Positions 1-64,000 of a stretch of DNA of 64,000 bases are shown here, piece after piece; within the stretch, counting starts at the first letter, position 1, and each line of letters starts with the position of its first letter. The translations under genes were made by a program, and so were the position numbers. Origin of the DNA: Chryseobacterium sp. G0162 (GTDB lineage: Bacteria; Bacteroidota; Bacteroidia; Flavobacteriales; Weeksellaceae); NCBI RefSeq assembly GCF_003815715.1, contig NZ_CP033922.1, positions 2,262,001 to 2,326,000 of the forward strand. Reading direction: 5' to 3'. The notes under the pieces are model-generated. The model was not told where the DNA came from, did not search any database, and saw nothing but the letters and a program-made list of their open reading frames with translations.

Positions 1-305
1 TTATACCTCAGCGCACCGGCTTTAGCAGCAGCAGCTGTCTGCACAGTTCCTCCGATCCCCATAGCATTTAATCGCTCTCCAGATCTTAGATCCAATCTCG
101 TTTTGGGAGTTTTCGTTCCCACTCCCATATTTCCGGAAGAGGTGATCACTACATCATCATAATAGCTGGAAAGGGTGGAAGCTGAAGTATTTTTCAGACC
201 ATCCACATGTAATATCCTCTCAGGAGTAGACATATTAATTCCTACCTGAGCACTCATCCATACACTTCCGCACATGAGCAAGGCTAGTATTAATTGTTTT
301 TTCAT
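1..305 (-). CDS. Secreted surface protein, N-terminal part (truncated by window edge)
   Basis: The reading frame starts at an ATG (303-305) and runs off the left end of the window after 101 codons. It begins with a signal peptide (MKKQLILALLMCGSVWMSAQ, cleavage expected after SAQ) followed by VGINMSTPERILHVDG. The next gene has the same layout (VGINTSNP...FHIDG, later GAIRY), so the two are tandem paralogues. This VGIN-type N terminus is common in secreted, often adhesin- or C1q-like proteins of Chryseobacterium. The function is unknown and the C-terminal domain cannot be seen. Only 11 nt separate its ATG from the stop of the gene at 317-1177, so the two are probably co-transcribed, with that gene first. 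Confidence 0.8.
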   Translation of the reverse strand, partial: MKKQLILALLMCGSVWMSAQVGINMSTPERILHVDGLKNTSASTLSSYYDDVVITSSGNMGVGTKTPKTRLDLRSGERLNAMGIGGTVQTAAAAKAGALRY

Positions 306-316
306 ATTCAAATGTG

Positions 317-1177
317 TTATTGTTCTAAAATTGAAAGATTTACAAAGCCATAGTCATTACTTGCAGAAGAAATATCTGTACGTAAACTCAAACTGCCATT
401 ATAAACAGACTGATAAATCTGTGGCTGGAAGGTATCTCCTTTATTAAGCTGGACTCCTGCAACACATGAACCTGCAACTTGTGCCTGTTTTGAGATGTTG
501 GAAAAAGATTTTACACATTTTTTTACGGTATTGCTTCCGTTCACTACATACCTGGCCTCAGAAAAATAACCGGATACTATAGGAATTCTCACAAAATCAT
601 AAGTAAAAGAGACCAGATATACACCTGTTCGTGGAGCAGTAAAAACTCCTGTACCCGGATTAAAACTGACTGTAGAATCGGAGATTTCATTCCAGCCGGA
701 AATACCCGTAGAAATCTGGTAAGGAATTTTAATTGCAAAGTTGGCTGCCTGAATATTCGCCACGATTACAGCTTTAGTGGGTGAAGAAATAAGATCCTGC
801 CATACTATTCCATCAGAATACTGCATCTTCCCTCCATTTAACGGATTATATCTTATCGCCCCACTTCCTGCTACAGACGCAGTCTGGGAAGTCTCTCCCA
901 CCCCAATCGAATTGTCAGTATTACTGGCAGATCTTGTATCGATCTTTACAACTGGAGACAGAATACCTATCCCTATTTCTCCCAAAGAGGTAACTGCTAC
1001 ATCATTGGAGGCTTGTACAGAAGAAGGAGTTCCGGATGCCGGATTATCTTTAGCTCCGTCTATATGGAAAATGGTTTGGGGATTAGAGGTATTAATACCA
1101 ACCTGTGCTGTTAAGGAATGTATAAAAAGGCATCCGGCAATGAATATCCATTTCCTCAAAATAATTAAATTTTTCAT
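317..1177 (-). CDS. Secreted protein with C1q/TNF-like C-terminal domain
   Basis: This 286-aa protein carries a signal peptide (start MKNLIILRKW, ending near LTAQ) and then VGINTSNPQTIFHIDG. I chose the ATG at 1177 because it begins the signal peptide; the in-frame extension to 1276 has no such logic. A repeated SLGEIGIG segment follows. The C-terminal ~140 residues resemble the C1q/TNF jelly-roll fold: GVFTAPRTGVYLVSFTYDF, then a variable strand, then LNKGDTFQPQIYQS and a final hydrophobic strand. This suggests an exported, probably trimeric surface or matrix protein. No T9SS sorting domain is visible. Binding partner unknown. Confidence 0.75.
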   Translation of the reverse strand: MKNLIILRKWIFIAGCLFIHSLTAQVGINTSNPQTIFHIDGAKDNPASGTPSSVQASNDVAVTSLGEIGIGILSPVVKIDTRSASNTDNSIGVGETSQTASVAGSGAIRYNPLNGGKMQYSDGIVWQDLISSPTKAVIVANIQAANFAIKIPYQISTGISGWNEISDSTVSFNPGTGVFTAPRTGVYLVSFTYDFVRIPIVSGYFSEARYVVNGSNTVKKCVKSFSNISKQAQVAGSCVAGVQLNKGDTFQPQIYQSVYNGSLSLRTDISSASNDYGFVNLSILEQ

Positions 1178-1408
1178 GTAATTTGTGGTTTTAAAACGAG
1201 TACTATTCTCTGCCAAAGATAGACTCAAAAACAGATCCCACACAACAGACACTTTCCGAAACAAAACATAAAACACTGAAAATGTAATAAATAAGCAACT
1301 GTTTTACAATATCAAAATACGGAATTTTAATATTTTTTGAAATGAATATTTGATTTTTTCTGAAAGTTTAAAAAAATAACGAATCCCTTTTCTCTCGATT
1401 TTCCAATA

Positions 1409-2680
1409 TCAATGAAACCTAAAATTAGCTTCCGGCAGCGTATTCTTTTTTAAGAAAGCTTCATATTCCGGAGATAGCTGGGCACGGCCAAAAGTATTTT
1501 CACCGCTCATGCTTCCCAAACGTACTTTATCCTTTCCGAATTTCCGGTTCATGGCATCCATCGCCTTCATTACAGGAAGATGTTGATTTTGTGTATCTTC
1601 TTCAAAAAGGCTGATCTGTCTCTGATCTTCAGGAACAAAGTCATTTACCATCACCCCTGCCCTTTTATAATGAAATCCGTCTCTGTAAACGGCTTCAAAA
1701 AGCTCATTGACGACCCTTCCAATCAATATAGATGAATTGGTTGGATTGGGAAGAATTTGGGTCATAGCATTTCTGTATTCAGGAAGGTCCTTTCTAAAAC
1801 GATTTGTTTGTACGAAAACAGTAATCATTTTACAGCAGGTATTTTGCTTTCTCAATCTTTCTGAACAGTACATTCCAAAGGTTTCTACGCGTTCCCTAAC
1901 GGATTCTTTATCGGTAAGCATTTGCATAAAGCTTCTGGTAACAGCAATTGATTTTTTAGGAGATGGAGCATCCAGTTCCAATTGACGAATTCCTCTTAAT
2001 TCATGAATCATCCTTACCCCATGAATTCCCATAATTTTCCGAACCCACATTTCAGGTTTCTGAAGAAGGTCCCAGGCTTTATAAACACCATTATCATTCA
2101 TTTTAGCAGCCAGCTTTCTCCCTATTCCCCAAACGTCTCCTATATTCAGCCATTTCAATGCCTTCTCTATTTTCTCAGGAGTATCCATAATATAAACTCC
2201 CTTACATTGCTCCGGAAATTCTTTCACAATTCTGTTAGCCACTTTACATAAGGTTTTACTGGGTGCAATTCCTATACTGACAGGAATATTTTCTTTCTCC
2301 TGAATTTCTGTTTTGATTTTAGAACAATACTCGTGAATGTCAATATATTTAAAGCCTGTAAGATCTAGAAAAAGCTCGTCTATACTATAAATTTCATACT
2401 CTAAAACATAAGAACGGGCTATATTGATTACCTGTTGACTCTTGTAATTGTACAGTTCAAATTTTGCAGAAAAGCTTTTTACATCGTGCTGCTTGAAGAG
2501 CTCTTTATATTTGAATGCAGGAGCTGCCATAGGAATTCCGAGATCCTTTGCCTCCTTACTTCGAGACACTACACATCCATCGTTGTTGGAAAGAACAACA
2601 ACAGGTTTGCCTTCAAGATCAGGATCCAGGGTCCTTTCGCAGGAAACAAAAAAGTTATTACAATCTACCAGCGCATACAT
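1409..2680 (-). CDS. umuC: Y-family DNA polymerase (UmuC, Pol V catalytic subunit-like)
   Basis: This 423-aa protein is full length for UmuC and would copy past damaged template bases. The palm metal ligands are Asp6 in VDCNNFFVSCE and Asp101-Glu102 in SIDELFLD. The steric-gate and finger regions (VVVLSNNDGCVVSRS) are present, followed by the HhH thumb and a little-finger domain (about 240-350) with the UmuC C-terminal extension. No umuD (S24 peptidase) gene adjoins it, which is unusual because umuDC is normally one operon. Its own -7 box (TAATTTTG, 2703-2710 on the minus strand) lacks the repeat found in the neighbouring cluster, although one copy of that repeat lies about 90 bp upstream. 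Probably damage-inducible, but that is inference. Confidence 0.93.
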   Translation of the reverse strand: MYALVDCNNFFVSCERTLDPDLEGKPVVVLSNNDGCVVSRSKEAKDLGIPMAAPAFKYKELFKQHDVKSFSAKFELYNYKSQQVINIARSYVLEYEIYSIDELFLDLTGFKYIDIHEYCSKIKTEIQEKENIPVSIGIAPSKTLCKVANRIVKEFPEQCKGVYIMDTPEKIEKALKWLNIGDVWGIGRKLAAKMNDNGVYKAWDLLQKPEMWVRKIMGIHGVRMIHELRGIRQLELDAPSPKKSIAVTRSFMQMLTDKESVRERVETFGMYCSERLRKQNTCCKMITVFVQTNRFRKDLPEYRNAMTQILPNPTNSSILIGRVVNELFEAVYRDGFHYKRAGVMVNDFVPEDQRQISLFEEDTQNQHLPVMKAMDAMNRKFGKDKVRLGSMSGENTFGRAQLSPEYEAFLKKNTLPEANFRFH

Positions 2681-2702
2681 GATGTAACGTGAATTATTTA
2701 TA

Positions 2703-2710
2703 CAAAATTA
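2703..2710 (-). promoter_or_regulatory. -7 box of umuC promoter
   Basis: On the minus strand this reads TAATTTTG, a perfect match to the Bacteroidota TAnnTTTG consensus, 22 nt before the umuC ATG. The 15-bp CGWCA-N5-TGWCG element is not at the expected position upstream of it. Confidence 0.55.
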
Positions 2711-2798
2711 TTCTTTTTCAAGAATAAAATCACTTTTAAATTACGAATTAACATCATATTTAACACATTGAAAAACAAATAAATATTATTTTTTAACA

Positions 2799-2832
2799 CG
2801 ACATATTTTGTCGCATTAAAGATTTAATTTTG
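2799..2832 (+). promoter_or_regulatory. Operator/promoter module P1 (orphan, points into the antiporter 3' end)
   Basis: CGACA (2799-2803), spacer TATTT, TGTCG (2809-2813): a perfect inverted repeat. After exactly 11 nt comes TAATTTTG (2825-2832), a perfect TAnnTTTG box. Its orientation (ACA before, TTTTGTCGCATTAA after) matches P7 of the WYL gene. It therefore points right, antisense to the antiporter gene, with no plausible ORF behind it. It also lies 119 nt upstream of the umuC start on the other strand, so a symmetric operator could influence umuC. Confidence 0.6.
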
Positions 2833-2850
2833 TTTTCAAAAATATCCATT

Positions 2851-4431
2851 TTAAATCATTCTTAACCTTTCCTCTTCCAAATCAAGCTGATAAAGCTGAT
2901 GACGAATAATCTCTTCATTGATTGAAACATCTTTATTGAGCTCTGAAAGATACTGTCTCTGGCTTTCCAGTATTTCAAGGAAAATAACTTTGTTTTTTTC
3001 ACTCATCCATTCTGCGTCATTTGCTTTATTTTTTTCTTCCCAGTGTTTTAACATGCGTTCCAAACCGGCGTGGCTTTGGAGCTCATTTTCATGCTTATTT
3101 TTAAGAAAATGATATACATGCTGCCTTAGTTTCAGTTTTATTTCCTGACGGACTTCCTCCTCTTTTTCTTCATCAATAAAATCATCAAATACATGCCCGA
3201 ATCTTATAATGTATGGCAACGTGAGCCCTTGCACAAGGAGCGTAAGCAATATCACAACAAAGGTGATAAACAAAATGAGATTTCTATTGGGGAAAGGAGC
3301 CCCGTTAATACTGATAGGAATCGCCAGTGCTGCCGCCAACGACACCACGCCCCTCATCCCAGTCCACCCTAAGATGAGAGGCATCATCAGACGCCTTCTG
3401 TTGGAGGAAGGTCTGGGAGCTACTCCAGGCCGAAAAATAATTGTAGCAATCATTGCGGCATAGGAACTGATAATTCTTGCAGCGATAAGAATACCTGTAA
3501 CCAGTACTCCATAATTAATTGCTGTATTTAAAGGGATTCCCTCTGAACGCAACCCTCCTACAATTTCGGGAAGTTCCAAACCTATGATTAAAAATACAAT
3601 TCCATTCAGAATAAATACAAAGCTCTCCCAAACGCTGTATCCTCTGATCCTGCTTGTACTGCTTAAAAAAATTAATCGTTTACTCGACATATACAAACCA
3701 CCACACACCACAGCCAGCACTCCGGAACTATGAAACTGTTCAGCTAACCAATACATAAGATAGGGTTCGATAAGCGTTAAAGCAATATCCGAAGATGCAT
3801 CTGTTGGCAAACGTTTATGAATTTGCACAAAAATCCAGGCCAGTAGTAATCCGAGGCCTGCCCCACCGACGATCATCCATAAAAAAGTAAGAGAGGCCTC
3901 CTGCCATACAAACTGCCCTGTACCAATAGCAATTAATGCAAAACGGAAAATAATCAACGAAGATGCATCATTTAATAAACTTTCTCCTTCCAGAATAGCA
4001 GAGGTTGTTTTAGGAATTCTCACAAATTTCATGATAGCTCCAGTACTTACCGCATCAGGAGGGGAGACTATTCCTCCCAGCAAGAAACCTAATGCAATGC
4101 TAAATCCGGGAATAAAATAATTGGAAACAACAGCAACGGATAAAGCCGTAAAAAATACGACCAGAAATGCAAAGCTTCCGATAATTCGCCACCATCTTCT
4201 CATTTCTTTAAAGGAAATAGACCATGAGGCTTCAAATAATAAAGGAGGCAAGAAAATAAAAAAGATGAGATCAGGATTAATTTTTACGGTAGGAAGACCG
4301 GGTACCAAACTAACAAGTAATCCAAACACGACCAATAAAATAGGATAGGCTATTTTTAATTTTGTAGCCCACATATTTAATAGTACAATAGCGGCTATCA
4401 TAGCCAAAAAGAAAGGTAAGACGGTATGCAT
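2851..4431 (-). CDS. Na+/H+ antiporter, CPA1 (NhaP/NHE) family
   Basis: This 526-aa inner-membrane protein exchanges Na+ (or K+) for protons. About twelve hydrophobic segments fill residues 1-410. The CPA1 ion-binding motifs are visible: SPPDAV (Asp126) and EGESLLND (Asn154-Asp155). The final ~110 residues form a charged cytoplasmic tail rich in Glu/Lys with heptad-like spacing, probably regulatory. It starts at ATG 4431; a -7 box TATATTTG on the minus strand (4498-4505) lies about 70 nt upstream. The gene stands alone between umuC and the cluster starting at 4680. It is not obviously part of that cluster, but promoter module P1 reads into its 3' end antisense. Confidence 0.92.
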   Translation of the reverse strand: MHTVLPFFLAMIAAIVLLNMWATKLKIAYPILLVVFGLLVSLVPGLPTVKINPDLIFFIFLPPLLFEASWSISFKEMRRWWRIIGSFAFLVVFFTALSVAVVSNYFIPGFSIALGFLLGGIVSPPDAVSTGAIMKFVRIPKTTSAILEGESLLNDASSLIIFRFALIAIGTGQFVWQEASLTFLWMIVGGAGLGLLLAWIFVQIHKRLPTDASSDIALTLIEPYLMYWLAEQFHSSGVLAVVCGGLYMSSKRLIFLSSTSRIRGYSVWESFVFILNGIVFLIIGLELPEIVGGLRSEGIPLNTAINYGVLVTGILIAARIISSYAAMIATIIFRPGVAPRPSSNRRRLMMPLILGWTGMRGVVSLAAALAIPISINGAPFPNRNLILFITFVVILLTLLVQGLTLPYIIRFGHVFDDFIDEEKEEEVRQEIKLKLRQHVYHFLKNKHENELQSHAGLERMLKHWEEKNKANDAEWMSEKNKVIFLEILESQRQYLSELNKDVSINEEIIRHQLYQLDLEEERLRMI

Positions 4432-4497
4432 TATGTTGTGTTTTTTGATTTATACTCTTCATTTATTTTTTCAAATCAATGAAAGGAGTTTATTATA

Positions 4498-4505
4498 CAA
4501 ATATA
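4498..4505 (-). promoter_or_regulatory. -7 box of antiporter promoter
   Basis: The minus strand reads TATATTTG, a perfect TAnnTTTG element, leaving an untranslated leader of about 60 nt before the ATG at 4431. Confidence 0.5.
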
Positions 4506-4626
4506 CAGTCAATTAAAATTTTGAATATTATTTTTATGATCTTATCCAAACTTAATTCACAACCTTGTAAAAACAATAAAATAACTAAGATTATAAAAAA
4601 TATTGGTGTAAAAATTTATTAAAACA

Positions 4627-4660
4627 CGTCAGTTTTTGTCGCTTCCCACTCCTACTTTTG
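4627..4660 (+). promoter_or_regulatory. Operator/promoter module P2 (M15 endopeptidase)
   Basis: CGTCA (4627-4631), spacer GTTTT, TGTCG (4637-4641), then 11 nt, then TACTTTTG (4653-4660). The ATG of the endopeptidase follows at 4680, so the leader is only about 13 nt. The geometry is identical to P1, P3-P5 and P7. Confidence 0.75.
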
Positions 4661-4679
4661 CCTCAAACGATATAGATTT

Positions 4680-5180
4680 ATGGATAAAGTAACATTAGAG
4701 AGAATTCAGAAACTTCACCCATTTGTAAGAGATGAAGTAAAGCAAATGATTAAAGAATGTGATGAAGCGCTTACCGGCAGAGCTAAGATAAGAATTACCC
4801 AAGGATTAAGATCTTTTGAAGAACAGGAAAAGCTTTATGCCATCGGAAGAATAACATCCGGAAAAAAGGTAACGAATGCCAAAGCAGGTCAGAGTATCCA
4901 CAATTATGGTCTTGCTGTAGATATCTGCCTGATGATCGACGGAAAAACGGCCAGTTGGGACACTGTAAAAGATTGGGATAATGATAAGGTTGCAGACTGG
5001 TATGAATGTGTAAAAATCTTTGCAAAACATGGCTGGGATTGGGGTGGAAACTGGAAAACTTTTAAAGATCTTCCCCACTTTGAAAAAAAGACAATTCCAT
5101 CGAAGAAAGGACCTGTAAAAACCAGTTGGAGAAAGCTTTTGAAGATGTCTAGAGATCAACAAAATTATGTTGTTTTTTAA
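4680..5180 (+). CDS. M15 family cell-wall peptidase (L-Ala-D-Glu endopeptidase / endolysin-like)
   Basis: This 166-aa protein resembles the M15 L-alanyl-D-glutamate peptidases (CwlK and phage T5-type endolysins), which cut the stem peptide of peptidoglycan. The zinc ligands fit: SIHNYGLAVD supplies His74 and Asp81, and LPHFE supplies His133; the GLRSFEEQEKLYAIGR segment is also typical. There is no signal peptide or membrane segment, so the protein should stay cytoplasmic unless the inner membrane is breached, as for phage endolysins that need a holin. It is transcribed from P2 immediately before the patatin gene, which has its own promoter P3. In this cluster I infer a role in induced lysis. 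A wall-remodelling role or an unrecognised export route is the alternative. Confidence 0.85.
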   Translation: MDKVTLERIQKLHPFVRDEVKQMIKECDEALTGRAKIRITQGLRSFEEQEKLYAIGRITSGKKVTNAKAGQSIHNYGLAVDICLMIDGKTASWDTVKDWDNDKVADWYECVKIFAKHGWDWGGNWKTFKDLPHFEKKTIPSKKGPVKTSWRKLLKMSRDQQNYVVF

Positions 5181-5208
5181 TTTTTTTTCTTTAAAATTAA
5201 TTTAAATA

Positions 5209-5242
5209 CGTCAAGTTCTGTCGCTTCCCCGCCCTACCTTTG
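5209..5242 (+). promoter_or_regulatory. Operator/promoter module P3 (patatin gene)
   Basis: CGTCA (5209-5213), spacer AGTTC, TGTCG (5219-5223), then 11 nt, then TACCTTTG (5235-5242). The expected leader before the patatin ATG at 5371 is about 120 nt and holds a 22-codon ORF. Confidence 0.75.
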
Positions 5243-5280
5243 TTTTACAAGAAAGCCACTACAAGCAACAAGATCTGAAC

Positions 5281-5349
5281 ATGGAGTTTCACTGTTTTTC
5301 TGACCCCAAATTACCAATTCCACAAGATCATATTGTAATGTATTCTTAA
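5281..5349 (+). CDS. Possible 22-codon leader ORF upstream of the patatin gene
   Basis: An ATG-to-TAA frame encodes MEFHCFSDPKLPIPQDHIVM then YS, entirely inside the transcribed leader between P3 and the patatin gene. I see no homology, signal peptide or membrane segment. It could be a translated leader controlling the downstream gene, or chance in a short AT-rich leader. Low certainty. Confidence 0.2.
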   Translation: MEFHCFSDPKLPIPQDHIVMYS

Positions 5350-5370
5350 AAAAATAATTAACAAAATAAC

Positions 5371-6408
5371 ATGAAAAAGACAACCATTCTTTCTTTGGAC
5401 GGAGGCGGAATAAGGGGAATTATTACCTGTATTATTCTGCGTTACATAGAAGAACAGCTCCAGTATTATGATAAACCAAGTGCTAAGCTTGGGGATTATT
5501 TTGATCTGGTGGCTGGCAGCAGCACAGGAGGACTGATTGCTTCTATTATTCTATGTCCTGATGAAGTCCGTAAAGCAAAATATTCTATCCAAAAGGGATT
5601 GGAATTATATGCTGAAAAGGGCGGTGATATCTTCCAGGTTTCCTTTTGGGAAAAGCTGGTTAATCCATTTGGATTATTGAATGAAAGAATTTCTCAGGAA
5701 GCTCTTGAAAAAAACCTGAATGACTTTTTTGGAAATTTAGAATTAAAGGAATTAATAAAGCCATGTTTAATAACAAGTTATGATATAGAGAACAGAAGAG
5801 CGAAACTTTTCAATTCCTGTGAAGCTCATCTCAGTACAGATAATTTTTATGTAAAAGATGTTTGCAGGGCAACATCCGCAGCACCTACCTATTTCAGCCC
5901 GGTACAGATCAAATCAATGTATGGCCAAATCTTCAGCCTGATTGACGGCGGTATGTTTGCGAATAATCCTGCTCTTTGTGCTTATGCAGAGGCTAGAAAA
6001 ATTCCCTTTGCAGAAGTTTTGAAAAATCATCAGAAAGCCAATCATCCCGGAGTAAATGATATGATTATCATATCTATCGGAACCGGAATTGAAGCGAGGC
6101 CTTATTCTTTTCATAAACTCGAAAAGGCTGGAAAAATTGGCTGGGTAAATCCCATTATTGATATTTTAATGTCTGCCAATGCAGAAACCGTAGATTATCA
6201 GCTTTCTCAAATGTTCCAGACCTTGGGGCTGAGAAACCAGAAAAACTATTACCGTTTGAATCCCTCATTGAAAAACGCTTCTCCAGCCATGGATAACGTA
6301 AGACGGTCTAATATTGAAAACCTGATACAAGCCGGACTAAGCTATATTGATGATAACAGAGAAGTCCTGAACCAGATTGTCCAAAAGCTCATCAGAAACA
6401 AAATATAA
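5371..6408 (+). CDS. Patatin-like phospholipase (CapV-like)
   Basis: This 345-aa protein is a single patatin domain, a Ser-Asp dyad lipid acyl hydrolase. The oxyanion loop DGGGIRG is at residues 10-16, the nucleophile is Ser51 in GSSTGG, and the catalytic Asp192 is in IDGGMFANNP. SAAPTYFSP is also conserved in the family. The closest sub-type I recognise is the CapV effector of CBASS anti-phage systems, which degrades the inner membrane. However, no CD-NTase cyclase, Cap2 or Cap3 gene is present here. There is no signal peptide, so it should act on the inner membrane from the cytoplasm. It is controlled by P3 and ends in a very long hairpin. In context I infer a stress-induced membrane-damaging enzyme; a housekeeping lipase is the alternative. 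Confidence 0.9.
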   Translation: MKKTTILSLDGGGIRGIITCIILRYIEEQLQYYDKPSAKLGDYFDLVAGSSTGGLIASIILCPDEVRKAKYSIQKGLELYAEKGGDIFQVSFWEKLVNPFGLLNERISQEALEKNLNDFFGNLELKELIKPCLITSYDIENRRAKLFNSCEAHLSTDNFYVKDVCRATSAAPTYFSPVQIKSMYGQIFSLIDGGMFANNPALCAYAEARKIPFAEVLKNHQKANHPGVNDMIIISIGTGIEARPYSFHKLEKAGKIGWVNPIIDILMSANAETVDYQLSQMFQTLGLRNQKNYYRLNPSLKNASPAMDNVRRSNIENLIQAGLSYIDDNREVLNQIVQKLIRNKI

Positions 6409-6454
6409 GCTTAAAAGCTTATATTGAACTTAAATAAGCTTTTAAGCTTATATT
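6402..6454 (+). terminator. 21-bp hairpin at the end of the patatin gene
   Basis: Arm 6402-6422 and arm 6434-6454 are perfect inverse complements around an 11-nt loop; each arm is itself nearly self-complementary around AAGCTT. The patatin stop codon (6406-6408) lies inside the left arm. AT-rich sequence follows but no long T tract, so it may terminate, protect the 3' end, or both. Confidence 0.6.
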
Positions 6455-6540
6455 AAAATTCTCACTGAATTAAAACACTTGACCTTGTCAGTTTATAATA
6501 TTTATCAAAAATGAAATAAAAATGAAAAGAAATTATAACA

Positions 6541-6574
6541 CGACAAGTTTTGACGCTTGAGTCAACTATCTTTA
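6541..6574 (+). promoter_or_regulatory. Operator/promoter module P4 (DUF2589 operon)
   Basis: CGACA (6541-6545), spacer AGTTT, TGACG (6551-6555), then 11 nt, then TATCTTTA (6567-6574; last base differs from TAnnTTTG). The ATG of the first gene is at 6765, giving a leader of roughly 185 nt in which I see no other clear element. Confidence 0.7.
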
Positions 6575-6764
6575 AATAAATAAAATAACCAAGGAAACCA
6601 AAGCTAAATAAGCTCATTCCAAACTTACATTATCCCTATTATTTTTAATAATCTTCAGTTAATCAAATACTGAACAGGATATCTATTGCCCAATATTGAA
6701 TATTAGTCTGCTAGCACTACTATATATTATTAACCAATTAATAACCTTAAAAATTTTTAGAATT

Positions 6765-7352
6765 ATGGCAAATTTAGTACAAGAATTAAACAGTTTAGAT
6801 TTCAGTGTTTACATCGGAGGACCTATGCAGGCAGCGATCAAGGCTCAGCATGACGCATCCATGTCGCAAGTAAATTTCATTAAAGAAGTTGGCTTTGAAG
6901 AAGGAGCACCAGAAGGAGGCGCTAAAAAACTTAAGTATGTGGATTTTATCTATACAAAGTCAGTTCCCAGCACAGCTGAAAACAATGACAGCGTAGTAAA
7001 ATCAGAAGTAAAATTAAGTGTCCCATTGCTTTGTATGCTGACAATTCCGGCTTTAAGAATTGATGAAATGACTATTGATTTTAATGCCAAACTTAATTCT
7101 GTGGAAACTCAGAATATTGCTAGTGAATTCCAGGGAAGCGCTTCTATCAGCGCTAAATTCTGGAAAGTTAAATTCAATGCTTCAGCTTCTTATAAGAAAA
7201 CCAACTCAAGTACCTCAACTACGGAAAAAACATATACGTTGGGCGTACATGTAAAAGCTGTAAATGACGAATTACCTGCAGGGCTTTCAAAAATTATGGA
7301 TATGTTAGAAGATGCTATTGTTGCTTCCGCAGCACCGGTAACTACTACTTAA
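6765..7352 (+). CDS. DUF2589-like protein
   Basis: This 195-aa protein of unknown function matches my recollection of the DUF2589 family. It has an N-terminal GGPMQAAIKAQHDASMSQVNFI helix followed by a beta-rich core (VKLSVPLLCMLTIPALRIDE, then MTIDFNAKLNSVET) and an ASYKKTNSSTSTTEKTYTL strand region. I chose the ATG at 6765 because an upstream extension to 6696 is AT-rich and unlike the family start. There is no signal peptide. It is the first gene of the P4 unit. A strong hairpin separates it from its two downstream partners, so it may be made in excess over them, as expected for a structural or pore-forming subunit (inference). Confidence 0.75.
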   Translation: MANLVQELNSLDFSVYIGGPMQAAIKAQHDASMSQVNFIKEVGFEEGAPEGGAKKLKYVDFIYTKSVPSTAENNDSVVKSEVKLSVPLLCMLTIPALRIDEMTIDFNAKLNSVETQNIASEFQGSASISAKFWKVKFNASASYKKTNSSTSTTEKTYTLGVHVKAVNDELPAGLSKIMDMLEDAIVASAAPVTTT

Positions 7353-7360
7353 TTATTTTC

Positions 7361-7390
7361 AGGATGGTTGCTCCGGCAGCCATCCTTTTA
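7361..7390 (+). terminator. Intra-operon hairpin / attenuator
   Basis: Stem AGGATGGTTGC (7361-7371) pairs with GCAGCCATCCT (7376-7386) through one G-U pair, around a TCCG tetraloop, followed by TTTT. It lies 9 nt after the DUF2589-like stop and 37 nt before the next ATG, so it probably causes partial termination inside the operon. Confidence 0.6.
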
Positions 7391-7422
7391 AAAAGTCTTT
7401 ATCAATTAAAAAAAAACTTATC

Positions 7423-8106
7423 ATGCCAAAATTGAATGAATATTTAGGAGGTATTGTCTCTGAAATTGCAGCAGCCAGAAAAATGACAGACTTACAGACT
7501 GTACAAATTGCAAAAGAATATGCTAAAGATGATTTATTGAAACATTTTTCCATTCCAAGAATGAAAGTGGGGACGGTAGACCTTACTATTCCTTTTGCTA
7601 CAGCAGGAAGCTCCCCTATCTTGCTTTTCAGAGATTTTTCTTATGAAGAAATTACCAAAGTTGCCTCAACGGATTATAATCCTTCTGACACAAAAAATGA
7701 TCAGAGTTTAAGAAATTTTTTAGCCAATCAGGAGCTTAGTTATAATGATTATATAACGAAGATCAAAGCTGAAAACAAACCAACCCTTACCGATACTCAA
7801 ATACAGTATTTTGACCCTATTTCAAAATATACAGTAGAATACTGTCGTTCCCTTCCCAATTTTACATGGAAGAATACAGATCCCCAGTTTTTACAGCAAA
7901 GCCTTTTCAACAGGATTGTTTTGGAAGCCAGAAGAGTTATTGAAAAGATAGATAACCGGGAGATTATTGTAGAGGCAAGCAAATTGATGCAACTGGATGC
8001 CAAATGCCTGATTTTCGCTAAAATGAGTGTGAGTGAAGCAGGAATGGAGTGGTCGAGATATGAGGATATCAATGGAAATATTATAGAAACGCTTATCCCT
8101 GAATAA
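7423..8106 (+). CDS. Conserved partner of DUF2589-like protein, function unknown
   Basis: This 227-aa protein has no domain I can name with confidence. The N terminus (MPKLNEYLGGIVSEIAAARK, then an IAKEYAKDDLLKHFSIPRMK segment) resembles proteins I recall being encoded beside DUF2589 genes. It contains KVGTVDLTIPFAT, a beta segment comparable to the VKLSVPLL strand of the upstream protein, and then a charged, largely helical C-terminal half. There is no signal peptide or membrane segment. It sits in the P4 unit after an attenuator and 4 nt before the next gene, which suggests translational coupling. A complex with the upstream DUF2589-like protein is inferred from the order only. Confidence 0.6.
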   Translation: MPKLNEYLGGIVSEIAAARKMTDLQTVQIAKEYAKDDLLKHFSIPRMKVGTVDLTIPFATAGSSPILLFRDFSYEEITKVASTDYNPSDTKNDQSLRNFLANQELSYNDYITKIKAENKPTLTDTQIQYFDPISKYTVEYCRSLPNFTWKNTDPQFLQQSLFNRIVLEARRVIEKIDNREIIVEASKLMQLDAKCLIFAKMSVSEAGMEWSRYEDINGNIIETLIPE

Positions 8107-8110
8107 TAGA

Positions 8111-8665
8111 ATGAAAAAGTCACAGTTTATTTTAGTTTCCCAGTTAAAGGATCAGCTGCTAGAATTTCCAGCTATTGTTTCTTCGTTGGAGAAAAAAGAT
8201 CCTTTTTTTGTTGAGAAAATGCTTTCATGGCTGAAGTCTGTAGAGAATATTCTTTCTACGAACACCATTAGTGAAGTTTCGGAAATAGCCGGTTTCAGAA
8301 GTAAGATCCTGGCAGGTAAAATCAGTGATGAAAGAAGTTTTAATGCTAAAAAAAACCAGCTCAAGGTTACCGCAAATCTTCTTCACGATGCACAAAACTG
8401 TGTGCTTAATGTGTTACTGCCTCATGAAACAAAAATGAATGAATGCAGAGATATCACCAAGCAAATCCTGGCTTTAGCAGCACAAACAACAAACCCGCTT
8501 TATACTTCAGAAATAACATTTGAAGATTTTGTACAGAAAGTCTGGTCCCATATCCTTTCTGATAATGATTTAAAATTAGGAGGCATCAAACTCAAATCAA
8601 TGCTTTCTGAAATGGATATCATTATGCTTATTGCTGATGAAATAGATATTAACGATTTTTCTTAA
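8111..8665 (+). CDS. Helical hypothetical protein, third gene of the DUF2589 unit
   Basis: This 184-aa protein is not recognised. The composition predicts almost all alpha-helix (FVEKMLSWLKSVENILSTN, then KSMLSEMDIIMLIADEIDI), without signal peptide, membrane segments or catalytic motifs. The start lies 4 nt after the preceding stop, so it is co-translated with that gene, and a strong terminator (8672-8700) follows the stop. It is probably an accessory or structural component of whatever the DUF2589-like pair forms. Confidence 0.55.
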   Translation: MKKSQFILVSQLKDQLLEFPAIVSSLEKKDPFFVEKMLSWLKSVENILSTNTISEVSEIAGFRSKILAGKISDERSFNAKKNQLKVTANLLHDAQNCVLNVLLPHETKMNECRDITKQILALAAQTTNPLYTSEITFEDFVQKVWSHILSDNDLKLGGIKLKSMLSEMDIIMLIADEIDINDFS

Positions 8666-8671
8666 AAACTA

Positions 8672-8707
8672 AAATAACTCAAAATTCTTTTGAGTTATTT
8701 TTTTATA
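8672..8707 (+). terminator. Terminator of the DUF2589 unit
   Basis: AAATAACTCAAAA (8672-8684) pairs with TTTTGAGTTATTT (8688-8700) around TTC, followed by a T-run. It directly precedes module P5. Confidence 0.8.
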
Positions 8708-8741
8708 CGTCAAGTTTTGACGCCACCCTCGATTACCTTTG
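8708..8741 (+). promoter_or_regulatory. Operator/promoter module P5 (acidic small protein)
   Basis: CGTCA (8708-8712), spacer AGTTT, TGACG (8718-8722): a perfect inverted repeat, then 11 nt, then TACCTTTG (8734-8741). Confidence 0.75.
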
Positions 8742-8869
8742 AAATATAAACAAGAGCACAAAAACAATTAATAAAAAACTTTAAAAAGCCTTTGAATTCA
8801 ATATTGATCTATGCTGAGCAGCCTAAAATATGTTCAAAACACAACCAACACCAAATCACAATACAAAAC

Positions 8870-9040
8870 ATGGAAACATCCAATCACAATACAGATATAC
8901 TCTTCGATGAAGATCTCTACACCGTGGAATGGAGTGACATCGAAAATGCAGAGATGGATTATGAAAACTATCTCAATGACATTGAAAATTTCTTCAGACA
9001 AGATTTTGATGAAGATATCCTTGAAGAAGATCCCTTTTAA
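8870..9040 (+). CDS. Very acidic 56-aa protein
   Basis: From the ATG at 8870 the product is 56 aa (METSNHNTDILFDEDLYTVE and on to FDEDILEEDPF). Roughly two fifths of its residues are Asp or Glu and it has almost no Lys or Arg. A TTG at 8792 would add 26 residues without adding anything family-like, so I prefer the ATG. It is driven by P5 and has its own leader of about 120 nt. No homologue is recognised. Small, strongly acidic proteins can mimic DNA (phage Ocr, Arn, UGI), so a DNA-mimic or inhibitor role is worth considering but is pure inference. An overlapping basic frame (8811-9044) is judged a shadow. Confidence 0.55.
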   Translation: METSNHNTDILFDEDLYTVEWSDIENAEMDYENYLNDIENFFRQDFDEDILEEDPF

Positions 9041-9049
9041 ATAAAAATA

Positions 9050-9083
9050 TGACAAGTTCTGATGCTGTCCGCCATTACTCTCT
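9050..9083 (+). promoter_or_regulatory. Degenerate operator/promoter module P6
   Basis: TGACA (9050-9054), spacer AGTTC, TGATG (9060-9064), then 11 nt, then TACTCTCT (9076-9083). It is weaker than the other modules in both halves and in the -7 box, but spacing and the flanking C are the same. It would transcribe 9090 to the terminator at 9290-9318. Confidence 0.4.
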
Positions 9084-9086
9084 ATC

Positions 9087-9325
9087 ATGCGCCCAGCAGT
9101 CTCATTAAACATTCTCAACACCTTTGAATCATCATTCACAAAATGTTGGACAGCCAGAACGATGTCTGAAAATATAACACACCTGTGGAAATTCGGCCTA
9201 CGACCACATAAAACAAGGCCTAAGATCCTGAAGCGATCTTGTAAAGCTTCAAATTAATATTTATTCTGAAAATAAATATTAGAATATTGAATAAGCCACA
9301 GGGTTTCTGTGGCTTATTATTTTTC
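9087..9325 (+). ncRNA. Candidate small structured RNA or 56-codon mini-ORF
   Basis: Between P6 and a strong terminator lies about 235 nt with several nested inverted repeats: AAGATC 9222-9227 with GATCTT 9235-9240, GAAGC 9230-9234 with GCTTC 9246-9250, and AATATTTATT 9256-9265 with AATAAATATT 9271-9280. The same stretch has an ATG-TAA frame at 9087-9257 (56 codons, starting MRPAVSLNILNTFESS), basic and Cys-containing, without recognisable family. Either a regulatory RNA or a small protein mRNA could be made; I cannot decide. Confidence 0.3.
9290..9325 (+). terminator. Terminator before the WYL gene
   Basis: AATAAGCCACAG (9290-9301) pairs perfectly with CTGTGGCTTATT (9307-9318) around a 5-nt loop, followed by ATTTTTC. 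It closes the unit that starts at P6 and insulates P7. Confidence 0.8.
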
Positions 9326-9352
9326 AAACTTCATCACAAAAAAAATAAAACA

Positions 9353-9386
9353 CGACACGTTTTGTCGCATTAAGCCCATATATTTG
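9353..9386 (+). promoter_or_regulatory. Operator/promoter module P7 (WYL regulator; autoregulation)
   Basis: CGACA (9353-9357), spacer CGTTT, TGTCG (9363-9367): perfect inverted repeat, then 11 nt, then TATATTTG (9379-9386). The regulator ATG follows at 9404, a leader of about 11 nt. The element in front of the regulator's own gene is the main reason to propose that this protein binds all copies. Confidence 0.75.
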
Positions 9387-9403
9387 TGGTACAAAATTTT
9401 ACC

Positions 9404-10324
9404 ATGAAGAAAGATTTTTATCTGACAAGATATGCCTTAATTATTAAAAGACTAGAAAGTTCTCCGGCTACCTATTCCCAGTTGGAAGACTATCTATTAA
9501 ATTCTTTTGAATTCCAGGATGCCGGGATCAAAAGTTATTCTATCCGTACCTTGCAGAGAGATATTCGTGAGATTTCCGACCTTTTCAACCTTTCCATTCA
9601 CAATAAGAAAAAAGGCGACAACCGGTATTATATTGAAAGCCGCCCCATCATGGAAGTGGATGAGTATAACCAAAAACTTTTGGAATCTTTCCAGGTAAGC
9701 AACGCCCTGAATCTTCACCCTGATTTTTCAAATTTTATTTTCTTTGAAAGCCGTAAACCAACCGGCATAGAGCATTTTTATGATTTGTTCTTTGCCATCC
9801 GTAACAAAAGAGTGGTCACTTTTGAACATTACAATTACAAAAATAAACTGATGACTTCCCGAAAGGTCCATCCTTTGGCTTTAAAAGAATCCAAAGACAG
9901 ATGGTATCTTATTGCGATTGACACTAAGGATAAAATTTTAAAATCGTTTGGACTAGACAGAATCAATTATCTGGATGTGGCTAAAAATCAGTTCAGAGAA
10001 AAGTATAAATATAACTTCAGAGAGCATTTTAAAAATGCTTTTGGAGTGATGAATCTGGCAGAACAAAAGCCGCAGAATATTGTATTAAAATGCAGCCGCC
10101 ATCAGGGAGAATACATTAGAAGCTTCCCGCTTCACCAGTCACAAAAAGAGACTAAAGAAACTCCGGAAGAGATCTATTTTGAGTTTTTCCTTCATCCTAC
10201 TTATGATTTCATGCAGGAGATTTTATCCTATGGAAAAGAAGTCACCGTGCTAGAACCGAAAGGTTTAGTTGACGATATCCGCAACCATCTTCAGGAATCC
10301 CTAAATCGCTATCTTGAAAGTTAA
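9404..10324 (+). CDS. WYL-domain transcriptional regulator
   Basis: This 306-aa protein has an N-terminal winged helix-turn-helix with the recognition helix SYSIRTLQRDIREISDLFN (about 44-62). A WYL domain follows, whose signature Trp167-Tyr168-Leu169 lies in DRWYLIAID, with conserved basic positions in SRKVHPLALKES and LDRI. The C-terminal WCX region covers about 215-300. WYL regulators such as BrxR, CapW and PafBC sense a ligand (nucleic acid or nucleotide is suspected) and control defence or DNA-damage genes. I chose the ATG at 9404 because the in-frame GTG at 9386 overlaps the -7 box of P7 and could not be transcribed from it. Very likely the regulator of the P1-P7 modules and self-regulated (inference). 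Confidence 0.9.
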   Translation: MKKDFYLTRYALIIKRLESSPATYSQLEDYLLNSFEFQDAGIKSYSIRTLQRDIREISDLFNLSIHNKKKGDNRYYIESRPIMEVDEYNQKLLESFQVSNALNLHPDFSNFIFFESRKPTGIEHFYDLFFAIRNKRVVTFEHYNYKNKLMTSRKVHPLALKESKDRWYLIAIDTKDKILKSFGLDRINYLDVAKNQFREKYKYNFREHFKNAFGVMNLAEQKPQNIVLKCSRHQGEYIRSFPLHQSQKETKETPEEIYFEFFLHPTYDFMQEILSYGKEVTVLEPKGLVDDIRNHLQESLNRYLES

Positions 10325-10377
10325 CAGATCGTAAACTAATCTCATATTTTTTAGTTATATTTACATAAATATCCCTA

Positions 10378-11004
10378 TTGAGAACTTTATTCATTTGCAT
10401 ATTTTGTATGATTTCTTCATTTTGTTTATCTCAGCAAAAAGAGGAATTCCGGTTGGTAAAAAATTATTACAACCAGCACAGAGGTATGCTGAATACTGAA
10501 TTCAAGAAAAAATTTGATGCAGAATCCAATGTTCTTAAAAAGGATGCGATCAAAGGAGATTTCCTTTTTTTTATGAAAAAAATGGATAGCATTGAAAACA
10601 CTGCTTTAATTGGGGCACTGTTGAGGGTAAGAAATATTGAAGATCTTCAGACTTTAAAAACAACAAAAGGAATCTCTCAGGATTTTACCGATAAATCTGC
10701 GAATGTAGAAAAGATGGCAGATTATCCCGGAGGCATCAATACCCTAAGACAAGAGGTTGCAGATCTTCTGTATGTAGATGGTGTGAATTCCGATTCCAAA
10801 ACAGTAAAAACAGATGTTATATTTATTGTGGAAAAAGATGGAAGCGTCAGTAATGTTCATGCTCAGGGTGATAATTTCACGTTCAACAGACAAGCTGAAA
10901 TTGCCCTCTACTCTATTTCTGAAAAATTTTCTCCCGCAATGGTAAAGGGTGATCCGGCAAGATTCCGTTTCAGGATTCCTTTAACTTTAACGATGGTTGA
11001 CTAA
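10378..11004 (+). CDS. Secreted protein with TonB C-terminal-like domain (TTG start)
   Basis: The frame opens with TTG at 10378. Using it gives a proper signal peptide (RTLFICIFCMISSFCLSQ), while the first internal ATG would cut it in half, so I keep the TTG. The product is 208 aa: a helical middle region and a C-terminal domain (about 115-205) with YPGGINTLRQEV, VIFIVEKDGSVSNV and a closing FRFRIPLTLTM. That pattern matches the TonB-C fold seen in many small Bacteroidota secreted proteins that are not TonB proper. It probably acts in the periplasm; partner unknown. The stop is 5 nt before tadA, so the two may be co-transcribed. Confidence 0.65.
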   Translation: MRTLFICIFCMISSFCLSQQKEEFRLVKNYYNQHRGMLNTEFKKKFDAESNVLKKDAIKGDFLFFMKKMDSIENTALIGALLRVRNIEDLQTLKTTKGISQDFTDKSANVEKMADYPGGINTLRQEVADLLYVDGVNSDSKTVKTDVIFIVEKDGSVSNVHAQGDNFTFNRQAEIALYSISEKFSPAMVKGDPARFRFRIPLTLTMVD

Positions 11005-11009
11005 ATTAG

Positions 11010-11441
11010 ATGTTTACAGACGAATATTATATGAAAATGGCCCTGCAGGAAGCAGCGGCTGCTTTGGAACAGGATGAAGTTCCTATCGGATGTGTGGTTG
11101 TTTCCAACAACCGTGTTATTGCAAGAGCACACAACCTCACTGAAACATTAAACGACGTTACTGCTCATGCAGAAATGCAGGCTATCACCTCAGCCGCTAA
11201 TTTCTTAGGAGGTAAATATCTAAAGGATTGTACTCTTTATGTTACCATGGAGCCATGTGTCATGTGCTCAGGAGCCTTATCATGGTCACAGATTTCCAAA
11301 GTAGTTATTGGTGCCAGAGATAAACAGAGGGGTTTTATCAATAAACATCTTTCTCTACATCCAAAAACAGAAGTCATTACAGGGATTATGGAAAATGAGT
11401 GCTCTGTCATTGTTAAAGATTTTTTTAAAAGCAAAAGATAA
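11010..11441 (+). CDS. tadA: tRNA-specific adenosine deaminase (TadA-like nucleoside deaminase)
   Basis: This 143-aa protein belongs to the cytidine/deoxycytidylate deaminase fold. Zinc is held by His53 in HAEMQA, with Glu55 as the proton shuttle, and by Cys83 and Cys86 in PCVMC. Length and motifs fit TadA, which converts the wobble adenosine of tRNA-Arg(ACG) to inosine and is usually essential. A guanine or other nucleoside deaminase cannot be fully excluded from motifs alone. It follows the TonB-C-like gene by 5 nt. Confidence 0.88.
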   Translation: MFTDEYYMKMALQEAAAALEQDEVPIGCVVVSNNRVIARAHNLTETLNDVTAHAEMQAITSAANFLGGKYLKDCTLYVTMEPCVMCSGALSWSQISKVVIGARDKQRGFINKHLSLHPKTEVITGIMENECSVIVKDFFKSKR

Positions 11442-11498
11442 CTTTCTTTTTTGTCACCGCATATTGAAAAACAAGATACAAGTAATCAAATAATTACC

Positions 11499-11506
11499 TA
11501 CATTTG
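11499..11506 (+). promoter_or_regulatory. -7 box before the first GG-leader peptide gene
   Basis: TACATTTG, a perfect TAnnTTTG match, 24 nt before the ATG at 11530. The second peptide gene has only a weaker box (TACCTTCA, 11757-11764) but an almost identical sequence between box and ATG. Confidence 0.5.
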
Positions 11507-11529
11507 ATCTACATTCAAATTAAAACAAT

Positions 11530-11724
11530 ATGAAAAAGTTAACCAGAAAAGAAACAGCTAAAATCAATGGTGGAATCGCACCGGGACAATGCTTTTACAC
11601 TGATCCTAATACAGGCAAGAGAAAACTTGGATGCCAATTAGGACCCATTCCAGACTGTTGTGGAGGATGGATTTATCCAAATCCTGAATACGCATGCCAG
11701 CCATGTACAGTTACTGATCTTTAA
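11530..11724 (+). CDS. Bacteriocin-like peptide with double-glycine leader (copy 1)
   Basis: This 64-aa precursor starts with the leader MKKLTRKETAKINGG, a ComC/bacteriocin-type sequence cut after Gly-Gly by C39-peptidase ABC exporters. The remaining ~49 residues contain six Cys (QCFY, GC, CC, AC, PC), so a disulfide-knotted or modified secreted peptide is likely. The next gene is a paralogue with an almost identical leader. No exporter, immunity or modification gene is visible in the window. Such short orphan GG-peptides are common in Chryseobacterium; whether they kill, signal or do something else is unknown. Confidence 0.75.
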   Translation: MKKLTRKETAKINGGIAPGQCFYTDPNTGKRKLGCQLGPIPDCCGGWIYPNPEYACQPCTVTDL

Positions 11725-11776
11725 AAATGAATAAAGACAATTAAACTAATTCCATTTACCTTCAAATTAAAACAAC

Positions 11777-11962
11777 ATGAAAAAATTAGCAAGAAAAGAA
11801 ACGGCCAAAATTAATGGTGGAATCCGCCCTGATCAATGTTTTTATATTGATGACAATGGGGTAAGAAAAATCGGATGCAGAACTCAACCTTTTTTTAATG
11901 AGGATAGTGGCACATGGATCTATCCATTGAAAGAATGTGATTCATGTACAGGAGATCTCTAA
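11777..11962 (+). CDS. Bacteriocin-like peptide with double-glycine leader (copy 2)
   Basis: This 61-aa paralogue of the preceding gene has leader MKKLARKETAKINGG and a mature part sharing QCFY, a GC pair, WIYP and a C-terminal Cys-x-x-Cys, but with four Cys instead of six. The sequence just before both ATGs (TTCAAATTAAAACAA) is duplicated as well, so the pair arose by tandem duplication including part of the upstream region. A bidirectional terminator follows the stop. Export route unknown within the window. Confidence 0.75.
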   Translation: MKKLARKETAKINGGIRPDQCFYIDDNGVRKIGCRTQPFFNEDSGTWIYPLKECDSCTGDL

Positions 11963-11985
11963 AAAGGCCCTTTTGAAAACCATAA

Positions 11986-12018
11986 AAAAATCAGAGAATA
12001 TAATGTTCTCTGATTTTT
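11986..12018. terminator. Bidirectional terminator between GG-peptide and acetyltransferase genes
   Basis: AAAAATCAGAGAA (11986-11998) pairs perfectly with TTCTCTGATTTTT (12006-12018) around a 7-nt loop, with A and T runs on the two sides. It separates convergent genes. Confidence 0.85.
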
Positions 12019-12041
12019 GTTTTTATAAGGTCGTATCCCAA

Positions 12042-12587
12042 TTAATCTTTGAAGATAGAATACATCGCAAGGTCAAAATATTCGTCGTCTTTTTTGGCAT
12101 GTTGTTTTAAAAGAGCCTCCTGCTCCATTCCTATTTTTTCCATGATTTTTCCGGAAGCAGGATTGTGAAGGAAATGAGTAGCATAAATCTTATTAAAACC
12201 TAAGTCATTAAAGCCGAAATCTACTATAGCCCTCGCTGCTTCTGTAACATATCCTTTATTCCAGTAGGGAATTCCTATCCAATACCCCAGCTCAGCCTTA
12301 TCATCATCTCTGTCATGAAGTCCAATAGCACCTATAAGTTCCTCTTCTTTATTTCTAATTCCAAACGTAAAACCAGTCTTACCTTCAAAAGCCTCTTTGG
12401 ACATTTTCACCCAAAGCTGAGCATCATTTTCCGTATAAGGATAAGGAATATTAGAAGTGAGATCTGAATAAATTCTATGTTTAAGGAACTCAACAATAAA
12501 AGGGATATCCTTCTCATCCAATTGAGAGAGAATCAGCCTTTCAGTTTCTATTCTTGGAAATTCTTTTAATTTTTTCATTTTATTCAT
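12042..12587 (-). CDS. GNAT acetyltransferase (RimJ/RimL type)
   Basis: This 181-aa protein begins with IETERLILSQLDEKDI, the classic opening of RimJ/RimL-like N-acetyltransferases. It contains the acetyl-CoA region (GYWIGIPYWNKGYVTEAARAI) and the closing segment HNPASGKIMEKIGMEQEA. It transfers an acetyl group from acetyl-CoA to an amine; the substrate (ribosomal protein, antibiotic or metabolite) cannot be told from sequence. The ATG at 12578 is an equally possible start. It lies 51 nt downstream of coaX on the same strand. Confidence 0.85.
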   Translation of the reverse strand: MNKMKKLKEFPRIETERLILSQLDEKDIPFIVEFLKHRIYSDLTSNIPYPYTENDAQLWVKMSKEAFEGKTGFTFGIRNKEEELIGAIGLHDRDDDKAELGYWIGIPYWNKGYVTEAARAIVDFGFNDLGFNKIYATHFLHNPASGKIMEKIGMEQEALLKQHAKKDDEYFDLAMYSIFKD

Positions 12588-12638
12588 GGTTATATTGAAA
12601 TAAAAGTTGAGGTTTAGCCCAACATCTATGGATGATAT

Positions 12639-13397
12639 CTACAGATCTTTACCAAGGAAATAAAGTCCTTTCAAGGTATGGAGTCTATCCATTACATGGA
12701 TTTTATCCGTTAATGGCTTATACACATGAGAAACGCCACCTGTAGCCACCACAAAACAATCATCATTCACCTCATCATTGATACGGTTAATAAACCCTTC
12801 TACCATTCCCAGGAAACCGTATACCATTCCACTTTGCATGCAGGTTACCGTATCTAATCCCAATACTGATTTAGGCTTTTTAAGTTCAATATCCGGAAGC
12901 TGAGCAGTCTGGTTAATTAAAGAATTTAAGGATGTTACAATTCCAGGAGCAATAATTACGCCCAACGTTTCACCCGTTTCAGCCACACAGCTTGCTGTAA
13001 GTGCCGTTCCAAAATCAATCACGATCTTTTTCCTGTTCGGGTAAAGGTTATGAGCCGCTACAAGATTGGCATAAATATCCGTTCCCATCTGCTTAGACTT
13101 CGCCTGCACTCCTGATGGCGTTGTACGATCAACAATTACCGGAGTGACTCCGTGGATCTTCTTGATTCCCGAACTCATCACTTTGGTAAGCTGAGGGACT
13201 ACTGATCCTATAATTACTTTCTCTATTTCTTTTGGGTCAACTTTATACGTCTGATAAAGCATCAGCATCTGTACATAAAGCTCGTCTGCTGTTCTGTAAG
13301 GTTTTGTATTGATTACCCATGAAATATCACAATTATCACCATTAAAAAGGCCGAATCTGATATTGCTGTTCCCTACGTTAATTACAATTGAATTCAT
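12639..13397 (-). CDS. coaX: Type III pantothenate kinase
   Basis: This 252-aa ASKHA-fold kinase phosphorylates pantothenate, the first step of coenzyme A synthesis. It shows NVGNSNIRFGLF at the N terminus (phosphate-1 loop), DFGTALTAS (phosphate-2) and VVATGGVSH near the C terminus, all typical of CoaX. It starts with ATG at 13397. A terminator-like hairpin (13455-13482) separates it from the M1 peptidase gene upstream. Confidence 0.93.
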   Translation of the reverse strand: MNSIVINVGNSNIRFGLFNGDNCDISWVINTKPYRTADELYVQMLMLYQTYKVDPKEIEKVIIGSVVPQLTKVMSSGIKKIHGVTPVIVDRTTPSGVQAKSKQMGTDIYANLVAAHNLYPNRKKIVIDFGTALTASCVAETGETLGVIIAPGIVTSLNSLINQTAQLPDIELKKPKSVLGLDTVTCMQSGMVYGFLGMVEGFINRINDEVNDDCFVVATGGVSHVYKPLTDKIHVMDRLHTLKGLYFLGKDL

Positions 13398-13454
13398 TTA
13401 TATTTAAACAGGCTATGATTTGAAAAAATTTGAGTTCCAAATTTATAAAAAAAT

Positions 13455-13482
13455 AAAAGGAGTATTTACAAATACTCCTTTT
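13455..13482 (-). terminator. Terminator of the M1 peptidase gene
   Basis: AAAAGGAGTATTT (13455-13467) and AAATACTCCTTTT (13470-13482) are perfect inverse complements, just past the stop of the minus-strand M1 peptidase gene. Confidence 0.8.
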
Positions 13483-13500
13483 ATCTCTATGTTGATCTTT

Positions 13501-15339
13501 TTATTTCACCTCTACTATATTATCCGCCATATTCACATCTGCAAGTCTCTGGCTGAAATCAATTCCCAATACTGACAATTGAGATTTTGTATAAGGGATT
13601 GTGATGGTATATTCTTTCTGAGTCCAAGGCCAGTAAGGCATTGTCTTGAATTCACCATAAGCATCTTTTTCTTTCCACGTATGCGTCATATTCAATGGAA
13701 TCTGATAAGTTACAATTTTCTTATCCGTAGTCATTACACTGAAATCAATTGGCATCGGAACCTGACCGTTATTGATAAGGATAACTGTAGTAGATTTTGC
13801 ATCATACTTTACCTCCTTAATTCCGTAATCGATCGTTTTGGTAGTATTGATCCAATAATTTTGGAACCATTTTAAATCCATTCCTGAAACCTTTTGAGCA
13901 ATATGAAGGAAATCTCTGTCTGACGGGTGTTTCATACTCCATTGGTCATAATATTGTTTTAAAGTTTCTGCAAGATTCTGCTCTCCCATAATATATCCTA
14001 ACTGTACCAGGTACAATTCTCCTTTTACGTAAGAAGCATACGTGTAAGAAGTTCCGTTATCATGGTGATCTCCTAACCAAACCGCAGGTTCTTCAATTCC
14101 TTTTTTAACAAAGTTTCTGTACGCGTTCAAAGTGTTGGCAAACGGATTCGGAAGCTCTTCCGGAAATAGCTGGTACATGGTATATCCTTCTGCATAACTG
14201 GTAAAACCTTCATCCATCCAAGGACGTACAGATTCGTTAGTCGCAAGCATTTGCTGATACCAAGAGTGAGAACCTTCGTGAGCCATTAGTCCCATCAGTC
14301 CTTTGATATCTTTAGCCTCACCAAGAATCATGGTACACATTCCGTACTCCATTCCACCGTCACCTCCTTGAATAAAGGCATAAGTTGGATACACATATTT
14401 CCCAAAATGAGAATTCATGATCTGGAAATACTTGGTAATATAGGGTTGTGCTTCTCCCCAAACCTTAGTTTTATCATTTTTCTGATAGACTAAATATACT
14501 TTTGGACCTTCCGGAACATTAAAGCTTTCCACAGAATAATCTCTGTCTGCACTCCATGCAAAATCAAGGATGTTTTTCGCCGTCCATTTCCAGGTTACTT
14601 TTTTATCTTTTTCTGTTTTGATCTTTGCAGCAGCATCATATCCTTTTACTTCTGTTGGGTTTTCAAGAATTCCTCCAGCTCCTACTACATAGTCTTTATT
14701 AATTTTAATCGTAACATCAAAATCTGAAAACGGTGCATGGAATTCTCTTCCCAGGTAATCAAAAGTTGCCCAGCCATCATAATCGTACTCAGCAATCTTC
14801 GGATACCATTGTGTCATAGTCATATCCACCCCCTCTCTATTGTTTCTTCCACTTCTTCTGATCTGCTGAGGAATTACAGCATCCCAATCCATGGTAAAAG
14901 TTGTTGTAGAGTTTGGTTGAATAGGCTCCGCCAGATATACTTTCATAATGGTTTCCTGAGCTTCAAATTTCAGATCCTTACCATTTTGTTTGATCCAGTG
15001 AATATTTTGAGCTCCTTCCTGATCTTTTGGAATGGAAGACAGTGTTGAGATTCCATTTTTCTGCAACCTTCCGTCACCATTTTTCCCTTGGGAAGACACT
15101 CTCTGATCCATCATGGAATTAGGCTTGAAAGCATTCCAGTACAAGTGAAAATACACCACATTCAGCTCATCCGGTGAGTTATTGGTGTATTCTAAGGTTT
15201 GTTTTCCCTGATAGGTAAATTTTTCAGCATTGACATCAATATCCATCTTGTACTTCGCAGCCTGCTGATAATAAGCTCCTTGCTGAGCCTGAAATTGTGA
15301 AATGATAAACGCAAAAATGATTGCAGCCGATTTTCTCAT
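13501..15339 (-). CDS. Secreted M1 family aminopeptidase
   Basis: This 612-aa zinc peptidase has a signal peptide (MRKSAAIIFAFIISQFQAQ). The catalytic motif HExxH is His354-Glu355-Gly-Ser-His358, with the third ligand Glu377 in MDEGFTSYAEG. The substrate-binding GGMEYG (328-333) stands just ahead, in place of the GAMEN of classic M1 enzymes, as is usual in this Bacteroidota group. It should remove N-terminal residues from peptides in the periplasm or at the surface. The -7 box on the minus strand reads TACCTTTA about 20 nt before the ATG, with TTTG 20 nt further up. No T9SS sorting domain is evident. Confidence 0.9.
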   Translation of the reverse strand: MRKSAAIIFAFIISQFQAQQGAYYQQAAKYKMDIDVNAEKFTYQGKQTLEYTNNSPDELNVVYFHLYWNAFKPNSMMDQRVSSQGKNGDGRLQKNGISTLSSIPKDQEGAQNIHWIKQNGKDLKFEAQETIMKVYLAEPIQPNSTTTFTMDWDAVIPQQIRRSGRNNREGVDMTMTQWYPKIAEYDYDGWATFDYLGREFHAPFSDFDVTIKINKDYVVGAGGILENPTEVKGYDAAAKIKTEKDKKVTWKWTAKNILDFAWSADRDYSVESFNVPEGPKVYLVYQKNDKTKVWGEAQPYITKYFQIMNSHFGKYVYPTYAFIQGGDGGMEYGMCTMILGEAKDIKGLMGLMAHEGSHSWYQQMLATNESVRPWMDEGFTSYAEGYTMYQLFPEELPNPFANTLNAYRNFVKKGIEEPAVWLGDHHDNGTSYTYASYVKGELYLVQLGYIMGEQNLAETLKQYYDQWSMKHPSDRDFLHIAQKVSGMDLKWFQNYWINTTKTIDYGIKEVKYDAKSTTVILINNGQVPMPIDFSVMTTDKKIVTYQIPLNMTHTWKEKDAYGEFKTMPYWPWTQKEYTITIPYTKSQLSVLGIDFSQRLADVNMADNIVEVK

Positions 15340-15377
15340 TTAAAATTTTATTTTTTCTAAAGGTAGGTAATTAAAAT

Positions 15378-15411
15378 AAAACCCTCAAACGTGGAGTTAC
15401 AAGAGGGTTTT
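15378..15411 (-). terminator. Terminator of the DinB-like gene
   Basis: AAAACCCTC (15378-15386) pairs with GAGGGTTTT (15403-15411). On the minus strand the stem is followed by ATTTT. It lies between the DinB-like gene and the M1 peptidase promoter. Confidence 0.6.
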
Positions 15412-15521
15412 GTCTGTTTTAGATGATTTTCTACTGGTCTTGTTAAATGAAAAGTAAAATTATTTTTTCAATCATAGATTATACAGATTTTCATAGATAA
15501 TTAGGAGTATTATTTTGGACT

Positions 15522-16001
15522 TTACTCCGTGTATTGTTCTTTCAACAGTTTTTTTATGAGACTAATCTGTCCCAAATGATAGTAAGCATGTTCAATCATA
15601 CCGTCTATATTTCTCTGATATGATCCATATTTTTCATCTACAAATGTTTCATTAAGCTTTGAATCCGGCATTTTTTCCAATAGTTCAGCAAATTTTTCAG
15701 AATCCAACCAGAGTTTATTTAAAAGATTTTCCCATTGTTCCTGAGATTCAATGGGCGCAAGATCAAAGCTGTATTTATCTTTTATTTCCAGGTCTCCTCC
15801 TTCAAAAACATGGACAAGTCCAGCTATATAATAATCAATATGAAAAGTGAGCATGGCAATCGTATTTAGAGAACCAACCTTTATTATAGCATGCTCCCAT
15901 GTAATATCAGAGAGCTGATTCTTAAAATTGGTATTGGCAATCCAGAGACCATCAAGCAACACTTCTCTAAATCTTTTAGCTAATTGTAATACTGAACTCA
16001 T
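15522..16001 (-). CDS. DinB-like (DUF1572-type) four-helix protein
   Basis: This 159-aa protein is predicted all-helical, with His residues at the positions expected for a DinB-type metal site: HIDYY in helix 2 and HAYYHLGQI near the C terminus. DinB/YfiT proteins bind a divalent metal and include thiol transferases, but most members, including this one, have no known reaction. I chose the ATG at 16001 over a TTG two codons earlier. The upstream -7 box on the minus strand reads TATCTTTA. The promoter region shares a stretch (AAAGAtaAGTAATTAAAAT-type) with that of the M1 peptidase gene. Confidence 0.75.
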   Translation of the reverse strand: MSSVLQLAKRFREVLLDGLWIANTNFKNQLSDITWEHAIIKVGSLNTIAMLTFHIDYYIAGLVHVFEGGDLEIKDKYSFDLAPIESQEQWENLLNKLWLDSEKFAELLEKMPDSKLNETFVDEKYGSYQRNIDGMIEHAYYHLGQISLIKKLLKEQYTE

Positions 16002-16087
16002 GATCAATATGTTTTTCTAAAGATAAGTAATTAAAATATTGATTTTTAATCTCTCGCAGATTTTGCAGATAACGCAGATTTCCATTA

Positions 16088-16118
16088 GCCTTGTCAAGGT
16101 TTAAAACCTTGACAAGGC
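16088..16118. repeat. 31-bp near-perfect palindrome
   Basis: GCCTTGTCAAGGTTT (16088-16102) and AAACCTTGACAAGGC (16104-16118) are exact inverse complements around a single A. It lies downstream of the AMP nucleosidase terminator, next to a stretch built of CGCAGATTTTGCAGATAACG-type units that I associate with dispersed flavobacterial repeats. It may be a repeat element. Confidence 0.55.
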
Positions 16119-16134
16119 TCTCTTTAAAACAAAA

Positions 16135-16164
16135 AAACCTCAACTGTAAAAACAGCTGAGGTTT
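16135..16164 (-). terminator. Terminator of AMP nucleosidase gene
   Basis: AAACCTCAACTGT (16135-16147) pairs with ACAGCTGAGGTTT (16152-16164), one G-U pair on the minus-strand RNA, followed by a T-run on that strand. It sits just past the minus-strand stop. Confidence 0.75.
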
Positions 16165-16186
16165 ATATTATTATTAGAAATTACAA

Positions 16187-17878
16187 TTATTTCTTAGCAG
16201 AAACTTCTTTCTTTCCGCTTCTTAGGATTTTTTCAAGGATTCTTAAAGTAATCAGATAGGTTGGTTTTACTCCTGTAAGCCCTAAACCTCCTGAAGATAA
16301 TGTACTTCCTGTTTCCAACGGATTATCCGAAGCATAATATGCATAGCAAACAAACAGATCCGGTGAAATGTGATGTCTGATTTTAGAAGCAACCTGAATC
16401 GCTTTCTGATAGTGAGCACCTTCCATTTCAAGACCAATTGCTCTCCATGAAGTATTCATAAAGTATGAAAGAATATCTTTATTCTGAAGAGAGGTTCCTA
16501 AAACGGTAATCATCGGTCCTTCAAAAGCCTTCAGTTCATCGTCTTTAAAATCATCAAGCTTCAATGCATTTTCAAAAGGATAATTATCTGCGGTTCCTTC
16601 AAAAATGTGAGAAGTCGGAATCATAATATCTCCTTTCTCTCCGGTAAGAATTCCCGCTTTCCCCATAATAGAAACAGATTTCACATGCATCATGTACACT
16701 TCTCCTTTATGTTCATAAGGCTTCAATAATTCATCCATTACCTCAAAAGCCTGTTCTCCGAAAGCATAGTCAAATACCATTACCACATCGTCTCCTCCAA
16801 ACTTACAGTCAGCAAACGGAGTATTCTTCAGATTCATCTTACTAAGATCAATAATCTGTACATCAATATTACTTCCGCTTTTATCTGCAATATGAATCAT
16901 TCCTTCATCTAAAGCATACTTCAATACCTTATCACGAAGTTCTTTCTTGTTGGAAATTTCTTCATACAGTTTATAGTCAACCTCGTCTTGATGCTTCTTT
17001 TTAAGAGCTTCATTCGCATACAGCATATTTTTCACTGAATGCATATTCGCTGAAATGATATGCAATGGGCGTGTATGAAGATTATTTTCAAATAAGACCT
17101 CCTTCACTTTATTAGCCCATTTCTCACCAAAATAGTGATGCCCTACTCTTTCCTTTAATATAGCACTAAAATGAATTTCTCTTTCTCTGGATCCTTTTGC
17201 ATCTTCAAGACTTACTTTTCCTAAGTTATAGATGATTTTAAATAAACGGTCAGGATTATTATCATCTCCAAAAGTATTGTAAGCTCTTAATGTTTCATCA
17301 AAAGATCTTCCTATTAAAGAAGAAAGGTGAATCAATGCCACTTCTTTTTCTTTTCTGCTGAATTTCTTTTCCCCTTTCACTACTTCTTCAATAATTTTGA
17401 AGGCACGTGTTGGTTTCCAGTTTTCATCCTGAATGAAAGCCAGGTTACGGATTTTATCAGCTTCTATAAATAAGAATGTAAGGTGGGTAAGAATGTCATA
17501 AATTTCGGAACGGCCCAAAAGAACCTCAATATTCATCTGGTGTTCGTCTATTCTATAACAGTTTCTTCTTCTTTTCTTTGGAACAATAGGTTCGAAACTT
17601 CCTTTATCAAACCCTTCATCAGATGTAAGATGAATAAAAGCACACTCCTCAATCCCTTCCGGAAGCCTGTCTAAAACATACATCAAACCGTCCAACTCCA
17701 ATTTGCTTGGAATATTCATGGTTCCATAAATTTCTGGATTGATGGTTTTCAACAAACTTCTGATACTTTCTCCTGAAACACCCCCTGGCTTGAAAAATCC
17801 TCTATAGAATAAATGTCTCATAGAGATATATAATCTTTCAATAGCCTCTGTTGTTTCTCTTGCTCTAGAATTTGTCAT
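16187..17878 (-). CDS. amn: AMP nucleosidase
   Basis: This 563-aa enzyme hydrolyses AMP to adenine and ribose 5-phosphate, helping to set purine pools. The C-terminal half resembles nucleoside phosphorylases (MVFDYAFGEQAFEVMDELL, then GLEMEGAHYQKAI, whose Met-Glu-Gly binds the ribose). The N-terminal half is the Amn regulatory domain. I chose the ATG at 17878 (MTNSRARE) because a perfect -7 box (TATATTTG on the minus strand, 17894-17901) overlaps the longer frame from 17917. The leader is then only about 10 nt. It is divergent from glutamine synthetase. Confidence 0.88.
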   Translation of the reverse strand: MTNSRARETTEAIERLYISMRHLFYRGFFKPGGVSGESIRSLLKTINPEIYGTMNIPSKLELDGLMYVLDRLPEGIEECAFIHLTSDEGFDKGSFEPIVPKKRRRNCYRIDEHQMNIEVLLGRSEIYDILTHLTFLFIEADKIRNLAFIQDENWKPTRAFKIIEEVVKGEKKFSRKEKEVALIHLSSLIGRSFDETLRAYNTFGDDNNPDRLFKIIYNLGKVSLEDAKGSREREIHFSAILKERVGHHYFGEKWANKVKEVLFENNLHTRPLHIISANMHSVKNMLYANEALKKKHQDEVDYKLYEEISNKKELRDKVLKYALDEGMIHIADKSGSNIDVQIIDLSKMNLKNTPFADCKFGGDDVVMVFDYAFGEQAFEVMDELLKPYEHKGEVYMMHVKSVSIMGKAGILTGEKGDIMIPTSHIFEGTADNYPFENALKLDDFKDDELKAFEGPMITVLGTSLQNKDILSYFMNTSWRAIGLEMEGAHYQKAIQVASKIRHHISPDLFVCYAYYASDNPLETGSTLSSGGLGLTGVKPTYLITLRILEKILRSGKKEVSAKK

Positions 17879-17893
17879 AAAATAAATTTCACA

Positions 17894-17901
17894 CAAATAT
17901 A
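17894..17901 (-). promoter_or_regulatory. -7 box of AMP nucleosidase promoter
   Basis: The minus strand reads TATATTTG, ending 15 nt before the ATG at 17878, so the transcript has almost no leader. This position also rules out the longer start at 17917. Confidence 0.6.
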
Positions 17902-18106
17902 CGAAATCTTTGTCCATTTTATTTTAACTATCTTTTAATAAGTGGCTTAAATTCGCATAGGATTGGAGAATGTATCATGTAAAATGTATTTATAGTCCAC
18001 CACCCTTTCTAAACACCCTTCAATATTATATTTTAACACATACAAAAACAAACACCCCCAATTAAAACCTACCAAACAACCGTTTAATTTGTGCAAATTT
18101 CAAAAG

Positions 18107-18129
18107 GACCCCTAAAAAATTTAGGGGTC
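18107..18129. promoter_or_regulatory. 23-bp palindromic operator upstream of glutamine synthetase
   Basis: GACCCCTAAA (18107-18116) and TTTAGGGGTC (18120-18129) form a perfect inverted repeat around AAA. It lies 26 nt upstream of the TAAATTTG -7 box (18156-18163), centred near -52 of the glnN transcript, a usual place for an activator. It is between divergent genes, so it is not a terminator. Confidence 0.6.
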
Positions 18130-18155
18130 AAATGAATTTCATTTCATTTTTTTTG

Positions 18156-18163
18156 TAAATTTG
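18156..18163 (+). promoter_or_regulatory. -7 box of glutamine synthetase promoter
   Basis: TAAATTTG, a perfect match, ending 22 nt before the ATG at 18186. Confidence 0.6.
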
Positions 18164-18185
18164 CCCTATCAAAATTCACCCAAAT

Positions 18186-20381
18186 ATGTCAACCTTAAGA
18201 TTCAAAGCATTAGAAACCCTACCATTTAAGGATTTCAGAAAAGACAACACTGTCGAAATCCCTGGGAAATTGTCAGAACTATTCTGCCAAAATGTTTTCT
18301 CAGAAGAAACAATGAGAGAATATTTAACAAAAGAAGCATTCCAGTCTATTATGGATGCGGTAAAAAAAGGGACTAAAATCCAGAGACACATCGCAGATCA
18401 GGTTGCTGTAGCAATGAAAGACTGGGCAATGAGCAAAGGAGTAACTCACTATACTCACTGGTTTCAGCCTTTAACGGGAACCACTGCAGAGAAGCATGAT
18501 TCTTTCTTCACTCCTATCGAAGGCGGTAGAGCGATCGAAAGATTCAGCGGAAACTTATTGATTCAGCAGGAACCGGATGCGTCTTCTTTCCCGAATGGAG
18601 GAATCAGAAATACTTTCGAAGCTAGAGGTTATACAGCTTGGGATCCTACTTCTCCGGCTTTCATTATGGGAACTACATTATGTATTCCTTCGATCTTCAT
18701 CTCTTATACTGGAGAAACTTTAGATTATAAAGCACCTCTTTTAAGAGCTTTAAATGCTGTAGACGAAGCTGCAACCAATGTAATGCAGTATTTTGATAAA
18801 AATGTAACAAAGGTAACTCCTACTTTAGGTTGGGAGCAAGAATACTTCCTGGTTGATTCCGCGTTATACCAATCACGTCCGGATCTTGTGTTAACAGGTA
18901 AGACATTATTAGGACATTCTCCGGCAAAAGGACAACAATTAGACGATCACTACTTCGGTTCAATCCCTACAAGGGTAATGAACTTCATGAAAGAGTTGGA
19001 AATTGAGTGTATGAAACTGGGAATTCCTGCTACAACAAGACACAACGAGGTGGCTCCAAACCAATTTGAGCTAGCACCAATGTTTGAAGAAGTAAATGTT
19101 GCAGTAGATCACAACTCTTTATTGATGGACATCATGGCGAGAGTAGCTCACAAGCACCACTTCCACATCTTATTCCACGAAAAACCATTCGCAGGAGTAA
19201 ACGGAAGCGGAAAGCACAACAACTGGTCTTTAGCTACTGATACTGGTGAAAACCTTTTAAGTCCAGGAAAAAACCCTAAGAAAAACTTACAGTTCTTAAC
19301 ATTCTTCGTGAATACTATTAAGGCTGTATATGAATATGCAGATCTTTTAAGAGCAAGTATTGCTTCTGCAAGTAACGACCACAGACTGGGTGCTAACGAA
19401 GCTCCACCGGCAATTATCTCTGTATTTATCGGAAGTCAGCTATTCAGCGTTTTAGAAGAACTTGAAAAAGTTACCAACGGAAAATTATCTCCTGAAGAAA
19501 AAACAGAATTAAAATTAAATGTAGTTGGAAAAATTCCTGAAATCCTATTAGATAATACAGATAGAAACAGAACTTCTCCATTTGCCTTTACAGGAAATAA
19601 GTTTGAGATCAGAGCAGTAGGATCTTCTGCAAACTGTGCAGAATCGATGACTGTAATGAACACTATTGCTGCAAAACAATTAGGTGATTTCAAAAAAGAA
19701 GTAGATGCTTTGATTGAAACAGGACTAAAGAAAGACGAAGCTATTTTCAATGTATTAAGAGAATACATCAAGCAATGTAAAAGCATTATGTTTGAAGGTG
19801 ACGGATACTCTGATGATTGGGCAAAAGAAGCTGAGAAAAGAGGACTGAACAATCTGAAAACTACTCCAGAAGCTCTTAAGCAGGAAATGGATAAAAAATT
19901 CCTGGATCTTTATGAAGAAATGGGAATCTTTAATCACAGAGAGGTTGAAGCAAGAAACGAAATAAAATTAGAGAAATATTCTACGGTTATTGATATTGAA
20001 GCAAGAGTATTAAGCGATATCGCAAGAAACCATATCATTCCTTCAGCTTTAAATTATCAGAACAGATTAATTGAGAACGTTAAAGGTCTTAAGGATATTT
20101 TCGGAGATAAAGAATTTAAGCCATTGGCAAAAGAACAGATGAGCCTGATCACCAGCATTTCTGAAAATGTTTCTAAAATCAAGCTGGGTGTTGAAGATCT
20201 TATTAAAGCCAGAGAGACGGCAAAAGGCATATCAAACAGCCAAAAGCAGGCAGAAGAATACTGTAACAAAGTAAAACCATTATTTGACGGAATCAGAGAA
20301 GCTTCTGATGACCTGGAAATGATGGTAGACGATGAGCTTTGGCCGATGACAAAATACAGAGAGATGTTGTTCACAAAATAA
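18186..20381 (+). CDS. glnN: Glutamine synthetase type III
   Basis: This 731-aa protein makes glutamine from glutamate, ammonia and ATP. The length (GSI enzymes have about 450 residues) and the N-terminal GSIII domain (HWFQPLTGTTAEKHDSFF) identify the type III family typical of Bacteroidota. Catalytic-core segments include GWEQEYFLVD (metal-binding Glu), RHNEVAPNQFELAP and GVNGSGKHNNWSL (ammonium/ATP site). The C-terminal ~150 residues are helical. The enzyme assembles as a large oligomer in the cytoplasm. It has its own promoter with a 23-bp palindrome upstream, suggesting nitrogen control, and ends at a strong terminator. Confidence 0.95.
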   Translation: MSTLRFKALETLPFKDFRKDNTVEIPGKLSELFCQNVFSEETMREYLTKEAFQSIMDAVKKGTKIQRHIADQVAVAMKDWAMSKGVTHYTHWFQPLTGTTAEKHDSFFTPIEGGRAIERFSGNLLIQQEPDASSFPNGGIRNTFEARGYTAWDPTSPAFIMGTTLCIPSIFISYTGETLDYKAPLLRALNAVDEAATNVMQYFDKNVTKVTPTLGWEQEYFLVDSALYQSRPDLVLTGKTLLGHSPAKGQQLDDHYFGSIPTRVMNFMKELEIECMKLGIPATTRHNEVAPNQFELAPMFEEVNVAVDHNSLLMDIMARVAHKHHFHILFHEKPFAGVNGSGKHNNWSLATDTGENLLSPGKNPKKNLQFLTFFVNTIKAVYEYADLLRASIASASNDHRLGANEAPPAIISVFIGSQLFSVLEELEKVTNGKLSPEEKTELKLNVVGKIPEILLDNTDRNRTSPFAFTGNKFEIRAVGSSANCAESMTVMNTIAAKQLGDFKKEVDALIETGLKKDEAIFNVLREYIKQCKSIMFEGDGYSDDWAKEAEKRGLNNLKTTPEALKQEMDKKFLDLYEEMGIFNHREVEARNEIKLEKYSTVIDIEARVLSDIARNHIIPSALNYQNRLIENVKGLKDIFGDKEFKPLAKEQMSLITSISENVSKIKLGVEDLIKARETAKGISNSQKQAEEYCNKVKPLFDGIREASDDLEMMVDDELWPMTKYREMLFTK

Positions 20382-20404
20382 CTCTGTAAAGTTCCATATT
20401 AGTT

Positions 20405-20434
20405 AAATTCCTCAGTTTTCTGAGGAATTTTTTT
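20405..20434 (+). terminator. Terminator of glutamine synthetase gene
   Basis: AAATTCCTCAG (20405-20415) pairs with CTGAGGAATTT (20420-20430) around TTTT, followed by a T-run. Confidence 0.9.
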
Positions 20435-20833
20435 TATGATAGCTATTTCCTTAGTATAACCATTCCTTCTGTGTTAAGACTTTTTACTTTTAACCAAAAC
20501 ATTTTCTCATATCCTTTTTTCATCCTGAAAAGCGATATATAACGTAAGACCACCAACAAAAAATCCCTTAAACGCCTTCTAGCAAAGCATTTTATATAGA
20601 ATTTATTTTGTTTTTTTAACAGCCGGGAAAATTAGAGTTTTAAATTCCAAAACGTGATTTATAGAAGAAAATCGATAGATTTTGTTAAAGAATCTTAATA
20701 AAAAAAACCGCAGTCTTACCAAAAACAGGCAATTGCGGTTTATTTTTCTTTAACATATGTAAATAATATGTTAAATAGTGTTAAAATAAGATCCTGACAA
20801 TTATCATATCAGGGGTCTTTTGCTCGGAATCTC
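20435..20833. other. Gene-free stretch with a terminator-like hairpin
   Basis: I see no convincing ORF or RNA gene here. It holds AAACCGCA (20705-20712) paired with TGCGGTTT (20734-20741) followed by ATTTTTC, which looks like a terminator without an obvious upstream gene. A partial inverted repeat around CCTGA...TCAGG (20792-20814) lies just upstream of the NlpC gene promoter. Confidence 0.4.
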
Positions 20834-20841
20834 TACTTTTG
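20834..20841 (+). promoter_or_regulatory. -7 box of NlpC/P60 lipoprotein gene
   Basis: TACTTTTG, a perfect match, 51 nt before the ATG at 20893. Confidence 0.55.
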
Positions 20842-20892
20842 TATTGCTTTTGAAAATAAATATTCCATTTTAACACGGTTAATCAAATATAT

Positions 20893-21603
20893 ATGAAGAA
20901 AAGAGTTTTGTTTTATTTAGTTGCTCTAGTTACTACAGTATCATTGCAATCGTGCGCTACTAATTATGTAGTTTCAAAACCAGCAACTTACAGTAAAGAA
21001 TACAAAACAGATGCCAAACTAGCTTCTATTGATAACAAAAAAATGGAGCAGGATAAGCAGAAATTGATCGACTCTTTCCTTGCTGAAAAGGCTGCATCTA
21101 TAGCAAATGCTAAAAAAGCTGTTAAAAATTCTGAGATTGCAAAAGCAATCAAACATAATAAAACCATTGACGGTATCCTTGAAGAAGCTGAAACATACCT
21201 AGGAACTCCTTACAGATACGGAGGAACAACAAGAAGAGGTATTGATTGTTCAGCTTTCGTTCTTTCTGTTTTCGGAGCTGCAGCAGGTCTTACTCTACCA
21301 AGAGTAGCGGCTTCTCAGGCTCAGGAAGGTGAAAGAATTGAAAAAGGAGAATTACAGAAAGGAGACCTAATCTTCTTTTCTCATGGAAGAAGAATTTCTC
21401 ACGTAGGAATTGTAGAAAGTGTTACTGAAGAAGGTGAGATCAAATTTATCCACGCGGCAACATCTAAAGGAGTAATGGTTTCTTCACTGAATGACTCTTA
21501 CTGGGGACCTAAGTTCAGATTCGCAAAAAGAGTAATCAATGCAGAAGGGGAAGCTTACAACAACCTAGCTTCTACTACTCAAGCTACACCAGCAAATTTT
21601 TAA
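20893..21603 (+). CDS. NlpC/P60 (C40) cell-wall peptidase, lipoprotein
   Basis: This 236-aa protein has a lipoprotein signal (SLQSC, lipidated Cys21), a Lys-rich helical linker (about 40-90) and an NlpC/P60 domain. The catalytic triad is visible: Cys119 in GIDCSAF, His170 in ISHVGI and His187 in FIHAATS. Such enzymes cut the D-Glu to diamino-acid bond in peptidoglycan stem peptides, so it probably acts as a wall hydrolase in the periplasm, anchored to the outer membrane. It is a single gene with its own promoter and a strong terminator. Confidence 0.92.
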   Translation: MKKRVLFYLVALVTTVSLQSCATNYVVSKPATYSKEYKTDAKLASIDNKKMEQDKQKLIDSFLAEKAASIANAKKAVKNSEIAKAIKHNKTIDGILEEAETYLGTPYRYGGTTRRGIDCSAFVLSVFGAAAGLTLPRVAASQAQEGERIEKGELQKGDLIFFSHGRRISHVGIVESVTEEGEIKFIHAATSKGVMVSSLNDSYWGPKFRFAKRVINAEGEAYNNLASTTQATPANF

Positions 21604-21631
21604 TTTTATAAATAATTGATTTAAATAATGA

Positions 21632-21660
21632 AGCCATCAGAAATTCTGATGGCTTTTTTA
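21632..21660 (+). terminator. Terminator of NlpC/P60 gene
   Basis: AGCCATCAGA (21632-21641) pairs with TCTGATGGCT (21645-21654), followed by a T-run. Confidence 0.85.
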
Positions 21661-21716
21661 TTTGTCTTACTCAAAATTAAGTTTTGGCTAAAACCAATGG
21701 AAGATATTTTATATAA

Positions 21717-21746
21717 AAAGCGGGCTAAAGCCCACTTCTATTGAAT
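21717..21746. repeat. Possible dispersed repeat (GCGGGCTAAAGCCCACTTCT)
   Basis: The GGGCTAAAGCCC core is an inverted repeat. I recall very similar GGGCTAAAGCCC...CTATTGAA strings scattered between genes of Chryseobacterium. Only one copy is evident here, so the assignment rests on memory. Confidence 0.35.
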
Positions 21747-21779
21747 TTAATGATTAATGTTTATACCAGCCTTCAGAAC

Positions 21780-22361
21780 CTAGCTGTTTCTGTCTATTTC
21801 AATATCCAGCTTATACAACAGTCCGTATACTTCTGAAAGCGAAAATTTAGCCTTTTTAAGCCTATTTAAACCCGGATCAATCGAATAGTTAACAGAAGTC
21901 CTTAAATCTGCCTTTTCAAGATTAGTCGTATCGAAAACAGCGCCTGACAAATCGCAGTTATGAAAGACCGAACTAGATAAGTCACATTCTGTAAAATCCA
22001 CCTCAATAAGTTTAGAATCTTTGAAAATAGTTTTCTTGATTGATGTTTGATAGAAAACAGAGCTATGAAGAGCACAACCATCAAATTTAAAAGAAAGCCC
22101 AAAGCCATTACAATCAGTAAACTGTAGACCGAGCATCTTACATTCTTTAAAAGAGACCTCCCGAAAAGCTGTTGAGGTAAGCTTTGCCATGCTTAAATTA
22201 CACCCTATAAAATCACAATCTGTAAAACTAAAACCGGATAGGTTTCCATATTCAAAACTACAATTCTTAAAAGTACAGTTTTCATACTCTCCTTTTTCCA
22301 ATGGAACCTGTACGAAATCTGTATTTTCAAAATTTTGATCTAAAACATAAGCATCTTTCAT
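21780..22361 (-). CDS. Pentapeptide-repeat protein (Qnr/McbG-like)
   Basis: This 193-aa protein from the ATG at 22361 consists largely of pentapeptide repeats (A[D/N]LxX-type): CTFKNCSFEYGNLSGFSFTD, then CDFIGCNLSMAKL and later CDLSGAVFDTTNLEKADLRT. That predicts a right-handed quadrilateral beta-helix. The C terminus (EVYGLLYKLDIEI) resembles the capping/dimerisation helix of Qnr proteins, which protect DNA gyrase by mimicking DNA. A Qnr-like role is possible, but most such proteins are uncharacterised. The longer frame to 22403 adds a hydrophobic stretch unlike the family. Cytoplasmic. Confidence 0.82.
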   Translation of the reverse strand: MKDAYVLDQNFENTDFVQVPLEKGEYENCTFKNCSFEYGNLSGFSFTDCDFIGCNLSMAKLTSTAFREVSFKECKMLGLQFTDCNGFGLSFKFDGCALHSSVFYQTSIKKTIFKDSKLIEVDFTECDLSSSVFHNCDLSGAVFDTTNLEKADLRTSVNYSIDPGLNRLKKAKFSLSEVYGLLYKLDIEIDRNS

Positions 22362-22442
22362 AAAAAAGTAATGATTTAATAGGTACAGAAATAGAATCCA
22401 CAAATGTTGCAGACTAAAACTAAGTTAAATCTTTGGTAAGAG

Positions 22443-23672
22443 TTATACTAAGCTATTTTTATCTGAATAATTAAGTTTAAAGAAAATAAAAGTCATCATG
22501 GAGAAGGCCAGCAAAGAGCTTCCACCATAACTGAAATAAGGAAGCGGAATCCCTACCGTTGGAAAGAGTCCCATAACCATCCCTAAATTGATTGAAAAGT
22601 GCATCAGCAAAATCGAAGCAAAGCAATACCCAAATACTCGGTTAAAGGTAGACTTCTGTTGTTCCGCCAGGTAATAGATTCGTCCGATATAGACCATATA
22701 ACATAAAATAAGGATAGCACTTCCTAGGAAACCCCATTCTTCTCCTACCGTACAGAAAATATAATCGGTTTCCTGCTCTGGAACGAATTTTCCCTGGGTA
22801 ACTGATCCTTCACGGTAACCTTTTCCTAAAAGTCCTCCAGAGCCGATCGCCGTTTTGGAATATAATAAGTTGTATCCTGAAGTATCTCTAAATGCTTTTT
22901 CACCTTTATAAAGAACCTCAATTCTTTCTCTCTGATGTTTAGGTAATTTTTCTAAAATATAAGGAGAACCAAATGCCAATCCGCATAATAAAAGAATAGA
23001 TCCCGAAATTCCTGATATAGAAATCACATCCCAAGACATTCTGTGGTAATTCATCGCGATCAGAATACCGGCGATGATTAAAATAGCCACAGCAACATAT
23101 ACTGGCGGAATCGCTAGAGCTACTAAAAAAACAGCAGCAAAAACAAATCCCACCCCAAATAGCAAGCCACTTAATCCTTCTCTATATAAAGCAATAAAAA
23201 ATGCAATAAATACAAGCATAGACCCCACATCAGGAATAGCCAATACCACAACCGCTGGAATACCGATAATCCCTAAAGCTGTAAGCAGTGATTTTTTATT
23301 CTTAAGATTAAAATCAGGTCCTGAAACATAGTTGGCCAGCATCAATGCTGTACCAATTTTTGCGAACTCTACGGGCTGCATCGTAAGGCTTCCAAATTTA
23401 TACCAGTTCTTTTGTCCCAGAATTTCCTTTCCAAAAGGGAAAAGACCTATCAGTAAGAGAACACCGCCTATATAAATAATACCTGCCATATTCTCGAAGA
23501 ATTTACTTCTTCCTACAAATATAACAAGTCCTACCACTAAAGATATACAGAAGAAGATCAATTGCTTTTCTCCTAATTTCTGGTCAACACTGTAAATATT
23601 AGCAATGGCAAAAATGCAAAGCATGAAATACAGTCCTAGACCCAATTTATCTATTCCTTCTGTCCATTTCAT
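22443..23672 (-). CDS. rodA: Rod-shape peptidoglycan polymerase RodA (SEDS family)
   Basis: This 409-aa polytopic membrane protein has about ten hydrophobic segments. SEDS signatures are clear: QPVEFAKIGTALMLANYVSG, then GKGYREGSVTQGKFVPEQET with the catalytic-site region DYIFCTVGEEWGFLG, and FPTVGIPLPYFSYGGSS near the end. It polymerises lipid II into glycan strands in partnership with PBP2, whose gene overlaps its start by 4 nt (ATGA). Last gene of the mreBCD-mrdA-rodA operon. Confidence 0.95.
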   Translation of the reverse strand: MKWTEGIDKLGLGLYFMLCIFAIANIYSVDQKLGEKQLIFFCISLVVGLVIFVGRSKFFENMAGIIYIGGVLLLIGLFPFGKEILGQKNWYKFGSLTMQPVEFAKIGTALMLANYVSGPDFNLKNKKSLLTALGIIGIPAVVVLAIPDVGSMLVFIAFFIALYREGLSGLLFGVGFVFAAVFLVALAIPPVYVAVAILIIAGILIAMNYHRMSWDVISISGISGSILLLCGLAFGSPYILEKLPKHQRERIEVLYKGEKAFRDTSGYNLLYSKTAIGSGGLLGKGYREGSVTQGKFVPEQETDYIFCTVGEEWGFLGSAILILCYMVYIGRIYYLAEQQKSTFNRVFGYCFASILLMHFSINLGMVMGLFPTVGIPLPYFSYGGSSLLAFSMMTFIFFKLNYSDKNSLV

Positions 23673-25714
23673 TGCTTAACAGGTTTTTTAGCAGCGTTAG
23701 TATTCTTTTTATCCTCTTCTATTTTTTTCTGGAGCTTGGCTTTTTGTTGTTTAACAAGTTCCAGGCTATCTTTTATTCTTTTTTGTTTAATTGAATCCGG
23801 TTTAGGGTCTTTATAAAGTCCCTTGCGCTTCAAATCTGCAATCCATTGCCTTTTGTATTCCGGCATGAAACTCGAGGTAATCATTTTTTTATACAGATTT
23901 TCTCTTTTCAAATCACCGGTAATATATTTTTCAGCAATCACTGTACAAGCCGGACCTGCCCAAGTAGCTCCAAATCCAGCATGCTCCATTACCGCAACTA
24001 CAACAATTTTTGGCTTATCTGCAGGAGCAATCAATACAAAGATAGAATTATCTTTTCCTTGTGGAACCTGTGCTGTACCTGTTTTGGCTAATTGTGTAAA
24101 GTCATTGGATTTCAATCCTCTTGCCGTTCCTCTCAAAACTACGGCTTCCATACCTTTTAAAACAGGTTCAAAATGCTTTGGATCAACTAATGTTTTGTGC
24201 TTAACCTTAAATCTTGGATCGGGATTAGCCTTTCCATCAATTGCTTTTACGATATGAGGAGTATAATACCATCCTTTGTTGGCAATAGCAGCTACATAAT
24301 TTGCCAGCTGAATAGGAGTTACCAAAACATCTCCCTGCCCCATTCCATTATAGATAGCTCCGGTTGACATTTCATCCCAATTTTGGAAATCTGTTCTCTT
24401 GGAACCACTTGCCTTCATGATGGCTTTAAACCTTTTTTCGTAAAAATCTCCGGAAGGTATTCTACCCTTTGCACCCACTGCAAAGTCATTATTTAAAAAT
24501 TCTCCTACTCCAAAGCTGCTCATGATTTTTTTCCACTCATCAACACCTTTTGAGGGATTTCCCGGATACTTTTTAATAATTGCAATAAATGCATAAGTAA
24601 AGAAGCAGTTACTGGAAACCTGAATAGAAGGAATTAACGGATCAGCTCCACCATGCCCTTTAATTCTTTTACCTTTATAGAAAAATCCACCTCCACAAGG
24701 GAAAACCGTTTTTTCATCCATTACTCCCATTTGCATTGCTGCTAAGGCTGTCAATAATTTGAAAGTTGATCCTGGAGGATATCCTGCTTGCAAAGAACGA
24801 TCGAAAGTAGGTTTATTTTCATAAAGCGTATCTTTTGACAGAGCATATAAATTTTTGGATTTATAAGGTCCGGTGAAGAGGTTCGGGTCAATATCCGGTC
24901 CGGTTGCTGCCACTAATACTTCTCCATTATTAGGATCAATAGCTACAATTGCCCCATGCTTGTTGACAAGCATTTCTTCAGCGGTTCTCTGAAGGTCATA
25001 ATCAATAGTAAGAGTAATGTCTTTACCCGTAATTACATCTTTATCCAAAGATCCGTTTTTATAAGAACCAATATTTCTGAGCCTGATATCTTTTTGGATG
25101 TACTTCATTCCTTTTACTCCACGAAGTTCCTTTTCATAAGACTTTTCAACTCCTGTTTTCCCAATAAAATCTCCCGGTAAATAATAGATAGAATCTTTTT
25201 TAATTTCTCTTTCATTTACTTCACTGGTATACCCTAAAAGGTTTCCTGAAGTAGAAACTTCATATTGACGCTGAGGTCTCTGTACGATATTAAATGCAGG
25301 ATATTTAAAAATAATTTCCTGTACTCTCGCAATATCTTCCCTGCTGAGGTCCTTTAGAAATGTCATAGGAGTCAGCTTAGAATAATATTTTTCTTTCTTA
25401 ATAACATTGATTTTGTTGATGAAATCCGTTTTACTGATCTTCATCAGACTGCAAAAGCCTAATGTATCAAAATCCGGTTTCATTAAACCTTGGGTAAAGG
25501 AAATTTCATAAGCAGGCTGGTTTCCTACCATGATCTTTCCGTTTCGATCAAAAATAACTCCACGCTGAGGAATTACATATTCAATTTTGATGGAAGTATT
25601 GGCTGCATTCAGGGCATAACGATCTGTAAACAACTGTAAATACGCAAGTCTCGCCACAAAAATAAGGGCGATAACAACAAGGATGGAAAAAATTTTTAAA
25701 TAACGTGTGTTCAA
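23669..25714 (-). CDS. mrdA: Penicillin-binding protein 2 (elongasome transpeptidase)
   Basis: This 681-aa class B PBP has a single N-terminal membrane anchor (residues about 7-28), a dimerisation/pedestal domain, and a transpeptidase domain with SxxK (Ser316-Lys319 in PPGSTFKL), SxN (Ser367-Ser-Asn369) and KTGTAQ near residue 550. It cross-links the strands made by RodA during side-wall growth. The C terminus is a Lys/Gln-rich tail (about 40 residues) of unknown use. Overlaps mreD and rodA by 4 nt each, so translation is coupled. Confidence 0.95.
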   Translation of the reverse strand: MNTRYLKIFSILVVIALIFVARLAYLQLFTDRYALNAANTSIKIEYVIPQRGVIFDRNGKIMVGNQPAYEISFTQGLMKPDFDTLGFCSLMKISKTDFINKINVIKKEKYYSKLTPMTFLKDLSREDIARVQEIIFKYPAFNIVQRPQRQYEVSTSGNLLGYTSEVNEREIKKDSIYYLPGDFIGKTGVEKSYEKELRGVKGMKYIQKDIRLRNIGSYKNGSLDKDVITGKDITLTIDYDLQRTAEEMLVNKHGAIVAIDPNNGEVLVAATGPDIDPNLFTGPYKSKNLYALSKDTLYENKPTFDRSLQAGYPPGSTFKLLTALAAMQMGVMDEKTVFPCGGGFFYKGKRIKGHGGADPLIPSIQVSSNCFFTYAFIAIIKKYPGNPSKGVDEWKKIMSSFGVGEFLNNDFAVGAKGRIPSGDFYEKRFKAIMKASGSKRTDFQNWDEMSTGAIYNGMGQGDVLVTPIQLANYVAAIANKGWYYTPHIVKAIDGKANPDPRFKVKHKTLVDPKHFEPVLKGMEAVVLRGTARGLKSNDFTQLAKTGTAQVPQGKDNSIFVLIAPADKPKIVVVAVMEHAGFGATWAGPACTVIAEKYITGDLKRENLYKKMITSSFMPEYKRQWIADLKRKGLYKDPKPDSIKQKRIKDSLELVKQQKAKLQKKIEEDKKNTNAAKKPVKQ

Positions 25715-26217
25715 ACTTTTTGTTTGATTTTAAATATTAATGCATAGACCACTATAAATATAAATGAAATTACACTTGTCACCAACACATTAAATAATAT
25801 TTCAAAAAATCTGCTAAACTTAAAGAACTCTATATATTGTACTAAAAGCTGATGCAGGAAAATACTTGAAAATAAAAACAGCAAAAACTGCGCCCATTGC
25901 AGGGACTGAAAAGAGAAAAAGTCTGTAGACGTATCTGTAGATGTTCTGAATATCAAGGTTCTGAAATAGGCTATCAGCGTTGTAGCAAAGGCATTGATCC
26001 CCCAAGAATAGAGGAAACCATCAATAGACAGCCCTATCAAAAAACTTAAAGCAAGGAATTGAAATTTGTTTCTGAAGAAAGGATAGAACATGACGAACAC
26101 AGGATATAATACCGGAGTATACTTCCCGAAAATAGTAATCCTGTTCAATACAAAAATCTGTAATGCAACAAGAAATATCATGATTAATATGTCCGTAAAT
26201 AAAGTTCTGCTAATCAT
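25711..26217 (-). CDS. mreD: Rod shape-determining protein MreD
   Basis: This 168-aa protein has about five membrane segments and is placed exactly between mreC and mrdA with overlaps of 8 and 4 nt. MreD sequences are poorly conserved; hydrophobicity, length and position carry the call. It is an inner-membrane part of the elongasome, bridging MreC and the enzymes. Confidence 0.88.
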   Translation of the reverse strand: MISRTLFTDILIMIFLVALQIFVLNRITIFGKYTPVLYPVFVMFYPFFRNKFQFLALSFLIGLSIDGFLYSWGINAFATTLIAYFRTLIFRTSTDTSTDFFSFQSLQWAQFLLFLFSSIFLHQLLVQYIEFFKFSRFFEILFNVLVTSVISFIFIVVYALIFKIKQKV

Positions 26218-27064
26218 TTTCCTTTTTTATTACAGCCTGCATCGTGTCCTGAATTTTCTGCACTTCTGCTTTCTTCAGGTTCTTCACGACATACACTTTA
26301 TTCAACGCACCCATTTTTTCACTCAGTTCTACTGAGATATCCCAGAAACCGGTTTTATTATCTACTGAATATCCGGCAATAGTTCCGATGGTTACCCCTT
26401 TTGGAAAAATTGCAGATTTCCCGTCTGTAACAACGGTATCTCCAACTTTTAAAGCAACATATTTCGGAATATCTGCAAGGTGCATCACCCTGGAGTTATC
26501 TCCGTTCCATGTTAACGTTCCAAAGTATCCGGAATTTTTCAGAGCGGCATTAATTCTGATCCTGTTTACACTTAATACGGATTGAACCAATGCATAACTG
26601 TCTGTAGAATTGATAACAATCCCCGCGATACCTCTAGGTGCCATTACTCCCATTTGAGGAAATACTCCATCTCTTCGGCCACGATTGATTGTAAAATAGT
26701 TATTTCTTCTGTTGATGCTGTTGAAAACAATTTCACCATCAACAAAAGTATAGATCTGACCGCCTCCGATGGTATCATGTACTCTTTTGAAAACAGGGTT
26801 CTTTGTACCATCTTTTCCATACAATTCTGCCATAAGGGCTTTATTCTGAACCACAAGATCTTCATTGATCTGTTTTAGCTTCAGATAAGAAACTCCCTCA
26901 TCGATATACCCGGAAATCCATGAATTTAACGCAGCCGTTTGGCCTGCAATCCAGGATCTCTGCATGGCATTTCTAGAGAATATCAGAACCAGAGCAATGA
27001 TTTGCAGGAATATAAAGAAGACAAAAAGTGTGTTCTTCGAAAATAATCTCAGCAAAAATCCCAT
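26210..27064 (-). CDS. mreC: Rod shape-determining protein MreC
   Basis: This 284-aa protein has one N-terminal membrane segment (about 12-30), a coiled-coil stretch (YLKLKQINEDLVVQNKALMA) and the two beta-barrel MreC domain, with FTINRGRRDGVFPQMGVMAP and VGDTVVTDGKSAIFPKGVTI as typical segments. It forms the periplasmic scaffold that activates PBP2-RodA. Second gene of the operon, 28 nt after mreB. Confidence 0.93.
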   Translation of the reverse strand: MGFLLRLFSKNTLFVFFIFLQIIALVLIFSRNAMQRSWIAGQTAALNSWISGYIDEGVSYLKLKQINEDLVVQNKALMAELYGKDGTKNPVFKRVHDTIGGGQIYTFVDGEIVFNSINRRNNYFTINRGRRDGVFPQMGVMAPRGIAGIVINSTDSYALVQSVLSVNRIRINAALKNSGYFGTLTWNGDNSRVMHLADIPKYVALKVGDTVVTDGKSAIFPKGVTIGTIAGYSVDNKTGFWDISVELSEKMGALNKVYVVKNLKKAEVQKIQDTMQAVIKKEND

Positions 27065-27092
27065 TCAGATATACAGTCGTAAAAAGTTAAAA

Positions 27093-28118
27093 TTATTTAA
27101 TTAAGAAATTGAATTTATCCATATTCTTAAGAGCAATACCGGTTCCACGAACTACAGCTCTCAACGGATCTTCAGCTACAAATACAGGAAGACCTGTTTT
27201 TTTGTGGATTCTGTCCGCAAGACCTCTTAACAATGCACCACCTCCGGCAAGATAAATACCCGTTTTATAAATATCAGCAGCCAATTCCGGTGGCGTAAGG
27301 GAAAGCGTTTCCATTACAGCATCCTCTATTCTGATGATCGATTTGTCTAATGCACGGGCAATTTCTTTATACCCAACCATAATTTCTTTTGGTTTACCTG
27401 TAATAAGGTCTCTACCTTGTACCGGAATATCTTCGATGTCTACATCAAGATCTTCCACTGCAGAACCTACTTCAATTTTAATTCTTTCAGCAGTTCTTTC
27501 TCCAATGTAAAGGTTATGGTGAGTTCTTAAGTAATATGCAATATCATTGGTAAATACATCTCCAGCAATTTTCACAGATTTATCACATACAATACCTCCT
27601 AAAGCTACTACAGCAATTTCCGTAGTCCCTCCACCTATATCGATAATCATGTTCCCTTCAGGTTTCTGTACGTCAATTCCAACTCCTATAGCGGCTGCCA
27701 TTGGTTCGTAGATCAATCGTACTTCTTTTGCGTTTACTTTCTGAGCAGAGTCTCTTACCGCTCTTTTTTCAACTTCAGTAATACCAGAAGGAATACAGAT
27801 TACAATTCTTAATGCAGGCTGTATGAATTTACCTTTGATTCCAGGAATTTTCTTAATAAATTCCTTAATCATATGTTCAGAAGCGTGGAAATCTGCGATC
27901 ACCCCATCTTTCAATGGACGGATTGTCTTGATATCCTCGTGAGTTTTACCTTGCATATGTTTCGCCTGTTCGCCTACAGCAATCGGTTTACCCGAAGAAC
28001 GTTCAATTGCAACAATTGACGGTTGATCTATAACAATTTTATTATTATGGATGATAAGGGTATTGGCTGTTCCCAGGTCTATCGCAATTTCTTGCGTAAA
28101 CATATCAAATAAACTCAT
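27093..28118 (-). CDS. mreB: Actin-like rod shape protein MreB
   Basis: This 341-aa bacterial actin shows phosphate-1 (IDLGTANTLI), connect-1/phosphate-2 (IDIGGGTTEIAVV) and adenosine (LAGGGALLRGL) motifs. It polymerises beneath the inner membrane and guides lateral wall synthesis. First gene of the operon; a perfect -7 box TATCTTTG (28143-28150, minus strand) stands 24 nt upstream of the ATG. Confidence 0.96.
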   Translation of the reverse strand: MSLFDMFTQEIAIDLGTANTLIIHNNKIVIDQPSIVAIERSSGKPIAVGEQAKHMQGKTHEDIKTIRPLKDGVIADFHASEHMIKEFIKKIPGIKGKFIQPALRIVICIPSGITEVEKRAVRDSAQKVNAKEVRLIYEPMAAAIGVGIDVQKPEGNMIIDIGGGTTEIAVVALGGIVCDKSVKIAGDVFTNDIAYYLRTHHNLYIGERTAERIKIEVGSAVEDLDVDIEDIPVQGRDLITGKPKEIMVGYKEIARALDKSIIRIEDAVMETLSLTPPELAADIYKTGIYLAGGGALLRGLADRIHKKTGLPVFVAEDPLRAVVRGTGIALKNMDKFNFLIK

Positions 28119-28142
28119 ATTTTTCTTCTGATTTTAAGTTTA

Positions 28143-28150
28143 CAAAGATA
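28143..28150 (-). promoter_or_regulatory. -7 box of the mreBCD-mrdA-rodA operon
   Basis: TATCTTTG on the minus strand, a perfect match. No strong internal terminator is seen, so this probably serves all five genes. Confidence 0.6.
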
Positions 28151-28428
28151 TAAATTTAACACTACGAAAGAAATTTCAACACAACATAATTTGGTTAAAA
28201 TTTTATTAAAATTTATAATTCTTTATTAACTTTCTGTTTAGATAATTACAGAGTTTGATTTCAACCAAAATTAATGGAACATCAAAAGGCTAAAAAAGAC
28301 CGGGAAAAGATCAAAGAAAATAGAAAAAATTAACTGATCTCCTTTCTTGACCTTTTTCAACTTAACGCTATAGTTTTTTACGATAATTATCATATACACT
28401 TTCAGAGGATGATTAATTAAAAAAAGCG
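28151..28428. other. Divergent mreB/hemA intergenic region
   Basis: The region is AT-rich and holds only the two divergent promoters. A 19-codon Lys/Glu-rich ATG-TAA frame at 28274-28333 (MEHQKAKKDREKIKENRKN) is the only ORF-like item; I see nothing else supporting it. Confidence 0.4.
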
Positions 28429-28436
28429 TAAATTTG
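28429..28436 (+). promoter_or_regulatory. -7 box of the hem operon
   Basis: TAAATTTG, a perfect match, only 9 nt before the ATG at 28446. The hemA mRNA is therefore nearly leaderless, and the TTG at 28434 inside the box cannot be the start. Confidence 0.6.
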
Positions 28437-28445
28437 CCGTTGCTT

Positions 28446-29720
28446 ATGTTACAGTATTCCAACATCCATCGAACATCGAATTTTGCCGTGCTTTCTATAA
28501 GCTACGAAAAGGCTGATGTAGAAACGAGAGGAAAATTTGCATTCTTTGATGAAAACATCAAAAATTTTGTTTCCCGCGTCCATCAGGAAGATCTTGGGGA
28601 TGCATTTGTGGTTTCCACATGTAACAGGACAGAGATCTACACCACTTCTTCCAATTATCTTTTAGTAGCAGAAGAATATTGCAAAACCATTGGGGTAAAC
28701 ATTACTGATTTTCTTCAGTTTGCTAATATTTTAACTAAAGAAGAGGCTTTAATACACCTTTTCAGAGTTGCTGCCGGACTTGAAAGCCAGATTATTGGAG
28801 ATTTTGAGATTATCGGTCAGATCAAAAAAGCATACAGCCGTTTTAAAAAGGAAAGACAGAATTCTAACCCGTATCTGGAAAGAGCCATTAATGCAGCTAT
28901 TCAGATTTCTAAAAGGATAAAGAACGAAACCGGAATTTCCAATGGCGCTGCTTCTGTATCTTATGCAGCCGTTCATTATATCCTAAACAGTCAAAAGAAA
29001 ATTACTGAAAAGAATATTCTTCTTTTAGGAGTGGGTGAAATCGGACAAAACACGGTTGAGAATCTGGTAAAACATGTTTATCAGCCGAAAATTAAAATCG
29101 CTAACAGAACTCAGGAGAAAGCTGAAAAGATTTCTCAGAAATATAATATTCCTCACGTTGATTATTCTGATTTTGACAAGGAATTAAAAAACACCGATAT
29201 TCTTATCGTGGCTACGGGAGCCAAGCACCCGATTATCAACCAATCACATTTCCCGAACGGAAAAGAAACATTGGTGATAGACCTTTCCATTCCTCATAAC
29301 GTTGAAAAGAATGTTACAGAAAATGAAAATGTAACGTTAATTGATGTGGATGAGCTTTCAAAACAGATCCAGGAAACCATTCAACAAAGGGAAAAAGAAA
29401 TCCCTAAAGCTGAAAAGATCATTAAGGAACTGATGAAAGACTTTATTGAGTGGGAGAAAAAAAGAAAACTAGCACCAAACATTCACCATTTCAAAGCGGT
29501 TTTAAAGAACATGGAACGCAATGAAATGCATAATTTTTACAAGAAAAATAAATATATAGACATCACGGACATGGAACTTTCTGATAAAATGATCCAGAAG
29601 ATCACCAACCGTTTTGCAAAATATATCATCGATAATCCTTTAAAAGCCGAAGAAATTAGTAAATTAATGCACGAAATATTAGTTGAACAACCAAACAACG
29701 AATTCAATGAAAAGCATTAG
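28446..29720 (+). CDS. hemA: Glutamyl-tRNA reductase
   Basis: This 424-aa enzyme reduces glutamyl-tRNA(Glu) to glutamate-1-semialdehyde with NADPH, the first committed step of C5 haem synthesis. The catalytic Cys is in VSTCNRTEIYT; the NADPH domain contains LLLGVGEIGQNTV; a helical dimerisation domain ends the protein. I chose the ATG at 28446 because the longer frame begins inside the promoter. It overlaps hemC by 14 nt. The hemL gene (next enzyme) is not in the window. Confidence 0.94.
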   Translation: MLQYSNIHRTSNFAVLSISYEKADVETRGKFAFFDENIKNFVSRVHQEDLGDAFVVSTCNRTEIYTTSSNYLLVAEEYCKTIGVNITDFLQFANILTKEEALIHLFRVAAGLESQIIGDFEIIGQIKKAYSRFKKERQNSNPYLERAINAAIQISKRIKNETGISNGAASVSYAAVHYILNSQKKITEKNILLLGVGEIGQNTVENLVKHVYQPKIKIANRTQEKAEKISQKYNIPHVDYSDFDKELKNTDILIVATGAKHPIINQSHFPNGKETLVIDLSIPHNVEKNVTENENVTLIDVDELSKQIQETIQQREKEIPKAEKIIKELMKDFIEWEKKRKLAPNIHHFKAVLKNMERNEMHNFYKKNKYIDITDMELSDKMIQKITNRFAKYIIDNPLKAEEISKLMHEILVEQPNNEFNEKH

Positions 29721-30615
29721 AATCGGAACAAGAAGTTCCGCACTTGCACTTTGGCAGGCTAGAGAGGTTGCGAGGCACCTTCAGAACAACAATTATTTAA
29801 CGGAGATTGTTCCTATCGTTTCTTCTGGCGATAAGAACCTTAATCAACCTTTATATTCATTAGGAATTACCGGGGTTTTCACAAGAGACCTTGATATTGC
29901 CCTATTGAATGATGAAATAGATATTGCGGTTCACTCTTTAAAAGATGTCCCTACCCTGTTACCTCAAAATATTGAGATGATTGCCTATTTGGAAAGAGAT
30001 TTCCCACAAGACATTCTGATCAGAAAAGAATCGGCTAAAAACAAAGAACTTCATGAACTGAAGCTTGCAACAAGCAGTTTGAGAAGAAGAGCGTTCTGGT
30101 TAAGACATTTCCCGAATACTGAGTTTTCTGATATCCGTGGAAATATTCAGACGCGTCTTCAAAAACTTGAAGATGGAGATTTTGATGCCACCATTCTATC
30201 TTTGGCCGGAATCAAAAGAATGAAAATGGAAATTGATTATGAAATGCTTCCGGTAATGATTTCTGCCCCATCCCAGGGCGTTATTGCGGTTGCAGGACAT
30301 TCCGATAAACCGGAGATCAATGAAATCCTGAAGCAGATCAACCACAATCCTACTCAGATCTGTGTAGAAATCGAAAGAAACTTCCTAAGTACGCTGGAAG
30401 GAGGATGCACAGCACCTATCGGAGCTTTTGCAGAAATTATTGAGGATCAGATCCGCTTTACAGCTGCACTTTGCTCTCTTGATGGTAAAAACTGTATTGC
30501 AATTGATGAGAACTTCGAGTATAACCTGGAAGAAAATTTTGGAGAAAAGTTCGCCAAGGTAGTCCTGGAAAACGGAGGAAAAGAATTGATGGCAGAAATC
30601 AAAAGCCAGATCTAA
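29707..30615 (+). CDS. hemC: Hydroxymethylbilane synthase
   Basis: This 302-aa enzyme joins four porphobilinogens into hydroxymethylbilane. MKSIRIGTRSSALALWQARE is the family's N terminus, which fixes the start at 29707. LKDVPT with its catalytic Asp and the cofactor-binding Cys in GGCTAPIGAF are both present. It overlaps the end of hemA by 14 nt, so translation is coupled. Confidence 0.95.
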   Translation: MKSIRIGTRSSALALWQAREVARHLQNNNYLTEIVPIVSSGDKNLNQPLYSLGITGVFTRDLDIALLNDEIDIAVHSLKDVPTLLPQNIEMIAYLERDFPQDILIRKESAKNKELHELKLATSSLRRRAFWLRHFPNTEFSDIRGNIQTRLQKLEDGDFDATILSLAGIKRMKMEIDYEMLPVMISAPSQGVIAVAGHSDKPEINEILKQINHNPTQICVEIERNFLSTLEGGCTAPIGAFAEIIEDQIRFTAALCSLDGKNCIAIDENFEYNLEENFGEKFAKVVLENGGKELMAEIKSQI

Positions 30616-30682
30616 GATTATTTAGTTCAATTTTAGATTTCTAATTTCCTTTAAACTCTTTTCATTTTCTAATCCAACAGAC

Positions 30683-31366
30683 ATGAAAATCTTATTTACC
30701 AAAAATATAGACCAAGCTATTATATCCAAAGAATTAGGAGAGGATATCTTGGTTGATTGTGTTGAGGTAATTAAGACCAAGCCTATTCTCATCAGTCCGT
30801 TTGAACTGAAAAACTACTCTTTGATCTTCACCAGTGTAAATGGCGTAGCTTCGTTTTTTAAAAACAGATTTAAGCCTAATGAAAATTTCACGGCTAAAAA
30901 CTACAATAAGATCTACTGCGTGGGTGAAAAGACAAAAAAAGCATTAAGGAAGCACGGCTTTGGGACATTTAAGGTCTTAAGGAATGCAGATGCACTTTCA
31001 AGATTTATCATCGGGAACTGTCAGCATGAACAGTTTCTTCACTTCTGTGGCAATCTTGCCATTAATGTTCTTGATAAGGAGCTTCCTCTTCAAAATATTA
31101 AGTATAAAAAGATTACGATCTACAATACAGAGGAAACCAATCCTTTAATTCCTGAAAAATATCATGCCGCAGTATTTTTTAGTCCAAGCGGAGTTCGTAG
31201 TTTTGCAAAGCAAAATTCCCTGAAAGATATGAAGCTGTTTTCTATTGGAGAAACTACATCAGGAGAATTAAGAAATTATACTCACGAAAACATTTTCACG
31301 TCCGAAGAGAACACCTTGAGCTCTATTTTTGAGCTGATAAGACTGGAAATTGTGAACAAACTTTAG
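30683..31366 (+). CDS. hemD: Uroporphyrinogen-III synthase
   Basis: This 227-aa protein is weakly conserved, as usual for HemD. The two-domain fold is suggested by LIFTSVNGVASFF in the first half and AAVFFSPSGVRSFA in the second, with IYCVGEKTKKALRKHGFG and LFSIGETTSGELR at equivalent positions. Position between hemC and hemE supports it. It closes hydroxymethylbilane with inversion of ring D. Confidence 0.88.
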   Translation: MKILFTKNIDQAIISKELGEDILVDCVEVIKTKPILISPFELKNYSLIFTSVNGVASFFKNRFKPNENFTAKNYNKIYCVGEKTKKALRKHGFGTFKVLRNADALSRFIIGNCQHEQFLHFCGNLAINVLDKELPLQNIKYKKITIYNTEETNPLIPEKYHAAVFFSPSGVRSFAKQNSLKDMKLFSIGETTSGELRNYTHENIFTSEENTLSSIFELIRLEIVNKL

Positions 31367-31412
31367 AATATCTGTTACCGGATTTAAACGGTGATATTAG
31401 TTTAAATAGATT

Positions 31413-32444
31413 ATGATAAAAAACGACCTATATTTAAAAGCACTTCGCGGAGAAACCGTTGAAAGACCTCCTGTCTGGATGATGAGGCAGGCTGGAAGAT
31501 ATCTGCCGGAATTCATTGCTTTAAGAGACCAATATGATTTCTTTACAAGATGTCAGACCCCTGAGCTTGCTGCTGAGATCACTTTACAGCCTATCCGCAG
31601 ATTTCCTTTAGACGCAGCGATCCTGTTTTCTGATATTTTGGTAGTTCCACAGGCTATGGGAATTGATTTCAAAATGAAAGAATCTGTTGGCCCTTGGTTA
31701 GATACTCCTATCAGAACTATGGAACAGGTTCAGAATATCGAAACTCCGGATGTGAATGATACGTTAGGATACGTTTTTGATGCTATCGAATTAACGCTTC
31801 AGAAATTAGATAATGAAATTCCATTGATCGGTTTTGCCGGCTCTCCATGGACAATTCTTTGCTATTGTGTGGAAGGAAAAGGAAGTAAAGCTTTTGATAT
31901 TGCAAAATCTTTCTGTTTCCAACAACCTGAAGCCGCTCATTTATTGCTTCAGAAGATCACCGATACTACTATTGCTTATCTAAAGAGAAAAGTTGAAAAA
32001 GGTGTTTCTGCTATACAGATTTTTGATTCTTGGGGGGGAATGCTTTCTCCAACTGATTATCAGGAATTCTCTTGGCAATATATCAACCAAATCGTTGAGG
32101 CATTAAGTCCTCTTACCCATGTAGTCGTATTCGGAAAAGGATGCTGGTTTGCATTGGAAGATATGACCATGTCTAAAGCTTCTGCTCTTGGTGTTGACTG
32201 GACAATTAAACCGGAATTTGCAAGAACTCTGACAAACCACACCATGACCTTACAAGGAAATTTTGATCCTGCAAGATTACACTCTACACCTGAAACCATC
32301 AAGAAAATGGTAACTGAAATGATTAACCGTTTCGGAAAGGACAGATATATCGCTAATCTAGGACACGGTATTCTGCCAAACGTTCCTGTAGAAAATGCTG
32401 AGGCATTCATCAGAGCGGTTGTTGACTGGAAACCTAATCTATAA
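31413..32444 (+). CDS. hemE: Uroporphyrinogen decarboxylase
   Basis: This 343-aa TIM-barrel enzyme converts uroporphyrinogen III to coproporphyrinogen III. The N-terminal signature [15 protein letters not shown] and the [11 protein letters not shown] segment (catalytic Asp) are clear, and [14 protein letters not shown] supplies a conserved His near the C terminus. Last gene of the hem unit, followed by a hairpin terminator. Confidence 0.96.
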
Positions 32445-32491
32445 GAATTAAAAACCTTCACTCTAAAGGTTTAAGGTTTAAGATAACAAAA

Positions 32492-32521
32492 GAAGCCCTA
32501 TCATTACTGACAGGGCTTTTT
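32492..32521 (+). terminator. Terminator of the hem operon
   Basis: AAGCCCTATCA pairs with TGACAGGGCTT (one mismatch) around TTAC, followed by TTT. The stop of the minus-strand sufS lies shortly downstream, so it may work both ways. Confidence 0.7.
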
Positions 32522-32543
32522 ATATGTTTAATAGAATTCATTA

Positions 32544-33764
32544 TTAACTCAGCATTCGTTGTGCTTTTTTCACTCCTTCTACCAAAAGATCAATCTCTTC
32601 AAAAGTATTATAAACAGCAAAACTGGCTCTTACTGTTCCGGCAATATTAAAGAATTCCATAATAGGCTGCGTACAGTGATGTCCTGTTCTTACAGCAATA
32701 CTCATTTTGTCAAGGATCATCCCTACATCGGAAGAAATCCCTACTCCTTCCAGATTAAAGGAAACAACTCCTACCCTCTTCGCTTTTTCACCATATACTT
32801 TCAACCCTTCAATTTCTAAAAGATGTCTTTGAGCATATTCCAACAAAGCATTTTCATGGTTCTGAATATTCTCACGCCCCACTCTATTCATAAAATCAAC
32901 CGCTGCACCTAAAGCAATATTCCCTCCAACATTTGGTGTTCCTGCTTCATATTTAAATGGAAGCCCTGCATAGGTTGTCCCATCAAAAGAACATGTTGCA
33001 ATCATTTCTCCTCCTCCATGGAATGGGGGTAAAGCTTCCAGTATCTCTCGTTTACCATATAAAACTCCCGTTCCCATCGGAGCATACATTTTATGCCCTG
33101 AGAAAACAAAGAAATCACAATCCATCTTCTGAACATCAATATTGAAGTGAGGAGCAGACTGCGCCCCATCAATAACAACATAAGCATCTGTATTCTTTCT
33201 TGTTTTTGCAATAATTTCTTCAATAGGATTTACAATTCCCAATGCATTAGAAACCTGATTAACAGAAACCACTTTCGTTTTTTCACTTAAAAACTCATCA
33301 AAATAATCTAACTGAAGAATTCCATTTTCGTCAATAGGAATCACTCGAAGTTTTGCGCCGGTTCTTTCACAAAGCAATTGCCATGGAACAATATTGGAGT
33401 GATGCTCCAGGTAGGAAATGATAATCTCATCGTCTTTTTTAAGTTTTTGAGTTAAAATATAAGAGATAAGGTTCAATCCTTCTGTTGTTCCTTTGGTGAA
33501 AATAACTTCAAAATCATGTTCTGCATTAATGAACTTTTGGATCTTTCTTCTTGAAAGTTCCATTTCTTCTGTTGCAAGTTGACTTAATGTATGAATTCCT
33601 CTGTGAACATTCGCATTAAGTTCTGTATAATATGCGTGACAGACTTCTAAAACCGAATTTGGCTTTTGAGATGTAGCAGCATTATCCAGATAAACCAACG
33701 GCTTACCATTCACTTCTCTGTCCAATATAGAAAACTGGCTTCTTATTTCCTGAATGTCAAACAT
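32544..33764 (-). CDS. sufS: Cysteine desulfurase SufS
   Basis: This 406-aa PLP enzyme (group II, SufS/CsdA type) removes sulfur from cysteine for Fe-S cluster assembly. PLP is bound by Lys225 in SGHKMYAPMGTG, and the persulfide-forming Cys364 is in RTGHHCTQP, with the short loop that distinguishes SufS from IscS. LVYLDNAATSQKP and VHRGIHTLSQLAT are family signatures. No other suf genes adjoin, so they must be elsewhere. -7 box TAAATTTG on the minus strand at 33807-33814. Confidence 0.94.
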   Translation of the reverse strand: MFDIQEIRSQFSILDREVNGKPLVYLDNAATSQKPNSVLEVCHAYYTELNANVHRGIHTLSQLATEEMELSRRKIQKFINAEHDFEVIFTKGTTEGLNLISYILTQKLKKDDEIIISYLEHHSNIVPWQLLCERTGAKLRVIPIDENGILQLDYFDEFLSEKTKVVSVNQVSNALGIVNPIEEIIAKTRKNTDAYVVIDGAQSAPHFNIDVQKMDCDFFVFSGHKMYAPMGTGVLYGKREILEALPPFHGGGEMIATCSFDGTTYAGLPFKYEAGTPNVGGNIALGAAVDFMNRVGRENIQNHENALLEYAQRHLLEIEGLKVYGEKAKRVGVVSFNLEGVGISSDVGMILDKMSIAVRTGHHCTQPIMEFFNIAGTVRASFAVYNTFEEIDLLVEGVKKAQRMLS

Positions 33765-33806
33765 TTATTTATTTTTTAAATTAAAGCGTTCTTATTTAGA
33801 ACACTT

Positions 33807-33814
33807 CAAATTTA
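33807..33814 (-). promoter_or_regulatory. -7 box of sufS promoter
   Basis: TAAATTTG on the minus strand, about 43 nt upstream of the ATG. The expected leader includes GTTCT-TATTT-AGAAC (33788-33802), a small inverted repeat. Confidence 0.5.
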
Positions 33815-33960
33815 CGGCTTTTTTTCCGAAAGGAGGTATGGGATGAAGAGGTGATACTTGTCAGTTGATAGAAATATTCAATGAGAGATCGCTAAGAAAA
33901 CCGATAAGAGAAAAGACGAAAGGATAAATTGAAATCTTTTTCTCTTGTTCCCAATAAAAA

Positions 33961-33981
33961 ACCCGTCAAAAAATGACGGGT
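33961..33981 (-). terminator. Terminator of rplY
   Basis: ACCCGTCA (33961-33968) pairs with TGACGGGT (33974-33981) around AAAAA, with a T-run on the minus strand. The embedded CGTCA-N5-TGACG matches the accessory-cluster operator by coincidence. Confidence 0.85.
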
Positions 33982-34006
33982 CTTATATGGTTTAAATAAG
34001 CAATTC

Positions 34007-34660
34007 TTATTCTGCAGATTTTTCTTCTGTTGTTGGAACATCAGGAGATTGAGTAGCAACTTCTGCTGCTTCTTCTTCATCCTCATCATCCATTGCTGCT
34101 GCACCACCTTTCATTGCATTTCTAGACATCTTAACAGCAACTACTACTGCATTGTCTGGGTGCATGAAAGAATATCCTTCAGTTTTGATACCACCGATGT
34201 AAAGTTTGTTACCGATTTTTAATGGAGTAACATCTACAACGATTTCGTCAGGTAAGTTAGCAGGAATAGCTTTTACTTTTAGCTTTCTGAAAGACTGACG
34301 TAAAACACCACCAGCTACAACACCTTTTGAACGTCCTGTAATTCTTACCGGAACTTCCATAACAACTGGCTTATCGTCAGATAATTGATAGAAGTCAATG
34401 TGAAGAATTTTGTCAGTAATTGGGTGGAACTGAATATCTTGAAGAACTGCTGGAATTGTTTTTCCGTCAACTTCAATAGATACCGTGTGTGCTTCAGGAG
34501 TGTATACTAAACCTTTGAAAGCTCTCTCTTCAGCAGAGAAGTTTAAAGGTGTCTCACCTCCATAAACAACACAAGGAACTAATTCAGCATCACGTAAAGC
34601 TTTTGTAGACTTTTTGCCCACGCTTTCTCTTTTTGTACCTTGAATTGTAATAGATTTCAT
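34007..34660 (-). CDS. rplY: 50S ribosomal protein L25/general stress protein Ctc
   Basis: This 217-aa protein is the long (TL5/Ctc) form of bL25, which binds 5S rRNA. The N-terminal domain begins [20 protein letters not shown] and includes PCVVYGG; the C-terminal beta domain covers about 95-185. The last ~35 residues are an acidic tail ([20 protein letters not shown]). It lies 55 nt downstream of prs, the common arrangement. Confidence 0.93.
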
Positions 34661-34715
34661 TTATAAAAAATTTAAAAAATTGTTCTTATTTAATCTGCAA
34701 ACTATTTAAAATCAA

Positions 34716-35654
34716 TTAAATAACAAACTTGCTACTGATTGATTTGTGCTCATGAACCATCGTCATAACGTCTGCAAATAATGGGGCGCAAGATAGCACT
34801 TTTATTTTAGATGACAAATTATTTTTAACAGGAATTGAGTCAGTTACAATAACTTCCAAAAGTTTTGAGTTCTCAATATTCTCATAAGCCTTTCCTGAAA
34901 GCACTCCATGCGTAGCCATAGCTCTTACCGTTTTTGCTCCTTTCTCAATCAGAATATCTGCTGCTTTGCAAAGGGTCCCTGCAGTATCAATCATGTCATC
35001 AATAAGAATTACATTCTTACCGGTAACATCTCCAATTAGGAACATTTCTTCTACAACGTTTGCTTTCTTTCTTTCCTTGTAAGCAATTACTACTTCTGCC
35101 CCTAAGTGACCTGCATAGTTTTTTGCTCTTTTTGCACCTCCCATATCAGGAGAAGCGATGGTAAGGTTATCAAGATTTAAAGATTTAATGTAATCAACAA
35201 AGATGGACGAAGCATAAAGGTGATCTACCGGGATTTCGAAAAATCCTTGAATCTGATCTGCATGAAGGTCCATTGTCATTATTCTTGTTGCTCCCGCTGC
35301 TGTAAGAAGGTTCGCAACTAACTTAGCACCGATCGGCGCTCTTGGCTTGTCTTTTCTGTCCTGTCTGGCAAGTCCGAAGTAAGGAATTACAACGGTAATG
35401 CTCTTTGCAGAAGCTCTTTTTGCTGCATCAATCATTAGAAGAAGTTCTAAAAGATTGTCTGCAGGCGGGAATGTAGATCCGATTAGGAAAACCCTTCCTC
35501 CTCTTACAGATTCATCCAAAACAGGTTCAAATTCCCCATCACTGAACTCCTGAAAGTTGATTTTTCCTAATTCTTTCCCATAACTCTGGGCAATTTTCTC
35601 TGCCAAGTCCCTGCTGGTTCTTGTACAAAATAGATAACTTAACTGATCGGCCAT
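34716..35654 (-). CDS. prs: Ribose-phosphate pyrophosphokinase
   Basis: This 312-aa enzyme makes PRPP from ribose 5-phosphate and ATP for nucleotide, His and Trp synthesis. It contains FSDGEFEPVLDESVRGGRVF, the RQDRKDKPRAPIGAKL flexible loop and the PRPP-binding VILIDDMIDTAGTLC. The -7 box TAAATTTG (minus strand, 35677-35684) precedes the ATG by 22 nt. Probably co-transcribed with rplY. Confidence 0.96.
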   Translation of the reverse strand: MADQLSYLFCTRTSRDLAEKIAQSYGKELGKINFQEFSDGEFEPVLDESVRGGRVFLIGSTFPPADNLLELLLMIDAAKRASAKSITVVIPYFGLARQDRKDKPRAPIGAKLVANLLTAAGATRIMTMDLHADQIQGFFEIPVDHLYASSIFVDYIKSLNLDNLTIASPDMGGAKRAKNYAGHLGAEVVIAYKERKKANVVEEMFLIGDVTGKNVILIDDMIDTAGTLCKAADILIEKGAKTVRAMATHGVLSGKAYENIENSKLLEVIVTDSIPVKNNLSSKIKVLSCAPLFADVMTMVHEHKSISSKFVI

Positions 35655-35676
35655 TTTTACTTTTTAAAAGATTTTG

Positions 35677-35684
35677 CAAATTTA
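35677..35684 (-). promoter_or_regulatory. -7 box of the prs-rplY unit
   Basis: TAAATTTG on the minus strand, perfect match. Confidence 0.55.
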
Positions 35685-35688
35685 AAAA

Positions 35689-35717
35689 AAAACCACAAGA
35701 TTTACTCCTGTGGTTTT
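35689..35717 (-). terminator. Terminator of the FadL/GDSL lipoprotein pair
   Basis: AAAACCACA (35689-35697) pairs with TGTGGTTTT (35709-35717), with a T-run on the minus strand, just past the stop at 35740. Confidence 0.8.
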
Positions 35718-35739
35718 TAAGTTTTTATTTAATCAATAA

Positions 35740-37296
35740 TTATGGTAGTGTAACTCCTGAGTAATTATTAGGGTTTACAAGAGGTAACGATGAGTTATAA
35801 GTTGCGTTAATTGCCATAATAAATTCATTGGCAATAACACCATATCCTCTACCCGTTAAATGCACTCCATCCAATGAGAATGCACCTCCGGATACAAATT
35901 TAGCCGTATATTTTACTCCATCCCAAGAAATACCAGAATCTGCAGCTAATTGCTTAAGTTTAGCATTTGCATCTACAAAAGCGTATCCTTTTGCGGTGGC
36001 AGCTGCTTTAATGGTTACGTTATAAGCATCAATAGCATCATTGATTTCCTTAATTTCAGATGGAATCAGAACATACTTGTCTGCAAATGGATACGCTATT
36101 CCTCTAGCTCCAAGAGTTGGCGGAACTCCCGTAGGAAGCGTCTCAAGTGTACCAATAGCGGCTTTTGTTGTCAAAGGAATAAGATCCCCGGATTTCGCCT
36201 GTCTTGCTTGCCCATAAGTAACACCGAAATAACCAGCAAGTGCCATTAAAGTTGGATTTCCGGACGCTGTAGCAGCAGCAGTGATCTGCGCTCCTAAGTT
36301 TGCAATACTTTCATCCTTAATCAATAATGGATTGGATGCTGTTTTAGAAAGAGGTTTAATTCTGTCTCCAGCTCCTAATGCGGTTAAGATCTGGTTTAAA
36401 GGACCATATACATTTTTATTTAGGTCATCAATTGTGGCCTCCCCCACAGCAACATTACCCTTTCCTAAAACTGCAGAAGTCAAAGGATTTGTTGGAATTG
36501 TTGTCAAAGAAGGAATAGAGGTTACACTTGGAATATTCGCAATAACACCTTTAGCTTTTGTTGCTTCAATTTTAGAAATCAACAAATCATAATATTGCTT
36601 AAACTGAGCAGGAGGCGTCAATGTTTCAACAGAACTATCTGCACCTGCCAATGCGTATAATAAAGCATCATTATTTCCTATCCACAAGGAGAAGAATGTA
36701 GGATTTTGGCTAACAAAGTCATCAATTACTGCTACATTAGGAGAAGAAGCAAATCTCACAAAGTAAGGGTTTGCCGTTTTTGTCACTAACCCAGCAACAT
36801 CACCGTATTTCGGCGCTAATAAATGAGCCACCTTTGCTCCCGGAACTCCCATATTATTAAAAGGACCTTTCACAAAATTGGTTACTAGATTGGCTGCCTT
36901 ATTATCATTAACCGGACCAATATCAGGAGCTCCATCAACAAAACCTTTTATATAAAGCTTTGTATCCTGAATCTGAAGTGTAGCAGTTCCTCCTAGAGGG
37001 AGAAGCAATCCTCCGTTATTATCTCCCATTAAAGGCTGTTTAAACTCTCCACCGCCAACAAGTTTCATTTGCTGAGCAATCATTGACGGATAAGATTCGT
37101 TCTGGCCATCTATATAAAGAGCCCCATCTCTGTATCCAGAAGTCAGAGAGTTCCCTAAAGCAACATATTTTGAGAAATCAGCACTTCCCTTTGATGCCTG
37201 TATGTCTTTTACATCAGTATCAAAGTCAGTTTTACAGCTTGTTACAGTAAAAAGAAGTGCAGAAACTGCTATTGTTGATATTATAATTTTTTTCAT
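35740..37296 (-). CDS. SGNH/GDSL-type hydrolase lipoprotein
   Basis: This 518-aa lipoprotein (signal ending VTSC, Cys21) has the SGNH block I motif in YVALGNSLTSGYRDG (nucleophile Ser in GNSLT), a later SLWIGNNDALLYAL segment (block III Asn) and DGVHLTGRGYG with the catalytic Asp-His near the C terminus. Such enzymes are esterases or lipases. It is encoded 11 nt after a FadL-type outer-membrane channel, so it may release fatty acids at the surface or periplasmic face for uptake by that channel (inference). Confidence 0.85.
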   Translation of the reverse strand: MKKIIISTIAVSALLFTVTSCKTDFDTDVKDIQASKGSADFSKYVALGNSLTSGYRDGALYIDGQNESYPSMIAQQMKLVGGGEFKQPLMGDNNGGLLLPLGGTATLQIQDTKLYIKGFVDGAPDIGPVNDNKAANLVTNFVKGPFNNMGVPGAKVAHLLAPKYGDVAGLVTKTANPYFVRFASSPNVAVIDDFVSQNPTFFSLWIGNNDALLYALAGADSSVETLTPPAQFKQYYDLLISKIEATKAKGVIANIPSVTSIPSLTTIPTNPLTSAVLGKGNVAVGEATIDDLNKNVYGPLNQILTALGAGDRIKPLSKTASNPLLIKDESIANLGAQITAAATASGNPTLMALAGYFGVTYGQARQAKSGDLIPLTTKAAIGTLETLPTGVPPTLGARGIAYPFADKYVLIPSEIKEINDAIDAYNVTIKAAATAKGYAFVDANAKLKQLAADSGISWDGVKYTAKFVSGGAFSLDGVHLTGRGYGVIANEFIMAINATYNSSLPLVNPNNYSGVTLP

Positions 37297-37307
37297 AGTC
37301 TTTTAAA

Positions 37308-38543
37308 TTAAAAAGGATTGTAAGATAAACCTAGACCAAAATAGAACGCTTTTGCTTTCGCTTGTCCGTAGAATCCAAGATTAGCATTATTTACATTTCT
37401 ATATTGAGGCATTGCATATCCTCCTGCAATATCAACCCCAAACTGCTTTAGTTTAAATCCTACTCCGCCTGTAATTACATAAGTATTAAATGAAGGAGTT
37501 TCTGGTATAAAGTTCTCATTCGTATAAGGAGATTCATCATAATAAGCTCCTAAACGTCCGTAAATTATATTAGAGAATGCATACTGAGTTCCCAATCTAA
37601 ATGTCTTGGAGTTTCTAAAGTTCTTAGGACTCACAAGAACAGTAGGATCTGCCTGATTTCCGATCGGTGCATTATCAAAATCCAATACAAGTTTGCTGTA
37701 TCTCTCCCATCCATGATAGTTGAAGTCTGCAGAAACCTGCCATTTAGGTGTCACCTTATAGGTTAAACCAATGGTATATTCTTCAACTAATGGAAGTGTT
37801 GCTGTAAAACCATCTTGTCCTGCAGCATTCAGTTTCAATAATGAATAAGGAGTCTGAGACGGGAACTTGAATGTAGCAGTTCCGTTACTAGCTTTCATAT
37901 CAATCGCTGAACGGTAAGCAATACTTACATCCAATTTCGGATCAGGTCTGAAATAGAAACCGAACCCATATCCGTGTCCGCTTGCTTTATCGTCATTGAT
38001 ATTGACCTGTCCATTAAATTGTGTCACAGCTTTATCCCAATCTACTTTTCCTCTTGCATAGATATAGCTCGCTCCGAAAGCCAACCAAGGAGCTAACTTT
38101 ACAGAAACCATTGGTTGGAAATAATAACTCTTTAGTTCTAATTTCTGCACCATTTCCTTTCCTTCCCAATTATCTGGCCACTTAACCGTACTTCCGAAAG
38201 GGGTCGAGAAACTAAACCCTACAGATAAATTTTCTATTGGTTTATAAGTAATCGCTGCATAGATCGGGGTCCCTAGAGGGTTATCCGTTTCCGTACTCTG
38301 CAAAGTATTTAAGTTTTGAAAAGTAACTTTATTACTTGCACCAAACCCTCCCGCTACCACGCTCAGCTTGGAAGGAATAAATGACATACCTGCCGGGTTG
38401 AAGAATGTCACACTTGCATCTTCAGCATGAGCACTAGTATGCGCCATTGCCAATTGCTTTACCCCCTGCAAAGAAACTCTGAAGCCTCCTGCGTAAGATA
38501 AAACGCCCGCCAATAAAGCAGTTGATACTAATATTTTTTTCAT
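37308..38543 (-). CDS. Outer-membrane transporter, FadL/OmpP1/TodX family
   Basis: This 411-aa protein has a signal peptide (MKKILVSTALLAGVLSYAGG) and the FadL pattern: an N-terminal plug with DASVTFFNPAGMSFIP, then alternating beta strands to a final aromatic strand (KAFYFGLGLSYNPF). It should form a 14-stranded barrel for long-chain fatty acids or other hydrophobic molecules. First gene of a two-gene unit with the GDSL lipoprotein. -7 box TATATTTG (minus strand) at 38563-38570. Confidence 0.9.
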   Translation of the reverse strand: MKKILVSTALLAGVLSYAGGFRVSLQGVKQLAMAHTSAHAEDASVTFFNPAGMSFIPSKLSVVAGGFGASNKVTFQNLNTLQSTETDNPLGTPIYAAITYKPIENLSVGFSFSTPFGSTVKWPDNWEGKEMVQKLELKSYYFQPMVSVKLAPWLAFGASYIYARGKVDWDKAVTQFNGQVNINDDKASGHGYGFGFYFRPDPKLDVSIAYRSAIDMKASNGTATFKFPSQTPYSLLKLNAAGQDGFTATLPLVEEYTIGLTYKVTPKWQVSADFNYHGWERYSKLVLDFDNAPIGNQADPTVLVSPKNFRNSKTFRLGTQYAFSNIIYGRLGAYYDESPYTNENFIPETPSFNTYVITGGVGFKLKQFGVDIAGGYAMPQYRNVNNANLGFYGQAKAKAFYFGLGLSYNPF

Positions 38544-38562
38544 AGACTATTATTATATAATC

Positions 38563-38570
38563 CAAATATA
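38563..38570 (-). promoter_or_regulatory. -7 box of the FadL-type gene
   Basis: TATATTTG on the minus strand, perfect match, 20 nt before the ATG. Confidence 0.55.
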
Positions 38571-38992
38571 AAATTATTTTGAATACACCTGTTAATATTT
38601 CCCAACATTTTAAACATTATACAAAAAGAAAATTATGTTTAAAATAACATTCTAGACATAATAAAGCACAAAACTGTAGTTAGCAATTGATTATAAAAAC
38701 ACATTACAGAGACTATAATATCTGTTTAATATTAAACAATTGTTTAACACAAGATAGTTTTGACCCTATTATAAACTACGATTAAGGTAAATCTGAAAAA
38801 ATGTTAAAATTTTCCGTTGGATTATTTTTCAACGATTCTGAATTTTAGAATGATTCAAAAAGAAGCTCACAAAACCTGCTAAACTCATCTTCTTTACAAT
38901 TCTCAAATTATCTCCTTATCAAAATATGGAAATGTTTTACCCGGAATTCAGGTTATTTGAGTATTTTAGAATTGCATAAAGATAAAAATACA
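38571..38992. other. AT-rich intergenic region between FadL-type and PSP1 genes
   Basis: No ORF of useful length on either strand. It contains the divergent promoters and, at 38751-38784, a half-match to the accessory-cluster operator/promoter module (AGTTT-TGACC then TA at the correct distance) that I regard as too weak to call. Confidence 0.4.
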
Positions 38993-39000
38993 TAAATTTG
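38993..39000 (+). promoter_or_regulatory. -7 box of PSP1-gldH-PBP1A unit
   Basis: TAAATTTG, perfect match, 22 nt before the ATG at 39023. Confidence 0.6.
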
Positions 39001-39022
39001 CAAGATTATAAATAATAGAAAT

Positions 39023-40456
39023 ATGAGTTGTGGATGCAAAACATCCGGCGATTCTGCACATTCTTGTGGTCCTAAAAAAACCGCAAATGGCTGTGAAAAT
39101 GTAAATACCTGCGGGAATAGTTATAAATTAAGTGTTTTTGACTGGCTTTCTAACATCAACAATCCGGCACCAAACAGGTGTGATTTTGTAGAAGTTAGAT
39201 TTAAAAATGACAGAAAATCGTTTTATAAGAATGTAAATAATATCCCTTTACATATAGGTAGCGTAATTACAGTAGAATCTAGTCCGGGACACGATGTAGG
39301 CGTAGTAAGCCTTACGGGAGAATTAGTAAAGATTCAGATGAAAAAGAAAAAGTTTTCTGAAGAATCAGCACTTAAAATATACAGACAGGCCAACCAAAAG
39401 GATCTTGAGGTATGGCAGGAAGCAAGAAAAAAAGAAGACGGAGTAAAACTTGAAGCAAGAAAAATTGCTCAAAGATTAGGTCTTGAAATGAAGGTAACTG
39501 ATGTAGAATATCAGGGTGATTCATCAAAGATAACTTTTTATTATACAGCTGATAACCGTATAGACTTTAGACAGCTGATTAAAGATTACGCAGGAGCTTT
39601 CAGAACCAAGATTGATATGAAACAAATCGGGTTCAGACAGGAAGCTGCAAAAGTAGGAGGAATTGGATCTTGTGGACGTGAGCTTTGCTGTTCCACATGG
39701 TTAACAGACTTCAGATCTGTAAACACTAACGTAGCAAGATATCAGCAATTAAGTATTAACCCTCAGAAACTTGCAGGACAGTGCGGTAAGCTTAAATGCT
39801 GCCTTAACTATGAGCTTGACAGCTATTTGGATGCATTAAGCAATTTCCCATCTTCTTCTACTACACTGGAAACAGAAAAAGGAAAGGCATTTTGTATCAA
39901 AATAGATGTTTTCAAAAAGAAAATGTGGTTTGCTTATGTAGACCATTCTATTGCATGGTATGATTTTGATATTGATCTCGTTAAAAAACTGATTTCAAAG
40001 AACAAGAGAGGAGAGAGAATACTCCCTTTAGAAGATCTGAAACAGCCTGAGACACCATCTCAAAGCATTGACCTGATTCAGGAAAACAATGTAGACCGCT
40101 TCGAGAAGAAGAACAGAAACAACAGAAACAGAAACAATCAGAATAAGCAAAGCAACAATCAAAATCAAAATCAAGGACAAGGGCAAGGGCAAGTTCAGGG
40201 ACAAAAGAAAAACAGGCCAGAAAGACAGGAAAGAGCTAACAGGCCTGAGAAATCTGAAAATCCTAATACAAATTCCGGAAACCAGCCAAGGCAACAAAAA
40301 CCACAACAGCAACAGCAACAGCAACAAAAAGCACCTGTGGAAAAGGAAAATGTAAAAGCTACAGCCAATCCTGATGTGGATAAAGTGCAACAAAGCAACC
40401 CAAACAAGAAAAAATTTAAAAAAAAATATCCTCCAAAAAAAGATAAAAATGCGTAA
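39023..40456 (+). CDS. PSP1-domain protein (RicT/YaaT-like)
   Basis: This 477-aa protein starts with a Cys-rich segment (MSCGCKTSG, then HSCGPKKTANGCENVNTCG). The PSP1 domain covers about 55-260 and includes the signature GIGSCGRELCCSTWL and AGQCGKLKCCLNYELD, whose Cys residues bind Fe-S clusters in the RicAFT complex of Bacillus, which affects mRNA processing. The last ~120 residues are low-complexity Asn/Gln/Lys/Pro-rich (poly-Gln run near 430), probably disordered and perhaps RNA-binding. It overlaps gldH by 8 nt. Role in flavobacteria is unknown. Confidence 0.85.
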   Translation: MSCGCKTSGDSAHSCGPKKTANGCENVNTCGNSYKLSVFDWLSNINNPAPNRCDFVEVRFKNDRKSFYKNVNNIPLHIGSVITVESSPGHDVGVVSLTGELVKIQMKKKKFSEESALKIYRQANQKDLEVWQEARKKEDGVKLEARKIAQRLGLEMKVTDVEYQGDSSKITFYYTADNRIDFRQLIKDYAGAFRTKIDMKQIGFRQEAAKVGGIGSCGRELCCSTWLTDFRSVNTNVARYQQLSINPQKLAGQCGKLKCCLNYELDSYLDALSNFPSSSTTLETEKGKAFCIKIDVFKKKMWFAYVDHSIAWYDFDIDLVKKLISKNKRGERILPLEDLKQPETPSQSIDLIQENNVDRFEKKNRNNRNRNNQNKQSNNQNQNQGQGQGQVQGQKKNRPERQERANRPEKSENPNTNSGNQPRQQKPQQQQQQQQKAPVEKENVKATANPDVDKVQQSNPNKKKFKKKYPPKKDKNA

Positions 40457-40913
40457 AATTTTAGGATTATTCACCTTTATCCTTTTCTTTAGCTGTAACT
40501 CTTCTTCGGGAGAAGATGTTATTATGAATTCCGTTGACAATAAATGGAATAAGAAAAGTGAGCAAAAATTTAATCTTGAAATTTCAGATCCGCAAAATCC
40601 TAAAAATATTATATTTGTCGTAAGAAATAACAACAATTATCCTTACAGTAATATAAGGTTTATTGTGAATTTCACCAACCTTCAGAACAAGAAAAAGGAA
40701 ACCGATACCCTGAATTATGTTTTGGCAAAACCAAATGGCGAATGGCTTGGTACAGGCTTTGGTGACACAAAGGAAACATTGTTTCAGTATAAATTAAATT
40801 ACAAATTCCCAGCGAAAGGAAAATATGAAATCGGCCTGACCCAGGCAATGAGAAATGACAACCTTCCTGGAATTGAGGATATTGGAATAAAAATAGAAAC
40901 GGCTAAACCGTAA
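40449..40913 (+). CDS. gldH: Gliding motility lipoprotein GldH
   Basis: This 154-aa lipoprotein starts at ATG 40449, whose signal peptide ends FFSC (lipidated Cys). The remainder resembles GldH: EDVIMNSVDNKWNKKSEQKF, NNNYPYSNIRFIVNF and EWLGTGFGDTKE. GldH is needed for gliding and for type IX secretion in Flavobacterium johnsoniae; in non-gliding relatives it probably serves T9SS. It overlaps the PSP1 gene and lies 6 nt before PBP1A, a conserved flavobacterial order as far as I recall. A longer frame from 40374 lacks the signal at its start. Confidence 0.87.
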   Translation: MRKILGLFTFILFFSCNSSSGEDVIMNSVDNKWNKKSEQKFNLEISDPQNPKNIIFVVRNNNNYPYSNIRFIVNFTNLQNKKKETDTLNYVLAKPNGEWLGTGFGDTKETLFQYKLNYKFPAKGKYEIGLTQAMRNDNLPGIEDIGIKIETAKP

Positions 40914-40919
40914 CCATAA

Positions 40920-43295
40920 ATGGAAGTAAACAATAAAAATGCAGGAAACAAGGGGAAAACATTTCCTCTGCCTCCCAAAAAAAAGAACACCTCTTGGAAG
41001 AAATGGGTCTCATTTATTTGGATTGGACTCATTGCGGTAGTTTTAGGGATTTCAGGACTTTTCTTTGCGGTTTCCCAAGGGTTCCTTGGAGAGATGCCGG
41101 ATGTAAAAGAACTTGAAAACCCGGATATCTTCGTCGCTTCTGAAATCATATCTTCAGATGGGGTCACACTAGGTAAATTTGAGAAAGAAAAAACTCAGCC
41201 TATTGTGTACAAGGATCTTCCACCTTACCTTATCTATGCCCTTCAGGCAAAAGAAGATGAACGTTTTAAGGAACATTCAGGAATCGACTTATACTCTATC
41301 GCCAGAGCCGTTGCTTATGGTGGAGGACGTGGTGGTGGTTCTACCATTACCCAACAGTTAGCAAAACTTCTTTTCACAGGAACTGCATCTCAGAATAAAT
41401 TTGAAAGAGCATTCCAGAAACTGAAAGAATGGGTAGTGGCTGTAAGTCTTGAAAAAAGATATACTAAAGAAGAGATTATCACTCTTTACTTCAATAAGTT
41501 TGATTTCTTATTCAATGCAAACGGTGTTGAAATGGCATCCAGAGTTTATTTCAACAAAAAGACCTCTGAGCTTACGCTTCCGGAAGCTGCAACTTTTGTG
41601 GCCATGCTTGAAAACCCAAGAAAAAACAATCCTTACAGATATCCTGAGAAAGCAAAAGAGAGAAGAAATGTTGTATTGGATCAGATGCAAAAAACGGGAT
41701 ATATTGACGCTGCTACTTATGAAAAAGCAATCAATACTCCTGTAGAAGTAGATTTCCATCCCATTAAGAGTATTACTGACGGATATTCTGCTTATTACAA
41801 ATTCTATCTGAGAAAAGAGATTGATAAATATCTTGAGTCTCACGAAAAGGAAACCGGTAAAAAGCTTAATCTATACAAAGACGGTTTAAAAATCTATGTT
41901 ACCCTTGATTCTAAAATGCAGAAGTATGCAGAGGAAGCGATTAAGGAACATTTAACTGATCTTCAGAAAAGATTTGATGCTGAGCAGAGAGGAAGAAAGA
42001 ACAGACCTTTCTATTATCTTACTGATAAACAAATCAACGATGTGATGCTTCAGGCTATGAAGAGAACCGGCCGGTACAAGTTGTTAAAAGCTGACGGCAT
42101 GCCAGATGACTCCATTATGATGGAATTCAAAAAACCAATCAAAACTTCAAGATTCACATGGAATGGAGAAGAAGAGGTTGAAATGTCACCTTGGGACTCT
42201 ATCAGATACCACAAACAAATTGCACAGGCTGGACTTATGTCTATGGTTCCGGGAACGGGAGAAATCAAAGCCTGGGTAGGAGGTATTGACTGGCAGCACT
42301 TCCAATATGACCATATTAAGCAAGGTAAGAGACAGGTAGGATCTACCTTCAAGCCTTTCGTATATGCAACTGCAATTATGAAACTGGGAATGACTCCTTG
42401 TTCAACTGTTTCTAACGGAACTTACGATCACAATGGATGGCACGTTCCGGGAAGAGGAGGAATGCTTACTTTAAAAGATGGTTTAGCACACTCTCAAAAC
42501 CCGATTGCAGCAAGACTTATTGAAATGACGGGTGTAGACGCTGTTATCCAGACTGCAAGAGACCTGGGGGTAACAGAAGATATTCCAAGAAATAATACCA
42601 TCGCATTAGGTTCATCAGACATTACCATCTATGAGATGTTAGGGGCCTACAGTACTTTCGCCAACTACGGAAATCACAATAAACCGGAAATGATCTGGAG
42701 AATTGAAGACGCCAACGGTAGGGTTATTAAAGAAGTAAATGTAGAACCTAAGGAAGTAATGAATCCAATGTACGCCTACACCATGATTGAATTGATGAAA
42801 GGTGTTGCACAATATGGTACCGCATCAGGAGAATTAGGAAGAAGAGGAATCTCAAAAGGTGTTGAAATTGCTGCTAAAACAGGTACTACACAAAATAACT
42901 CCGATGGTTGGTTCATGGGGATCACTCCAAAACTGGCAACCGGAGCCTGGGTAGGATGGGAAGACAGAGCCACCCACTTCTTCGGAACCGGTGAGGGACA
43001 GGGTGCGAGAATGGCGTTACCAATATGGGCCATCTTCATGAAAAAGGTATGGGCAGACAAAACATTAGGAGTGAGTCCTGATGACAAGTTTATCAAACCT
43101 TCAGACTGGAAAGACGGCTGTTCAAATCTTAAAGGATTAGGTGGCGGATATGGAGATGACGGAAGTCTTCAGACCATTGACGAAATCAAGAATCCAAGAC
43201 CGGTAGACCCAACGCCTAAGAAAACGACAGAAAAGAAAGAGGAAAACATCAACGAAAACCTTCACTCAAATGATGAGGTAGATTTTAATAAATAA
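40920..43295 (+). CDS. Penicillin-binding protein 1A (bifunctional class A PBP)
   Basis: This 791-aa enzyme polymerises and cross-links peptidoglycan. A Lys-rich cytoplasmic start and one membrane anchor (about 28-50) lead to the GT51 glycosyltransferase domain with catalytic Glu112 in KEDERFKEHSG and GGSTITQQLAK. The transpeptidase domain has SxxK at Ser475-Lys478 (GSTFKPF), SQN in AHSQNPI and Lys653 in KTGTTQNNSDGWF. A disordered Glu/Lys/Pro tail ends it. It follows gldH by 6 nt. Confidence 0.95.
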   Translation: MEVNNKNAGNKGKTFPLPPKKKNTSWKKWVSFIWIGLIAVVLGISGLFFAVSQGFLGEMPDVKELENPDIFVASEIISSDGVTLGKFEKEKTQPIVYKDLPPYLIYALQAKEDERFKEHSGIDLYSIARAVAYGGGRGGGSTITQQLAKLLFTGTASQNKFERAFQKLKEWVVAVSLEKRYTKEEIITLYFNKFDFLFNANGVEMASRVYFNKKTSELTLPEAATFVAMLENPRKNNPYRYPEKAKERRNVVLDQMQKTGYIDAATYEKAINTPVEVDFHPIKSITDGYSAYYKFYLRKEIDKYLESHEKETGKKLNLYKDGLKIYVTLDSKMQKYAEEAIKEHLTDLQKRFDAEQRGRKNRPFYYLTDKQINDVMLQAMKRTGRYKLLKADGMPDDSIMMEFKKPIKTSRFTWNGEEEVEMSPWDSIRYHKQIAQAGLMSMVPGTGEIKAWVGGIDWQHFQYDHIKQGKRQVGSTFKPFVYATAIMKLGMTPCSTVSNGTYDHNGWHVPGRGGMLTLKDGLAHSQNPIAARLIEMTGVDAVIQTARDLGVTEDIPRNNTIALGSSDITIYEMLGAYSTFANYGNHNKPEMIWRIEDANGRVIKEVNVEPKEVMNPMYAYTMIELMKGVAQYGTASGELGRRGISKGVEIAAKTGTTQNNSDGWFMGITPKLATGAWVGWEDRATHFFGTGEGQGARMALPIWAIFMKKVWADKTLGVSPDDKFIKPSDWKDGCSNLKGLGGGYGDDGSLQTIDEIKNPRPVDPTPKKTTEKKEENINENLHSNDEVDFNK

Positions 43296-43315
43296 TTTCT
43301 CTTTTAGAAATACAT

Positions 43316-43348
43316 AAGACCTTTCAATAATTTGGAAGGTCTTTTCTT
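43316..43348 (+). terminator. Terminator of the PSP1-gldH-PBP1A unit
   Basis: AAGACCTT (43316-43323) pairs with AAGGTCTT (43336-43343), followed by TTCTTTT. The stem also overlaps the TTTG -33 region of the next gene. Confidence 0.7.
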
Positions 43349-43366
43349 TTATAATTAATACCTTTG
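43332..43366 (+). promoter_or_regulatory. Promoter of selO (leaderless transcript)
   Basis: TTTG (43332-43335), 23 nt, then TACCTTTG (43359-43366): good -33/-7 geometry. The ATG is at 43371, only 4 nt after the -7 box, so transcription should begin at or next to the start codon. Confidence 0.65.
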
Positions 43367-43370
43367 AAGG

Positions 43371-44912
43371 ATGAATATCGAACGCATCAGCCAATCTTTT
43401 CTCAAGAAATTTCCTGGAGATTTTTCCAACAACCCTATGCAGAGAAATACTCCTAAGGTTTTATTCTCAACCATCCAACCTGCGGGCTTTGACAAACCAC
43501 AGTTAATAGCCTTTAATGAAACTTTATCTGAAGAAATAGGATTAGGTACGTTTGAAGAGAAAGACCTTGATTTTTTAGTGGGAAATCATTTACCTGATAA
43601 TGTTCAGACCTATGCCACAGCCTATGCGGGGCATCAGTTTGGAAACTGGGCTGGGCAGCTTGGAGATGGAAGAGCCATCCTTGCAGGAGAAATTACCAAC
43701 ACCTCAGGAAAAAGAACAGAAATTCAATGGAAAGGTGCTGGAGCAACCCCTTATTCCAGACACGCTGATGGAAGAGCTGTGCTCAGATCTTCCGTAAGAG
43801 AATATTTGATGAGTGAGGCGATGTATCATTTAGGCGTTCCTACAACCAGAGCTTTAAGCCTGGCTTTCACCGGCGAAGATGTCGTTCGTGATATCATGTA
43901 TAATGGAAATCCACAATTGGAAAAAGGTGCGGTAGTCATCAGAACCGCTGAAAGTTTCCTTCGGTTTGGTCACTTTGAACTGATGTCTGCCCAGCAGGAA
44001 TATAAAACCTTACAGGAGTTATTAGACTTCACTATTGAAAATTATTATCCTGAAATCACATCATCAGACACTCAAAAATATAAAGACTTCTTTGAAAGCA
44101 TTTGCACCCGTACCGCAAATCTTATGGTTGAATGGTTCAGGGTCGGCTTTGTACATGGAGTAATGAATACTGATAATATGTCAATTTTAGGGCTCACTAT
44201 CGATTATGGGCCTTATTCCATGATGGATGAATATGATTTAAATTTCACTCCCAATACTACAGATCTTCCGGGAAGAAGATATGCTTTTGGAAAACAGGGG
44301 CAGATCTCTCAATGGAACCTTTGGCAACTAGCCAATGCACTTCACCCGTTAATCAAGGATGAAAAATTTTTAGAAAATACATTAAACAGCTATGGTACTT
44401 ATTTCTGGGAAGCTCATGATAAAATGCTTTGCCAAAAATTCGGATTTGATGAACTGAAAAAAGATGACGAAGAATTTTTTACCAACTGGCAGGGATTAAT
44501 GCAGGAACTGGAGTTCGATTATACTTTATTTTTTAATCAATTGGAAAAGTTAGCCACTGGTATTGACTTAAAAGAACACTTCAGTAGTATATCCTACTCT
44601 TTTTTAACGGATGAAAAGCTTGGGAAACTTAAGAATTTTATTGAAAAATATGAATTCCGATTGAATTCAAACTCCATTTCAAGAGAAGAGTCTTTACAAA
44701 TGATGGCAAAATCAAATCCAAAATTCATCCTCAGAAATTATTTACTTTACGAATGTATTGAGGAGATCAACAATGGACGAACAGAAATGCTAAATAAGCT
44801 TACTGAAGCATTAGAAAATCCCTATAAAGAAATATTTCCGGAATTTTCCAATAAAAGGCCATCAGGATATGACGACACTGCCGGATGTTCTACACTTTCG
44901 TGTAGTTCTTAA
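43371..44912 (+). CDS. selO: Protein adenylyltransferase SelO (YdiU family)
   Basis: This 513-aa pseudokinase-fold enzyme transfers AMP from ATP to protein side chains, linked to redox stress. Typical stretches are YAGHQFGNWAGQLGDGRAIL, KGAGATPYSRHADGRAVLRS and GVMNTDNMSILGLTIDYGP, which holds the Asn and Asp metal ligands. The C terminus ends STLSCSS, where vertebrate SelO has selenocysteine; in E. coli the equivalent Cys forms a regulatory disulfide. Standalone gene with a leaderless promoter. Confidence 0.93.
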   Translation: MNIERISQSFLKKFPGDFSNNPMQRNTPKVLFSTIQPAGFDKPQLIAFNETLSEEIGLGTFEEKDLDFLVGNHLPDNVQTYATAYAGHQFGNWAGQLGDGRAILAGEITNTSGKRTEIQWKGAGATPYSRHADGRAVLRSSVREYLMSEAMYHLGVPTTRALSLAFTGEDVVRDIMYNGNPQLEKGAVVIRTAESFLRFGHFELMSAQQEYKTLQELLDFTIENYYPEITSSDTQKYKDFFESICTRTANLMVEWFRVGFVHGVMNTDNMSILGLTIDYGPYSMMDEYDLNFTPNTTDLPGRRYAFGKQGQISQWNLWQLANALHPLIKDEKFLENTLNSYGTYFWEAHDKMLCQKFGFDELKKDDEEFFTNWQGLMQELEFDYTLFFNQLEKLATGIDLKEHFSSISYSFLTDEKLGKLKNFIEKYEFRLNSNSISREESLQMMAKSNPKFILRNYLLYECIEEINNGRTEMLNKLTEALENPYKEIFPEFSNKRPSGYDDTAGCSTLSCSS

Positions 44913-44996
44913 CAAATATACCATAAAAAGGTATCAAATATTAAATTATTGACATCATATTAAATATTTTCACTAATTTTAGAGAAATCTTTTAAT

Positions 44997-45857
44997 ATGA
45001 AAAAAATTATACTTTCTTTAGCAGTAGTATCATGCTTTTACAGTAATGCACAGACGATACTTTCACAAAATTTTGATGGTACAACATTTCCTCCAACTGG
45101 TTGGACGAAATCAAATACCAATTCTCAAAGAGAGTGGAACTCTACCAGTGTTGTTTTTGCCGGTATCACTCCTATTTCTACTGAATTAAGAAATAGATTT
45201 ACCATTAACGGAAGCAATTCTGCAACCATTGACTGGGTGGACGGAGCAAATGACGCTAGCTTGATAAGCCCCTCTTTTAGTTTAGTTGGCGTAACGAATC
45301 CAGTACTCAGCTTCAAAGTAAAATTAGGCTGGTCATATATGATAAGCTTAAATGAGGGCAACCTTCTTGCACAAATTTCAACTAACGGAGGAACAACCTG
45401 GACAACAATATGGAATGAAGACAACGAACCAGGCTTCATTGATGATGGAGATGGAGACGTAGATACCGATCTATACAATACAGTGACTGTACAAAGAGAT
45501 TTAGCAGCTTATGTAGGGCAGGCAAATGTCAAAATAAGATTCCAATATGTAGCAGATAATGCTGATGCCGTTTCAATAGATGATGTACAAATTGTAGCGA
45601 ATGGATCTCTTGGTACATCCGAAGCTTTAAAATCAAAAACAAATACATCTATCTACCCTAACCCTACAAAAGGAGAAGTCAATATTAAAACTGACAAAAA
45701 AATAAAAGCAACTTCTGTGGTTGACATGTCAGGAAAAACCCTTAGTAGAGCAGAATCAGGAAATACAGATATTTCAAGTCTTCCAAAAGGAATCTATCTG
45801 ATGAAGGTAGAATTTACTGATGGAACTTCTACTACGGAAAAAATTATCAAACAATAA
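44997..45857 (+). CDS. T9SS-exported protein with choice-of-anchor J (MAM-like) domain
   Basis: This 286-aa protein has a signal peptide (MKKIILSLAVVSCFYSNAQ), a choice-of-anchor J/cleaved-adhesin-type domain (about 25-200: ILSQNFDGTTFPPTGWTKSN, ANDASLISPSFSLV, NVKIRFQYVADNADAVSIDD) and a type A T9SS sorting domain at the end (SIYPNPTKGEVNI to GIYLMKVEFTDG). It is therefore exported across the outer membrane by type IX secretion. There is no protease domain, so it is probably an adhesin-like or carbohydrate-binding surface protein. Confidence 0.88.
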   Translation: MKKIILSLAVVSCFYSNAQTILSQNFDGTTFPPTGWTKSNTNSQREWNSTSVVFAGITPISTELRNRFTINGSNSATIDWVDGANDASLISPSFSLVGVTNPVLSFKVKLGWSYMISLNEGNLLAQISTNGGTTWTTIWNEDNEPGFIDDGDGDVDTDLYNTVTVQRDLAAYVGQANVKIRFQYVADNADAVSIDDVQIVANGSLGTSEALKSKTNTSIYPNPTKGEVNIKTDKKIKATSVVDMSGKTLSRAESGNTDISSLPKGIYLMKVEFTDGTSTTEKIIKQ

Positions 45858-45880
45858 CCATAACGTTATACAATCTTCAT

Positions 45881-45907
45881 AAAACCACCAATTCTGGTGG
45901 TTTTTTA
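45881..45907 (+). terminator. Terminator of the T9SS cargo gene
   Basis: AAAACCACCA (45881-45890) pairs with TGGTGGTTTT (45895-45904) around ATTC, with a T-run. Confidence 0.85.
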
Positions 45908-45910
45908 TTT

Positions 45911-45918
45911 TACTTTTG
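45911..45918 (+). promoter_or_regulatory. -7 box of the membrane-protein gene at 45934
   Basis: TACTTTTG, perfect match. It contains the in-frame TTG at 45916, which therefore cannot be the start of a transcript made from here; the GTG at 45934 fits. Confidence 0.5.
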
Positions 45919-45933
45919 CAAAAAAAAAGACAC

Positions 45934-47211
45934 GTGTCATTTATCAAAACAAAATTTGTCAACTTTTTAAGGTTGGTTTTTCCATCTTCTTATACAGAAC
46001 TAAGTGTATTCCTGTTCTTCATCACCTGCTACGGAATTCTTGGTTCTTATATTGCGATACACTACAGAATCATTTTCGACAGCAGAATTCCTTGGGATGC
46101 CTATTTCAGTTTTGACAACAAATCTATCCTAATGACAGGAGGCAGTTTTGAAAGACATCCCCTATCCTATTATTTTTTCAATTGGATAAGAGAATTTTGC
46201 CTATTCATATCAGGTGGAAAAATGGACATGACCTTCAGACTTACCTTGGCATGGCTCAGTAATATCATCATTACCTTAAATGTTGTTCAAATTTTCAAAT
46301 ACCTCAAGAACATTATCAGGCTTCCGTTACCTTACAGTCTTTTGATTACGTTATTTTTTGGAATCTTTTCTACCAACATTATTCTTTCTTTCACCCCTGA
46401 AAACTTTACATACACTCTCTTTTTACTTTCATTGTACAACCATTATGCAGCGATAAAACTTAAAAAGGAAGAAAAAATACCCGCAGCAGCCCTTTCACTA
46501 GCAAGCATTACCATTGGTGGACTCACCATTACAAACATTGTAAAAGTTTTCATTCCGGTATTCTTTGAAAAAGACCTTTTTAAAAGCTGGAAAAGATTAG
46601 GAGGTGCTATTTTAAGAGGAACAATCGCCATTCTCATATATGTACTGCTTTATCTTTATAGGATAGATTTCAAATACCAGAATATTTTTTCAAAAACAAA
46701 TCAGCAATACGAGAAGTTTTCCAATGTAGAATCTATGCCGACTTGGGATATGATACTCTCCTTCTTTTTCGGAGGCAATATTTTGCTTCCCAGCTTCATC
46801 CTTTCGGATAAACACAATATGAAAGGTTTTAACTTTAAAGGCCTTTATATGGATCTTTACTCATCAGTATTTTCCTATATTTTTATCATTATATTATTGA
46901 TACTGATAAGTTGGAGTTATCTAAAGAATTTTAAAAACAAATGGGTACAGGTCATCATGATCTCTTTCTTCTTTGATATTTTCATTCATTGCATAATGAG
47001 ATTTGGTCTTCATACCTCATACATCTACGGCGGGCACTTTGTTTTTGTGTATCCACTGCTTATTGGCTGGCTATTTTACGCCTATAAATTCTCCGCAAAA
47101 ACCATTGCTTTTTTAACGCTGGTCACCAGTTTATTAATCACCTATTTATTCCTTAATAACCTATTCAGAATGTCAGAATTCTTTTGGTTTTTAGAAACCT
47201 ATTATCAATAA
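45934..47211 (+). CDS. Polytopic membrane protein (DUF6080-like), function unknown
   Basis: This protein of about 425 aa from a GTG start (45934) has ten or so hydrophobic segments. Between the first two is a loop (RIIFDSRIPWDAYFSFDNKS then GGSFERHPLSYYF) with conserved-looking Asp and His. That layout resembles GT-C type polyprenol-linked glycosyltransferases, where a first-loop acid is catalytic, and I recall this family as DUF6080. A sugar-transfer role is only a suggestion. A TTG at 45916 would extend it by six codons but overlaps the -7 box. A palindromic terminator follows directly after the stop. Confidence 0.7.
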   Translation: MSFIKTKFVNFLRLVFPSSYTELSVFLFFITCYGILGSYIAIHYRIIFDSRIPWDAYFSFDNKSILMTGGSFERHPLSYYFFNWIREFCLFISGGKMDMTFRLTLAWLSNIIITLNVVQIFKYLKNIIRLPLPYSLLITLFFGIFSTNIILSFTPENFTYTLFLLSLYNHYAAIKLKKEEKIPAAALSLASITIGGLTITNIVKVFIPVFFEKDLFKSWKRLGGAILRGTIAILIYVLLYLYRIDFKYQNIFSKTNQQYEKFSNVESMPTWDMILSFFFGGNILLPSFILSDKHNMKGFNFKGLYMDLYSSVFSYIFIIILLILISWSYLKNFKNKWVQVIMISFFFDIFIHCIMRFGLHTSYIYGGHFVFVYPLLIGWLFYAYKFSAKTIAFLTLVTSLLITYLFLNNLFRMSEFFWFLETYYQ

Positions 47212-47212
47212 A

Positions 47213-47238
47213 AAAAGCCGAGAATATTCTCGGCTTTT
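47213..47238. terminator. Bidirectional palindromic terminator
   Basis: AAAAGCCGAGAAT followed at once by its exact inverse complement ATTCTCGGCTTTT. It lies between convergent genes. Confidence 0.85.
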
Positions 47239-47258
47239 ATATTTTGAAATTTTGAACA

Positions 47259-47816
47259 TTATTTTGCTTCTGAACAGAAAATTCTGTACTGTACAGCAAC
47301 TGCTGATTTAAAATACTCTCTCACTCTTGAAAGATCACTTGCAGCACTTTGCTTACTGAAATAACTTCCGGCCAAGATTTTATAATTTGGTCTTAAAGAA
47401 GCATCTGTTTCCACTTTAAGATTAGGAAATCTTTTTCTGAAATAAGACTTCACCTCATTAGCTTCCTCATTGCTTTTAACCGTTGTGATCTGAATTTTAT
47501 ATCCTAAAATTCTAGGATTTTTTCTACAAATTTCTGCATTAGTCAATTCCCTATTCGGCACATAAATCTTATTAGGTTTTGTACTTGTTCCTGAAGAAAT
47601 ACCATAGTCGTTATTACTATAATCTTTAGTGGGATTATTGACAGCAACCTTTGAACATTTATCTTCAACTCCTTCCAAAGCAGCATTTATTTTGGAATCC
47701 ATAGTGATGACAAGCTCTGTTCCTGAAAGCGTATCTTTTTTAACAACCTGCTGGGCTTCAATACTATAAAAACCAAACAATGATAATATCGAAAATATTT
47801 TGATCAAATTTCTCAT
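47259..47816 (-). CDS. Secreted SPOR-domain protein
   Basis: This 185-aa protein has a signal peptide (to about IEAQ) and a C-terminal SPOR domain (about 105-180: LGYKIQITTVKSNEEANEVK, YFRKRFPNLKVE, YKILAGSYFSKQSAASDLSR). SPOR domains bind denuded glycan strands, often at division sites. The central ~70 residues are unconserved with several Cys. -7 box TAAATTTG on the minus strand at 47832-47839. Confidence 0.82.
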   Translation of the reverse strand: MRNLIKIFSILSLFGFYSIEAQQVVKKDTLSGTELVITMDSKINAALEGVEDKCSKVAVNNPTKDYSNNDYGISSGTSTKPNKIYVPNRELTNAEICRKNPRILGYKIQITTVKSNEEANEVKSYFRKRFPNLKVETDASLRPNYKILAGSYFSKQSAASDLSRVREYFKSAVAVQYRIFCSEAK

Positions 47817-47831
47817 TTAAACTTGTTTCCG

Positions 47832-47839
47832 CAAATTTA
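47832..47839 (-). promoter_or_regulatory. -7 box of the SPOR gene
   Basis: TAAATTTG on the minus strand, 15 nt upstream of the ATG at 47816. Confidence 0.5.
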
Positions 47840-47945
47840 TACAAATTAAAAAACTATACCAAACGAGTTATTTAGAATCAATACAAATTAAACGTAAATG
47901 ATATTTTCCCCTTTATATATGCCGTTAAATTTCTGTTAAAAATAT

Positions 47946-47953
47946 TATTTTTG
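47946..47953 (+). promoter_or_regulatory. -7 box of the alternative complex III operon
   Basis: TATTTTTG, perfect match, about 45 nt before the ATG at 47999. No other strong promoter or terminator is visible before 56396, so the six genes are probably one transcript. Confidence 0.55.
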
Positions 47954-47998
47954 CCGAATTGATATGTTTCAATAATTTACTAACATAAGATAATTTAA

Positions 47999-49357
47999 AT
48001 GATTAGTTGGAGAAAGCATTATAAAAAAACGTTGATCGCAATAGGCTTATTGCTATCAACCAGTGCTTCATTTTACGGGCAAGACGGCGATCCTAAAAAC
48101 GGAGAGAAACTTTTCAAAGCGAATTGTACTGCATGTCACGCGCTGGACAAGCAAGTAATAGGACCACCATTAAAGGGGGTTGTAGAACGTGTAAAGACAG
48201 AAGGTGGTGTAGACAGAGATTGGCTTCACAAGTGGATTAAAGACAACAAAGCTCTTAGAGCTTCTGGGGATAAATACGCCAATGAAATTTTTGAAAAGTA
48301 TAATAAAACTGAAATGTTACAGTTTCCTAACCTTACGGAGAAGGATATTGATGACATTTTAGCTTTCACTACTAATCCTCCGGCTCCGGAAGAGAAAAAA
48401 ACGGAAGCCACTCCTGCACCTGGCGCTGATGCGGCAGCTCCTGCAGACAAAAGCACAACAAACATTGTCATCATTTCACTTTTAGCCATTGCTGGTCTAT
48501 TAGTTTGGATCTTGGTTAAGCTAAGACAATTAGTAAAACTAGGCCAATCTGAGGAATTAACAGGGCTTAACGAAACGAGAGTTCGTTCGTTTAAGGAAAT
48601 GTATGAGAAGTTCCACTATGTAGGAAAAGGTATAATAGCTATTCTTGCTATTCTTGCTGCTTACGGAGTTTGGAACTGGTTAATGTGGATCGGGGTTTAC
48701 AAAGGGTATAAGCCTGAGCAGCCTATCTACTTCTCTCACAAAATCCACGCTGGAGAACAGAAAATTGACTGTCAATTATGTCACTCTAGTGCTAAATACG
48801 GAAAAGTATCTGAAATTCCTTCTATGAACGTTTGTATGAACTGTCACAGAACAATTTCTGAATACAACGCAGATCACTACATGGAGCCAGGAAAAGACAA
48901 GGCATTCTATGACGGAGAAATCCAGAAGATCTACGCTGCAACAGGTTGGGATCCTGCTAAACAACAGTACACAGGAAAAACACAGCCGGTTGAATGGACA
49001 AGAATCCACAACATGCCAGATTTCGTTTACTTCAACCACTCTCAGCACGTAGTAGCGGGTGAACAAGCGATCATCAATTCTTTCAACAAAAAGAATCCTA
49101 ACAACAAAATTGATGTTGTATGTAAGGCTTGTCACGGTAAAATTGATACGATGAATGTTGTTCAAATGGCTAACGACTTTACTATGGGATGGTGTATTGA
49201 ATGTCACAGAACGACTGAGGTTGATATGAACAACGGTTATAATAAAGAGTACTTCAAAAATCTACACGACAAGTTGAAAAAACAATATCCACAAGATGGA
49301 GGTAAGATCACTGTAGATGCAATTGGAGGTCTTGAGTGTGGTAAATGTCATTATTAA
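47999..49357 (+). CDS. actA: Alternative complex III subunit ActA: cytochrome c fused to pentahaem domain
   Basis: This 452-aa protein carries six CxxCH haem sites. One (NCTACH) lies in an N-terminal monohaem cytochrome domain after a signal peptide. A membrane segment (about 158-176), a cytoplasmic stretch and a second membrane segment (about 204-226) separate it from five further sites (CQLCH, CMNCH, CKACH, CIECH, CGKCH, the last two residues from the end). Canonical ActA is the pentahaem part alone, so this is the monohaem-pentahaem fusion form. It passes electrons within the quinol:electron-acceptor oxidoreductase complex. First gene of actABCDEF. Confidence 0.92.
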   Translation: MISWRKHYKKTLIAIGLLLSTSASFYGQDGDPKNGEKLFKANCTACHALDKQVIGPPLKGVVERVKTEGGVDRDWLHKWIKDNKALRASGDKYANEIFEKYNKTEMLQFPNLTEKDIDDILAFTTNPPAPEEKKTEATPAPGADAAAPADKSTTNIVIISLLAIAGLLVWILVKLRQLVKLGQSEELTGLNETRVRSFKEMYEKFHYVGKGIIAILAILAAYGVWNWLMWIGVYKGYKPEQPIYFSHKIHAGEQKIDCQLCHSSAKYGKVSEIPSMNVCMNCHRTISEYNADHYMEPGKDKAFYDGEIQKIYAATGWDPAKQQYTGKTQPVEWTRIHNMPDFVYFNHSQHVVAGEQAIINSFNKKNPNNKIDVVCKACHGKIDTMNVVQMANDFTMGWCIECHRTTEVDMNNGYNKEYFKNLHDKLKKQYPQDGGKITVDAIGGLECGKCHY

Positions 49358-49380
49358 TAACTAAAAAATTAGAAGTATAA

Positions 49381-52300
49381 ATGGCTTCAAACAAAATACA
49401 ATTCAGAAGTATTCATGAACTTAAAGATCCAGCTTTAAATAATAAGCTGGCTCAGAAAGAGTTTCAGGAAGAAATTCCGGTAGAAGATTTCCTTGGAGAT
49501 GCTGAGACAAACGGATCAAGTACTTCAAGAAGAGATTTCCTTAAATTACTAGGATTCTCTACAGCAGCAGTAACTTTAGCTGCCTGCGAAGCTCCGGTAA
49601 TCAAAACAATCCCTTACGTGGTAAAACCACACGATATTATTCCAGGGGTTCCTAATTATTATGCATCAACATATTTTGACGGTTTCGATTTCGCTAGTGT
49701 TTTAGTAAAAACCCGTGAAGGTAGACCTATCAAAATTGATCCAAACCCAGCTGCTGGTGATTTAGGTAAAACTAACGCAAGAGCTCAGGCAAGTGTACTT
49801 TCTCTTTATGATAATGATAAAGTAAAGCAGCCTAAATTAGACGGTAAGGATGAAACTTTCGATAAAGTAGACAGCTTTGTTCTTAAAGGTTTAGAGGAAG
49901 CTAAAGCTTCAGGTAAAAAGATTGTGCTTTTATCACACTCTTTTGCTTCACCTACTTTCAAAAAGTTATTTGGTGAATTTAAAGCAAAATATCCTACAGC
50001 AGAATTAGTAACTTACGATGCTTTCCCATACTCTGCAGCATTAGATGCAGCACAGGAAGTATTCGGACAGAGAGCATTACCTGTTTATGACCTTAAAGGT
50101 TCTGAATTGGTAGTTTCTTTCCACGCTGATTTCTTAGGAGATTACAACGCTTCAAGCTTAGAAACATCTTACGCTGCGGCTAGAAAACCAGGTCCAAACA
50201 TGTTGAGACACATTCAGGTGGAATCAAACATGTCATTAACCGGAGCTAACTCTGATTCAAGATATAGATTAAAACCAAGTGCTGTAAACAAAACTTTAGT
50301 TGAAGTTTATAATGCAATTGTAGGTGGTGGTACTTCTGATAAGACCGCTACAGAAATTGCTAACGAATTGAAAGCAAAAGGCAGCAAAGCTGTTGTTTTA
50401 GCTGATGGTTCTAAAGGAGCACAGGTTTTAGCACACTTAATCAACCAAAAATTAGGTTCAGTAGCTTTCACTGGTAAAGCAAACTTCCTAAAAGAATTTG
50501 ATAAAGCAAGATACCAGGAATTTTTAGGATGGGTAAATGCAGGTCAGGTTGGAGTATTAATTACAAACAACGTAGACCCTATCTACTCTCATCCAAAAGG
50601 AGAAGATTTCAAAAAATCTTTATCTAAAGTTTCTTATGTAGTTGCTGTAGCTGATAAGAAAAATGAAATGTACAAAGCAGCGAAAGCTGTAATTCCAGTT
50701 GCAAACTGGTTAGAGTCTTGGGGAGATATTGAGCCTCAGACTGGAGTATATTCATTGATGCAGCCTACTATCCAAAAAATCTACAAATCAAGACAGATTG
50801 AAGAGTCTCTATTGGTTTGGAAGAATGGTAAAAACAATGCGGCAAACAATTACTACGATTATTTAAAAGCTAGCTCAGCTTCTATCCTAGGGGGTACTTC
50901 TTTCAACAAAGCATTGTATAATGGTATCAGTACTTCTAATAATTCAACAACATTAGCTTACACAGGTGGAAACGCCGCTCAAGCTGTTGCTGAACTAGGA
51001 AACTTCAAAGCTTCTGAATTAGAATTGGTATTATATACTAAGACTTCAATGGGAGATGGTACTCAGGCAAACAACCCTTGGTTACAAGAATTGCCAGATC
51101 CATTGACAAGAATGTCTTGGGATAACTACTTGACAATTTCTCCTAAAGATGCAGAGAAATTTGCAATTGACAACGATCTTAACGCGAGAATGCAGCTGGA
51201 TGGTTCTATTGTAAACCTTACTGTAAATGGAGTAACAATAAAAGATGTTCCTGTATTTATTCAACCTGGTCAGGCAGAAGGATCTGTAGGTCTTGCCCTT
51301 GGTTATGGTAAAAAGAATTCAGGAGCAACTGCAGATACAGGGGTAAATGCTTATCCTTTATTTGACGGTTCTAACCTTGCTCTTTCAGGGGTTAAAATTG
51401 AAAAGACAGGAGAAGACCACGAATTTGCAGGTATCCAGCTTCAAAATACATTGATGGGTCGTTATGAAATCGCGAAGGAAGTTCCTTTAGCTGAATTCAT
51501 TAATGTTCCTTTCGATGATGAGCACAAAGGATGGAACAAGCCTTTGGAATACCACACGATCAGTGGAGCTCTTCCAGCAAGAAAAATTGACCTTTGGGAT
51601 GCATTTGATGATACTGACGGTCCTCACTTCAACTTATCTATCGACTTGAACTCTTGTACAGGTTGTGGAGCTTGTGTAATTGCTTGTCAGGCTGAGAACA
51701 ACGTTCCTGTAGTAGGTAAAGAAGAAGTAAGAATGTCTAGAGATATGTATTGGTTAAGAATTGACCGTTACTATTCTTCAAGACAGAAAGTAGAAGTATA
51801 CGAAGGATTAAAAGAAGGAATGGCTGTACCTGAATTGTATGGTACTGCATTCGGAGACGGAGGAGCATTAAATCACCCAGCTGATAATCCAGATGTAATC
51901 TTCCAACCAGTAATGTGTCAGCACTGTAACCACGCTCCATGTGAAACAGTATGTCCGGTAGCGGCTACTTCACACGGTAAGCAAGGTCAAAACCACATGG
52001 CTTACAACAGATGTATCGGTACAAGATATTGTGCAAACAACTGTCCTTATAAAGTAAGACGTTTTAACTGGTTTACTTATAACCTAAACGATAAGTTCGA
52101 TTTCAACATGAACAACGATTTAGGAAGAATGGTACTTAACCCAGATGTAGTTGTAAGAACTAGAGGGGTAATGGAGAAATGTTCATTGTGTATCCAAGAA
52201 ACTCAAGCTACTATTTTAGCAGCGAAGAGAGAGAACAGAAAAGTAACAGATGCTGAGTTCAAAAACTCTTGTGCTTGTGCTGCTGCTTGTTCTACAGGAT

Positions 52301-52446
52301 CAATGACTTTCGGAGACATGAATGATAAAGAATCTGAAGTTAGAGATTTATATTCTAGCAACAGAAGATATTATTTACTAGAGGAGATCGGAACAAAACC
52401 AAATGTGTTCTATCACACTAAAGTAAGAAACAGAGTAGAAAAATAA
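49381..52446 (+). CDS. actB: Alternative complex III subunit ActB (molybdopterin-like/iron-sulfur fusion)
   Basis: This 1021-aa protein begins with a Tat-type signal SRRDFLK (49-55) followed by a lipobox-like LAAC (Cys69). The large middle part (about 75-730) is related to molybdopterin oxidoreductases but in ACIII binds no molybdenum cofactor. The C-terminal part is a 4-cluster ferredoxin domain with CTGCGACVIACQ, CQHCNHAPCETVCP, CIGTRYCANNCPYK and CSLCIQ/CACAAAC. It relays electrons from quinol oxidation at ActC. Confidence 0.95.
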   Translation: MASNKIQFRSIHELKDPALNNKLAQKEFQEEIPVEDFLGDAETNGSSTSRRDFLKLLGFSTAAVTLAACEAPVIKTIPYVVKPHDIIPGVPNYYASTYFDGFDFASVLVKTREGRPIKIDPNPAAGDLGKTNARAQASVLSLYDNDKVKQPKLDGKDETFDKVDSFVLKGLEEAKASGKKIVLLSHSFASPTFKKLFGEFKAKYPTAELVTYDAFPYSAALDAAQEVFGQRALPVYDLKGSELVVSFHADFLGDYNASSLETSYAAARKPGPNMLRHIQVESNMSLTGANSDSRYRLKPSAVNKTLVEVYNAIVGGGTSDKTATEIANELKAKGSKAVVLADGSKGAQVLAHLINQKLGSVAFTGKANFLKEFDKARYQEFLGWVNAGQVGVLITNNVDPIYSHPKGEDFKKSLSKVSYVVAVADKKNEMYKAAKAVIPVANWLESWGDIEPQTGVYSLMQPTIQKIYKSRQIEESLLVWKNGKNNAANNYYDYLKASSASILGGTSFNKALYNGISTSNNSTTLAYTGGNAAQAVAELGNFKASELELVLYTKTSMGDGTQANNPWLQELPDPLTRMSWDNYLTISPKDAEKFAIDNDLNARMQLDGSIVNLTVNGVTIKDVPVFIQPGQAEGSVGLALGYGKKNSGATADTGVNAYPLFDGSNLALSGVKIEKTGEDHEFAGIQLQNTLMGRYEIAKEVPLAEFINVPFDDEHKGWNKPLEYHTISGALPARKIDLWDAFDDTDGPHFNLSIDLNSCTGCGACVIACQAENNVPVVGKEEVRMSRDMYWLRIDRYYSSRQKVEVYEGLKEGMAVPELYGTAFGDGGALNHPADNPDVIFQPVMCQHCNHAPCETVCPVAATSHGKQGQNHMAYNRCIGTRYCANNCPYKVRRFNWFTYNLNDKFDFNMNNDLGRMVLNPDVVVRTRGVMEKCSLCIQETQATILAAKRENRKVTDAEFKNSCACAAACSTGSMTFGDMNDKESEVRDLYSSNRRYYLLEEIGTKPNVFYHTKVRNRVEK

Positions 52447-52471
52447 AGTTTAAATAATAAATAGGTAAAAA

Positions 52472-53869
52472 ATGTCAGGACATTACGAAGCTCCGATAAG
52501 GGAACCTCTAATTATTGGTCACAAAACTTATCACGATATCACAGAGGATATTGCACGACCTATCGAAGAAAGAGCAGGTAAATTATGGTGGATCTCATTA
52601 TATGCAGCCTTAGTTCTATTCATCTATGGATTCGGATGTATCGCTTATACTATCGGAACAGGTATTGGCTCATGGGGGCTTAACAGAACTATTAACTGGG
52701 GTTGGGATATTACCAACTTCGTATGGTGGGTAGGTATCGGTCACGCCGGAACCCTAATCTCAGCAGTATTATTATTATTTAGACAGAGATGGAGAATGTC
52801 TGTAAACAGATCTGCAGAGGCGATGACGATCTTTGCGGTTGTACAGGCAGCAATCTTCCCTGTAATTCACATGGGTAGAGTTTGGGTTGGATACTGGGTA
52901 TTCCCATTACCAAACCAATTCGGTTCTCTTTGGGGGAACTTCAACTCTCCTCTACTTTGGGACGTATTTGCGATCTCTACGTATTTCTCAGTATCAACTG
53001 TATTCTGGTTCATGGGACTAATCCCTGACTTTGCAATGATCAGAGATAGAGCAAAAACTCCTTGGACTAAAAAGATTTATACATTCCTTGCATTCGGTTG
53101 GGGTGGTAAAGCAAAACACTGGCAAAGATTCGAAGAACTTTCTTTGGTTCTTGCAGGTTTGGCAACTCCACTTGTATTCTCAGTACACACAACCGTATCT
53201 TTTGACTTCGCGACTTCAGTAATTAAAGGATGGCACTCAACTATCTACCCTCCTTACTTCGTTGCTGGTGCGATCTTCTCAGGATTTGCAATGGTACAAA
53301 CTCTATTGTTAATCGCTAGAAAAGTTTGTCACTTAGAAGAATATATTACGATGTATCATATCGAAATTATGAACATTGTAATCGTTTTAACAGGTGGTAT
53401 GGTAACGGTAGCTTATGCTACTGAATATTTCATCGGATGGTATTCAGGATCAAGATTTGAAGACTTTACATACCTTTCACCGGGTGCAGCAGTAGGACCT
53501 TACTGGTGGGCATTCTGGTCATTGATTATCTGTAACCTTGTTGTTCCTGCATCGTTCTGGTTCAAGAAAGCAAGAACAAACATTATCTGGACATTCATTG
53601 TTGCATTAATCATCAACATCGGTATGTGGTTTGAGCGTTTTGATATCATCGTTATCAACCTTTCTAGAGACTACTTACCAGGATCTTGGACTATGTTTAA
53701 GCCAACGATCATTGATGTGGGTGTATACTTAGGAACAATCGGATTCTTCTCTGTATTATTCTTACTATACGCAAGAACATTCCCTGTAATTGCACAGGCT
53801 GAATTAAAATCGATTCTGAAAATTTCAGGTGAAACTTATAAAGCAAAAGAAGGAGATGAGCACCACTAA
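52472..53869 (+). CDS. actC: Alternative complex III subunit ActC (NrfD/PsrC-like quinol-binding)
   Basis: This 465-aa protein has ten predicted membrane helices and belongs to the NrfD/PsrC family. It is thought to hold a quinol site and a proton path; conserved stretches include GVPLREPLI-like REPLIIGHKTY at the N terminus, WWVGIGHAGTLISAVLLLFR and PVIHMGRVW. Third gene of the operon. Its end overlaps actD by 14 nt. Confidence 0.93.
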   Translation: MSGHYEAPIREPLIIGHKTYHDITEDIARPIEERAGKLWWISLYAALVLFIYGFGCIAYTIGTGIGSWGLNRTINWGWDITNFVWWVGIGHAGTLISAVLLLFRQRWRMSVNRSAEAMTIFAVVQAAIFPVIHMGRVWVGYWVFPLPNQFGSLWGNFNSPLLWDVFAISTYFSVSTVFWFMGLIPDFAMIRDRAKTPWTKKIYTFLAFGWGGKAKHWQRFEELSLVLAGLATPLVFSVHTTVSFDFATSVIKGWHSTIYPPYFVAGAIFSGFAMVQTLLLIARKVCHLEEYITMYHIEIMNIVIVLTGGMVTVAYATEYFIGWYSGSRFEDFTYLSPGAAVGPYWWAFWSLIICNLVVPASFWFKKARTNIIWTFIVALIINIGMWFERFDIIVINLSRDYLPGSWTMFKPTIIDVGVYLGTIGFFSVLFLLYARTFPVIAQAELKSILKISGETYKAKEGDEHH

Positions 53870-54377
53870 AATTGTATACGGACTTTATGCTGACGACGAC
53901 GATTTAATGAACGGCGTTAAAGCATTCAACGATAAAGGAATCGCAATAAACGAAGTTTATACTCCGTTTCCGGTTCACGGACTAGACAAAGCTTTAGGTT
54001 TAAAGAAAACCAGAATTTCTGATGCTGCTTTCCTATATGCTCTTTATGGTGTTACTATCGGTGCTACGGTTACCTGGTATGTAATGAACCATGACTGGCC
54101 TCAGAATATTGGTGGTAAACCAGCTTTTGACTGGGCACACAATATGCCGGCATTCGTAGTTCCAATGTTTGAATTAATGGTATTCTGTGCTGCTCACATG
54201 ATGTCTTTAACTTTCTTAGTTAGAAACAAAATGTATCCAGGAGCTCCAGCTCAGAATCCAGATCCAAGAACTACTGATGATAAATTCATGATGGAATTCG
54301 TAACTGAAGATGTAGAATCTGTAAAGCAGTTGCTAATTGAAACTGGAGTTGAAGAAATAACTGTTAAAGACGCTTAA
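53856..54377 (+). CDS. actD: Alternative complex III subunit ActD (DUF3341)
   Basis: This 173-aa protein from the ATG at 53856 has an N-terminal ferredoxin-like part (YGLYADDDDLMNGVKAFNDK) and two membrane helices with the typical PFPVHGLDKALGLKKTRIS and MPAFVVPMFELMVF segments. It is the DUF3341 subunit that anchors the complex. The start is inside actC and one base separates the stop from actE, so all are coupled. Confidence 0.93.
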   Translation: MSTTKIVYGLYADDDDLMNGVKAFNDKGIAINEVYTPFPVHGLDKALGLKKTRISDAAFLYALYGVTIGATVTWYVMNHDWPQNIGGKPAFDWAHNMPAFVVPMFELMVFCAAHMMSLTFLVRNKMYPGAPAQNPDPRTTDDKFMMEFVTEDVESVKQLLIETGVEEITVKDA

Positions 54378-54378
54378 A

Positions 54379-55056
54379 ATGAAAAAGAATGTATTAAGAA
54401 TTATAGCAGTTTTAGGTTTAACAACAGTTTTGCTTAACTCTTGCGGACCAAAGGAGAACACTCCGTTGGTATACTTCCCGGACATGTATTTTCCGGTAGC
54501 TTATGATCCATTGATGAAAGCTCAGGATGCATATTCAGATCATGAAAATGAAATTCCTGCTTTTGTTAAAAATAATGGTGCAACAGGTCTTTCTCCAGTA
54601 GAAGGATCAGTAGCACAAAATAAAGATGGTATTTTTGAAGAAGGTTTAAAGCCAAAGAATGTTGACGAGTACAACGCAGGTTATGATGCTTCTAAAAAAT
54701 TAACAGCTTCTCCTCTAAACCCAGCTAATGCTGCTAAGGATATTGAAAGAGGAAAAGTATTGTTTGACCACACTTGTGCCGCATGTCACGGAACAGGAGG
54801 TGATGGACAAGGACCAATTGTACAAACAGGTGCATTCTCTGGAGTACCAAACTATGCTGACAGAGAAATTACTGTAGGGTCTGTTCATTATGTATTAACA
54901 AACGGTAGAAACGCGATGGGATCTTACGCTGGACAGCTAAACCCTGGTGATAGATGGAGAGTGGCAATGTATGTGATGAGTGCTTTCAAAAAAGGCGCAG
55001 CAGCACCGGCAGCCGCAGCACCAGCAACTGAAACGACTACTGAAACTAAAAAATAA
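54379..55056 (+). CDS. actE: Alternative complex III subunit ActE (monohaem cytochrome c lipoprotein)
   Basis: This 225-aa lipoprotein (signal ending LNSC) carries DMYFPVAYDPLMKAQ near its start and one haem site, CAACH, in RGKVLFDHTCAACHGTGGDG; the axial Met is probably in NAMGSY. The C terminus is a short Ala/Pro/Thr tail. It passes electrons from the core to a periplasmic acceptor or oxidase. Confidence 0.93.
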   Translation: MKKNVLRIIAVLGLTTVLLNSCGPKENTPLVYFPDMYFPVAYDPLMKAQDAYSDHENEIPAFVKNNGATGLSPVEGSVAQNKDGIFEEGLKPKNVDEYNAGYDASKKLTASPLNPANAAKDIERGKVLFDHTCAACHGTGGDGQGPIVQTGAFSGVPNYADREITVGSVHYVLTNGRNAMGSYAGQLNPGDRWRVAMYVMSAFKKGAAAPAAAAPATETTTETKK

Positions 55057-55064
55057 GAAAAGAA

Positions 55065-56396
55065 ATGTATAGTTTTTCACCAAAATTAAAATCAACTTCT
55101 ATAATACTTCTTGTTGTAGGTTTAGTTCTTTTCGGTATTGGTTTCTTTTTGAACAAAGGAATTTCTACTGAGAAAATAGAACACATGATGGAGGCTGTTC
55201 ATGCTTCTGGTCATACTGCTCCTACACACTCAAGTGAAATGGTAGGACCTCAGGATCACAATGCTCATTTAGAGCATGCAACAATGCAGGTTCATAATTC
55301 GCCTTTAGCATCCATACATTTCGTAGCTGTATTCTTCTTCGGAGTAAGTTGTGCAGTATTATTTTTCTACTGTATTCAGCATGCAGCACATGCAGGATGG
55401 CCAATTATCATTACAAGAGTAATGGAGGCTATTGCTTCTTATATTCCTTACGGAGGTGCTATTCTAGTAATAATTATGCTATTGAATATTTTCCACCAAG
55501 GTCACTTATTCCACTGGATGGATCCGGATTTAACAGATCCAGAATCTGCACATTTCGATGTGATTTTATTTGAAAAGAAAAGATTCTTAAATATTCCTTT
55601 CTATGCTATCAGAACTCTTATTTATGTGATAGGTGCTTCATTCTTCGCATGGAAACTGAAAGCTCAATCTAAGAAAGTAGATGACACGAACTCAAAAGTA
55701 GAGTATCAAATGCTTTACAGATGGGCGGTAGGATATATTGCATTCTTCGGATTTGCTTCTGCAGCTTGGGCTTGGGACTGGTTGATGTCTATTGACCCTC
55801 ACTGGTATTCTACAATGTATATCTGGTATTCAATGGTTAGCTGCCTTTCAAGTGGTATTGCTGTTATCATTTTATTAAGTGTTTATCTTAAGAAAAATGG
55901 TTTCTTACCACAGTTCAATGACAACCACTTACACGATTTAGGAGTATTCCTTTTCGCTACAAGTATGCTTTGGACATATACATGGTTCGCACAGTTCATG
56001 CTTTACTGGTATGCAAACGTACCAGAAGAGGTTAACTACTTCTTCGGAAGATTCCAACACTATGGAACAACGTTCCTTCCAATGCTAATCGTTAACTTCT
56101 TATTACCTTTATTGGTATTAGTAAGTAGCAGCATCAAGAGAAACTATAAAGTAGTAACAACAATGGCTGTTGTAGTTATTTTAGGTCACCTTTTAGATTA
56201 TTTCAATATGGTAATGCCAGGAACGGTAGGACCTTACTGGAACACTCCTGAGGTATTCCTATTAATAGCGGGAGCGGTTTTATTTGTTGCAGGACTATTT
56301 ATGTTTACTGTATTAACAGCTTTATCAAAATTAAAGTTGATTCCTACAGGAAACCCATACTTACATGAATCTGAAATTTATGAGTATCCTTTCTAA
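55065..56396 (+). CDS. actF: Alternative complex III subunit ActF (second NrfD-like membrane subunit)
   Basis: This 443-aa polytopic protein has about ten membrane helices, with an unusual His-rich periplasmic stretch after the first helix (HMMEAVHASGHTAPTHSS and on to DHNAHLEH). Later segments such as SAAWAWDWLMSIDPHWYSTM and NYFFGRFQHYGTTFLP are characteristic of ActF. It ends the operon and is followed by a strong terminator, so the cox genes that often come next are not here. Confidence 0.93.
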   Translation: MYSFSPKLKSTSIILLVVGLVLFGIGFFLNKGISTEKIEHMMEAVHASGHTAPTHSSEMVGPQDHNAHLEHATMQVHNSPLASIHFVAVFFFGVSCAVLFFYCIQHAAHAGWPIIITRVMEAIASYIPYGGAILVIIMLLNIFHQGHLFHWMDPDLTDPESAHFDVILFEKKRFLNIPFYAIRTLIYVIGASFFAWKLKAQSKKVDDTNSKVEYQMLYRWAVGYIAFFGFASAAWAWDWLMSIDPHWYSTMYIWYSMVSCLSSGIAVIILLSVYLKKNGFLPQFNDNHLHDLGVFLFATSMLWTYTWFAQFMLYWYANVPEEVNYFFGRFQHYGTTFLPMLIVNFLLPLLVLVSSSIKRNYKVVTTMAVVVILGHLLDYFNMVMPGTVGPYWNTPEVFLLIAGAVLFVAGLFMFTVLTALSKLKLIPTGNPYLHESEIYEYPF

Positions 56397-56419
56397 GGAC
56401 TTGTAACACAATAAACTCT

Positions 56420-56455
56420 AAAAGACTGATTGTTTAAGCAATCAGTCTTTTTTTA
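56420..56455 (+). terminator. Terminator of the alternative complex III operon
   Basis: AAAAGACTGATTG (56420-56432) pairs perfectly with CAATCAGTCTTTT (56439-56451) around a 6-nt loop, with a T-run. Confidence 0.9.
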
Positions 56456-56554
56456 TGTTCAAAATATGACGGTTATTTTTCTCCAACAATTTCAAATGAA
56501 AACTCCAGAAAAAACAAAACAAAAAATAAAATCCACTATTAATAAAGGTTTTAG

Positions 56555-56562
56555 TAAATTTG
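56555..56562 (+). promoter_or_regulatory. -7 box of the lipoprotein-apt unit
   Basis: TAAATTTG, perfect match, 17 nt before the ATG at 56580; it rules out starts further upstream. Confidence 0.6.
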
Positions 56563-56579
56563 CAACAAACCAAATAAAA

Positions 56580-57785
56580 ATGAAAAAGTTTTCTTTTCTA
56601 CTTGTTTTCAGTCTGTTGCTTTTTACAGCATGTAAGAAAGATCATGTAGATGCTACGAATACTAAAACGCTGCAGTCAAGTATTAATGATATGACTTCCA
56701 GCCTACCAACCATTAAACAGATTAAGTTTAATGAAGCTCTTTATATCCTTAAAACATTTGGCGTGGAAGCAGATGGGGATGTAAATGAGCTAAAAGCTCT
56801 TGGAAAACTGATTAACGGGAAAAAAGTTCCTGAAATCATGACTTTAGCTGACGAAGTTGCACAGAAAAATGGAATTGAATGGGCTAGTTCTGCCCCACCA
56901 TCATTAGGTGAAATGAATATCTTTGGTGATGATAAAGCCAAGGAAAGTGATCCTAATGACGTGAAAGCAGGAGCATTAAGCCTTGTGACCAGACCAACAG
57001 GAGACGATGGAAGCGGTGCACCAACATCCATCCAGATCGTTCCAAGATTAGTAGATGCAGCAGGAAATCCTGTATCATTTACCGGAGCAGGTCTGGAAGC
57101 TACATTAGAAGTTTTCAGCAATGGAGTAAGACTTTCTACTGCTAAAAACCTGATGCAGGATAATAACTTTAAAGGATTCAATCTTAAGTTCTCCTCTATT
57201 CCTGCTTCAAAAGTAGTAGATAACAAAATTGATATCACTGTTTCTGTAAAAACAACGGCAAAGACATTCAAAATGTCTAAAATCGGATTGGATGTAAATG
57301 CAGCAGCCCTGAAAGTTCCTGCCGTTCCAAAAACAGATACAACGGCAGTTCCGCAACAACCAAGTGCGGTAGTAGACCCTAATAATCCGGGTACCACTAC
57401 TCCACCTGCTACAACGGATCCAAGTACAGTAACCCCTACAGCTCCGGCTACTCCAAAACAGCCGACTGCAGATCCTAAAAATACAGTAAGCAAGTTCCTG
57501 AATAGTGTAAGTTCTCAGAATTTAAAAGCGGCTTATGAAACGTCCAATAACCCAAGCTGGGGAAGTTATGAATCATTCTCTAACCCTAACTCTGGTTTTG
57601 GAGCCGTTAAAAATGTAAGTGTTAAAAATATTACAACAAGTGCCTCTAATCCTAACGGAGCGAGTGTAAATGCTACTTATGATGTAACGGATAAAAATGG
57701 TAAGACAACCTCATTAAAGGTAACTTTCGGACTTAAAAATGTAAACGGAGACTGGAAAATTTCCAGCTATAAAATCAACCCATAA
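56580..57785 (+). CDS. Lipoprotein with Pro/Thr-rich linker and NTF2-like C-terminal domain, unknown function
   Basis: This protein of about 401 aa has a lipoprotein signal ending FTAC followed by KKDH. A helical N-terminal region and a beta-rich middle (DGSGAPTSIQIVPRLVDAAG, then VSVKTTAKTFKMSKIGLDVN) lead to a Pro/Thr/Ala-rich linker. The C-terminal ~95 residues (NTVSKFLNSVSSQNLKAAYE to NGDWKISSYKINP) look like an NTF2/DUF4878-type fold. It is 3 nt before apt and may be co-transcribed with it. No specific function can be assigned; a longer frame from 56430 overlaps the terminator and lacks a signal. Confidence 0.72.
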   Translation: MKKFSFLLVFSLLLFTACKKDHVDATNTKTLQSSINDMTSSLPTIKQIKFNEALYILKTFGVEADGDVNELKALGKLINGKKVPEIMTLADEVAQKNGIEWASSAPPSLGEMNIFGDDKAKESDPNDVKAGALSLVTRPTGDDGSGAPTSIQIVPRLVDAAGNPVSFTGAGLEATLEVFSNGVRLSTAKNLMQDNNFKGFNLKFSSIPASKVVDNKIDITVSVKTTAKTFKMSKIGLDVNAAALKVPAVPKTDTTAVPQQPSAVVDPNNPGTTTPPATTDPSTVTPTAPATPKQPTADPKNTVSKFLNSVSSQNLKAAYETSNNPSWGSYESFSNPNSGFGAVKNVSVKNITTSASNPNGASVNATYDVTDKNGKTTSLKVTFGLKNVNGDWKISSYKINP

Positions 57786-57788
57786 ATA

Positions 57789-58325
57789 ATGGCTTCAGCA
57801 GAATTAATCAAAAGACTAGAAGAAACAATTGAAAATATTCCTGACTTTCCTATTCCGGGAATTCAGTTTAAGGATATATCGCCCATTTTTTTAGATCCGA
57901 AACTTTATGAAGATGTCATTGCAGACCTTGCTGCTTTCAGTAAAGGAAAAGTAGATGCAGTATGTGGAATAGAAAGCCGTGGTTATCTTTTTGGAATTGC
58001 GATTGCTGTAGCATTAGAAGTTCCTTTTATCTTAATCAGAAAAGCTGGAAAGCTTCCCCCGCCAATCATTTCAGAAAAATATGACCTGGAATATGGAAGC
58101 GCAATTATCGAAACCCGTGAAGGACAGATAAAACCAGGACAAAGAGTACTAATCCATGATGATCTTTTAGCAACAGGAGGAACAACCGAAGCTGCTGCTA
58201 AATTAGTAGAAAAACAAGGTGCTACTGTTTCTCAATTCAGTTTCCTTATTGGTTTAACAGGTTTGAATGGCGATGAAAAACTTAAAAAGTTTGGTGCAGA
58301 AGTCTACCACATTTTAGAATATTAA
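57789..58325 (+). CDS. apt: Adenine phosphoribosyltransferase
   Basis: This 178-aa purine-salvage enzyme makes AMP from adenine and PRPP. FPIPGIQFKDISP, AVCGIESRGYLFG, LIRKAGKLPPP and the PRPP loop VLIHDDLLATGGTTEAA are textbook Apt segments. It is the salvage partner of AMP nucleosidase (16187-17878), which frees adenine. Confidence 0.96.
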   Translation: MASAELIKRLEETIENIPDFPIPGIQFKDISPIFLDPKLYEDVIADLAAFSKGKVDAVCGIESRGYLFGIAIAVALEVPFILIRKAGKLPPPIISEKYDLEYGSAIIETREGQIKPGQRVLIHDDLLATGGTTEAAAKLVEKQGATVSQFSFLIGLTGLNGDEKLKKFGAEVYHILEY

Positions 58326-58343
58326 TCTATATCAATAAAAAAT

Positions 58344-58378
58344 AATGCCTCGAAAACTATGTTTTCGGGGCATTTTCT
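58344..58378 (+). terminator. Terminator of apt
   Basis: AATGCCTCGAAAAC (58344-58357) pairs with GTTTTCGGGGCATT (58361-58374), one G-U pair, 3-nt loop, then TTC. Confidence 0.8.
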
Positions 58379-58453
58379 ATAGTAACAGTTGATAATTCAT
58401 AACATTTATATAACAATGCTCTAAAAGTATTTTGTAAATCTCTAAGAAACAAT

Positions 58454-58461
58454 TAAATTTG
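58454..58461 (+). promoter_or_regulatory. -7 box of the TPR-ribH unit
   Basis: TAAATTTG, perfect match, 21 nt before the ATG at 58483. Confidence 0.55.
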
Positions 58462-58482
58462 CAATTCAATTTTTAAAAACTT

Positions 58483-59190
58483 ATGGCAAAATTGGGAAAG
58501 AATGCTCAGAATGAGCAAGAAGGTAAAGAAACAGTTGAGTTCTTCAAAGACCTTGACAGAGAGGCCTTAAACACTGAGAGATTTCTTGAAAAATATTCAA
58601 AACCTTTAGGGATTGTATTTGGAGTTTTAGTTTTAGGAGTTTTAGGATTCTTTGGATATAAGCAATTTGTAGTTGCGCCTAAAAATGCTGAAGCTGTAAA
58701 AAGCTTCCTTGCTGCTCAGAAAAATCTTACAGAAAATAAAAACGCAGAAGCTTTAGGAGGAAAATCTGCTGCAAACCCAGGTTTCATCGGAACTTCTAAT
58801 GAATATTCAGGAACAAGCATCGGACAGCTATCTGCTTACAATGCTGGTTTATTGAAATTCAAAGAGGGAAAATTCCAGGAAGCTTACGATCTTTTAGATA
58901 AATTCTCTTCTGACAACAAAACGCTAATGGCTATGAAATATGGAGCTATGGCTGATGCAAAATCAGGATTGAACAAAAACGACGAAGCTTTATCGTTATT
59001 AGACAAAGCAGCGACTGCTTCTGATGATCCTTATACTACTTATTTCTTCACAAGAAAAGCAGGTATTGTAGCATTAGGATTAAAGAAAAATGCAGATGCT
59101 AAGAAATACTTCTCTGCAATTGACGAGAAATACCAGGATTATGACAACGGAATGTCTGATTCTTACATTGAAATGACTAAATATTACTAA
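58483..59190 (+). CDS. Membrane-anchored tetratricopeptide protein (YfgM-like)
   Basis: This 235-aa protein has a charged cytoplasmic N terminus, one membrane segment (about 45-65: IVFGVLVLGVLGFFGYKQF) and TPR-like helical repeats in the periplasm (QLSAYNAGLLKFKEGKFQEA, then AKSGLNKNDEALSLLDKA). This matches the YfgM/BamD-like ancillary translocon class. It is 3 nt before ribH; the linkage is common in flavobacteria but has no obvious biochemical reason. Confidence 0.8.
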   Translation: MAKLGKNAQNEQEGKETVEFFKDLDREALNTERFLEKYSKPLGIVFGVLVLGVLGFFGYKQFVVAPKNAEAVKSFLAAQKNLTENKNAEALGGKSAANPGFIGTSNEYSGTSIGQLSAYNAGLLKFKEGKFQEAYDLLDKFSSDNKTLMAMKYGAMADAKSGLNKNDEALSLLDKAATASDDPYTTYFFTRKAGIVALGLKKNADAKKYFSAIDEKYQDYDNGMSDSYIEMTKYY

Positions 59191-59193
59191 AAA

Positions 59194-59712
59194 ATGGCAA
59201 CAGTTAATCTTTCCGATTACAAGCCACTTCATATAACTAATGCCGAAGATTTTTCTATCGGCATTGTTTTTTCTGAGTGGAATGATTTTGTAACATACAA
59301 TCTTCGTGATGCAGCTTTAGAAATTCTTGAAAAAGAAGGTGTAAAGGCAGAAAACATTAAGCTTTTCCCTGTTCCCGGAGCTTTTGAATTAAGCTATGCA
59401 AGCATGCAGCTTTGCAAAGAAAGAAAATACGACGCTGTAATTTCTATCGGATGTGTGATTCGTGGAGAAACCCCTCACTTCGATTATGTTTGTTCTGCTG
59501 TAGCACAAGGAATCAAGGATTGTAACATCATGACCGATACCCCTACGATCTTCTGTGTACTGACAGATGATACCAAAGAGCAATCTATTGCAAGAAGCGG
59601 CGGAGACCTTGGAAACAAAGGAGTAGAAGCAGCAGTAACAGCTTTAAGAATGATTGATTTCAAAAAGAAATTATCTGATAAAAAAGGAAACATCGGTTTT
59701 GGACATTCTTAA
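59194..59712 (+). CDS. ribH: 6,7-dimethyl-8-ribityllumazine synthase
   Basis: This 172-aa enzyme performs the next-to-last step of riboflavin synthesis. FSEWNDFVTYNLRDAALEIL, PGAFELSYA, GCVIRGETPHFDYVC (with the catalytic His) and the VAQGI segment are typical. It usually assembles into a 60-mer capsid or decamer. Co-transcribed with the TPR gene; no other rib genes nearby. Confidence 0.95.
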   Translation: MATVNLSDYKPLHITNAEDFSIGIVFSEWNDFVTYNLRDAALEILEKEGVKAENIKLFPVPGAFELSYASMQLCKERKYDAVISIGCVIRGETPHFDYVCSAVAQGIKDCNIMTDTPTIFCVLTDDTKEQSIARSGGDLGNKGVEAAVTALRMIDFKKKLSDKKGNIGFGHS

Positions 59713-59739
59713 TTCGTTGACCCCTTTAACAATATAATT

Positions 59740-59765
59740 GGACTATTTTTTAATAGTCCTTTTTT
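59740..59765 (+). terminator. Terminator of ribH
   Basis: GGACTATT (59740-59747) pairs with AATAGTCC (59752-59759) around TTTT, followed by a T-run. Confidence 0.85.
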
Positions 59766-59892
59766 GTTGGAAGATTTCAGAATAAAGACAAATTCATTAA
59801 ACATCTGTTTAAATCACATGGAATAAGTCTTAAAATCTTATTAATAAATGTCAGGTTTTGCTTTTTTTGACTTAAAAGTTGTATACAACAAC

Positions 59893-59900
59893 TATCTTTG
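59893..59900 (+). promoter_or_regulatory. -7 box of the LTA synthase-like gene
   Basis: TATCTTTG, perfect match, 25 nt before the ATG at 59926; it argues against the frame's earlier ATG at 59848. Confidence 0.55.
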
Positions 59901-59925
59901 TGAAAATCGTATAGACCATAAATCC

Positions 59926-62004
59926 ATGTTTCTAAAAAAAATAAAACCTTTCCTATATTTAGGAGTTTTTTATCTGATTATTTCATTGATAATAAGGACA
60001 GTATTCTTTTTCCATCCTATCACCACAGCCAGTTTTGGATTTTTTGAGATTATTAAAGTACTGTTTGTAGGCCTTATCAACGATATCTTTGTTTTTATCC
60101 TCGCCAGTTCCATCCTTGCGCTCTACTTTTTATTCCTCTCCAATTCGAAATATAAAAAGCCCTATGGGTATATTATTTTTGGAGCCTTGGTAGCATTTTT
60201 CCTGTATATCTGGCTTATTCCTAATAATATTTTCAAACAATACGGAGGCTCTGTAACCGAAGTAGCGCTTTCCTTTGTAGGAGTAAAGACATTCTTATTT
60301 GGTTTAATGCTTTTCCTTCCTACTCAAAGAATTAAAATCCGTAATGTTTTATATTTTATCACATTATTACTGTATGTGCTGCTTATCATCTTCAATGGAG
60401 TAAGTGAATACTTCTTTTATAATGAATTTGGAGTACGTTACAATTTTATTGCAGTAGATTACTTAATATATACCAACGAGGTTATTGGAAATATCATGGA
60501 AAGCTACCCTGTTATTCCTTTATTTTCAGGGATAATGATTGTTACATTAACCATTACCTGGTTTATCTATAAAAAGACAAAAGATGAATTACTGGAGTTA
60601 CCTGATTTTAAACAGAAACTGATCTTATTAGGGTCTTTTGCTGTACTTTGTGCCATTAGTTTACTGACTCTTCCATCATTAATGGAGATCAAATCAGACA
60701 ATGTTTTTGCTGATGAAATTGAAGCAAATGGACTTCCTAAATTTTACTGGGCTTTTACCCATAATGAACTTGACTATTTCCAGTTTTATTCACAGCTTAA
60801 TCAACAGCAGGCAGAAAAAAACTTCCTAAGCCAATTTCCACAACATACGTTAGCAAGAAATATTGTGGCAGAACAGCCGGAAGCAAAGAAAAATGTAGTC
60901 CTGATCTCTATCGAAAGTCTTTCCGCAGATTTCTTAGAACATTATGGCAACACTCAAAAAATTACTCCTTTCCTGGATAGTCTTGCAGATAAATCTATGA
61001 TGTTTACGAATCTATATGCTACAGGAAACAGAACCGTTCGTGGATTGGAAGCTTTGACTCTTTGTATTCCTCCTACCGCAGGAGAAAGTATCATCAAAAG
61101 AAATGATAATAAAAACAAGTTCACTACGGGAAATGTATTCAAATCAAAAGGATATGATGTTAAATTCCTATACGGCGGTTACAGCTATTTTGATAATATG
61201 CAGGATTTCTTCGCAGGAAACGGATATGATATTGTAGACAGAAACAACTTTAAACCGGAAGAAATTACTTTTGCCAATGTTTGGGGGGTTGCAGATGAAG
61301 ATATGGCCAGAAAAGCCATTCAGGTCATGAATGCTGAAGCGAAATCAGGAAAACCATTCTTTAACCATTGGATGACGGTTTCCAACCACAGACCTTTTAC
61401 CTATCCTGATGGAAGAATTGATATTCCCGGAACTTCAAAATCCCGTGAAGGGGGTGTGAAGTACACGGATTATTCTCTAAAACTGTTTTTCGACATGGCA
61501 AAGAAACAGGATTGGTATAAGAATACAGTCTTTGTGATCGTTGCAGACCACTGCGCTTCCAGTGCCGGAAAAACGGAACTTCCAATGGATAAATACAGAA
61601 TTCCTGCGATGATCTTTTCAGAAGGATTTATACAGCCTCAGAAGTTTGATACATTGATGTCGCAGATTGACCTTATGCCTACTCTTTTCGGATTGCTAAA
61701 TTTCAGCTACCAATCTAAATTTTTAGGACAAGATGTTTTCAAACCGGAATTCCAGCCTAAAGCTTATATTGCTACTTACCAGGATCTTGGCTTTGTAAAA
61801 GACAATCGTTTAACCATTATTTCTCCAGTAAAGAAAGCAAAACAATATTCTCTTGAGCTGGAAAAAAGTGATTTGGCTCCAGAGTTTAAGTTGTATTATA
61901 ATGAAAAGTTGTTGAAAAACACAGATCAGAAACTCGTAGATGATGCTATTTCAGCCTATCAATCAACATCTTATTGGTTGAAAACTAAACAACTTAACCG
62001 ATAA
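59926..62004 (+). CDS. LTA synthase family protein (membrane sulfatase-fold transferase)
   Basis: This protein of about 692 aa from the ATG at 59926 has five N-terminal membrane segments and a C-terminal extracytoplasmic sulfatase/alkaline-phosphatase domain. VVLISIESLSADFLEHYGN holds the first metal ligands, the Thr nucleophile should be in ATGNRTVRGLEAL, and VFVIVADHCAS carries the Asp-His pair. Gram-negative members transfer phosphoglycerol or phosphoethanolamine to envelope glycans or lipids; the substrate here is unknown because Bacteroidota lack lipoteichoic acid. Single gene. Confidence 0.88.
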   Translation: MFLKKIKPFLYLGVFYLIISLIIRTVFFFHPITTASFGFFEIIKVLFVGLINDIFVFILASSILALYFLFLSNSKYKKPYGYIIFGALVAFFLYIWLIPNNIFKQYGGSVTEVALSFVGVKTFLFGLMLFLPTQRIKIRNVLYFITLLLYVLLIIFNGVSEYFFYNEFGVRYNFIAVDYLIYTNEVIGNIMESYPVIPLFSGIMIVTLTITWFIYKKTKDELLELPDFKQKLILLGSFAVLCAISLLTLPSLMEIKSDNVFADEIEANGLPKFYWAFTHNELDYFQFYSQLNQQQAEKNFLSQFPQHTLARNIVAEQPEAKKNVVLISIESLSADFLEHYGNTQKITPFLDSLADKSMMFTNLYATGNRTVRGLEALTLCIPPTAGESIIKRNDNKNKFTTGNVFKSKGYDVKFLYGGYSYFDNMQDFFAGNGYDIVDRNNFKPEEITFANVWGVADEDMARKAIQVMNAEAKSGKPFFNHWMTVSNHRPFTYPDGRIDIPGTSKSREGGVKYTDYSLKLFFDMAKKQDWYKNTVFVIVADHCASSAGKTELPMDKYRIPAMIFSEGFIQPQKFDTLMSQIDLMPTLFGLLNFSYQSKFLGQDVFKPEFQPKAYIATYQDLGFVKDNRLTIISPVKKAKQYSLELEKSDLAPEFKLYYNEKLLKNTDQKLVDDAISAYQSTSYWLKTKQLNR

Positions 62005-62158
62005 AATAATTCTTTCTTAAAATCACCAATATTGGATATTTTATTATATTTGAAAGAATAAAACATTAACCAAAATCAAAAAATTCAAGAAGAGAATAAA
62101 GAAACTGTAAACGAATGCAGCGCTTATTAACGTATTGAGTTTTATACTTTAAGATATT

Positions 62159-63031
62159 ATGAATTATTATTCATTTTTAAATAAGAGGATGGTGTTCATC
62201 CTCTTATTTTTATTTTCAGGAGTGGGAGCCCAGAAACTTACCATCATTAATAACTCAGGTAACCTTATCATTATAAAAAATGGCAAAAAGGAAGTTACTC
62301 TCAACAACCGTGATAAAAAAGAGTTTACAGAAACTAATAACGTTTCCATAAATATCCTCAATGAATTTGTTCAAAATATTACTCTGTTTCTTGAGCCCAA
62401 AGAAAAATTAAATATCACCATAGAAAAGGATAACAAATTTGTTTATACAGGAGATCAGGCTGAACGCCATGAATATCTTATCCAACAATTAAATGTAGAT
62501 ACTTTTGGAAAAATAAGTACTTACGAACAAATAGGTCAGAGAAGAAATAACGGTGAATTAAAAAATGTCTCAGAATTGCTGCTTGTAGACATTTTAAGGA
62601 AAACCCAATTACCTAATATTATTATTTCTCCGGAGGATACAACCTCCATAAGAAGATTAAAAAATTATATTAAATATAATTGGCTTTATACCTTATTTAC
62701 AACGATCAATCATCAGGATAAACACTTCAAAAAAGAAGCGCTTAATTATTATTACAAAAAATATATAGAAACAGATATCCCAAAATTCAGCTGTGCGACA
62801 TCTTTACAATATCGTGTCATTGAGGTTATAGCAAAAAATAAATCTCTATTGCCGGCAGAACTCCCTACTTACCCTATTGTTGAGCATACTGATGATGACA
62901 CAATTAACCAGTATCTGCCACAAAACTGTCAAAAACAATATTTTCAGGAGAAATATAACTACCTTAATCATATTGAGGGACACAATAAAGAATATTACAA
63001 AAGAATCCTGAGGGAAAAATTCAATGAATAA
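62159..63031 (+). CDS. Secreted protein of unknown function
   Basis: This 290-aa protein has a signal peptide after a short charged start (MVFILLFLFSGVGAQ). A beta-rich part follows (KLTIINNSGNLIIIKNGKKE, NVSINILNEFVQNITLFLEP), recalling the N-terminal module of some thioredoxin-like Bacteroidota proteins. After that come about 180 helical residues rich in Tyr, Lys and Asn. No catalytic motif or thioredoxin CxxC is present. Periplasmic location is likely. Confidence 0.6.
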   Translation: MNYYSFLNKRMVFILLFLFSGVGAQKLTIINNSGNLIIIKNGKKEVTLNNRDKKEFTETNNVSINILNEFVQNITLFLEPKEKLNITIEKDNKFVYTGDQAERHEYLIQQLNVDTFGKISTYEQIGQRRNNGELKNVSELLLVDILRKTQLPNIIISPEDTTSIRRLKNYIKYNWLYTLFTTINHQDKHFKKEALNYYYKKYIETDIPKFSCATSLQYRVIEVIAKNKSLLPAELPTYPIVEHTDDDTINQYLPQNCQKQYFQEKYNYLNHIEGHNKEYYKRILREKFNE

Positions 63032-63108
63032 TAAATAGAAGCATTCACAACTTAATAAACGGTTGTAAACTTTAATTTTATAAATTTACGACACAAAAAC
63101 ATATTATT

Positions 63109-63972
63109 ATGAGATGGACAGACGACAGAGGCGGCAACGTTGAGGATCGCCGTGGCTCCGGAGGCGGAGGTGGCGGTATGATTGTAGGTGGCGGACTCGG
63201 AACTTTAATTATAGCAGCCATTGTTTTCTTTTTGGGAGGTGACCCTTCTGGGATATTGAATTCCGGGAGCATACAATCTTCAGGAAATACAGGAGAAAGA
63301 AGAGAACTTTCTGTACAGGAAAAAAAGATCGGGGAAATGGTTGATATGATGGCCGGATGGAACTCCCAAACCTGGAGCCAGATTTTTAAAGAAAATGGAA
63401 TGAACTATACTGATCCTAAAATTGTTCTTTTCGAAAGTACAACGAATTCCGGATGTGGTACAGCGCAGTCTGCCATGGGACCATTTTATTGCCCTGCTGA
63501 CCAGAAAATCTATATGGACATGGAATTTTTCGGAGAACTCCAACAAAGATTTGGAGCTAAAGTCACTGAGTTTACTGTAGCCTATGTTCTTGCTCATGAG
63601 ATGGGACATCATATACAAACGCTTTTAGGGACTACACAAAAAGTAGATGCCTTAAGAAGAAGCGGAAGATATTCTGAAGCTGAAATGAACAGGGTATCTG
63701 TAGCTACGGAGCTACAGGCAGATTTTTATGCCGGAGTTTGGGCTAAACGTACTGATGATACTAAAAAAATTCTGGAACCAGGAGATATTCAGTCTGCTAT
63801 AGATGCTGCAGAAGCTGTAGGTGATGACAATATCCAAAGAAGAGGACAGGGATATGTCAATCAGGAAAGCTTTACCCACGGGTCATCTGCTCAGCGTAAA
63901 GAATGGTTTATGAAAGGGTATAATACCGGAGATATCAGACAAGGGGATACTTTCAATCAACTTTTAAAATAG
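63109..63972 (+). CDS. Neutral zinc metallopeptidase (YpfJ/KPN_02809 family)
   Basis: This 287-aa protein starts MRWTDDRGGNVEDRRGSGGG, the family hallmark, then one membrane segment (about 24-43) and a peptidase domain with HExxH at His163-Glu164-Met-Gly-His167 and a likely third ligand Glu201 in TELQADFYAGVWA. Two Cys near 116 and 128 may form a disulfide. The active site should face the periplasm; substrates are unknown. Complete within the window. Confidence 0.9.
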   Translation: MRWTDDRGGNVEDRRGSGGGGGGMIVGGGLGTLIIAAIVFFLGGDPSGILNSGSIQSSGNTGERRELSVQEKKIGEMVDMMAGWNSQTWSQIFKENGMNYTDPKIVLFESTTNSGCGTAQSAMGPFYCPADQKIYMDMEFFGELQQRFGAKVTEFTVAYVLAHEMGHHIQTLLGTTQKVDALRRSGRYSEAEMNRVSVATELQADFYAGVWAKRTDDTKKILEPGDIQSAIDAAEAVGDDNIQRRGQGYVNQESFTHGSSAQRKEWFMKGYNTGDIRQGDTFNQLLK

Positions 63973-64000
63973 TCAATAGACTTACATTATAAAATAATCG

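Follow-up and report, generated by a model that had tools for sequence, protein, structure and literature searches.

The locus and its promoter modules

The window, that is, the whole 64,000-nt stretch of Chryseobacterium sp. G0162 DNA analysed here, carries near its start a WYL regulator gene and a set of upstream genes, interspersed with seven copies of a putative promoter module, in which a 15-nt repeat, CGWCANNTTYTGWCG, an 11-nt linker and a box of the form TAnnTTTG follow each other.

1409..2680, - strand: umuC-like (Y-family polymerase) gene
2799..2832, + strand: module copy 1, perfect, box TAATTTTG
4627..4660, + strand: module copy 2, box TACTTTTG
4680..5180, + strand: M15 peptidase, endolysin-like (Pfam Peptidase_M15_4, 1.1e-19; phrog_2649 endolysin, 4e-30)
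5209..5242, + strand: module copy 3, box TACCTTTG
5371..6408, + strand: patatin-like phospholipase (Pfam Patatin, 1.1e-25)
6541..6574, + strand: module copy 4, box TATCTTTA, one mismatch
6765..7352, + strand: DUF2589 protein (Pfam DUF2589, 1.4e-30)
7423..8106, + strand: 227-aa protein, same operon as the DUF2589 gene, sub-threshold Pfam match only
8111..8665, + strand: 184-aa protein, same operon, without Pfam match
8708..8741, + strand: module copy 5, box TACCTTTG
8870..9040, + strand: 56-aa acidic protein, without Pfam match
9050..9083, + strand: module copy 6, decayed, TGACAAGTTCTGATG and TACTCTCT
9353..9386, + strand: module copy 7, candidate promoter of the WYL gene, box TATATTTG, kept before WYL in relatives
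9404..10324, + strand: WYL regulator, 306 aa, wHTH-WYL-WCX (Pfam WYL, 3.6e-13; WCX, 9.8e-9)

The reading frame of the WYL gene is as the earlier note stated, and a re-scan returned all seven of the repeat coordinates given there. Six of these are exact copies (2799, 4627, 5209, 6541, 8708 and 9353), against a mean of 0.02 and a maximum of 1 in 100 shuffled windows, and in all six the repeat and the box start 26 nt apart, the distance already claimed, with a linker of exactly 11 nt. The full 34-nt pattern, with at most three mismatches, was found 7 times in the window versus 0.14 expected, and the seventh of these, at 24541 with 3 mismatches, is at chance level; a seventh exact match of the repeat (33964-33978, - strand) is a palindrome without a box. 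Two boxes had been described as near-consensus, which holds for that at 6541 with its single mismatch, but not for the copy at 9050, which has two mismatches to the repeat and three of the six fixed box bases wrong, and is therefore a decayed copy. Its counterpart in relatives, intact in loci L043 and L129 and partial in L128, is the promoter ahead of tail-like and giant genes that are absent here.

As for the genes in between, that of the 227-aa protein adjoins the DUF2589 gene in L041 and L042 too, where the gene of the 184-aa protein is also retained, and the 56-aa acidic protein has a module-preceded counterpart in 6/6 genomes of the target survey. The patatin-like phospholipase reached 161.8 bits against NCBIfam CBASS_lipase, under the cut-off of 200.

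Distribution of the module and its link to the WYL gene

Judged from sequence, the module marks a regulon that extends across the genome in Chryseobacterium and its relatives and is linked to the WYL gene. The source genome holds 17 exact repeat matches, 13 of them with the full module, and seven of these 13 lie far from the cluster, so that the regulon, earlier taken as compact, is instead dispersed. In the multi-genome set, the box stands at linker 11 in 157 of the 167 distinct exact sites and TAnnTTTG is perfect in 134; one site count gave a box at 49 of 53 exact sites. Module and WYL orthologues go together: motif number follows the presence of the orthologue across 197 genomes, and the WYL gene has a module ahead of it in 75 of 80 named loci, the exceptions being the five from Chitinophagaceae/Sphingobacteriales. 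Nine genomes without a WYL orthologue hold 3-5 motifs each. Throughout the neighbourhoods read, WYL is the sole regulator retained, an extra small HTH gene occurring in L055 and L058 only. A search with a positive control found the patatin gene in 8/8 WYL-bearing and 0/5 WYL-less genomes, and an earlier search without such a control found it in 0/15 WYL-less genomes.

Genes downstream of the module

The target survey drew on six genomes with 83 exact sites between them and covered 82 of these, a single G043 site being left out. Among the 74 modules in these genomes, 18 precede T9SS/RHS operons, 5 precede WYL, 26 lie ahead of genes of the M15-patatin-giant-toxin locus and 25 ahead of unknown or unclassed genes; for the three RHS operons of the source genome, L061 was domain-scanned and the other two were classed by similarity to it. 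The module thus often sits ahead of predicted toxin and toxin-delivery genes, and no repair gene occurs among the classed targets of the six-genome survey, in which 18 targets are unclassed.

The neighbours of the WYL gene are M15, patatin and DUF2589 genes, with toxin-type genes too in relatives. The window copy of the M15-patatin-giant-toxin locus is without giant genes, and genes with the variable C-terminal toxin domains of polymorphic toxin systems were found in relatives only: three of nine scanned candidates carry CdiA_C (L043) or Tox-MPTase4 (L048, L044), and a SUKH-1 match in L042 fell under the cut-off. Two giant proteins tested gave no Pfam match. Variable C-terminal toxin domains, immunity-like genes and RHS/DUF6443 proteins are shared with polymorphic toxin systems of the RHS and CdiA type, whereas the M15-patatin-acidic-tail-giant chassis is unlike them, and neither this chassis nor its regulator was found described in the literature searched.

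The WYL protein as candidate activator

WYL proteins are very common and the well-studied WYL activators serve DNA repair, while to our knowledge few WYL regulons are known. The best fold match of the predicted WYL model is DriD, some alignments spanning residues 3-306, at an identity of only 14-20%, and BrxR and PafBC tied in Z. The model has the helices of an N-terminal HTH, and the protein has the wHTH, WYL and WCX domains of DriD/PafBC-type activators. An HTH-only search of the PDB gave no match. Of the four PafB ssDNA residues compared, three are alike in the WYL protein (R153, Y168, and K180 for R208), and D176 stands where PafB has R204.

DriD of Caulobacter crescentus, likewise wHTH-WYL-WCX, is described as reading the dyad ATACGAC-N7-GTCGTAT at a fixed -10 distance with a poor -35, its named targets being didA, bapE, recJ and dnaG (PMC12340889). 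The operator of the module is close to this consensus, which gave a modest result when used as an independent probe, whereas the phylum, sigma factor and promoter box differ, and the targets classed here comprise RHS/T9SS and toxin-locus genes as well as the gene of the regulator. In mycobacterial PafBC, a TGTCG half-site is placed 11 nt ahead of the -10 TA (PMC8151990), a distance equal to that found here, and the WYL fold is also in common; however, PafBC is characterised as a heterodimer in which one subunit reads one half-site and polymerase is required for DNA binding (PMC11804915, PMC12340889), in contrast to the conserved dyad of the module. SiwR of Mycobacterium smegmatis is reported as a homodimeric WYL activator with a 19-bp imperfect palindrome upstream of the -10 and a contact at -26 (PMC10693628), but with one adjacent operon described and another motif (GGA at -26). 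The likeness to two ssDNA-sensing activators, DriD in the consensus and PafBC in the -10 distance, therefore leads us to read the operator as that of an activator, not of a repressor, and a fixed distance overlapping the -35 region, as in DriD and PafBC, is what the 157 sites display.

Based on these findings, we propose, with a probability of roughly three in four, that the WYL protein is a dimeric DriD/PafBC-type activator of its own gene and of dispersed operons, acting via the module. The dimer would bind the pseudo-palindrome AYACGWC-N7-GWCGYWT, centred near -31, with half-sites at about -38 to -34 and -28 to -24 when the TAnnTTTG box is set as -12 to -5, and would recruit sigma-A polymerase, the box being the recognisable sigma element of these promoters. 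It could in this way activate its own gene, the T9SS/RHS operons, and the locus with the endolysin-like M15 peptidase, patatin lipase, small acidic, tail-like and giant proteins, variable-ended toxin and immunity-like genes. What the sequences establish is the module with its rigid spacing, its use across the genome, its link to the WYL gene and the classes of gene that lie downstream. Of the WYL-controlled regulon postulated in the earlier note, the association thus stands, since the module tracks the orthologue and precedes its gene, while binding and activation by the WYL protein are what we infer. Its trigger would be ssDNA from DNA damage, and the products would serve as weapons against other bacteria.

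That note had also started from WYL regulators as repressors of their own gene and a defence operon, which fits poorly here, as the fixed 11-nt spacing and the DriD/PafBC likeness favour an activator and most classed targets are RHS/T9SS operons or genes of a toxin-type locus. BrxR and CapW are described as regulators of BREX and CBASS defence systems that act as repressors, and we know of no dispersed fixed-spacing regulon for either. They share the WYL fold and lie at the operon they control (PMC9122589, PMC9122588). A WYL repressor released by a signal in their mode, its operator overlapping -33 in promoters of the ordinary sigma-A type, is unlikely but deserves weight, because such an operator would lie over the promoter, the box by itself resembles a full sigma-A -7 element, and BrxR is level with PafBC in Z. 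TTG at -33 is rare at non-module boxes as well, and its absence was therefore set aside as weak proof of activation. Nevertheless, a repressor site needs no single exact linker, yet 157 of 167 sites have it before unrelated genes, operator and distance match the published activators, and DriD is the best fold match.

It is likewise improbable that the module is the site of a different regulator, with WYL linked to it as target or partner. The many other genes with the module and the motifs in the nine WYL-less genomes might suggest this, yet WYL is the sole regulator retained throughout the neighbourhoods read, the small HTH gene is confined to two loci and the dyad resembles that of DriD, a WYL protein. 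Rigid spacing and the fact that autoregulated sigma factors are common would suit a special sigma factor with the dyad as its -33 element and the WYL gene as merely one target. This is a very poor prospect, because the box is the ordinary flavobacterial sigma-A element TAnnTTTG as given in PMC9723704, no non-housekeeping -10 element was found, the site is a dyad and motif number follows the WYL gene. An SOS-type (LexA-like) operator, considered for the umuC-like gene 119 nt from copy 1, was dropped as scarcely credible, since the Bacteroidetes SOS motifs reported in PMC8565304, GGA-N5-TCC and CTAA-N5-TTAG, differ from the module, copy 1 faces away from that gene and repair genes are missing from the targets classed in the six-genome survey. 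The same paper speaks against Bacteroidetes being without an SOS repressor.

Returning to the WYL activator, a wider reading is tentative and falls somewhat short of even odds: Weeksellaceae may possess an SOS-independent, ssDNA-sensing WYL activator with an interbacterial arsenal as its dedicated regulon, in which DNA damage, for example by a rival's nuclease toxin or by phage, switches on dispersed T9SS/RHS toxins and a new chassis, combining endolysin-like peptidase and lipase with tail-like, giant and exchangeable toxin proteins. This would parallel colicins, which elsewhere are tied to SOS. Apart from this wider reading, what appears to be the same operator and spacing as in the well-studied activators lies, in another phylum, ahead of dispersed toxin-type operons, which thereby gain a candidate regulator and a candidate signal. 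As a search pattern the module is simple and picks up such operons even where a toxin domain cannot be recognised, and it allows one to test directly whether a single operator code is common to WYL activators from distant bacteria.

Finally, module copy 1 has no gene in its direction and faces the 3' end of an opposite-strand antiporter gene; it is perhaps a stranded second M15 promoter. Such a site, sought by eye in the neighbourhoods read, is present in L043, L128, L129 and L131, and in L128 it forms a tandem, 90 nt ahead of the M15 module.

Architecture and distribution of the module

In the window (positions 2,262,001-2,326,000 of the genome), the dyad CGWCANNTTYTGWCG occurs in six exact + strand copies, which lie at 2799 to 9367 (shuffled windows gave a mean of 0.02 exact matches), and each is followed exactly 11 nt further on by a TAnnTTTG box, one of them with a single mismatch. 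Of the seven copies counted in the earlier note these six stand, and the one at 9050 is decayed. The loci compared hold 167 distinct exact sites; close relatives are included, so these do not count as 167 separate events. At linker 11 the box is perfect in 134 of them and within one mismatch in 157, any other linker yields at most two perfect boxes, and the genes that follow the sites are unrelated. A logo built from the 157 boxed sites adds A-Y-A 5′ of the dyad, Y 3′ of it, and G as seventh dyad base in 84%. With TAnnTTTG placed at −12 to −5, as in Flavobacterium psychrophilum (PMC9723704), the centre of the dyad falls near −31; the lack of a −33 TTG is a weak argument for activation. In three Cloacibacterium-type genomes (L052, L053, L054), the M15 and patatin promoters mostly carry a variant dyad of type CGACGAGTTTTGGCG at unchanged spacing, and L052 and L054 keep the usual dyad at the WYL promoter.

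Across the genome (5.28 Mb, one contig), the exact motif occurs 17 times and its reversed control never. The box stands at linker 11 in 13 matches, six in the cluster and seven elsewhere, which contradicts the "compact" regulon proposed earlier; with one mismatch allowed, the pattern is no longer distinctive (37 matches versus 44 in the control). The other four exact matches lack the box and lie inside palindromes. Such boxless matches (window 33964-33978, − strand; loci L003, L004 and L005) inflate plain motif counts and are probably terminator hairpins. A scattered M15 gene (L006) has a second upstream copy with one mismatch and a box. Copy 1 (2799) was also found in four relatives (L043, L128, L129, L131), and because its counterpart in L128 stands in tandem with the M15 module with no antiporter gene between, the window's copy is possibly a second promoter of the M15 gene that has been left stranded.

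Association with the WYL regulator

The WYL protein (97% identical to a Chryseobacterium record) has orthologues at E≤1e-100 in 71 of 197 family genomes, 49 within the genus and 22 outside. These 71 carry a mean of 10.4 exact motifs (control 1.7), against 0.77 (control 0.71) in the 126 others, with p = 9e-11 outside the genus and 1.6e-4 within one other genus. The motif number follows the regulator, a co-occurrence that the earlier note had proposed to test, with exceptions: fewer than three motifs in 8/71 WYL-bearing genomes and 3 to 5 in 9/126 others, of which the variant dyad accounts for L052-L054 only.

The placement in front of the WYL gene recurs in relatives. In three locus sets that share species, the module precedes this gene in 29/30 loci (exact), in 19/20 diverse neighbourhoods (≤2 motif mismatches; L050 is without) and in 75/80 named loci (65 exact, 10 with one mismatch). 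The 75 belong to Chryseobacterium, Cloacibacterium and MAGs labelled Weeksellaceae, Flavobacteriales or Flavobacterium, and the five misses to Chitinophagaceae and Sphingobacteriales. The exact genome scan found no motif near the genome's two other WYL-domain proteins. In many relatives (L013-L022 and similar) module and WYL start are separated by a short palindromic insert that contains an ATG mini-frame of its own (ATGAAACGCAG...CTGC), possibly a leader or REP-like hairpin.

Natural losses of the regulator were also compared. The patatin gene is present in 8/8 tested WYL-bearing genomes versus 0/5 WYL-less ones. The T9SS proteins of RHS operons persist in some WYL-less genomes; among the matches listed (20 loci), the module precedes them in 9/13 loci from WYL-bearing genomes and in 1/6 evaluable loci from WYL-less ones, there weakly, with two mismatches, a seventh locus being cut by a contig end.

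The module, its spacing, its distribution and the classes of gene behind it are established from sequence. We propose, at a probability of roughly three in four, that the WYL protein acts as a DriD/PafBC-type activator of a dispersed toxin-type regulon; it would bind the module and activate in response to an ssDNA signal, and the products may serve as weapons. The estimate is held at this level because PafBC and BrxR tied in Z in the fold search and only 50/74 modules in six genomes precede toxin-locus, RHS, tail-like or WYL genes. Searches of open-licence literature turned up no study of a toxin regulon under WYL control in Bacteroidota.

Genes behind the modules and the reduced cluster

In the six-genome survey, 82 of 83 exact sites were readable and 74 carried the box. 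Behind these 74 stand genes of the cluster's own kind (26: patatin 6, acidic protein 6, M15 5, giant protein 5, DUF2589 3, tail-like 1), T9SS/RHS operons (18), WYL (5), another tail-like protein (1), a 231-aa protein with no assigned role (6) and targets given no class (18). The RHS operon scanned in the own genome (L061) encodes Por_Secre_tail, DUF6443 and RHS repeats. The 231-aa protein (start MELPxYLxFNxFE or similar) has no Pfam match, and the first base of its module lies ~55 nt before the start codon, once per genome in six genomes:

L065 9239-9934, − strand, 231-aa protein; homologues in L076, L085, L096, L099 and L103

The cluster of many relatives begins with M15, patatin and acidic protein genes, continues with tail-like proteins, one protein of 1,220-1,370 aa and another with a variable end, and closes with small genes followed by WYL. 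Toxin domains were detected in 3/9 scanned variable-ended candidates (CdiA_C in L043, Tox-MPTase4 in L048 and L044); in L042, a match to the immunity family SUKH-1 fell below the cut-off. The giant proteins of L041-L060 form a family with the start region SQTLFRF; the one member tested gave no Pfam or NCBIfam match. There are 247 homologues at E≤0.001, the named entries among the 120 listed being Chryseobacterium, and one (P0170) bears a UniRef name that refers to a TcA C-terminal domain. The window's cluster is a reduced version: its interval 9050-9353 holds only the decayed promoter and remnants, at a place where giant genes take up ~7 to 15 kb in several relatives. The clusters of L128 and L097 are likewise reduced. 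Two small proteins share the start MKKL(T/A)RKETAKINGG, which we take to resemble the double-glycine leaders of exported bacteriocin-type peptides:

11530-11724, small protein
11777-11962, small protein
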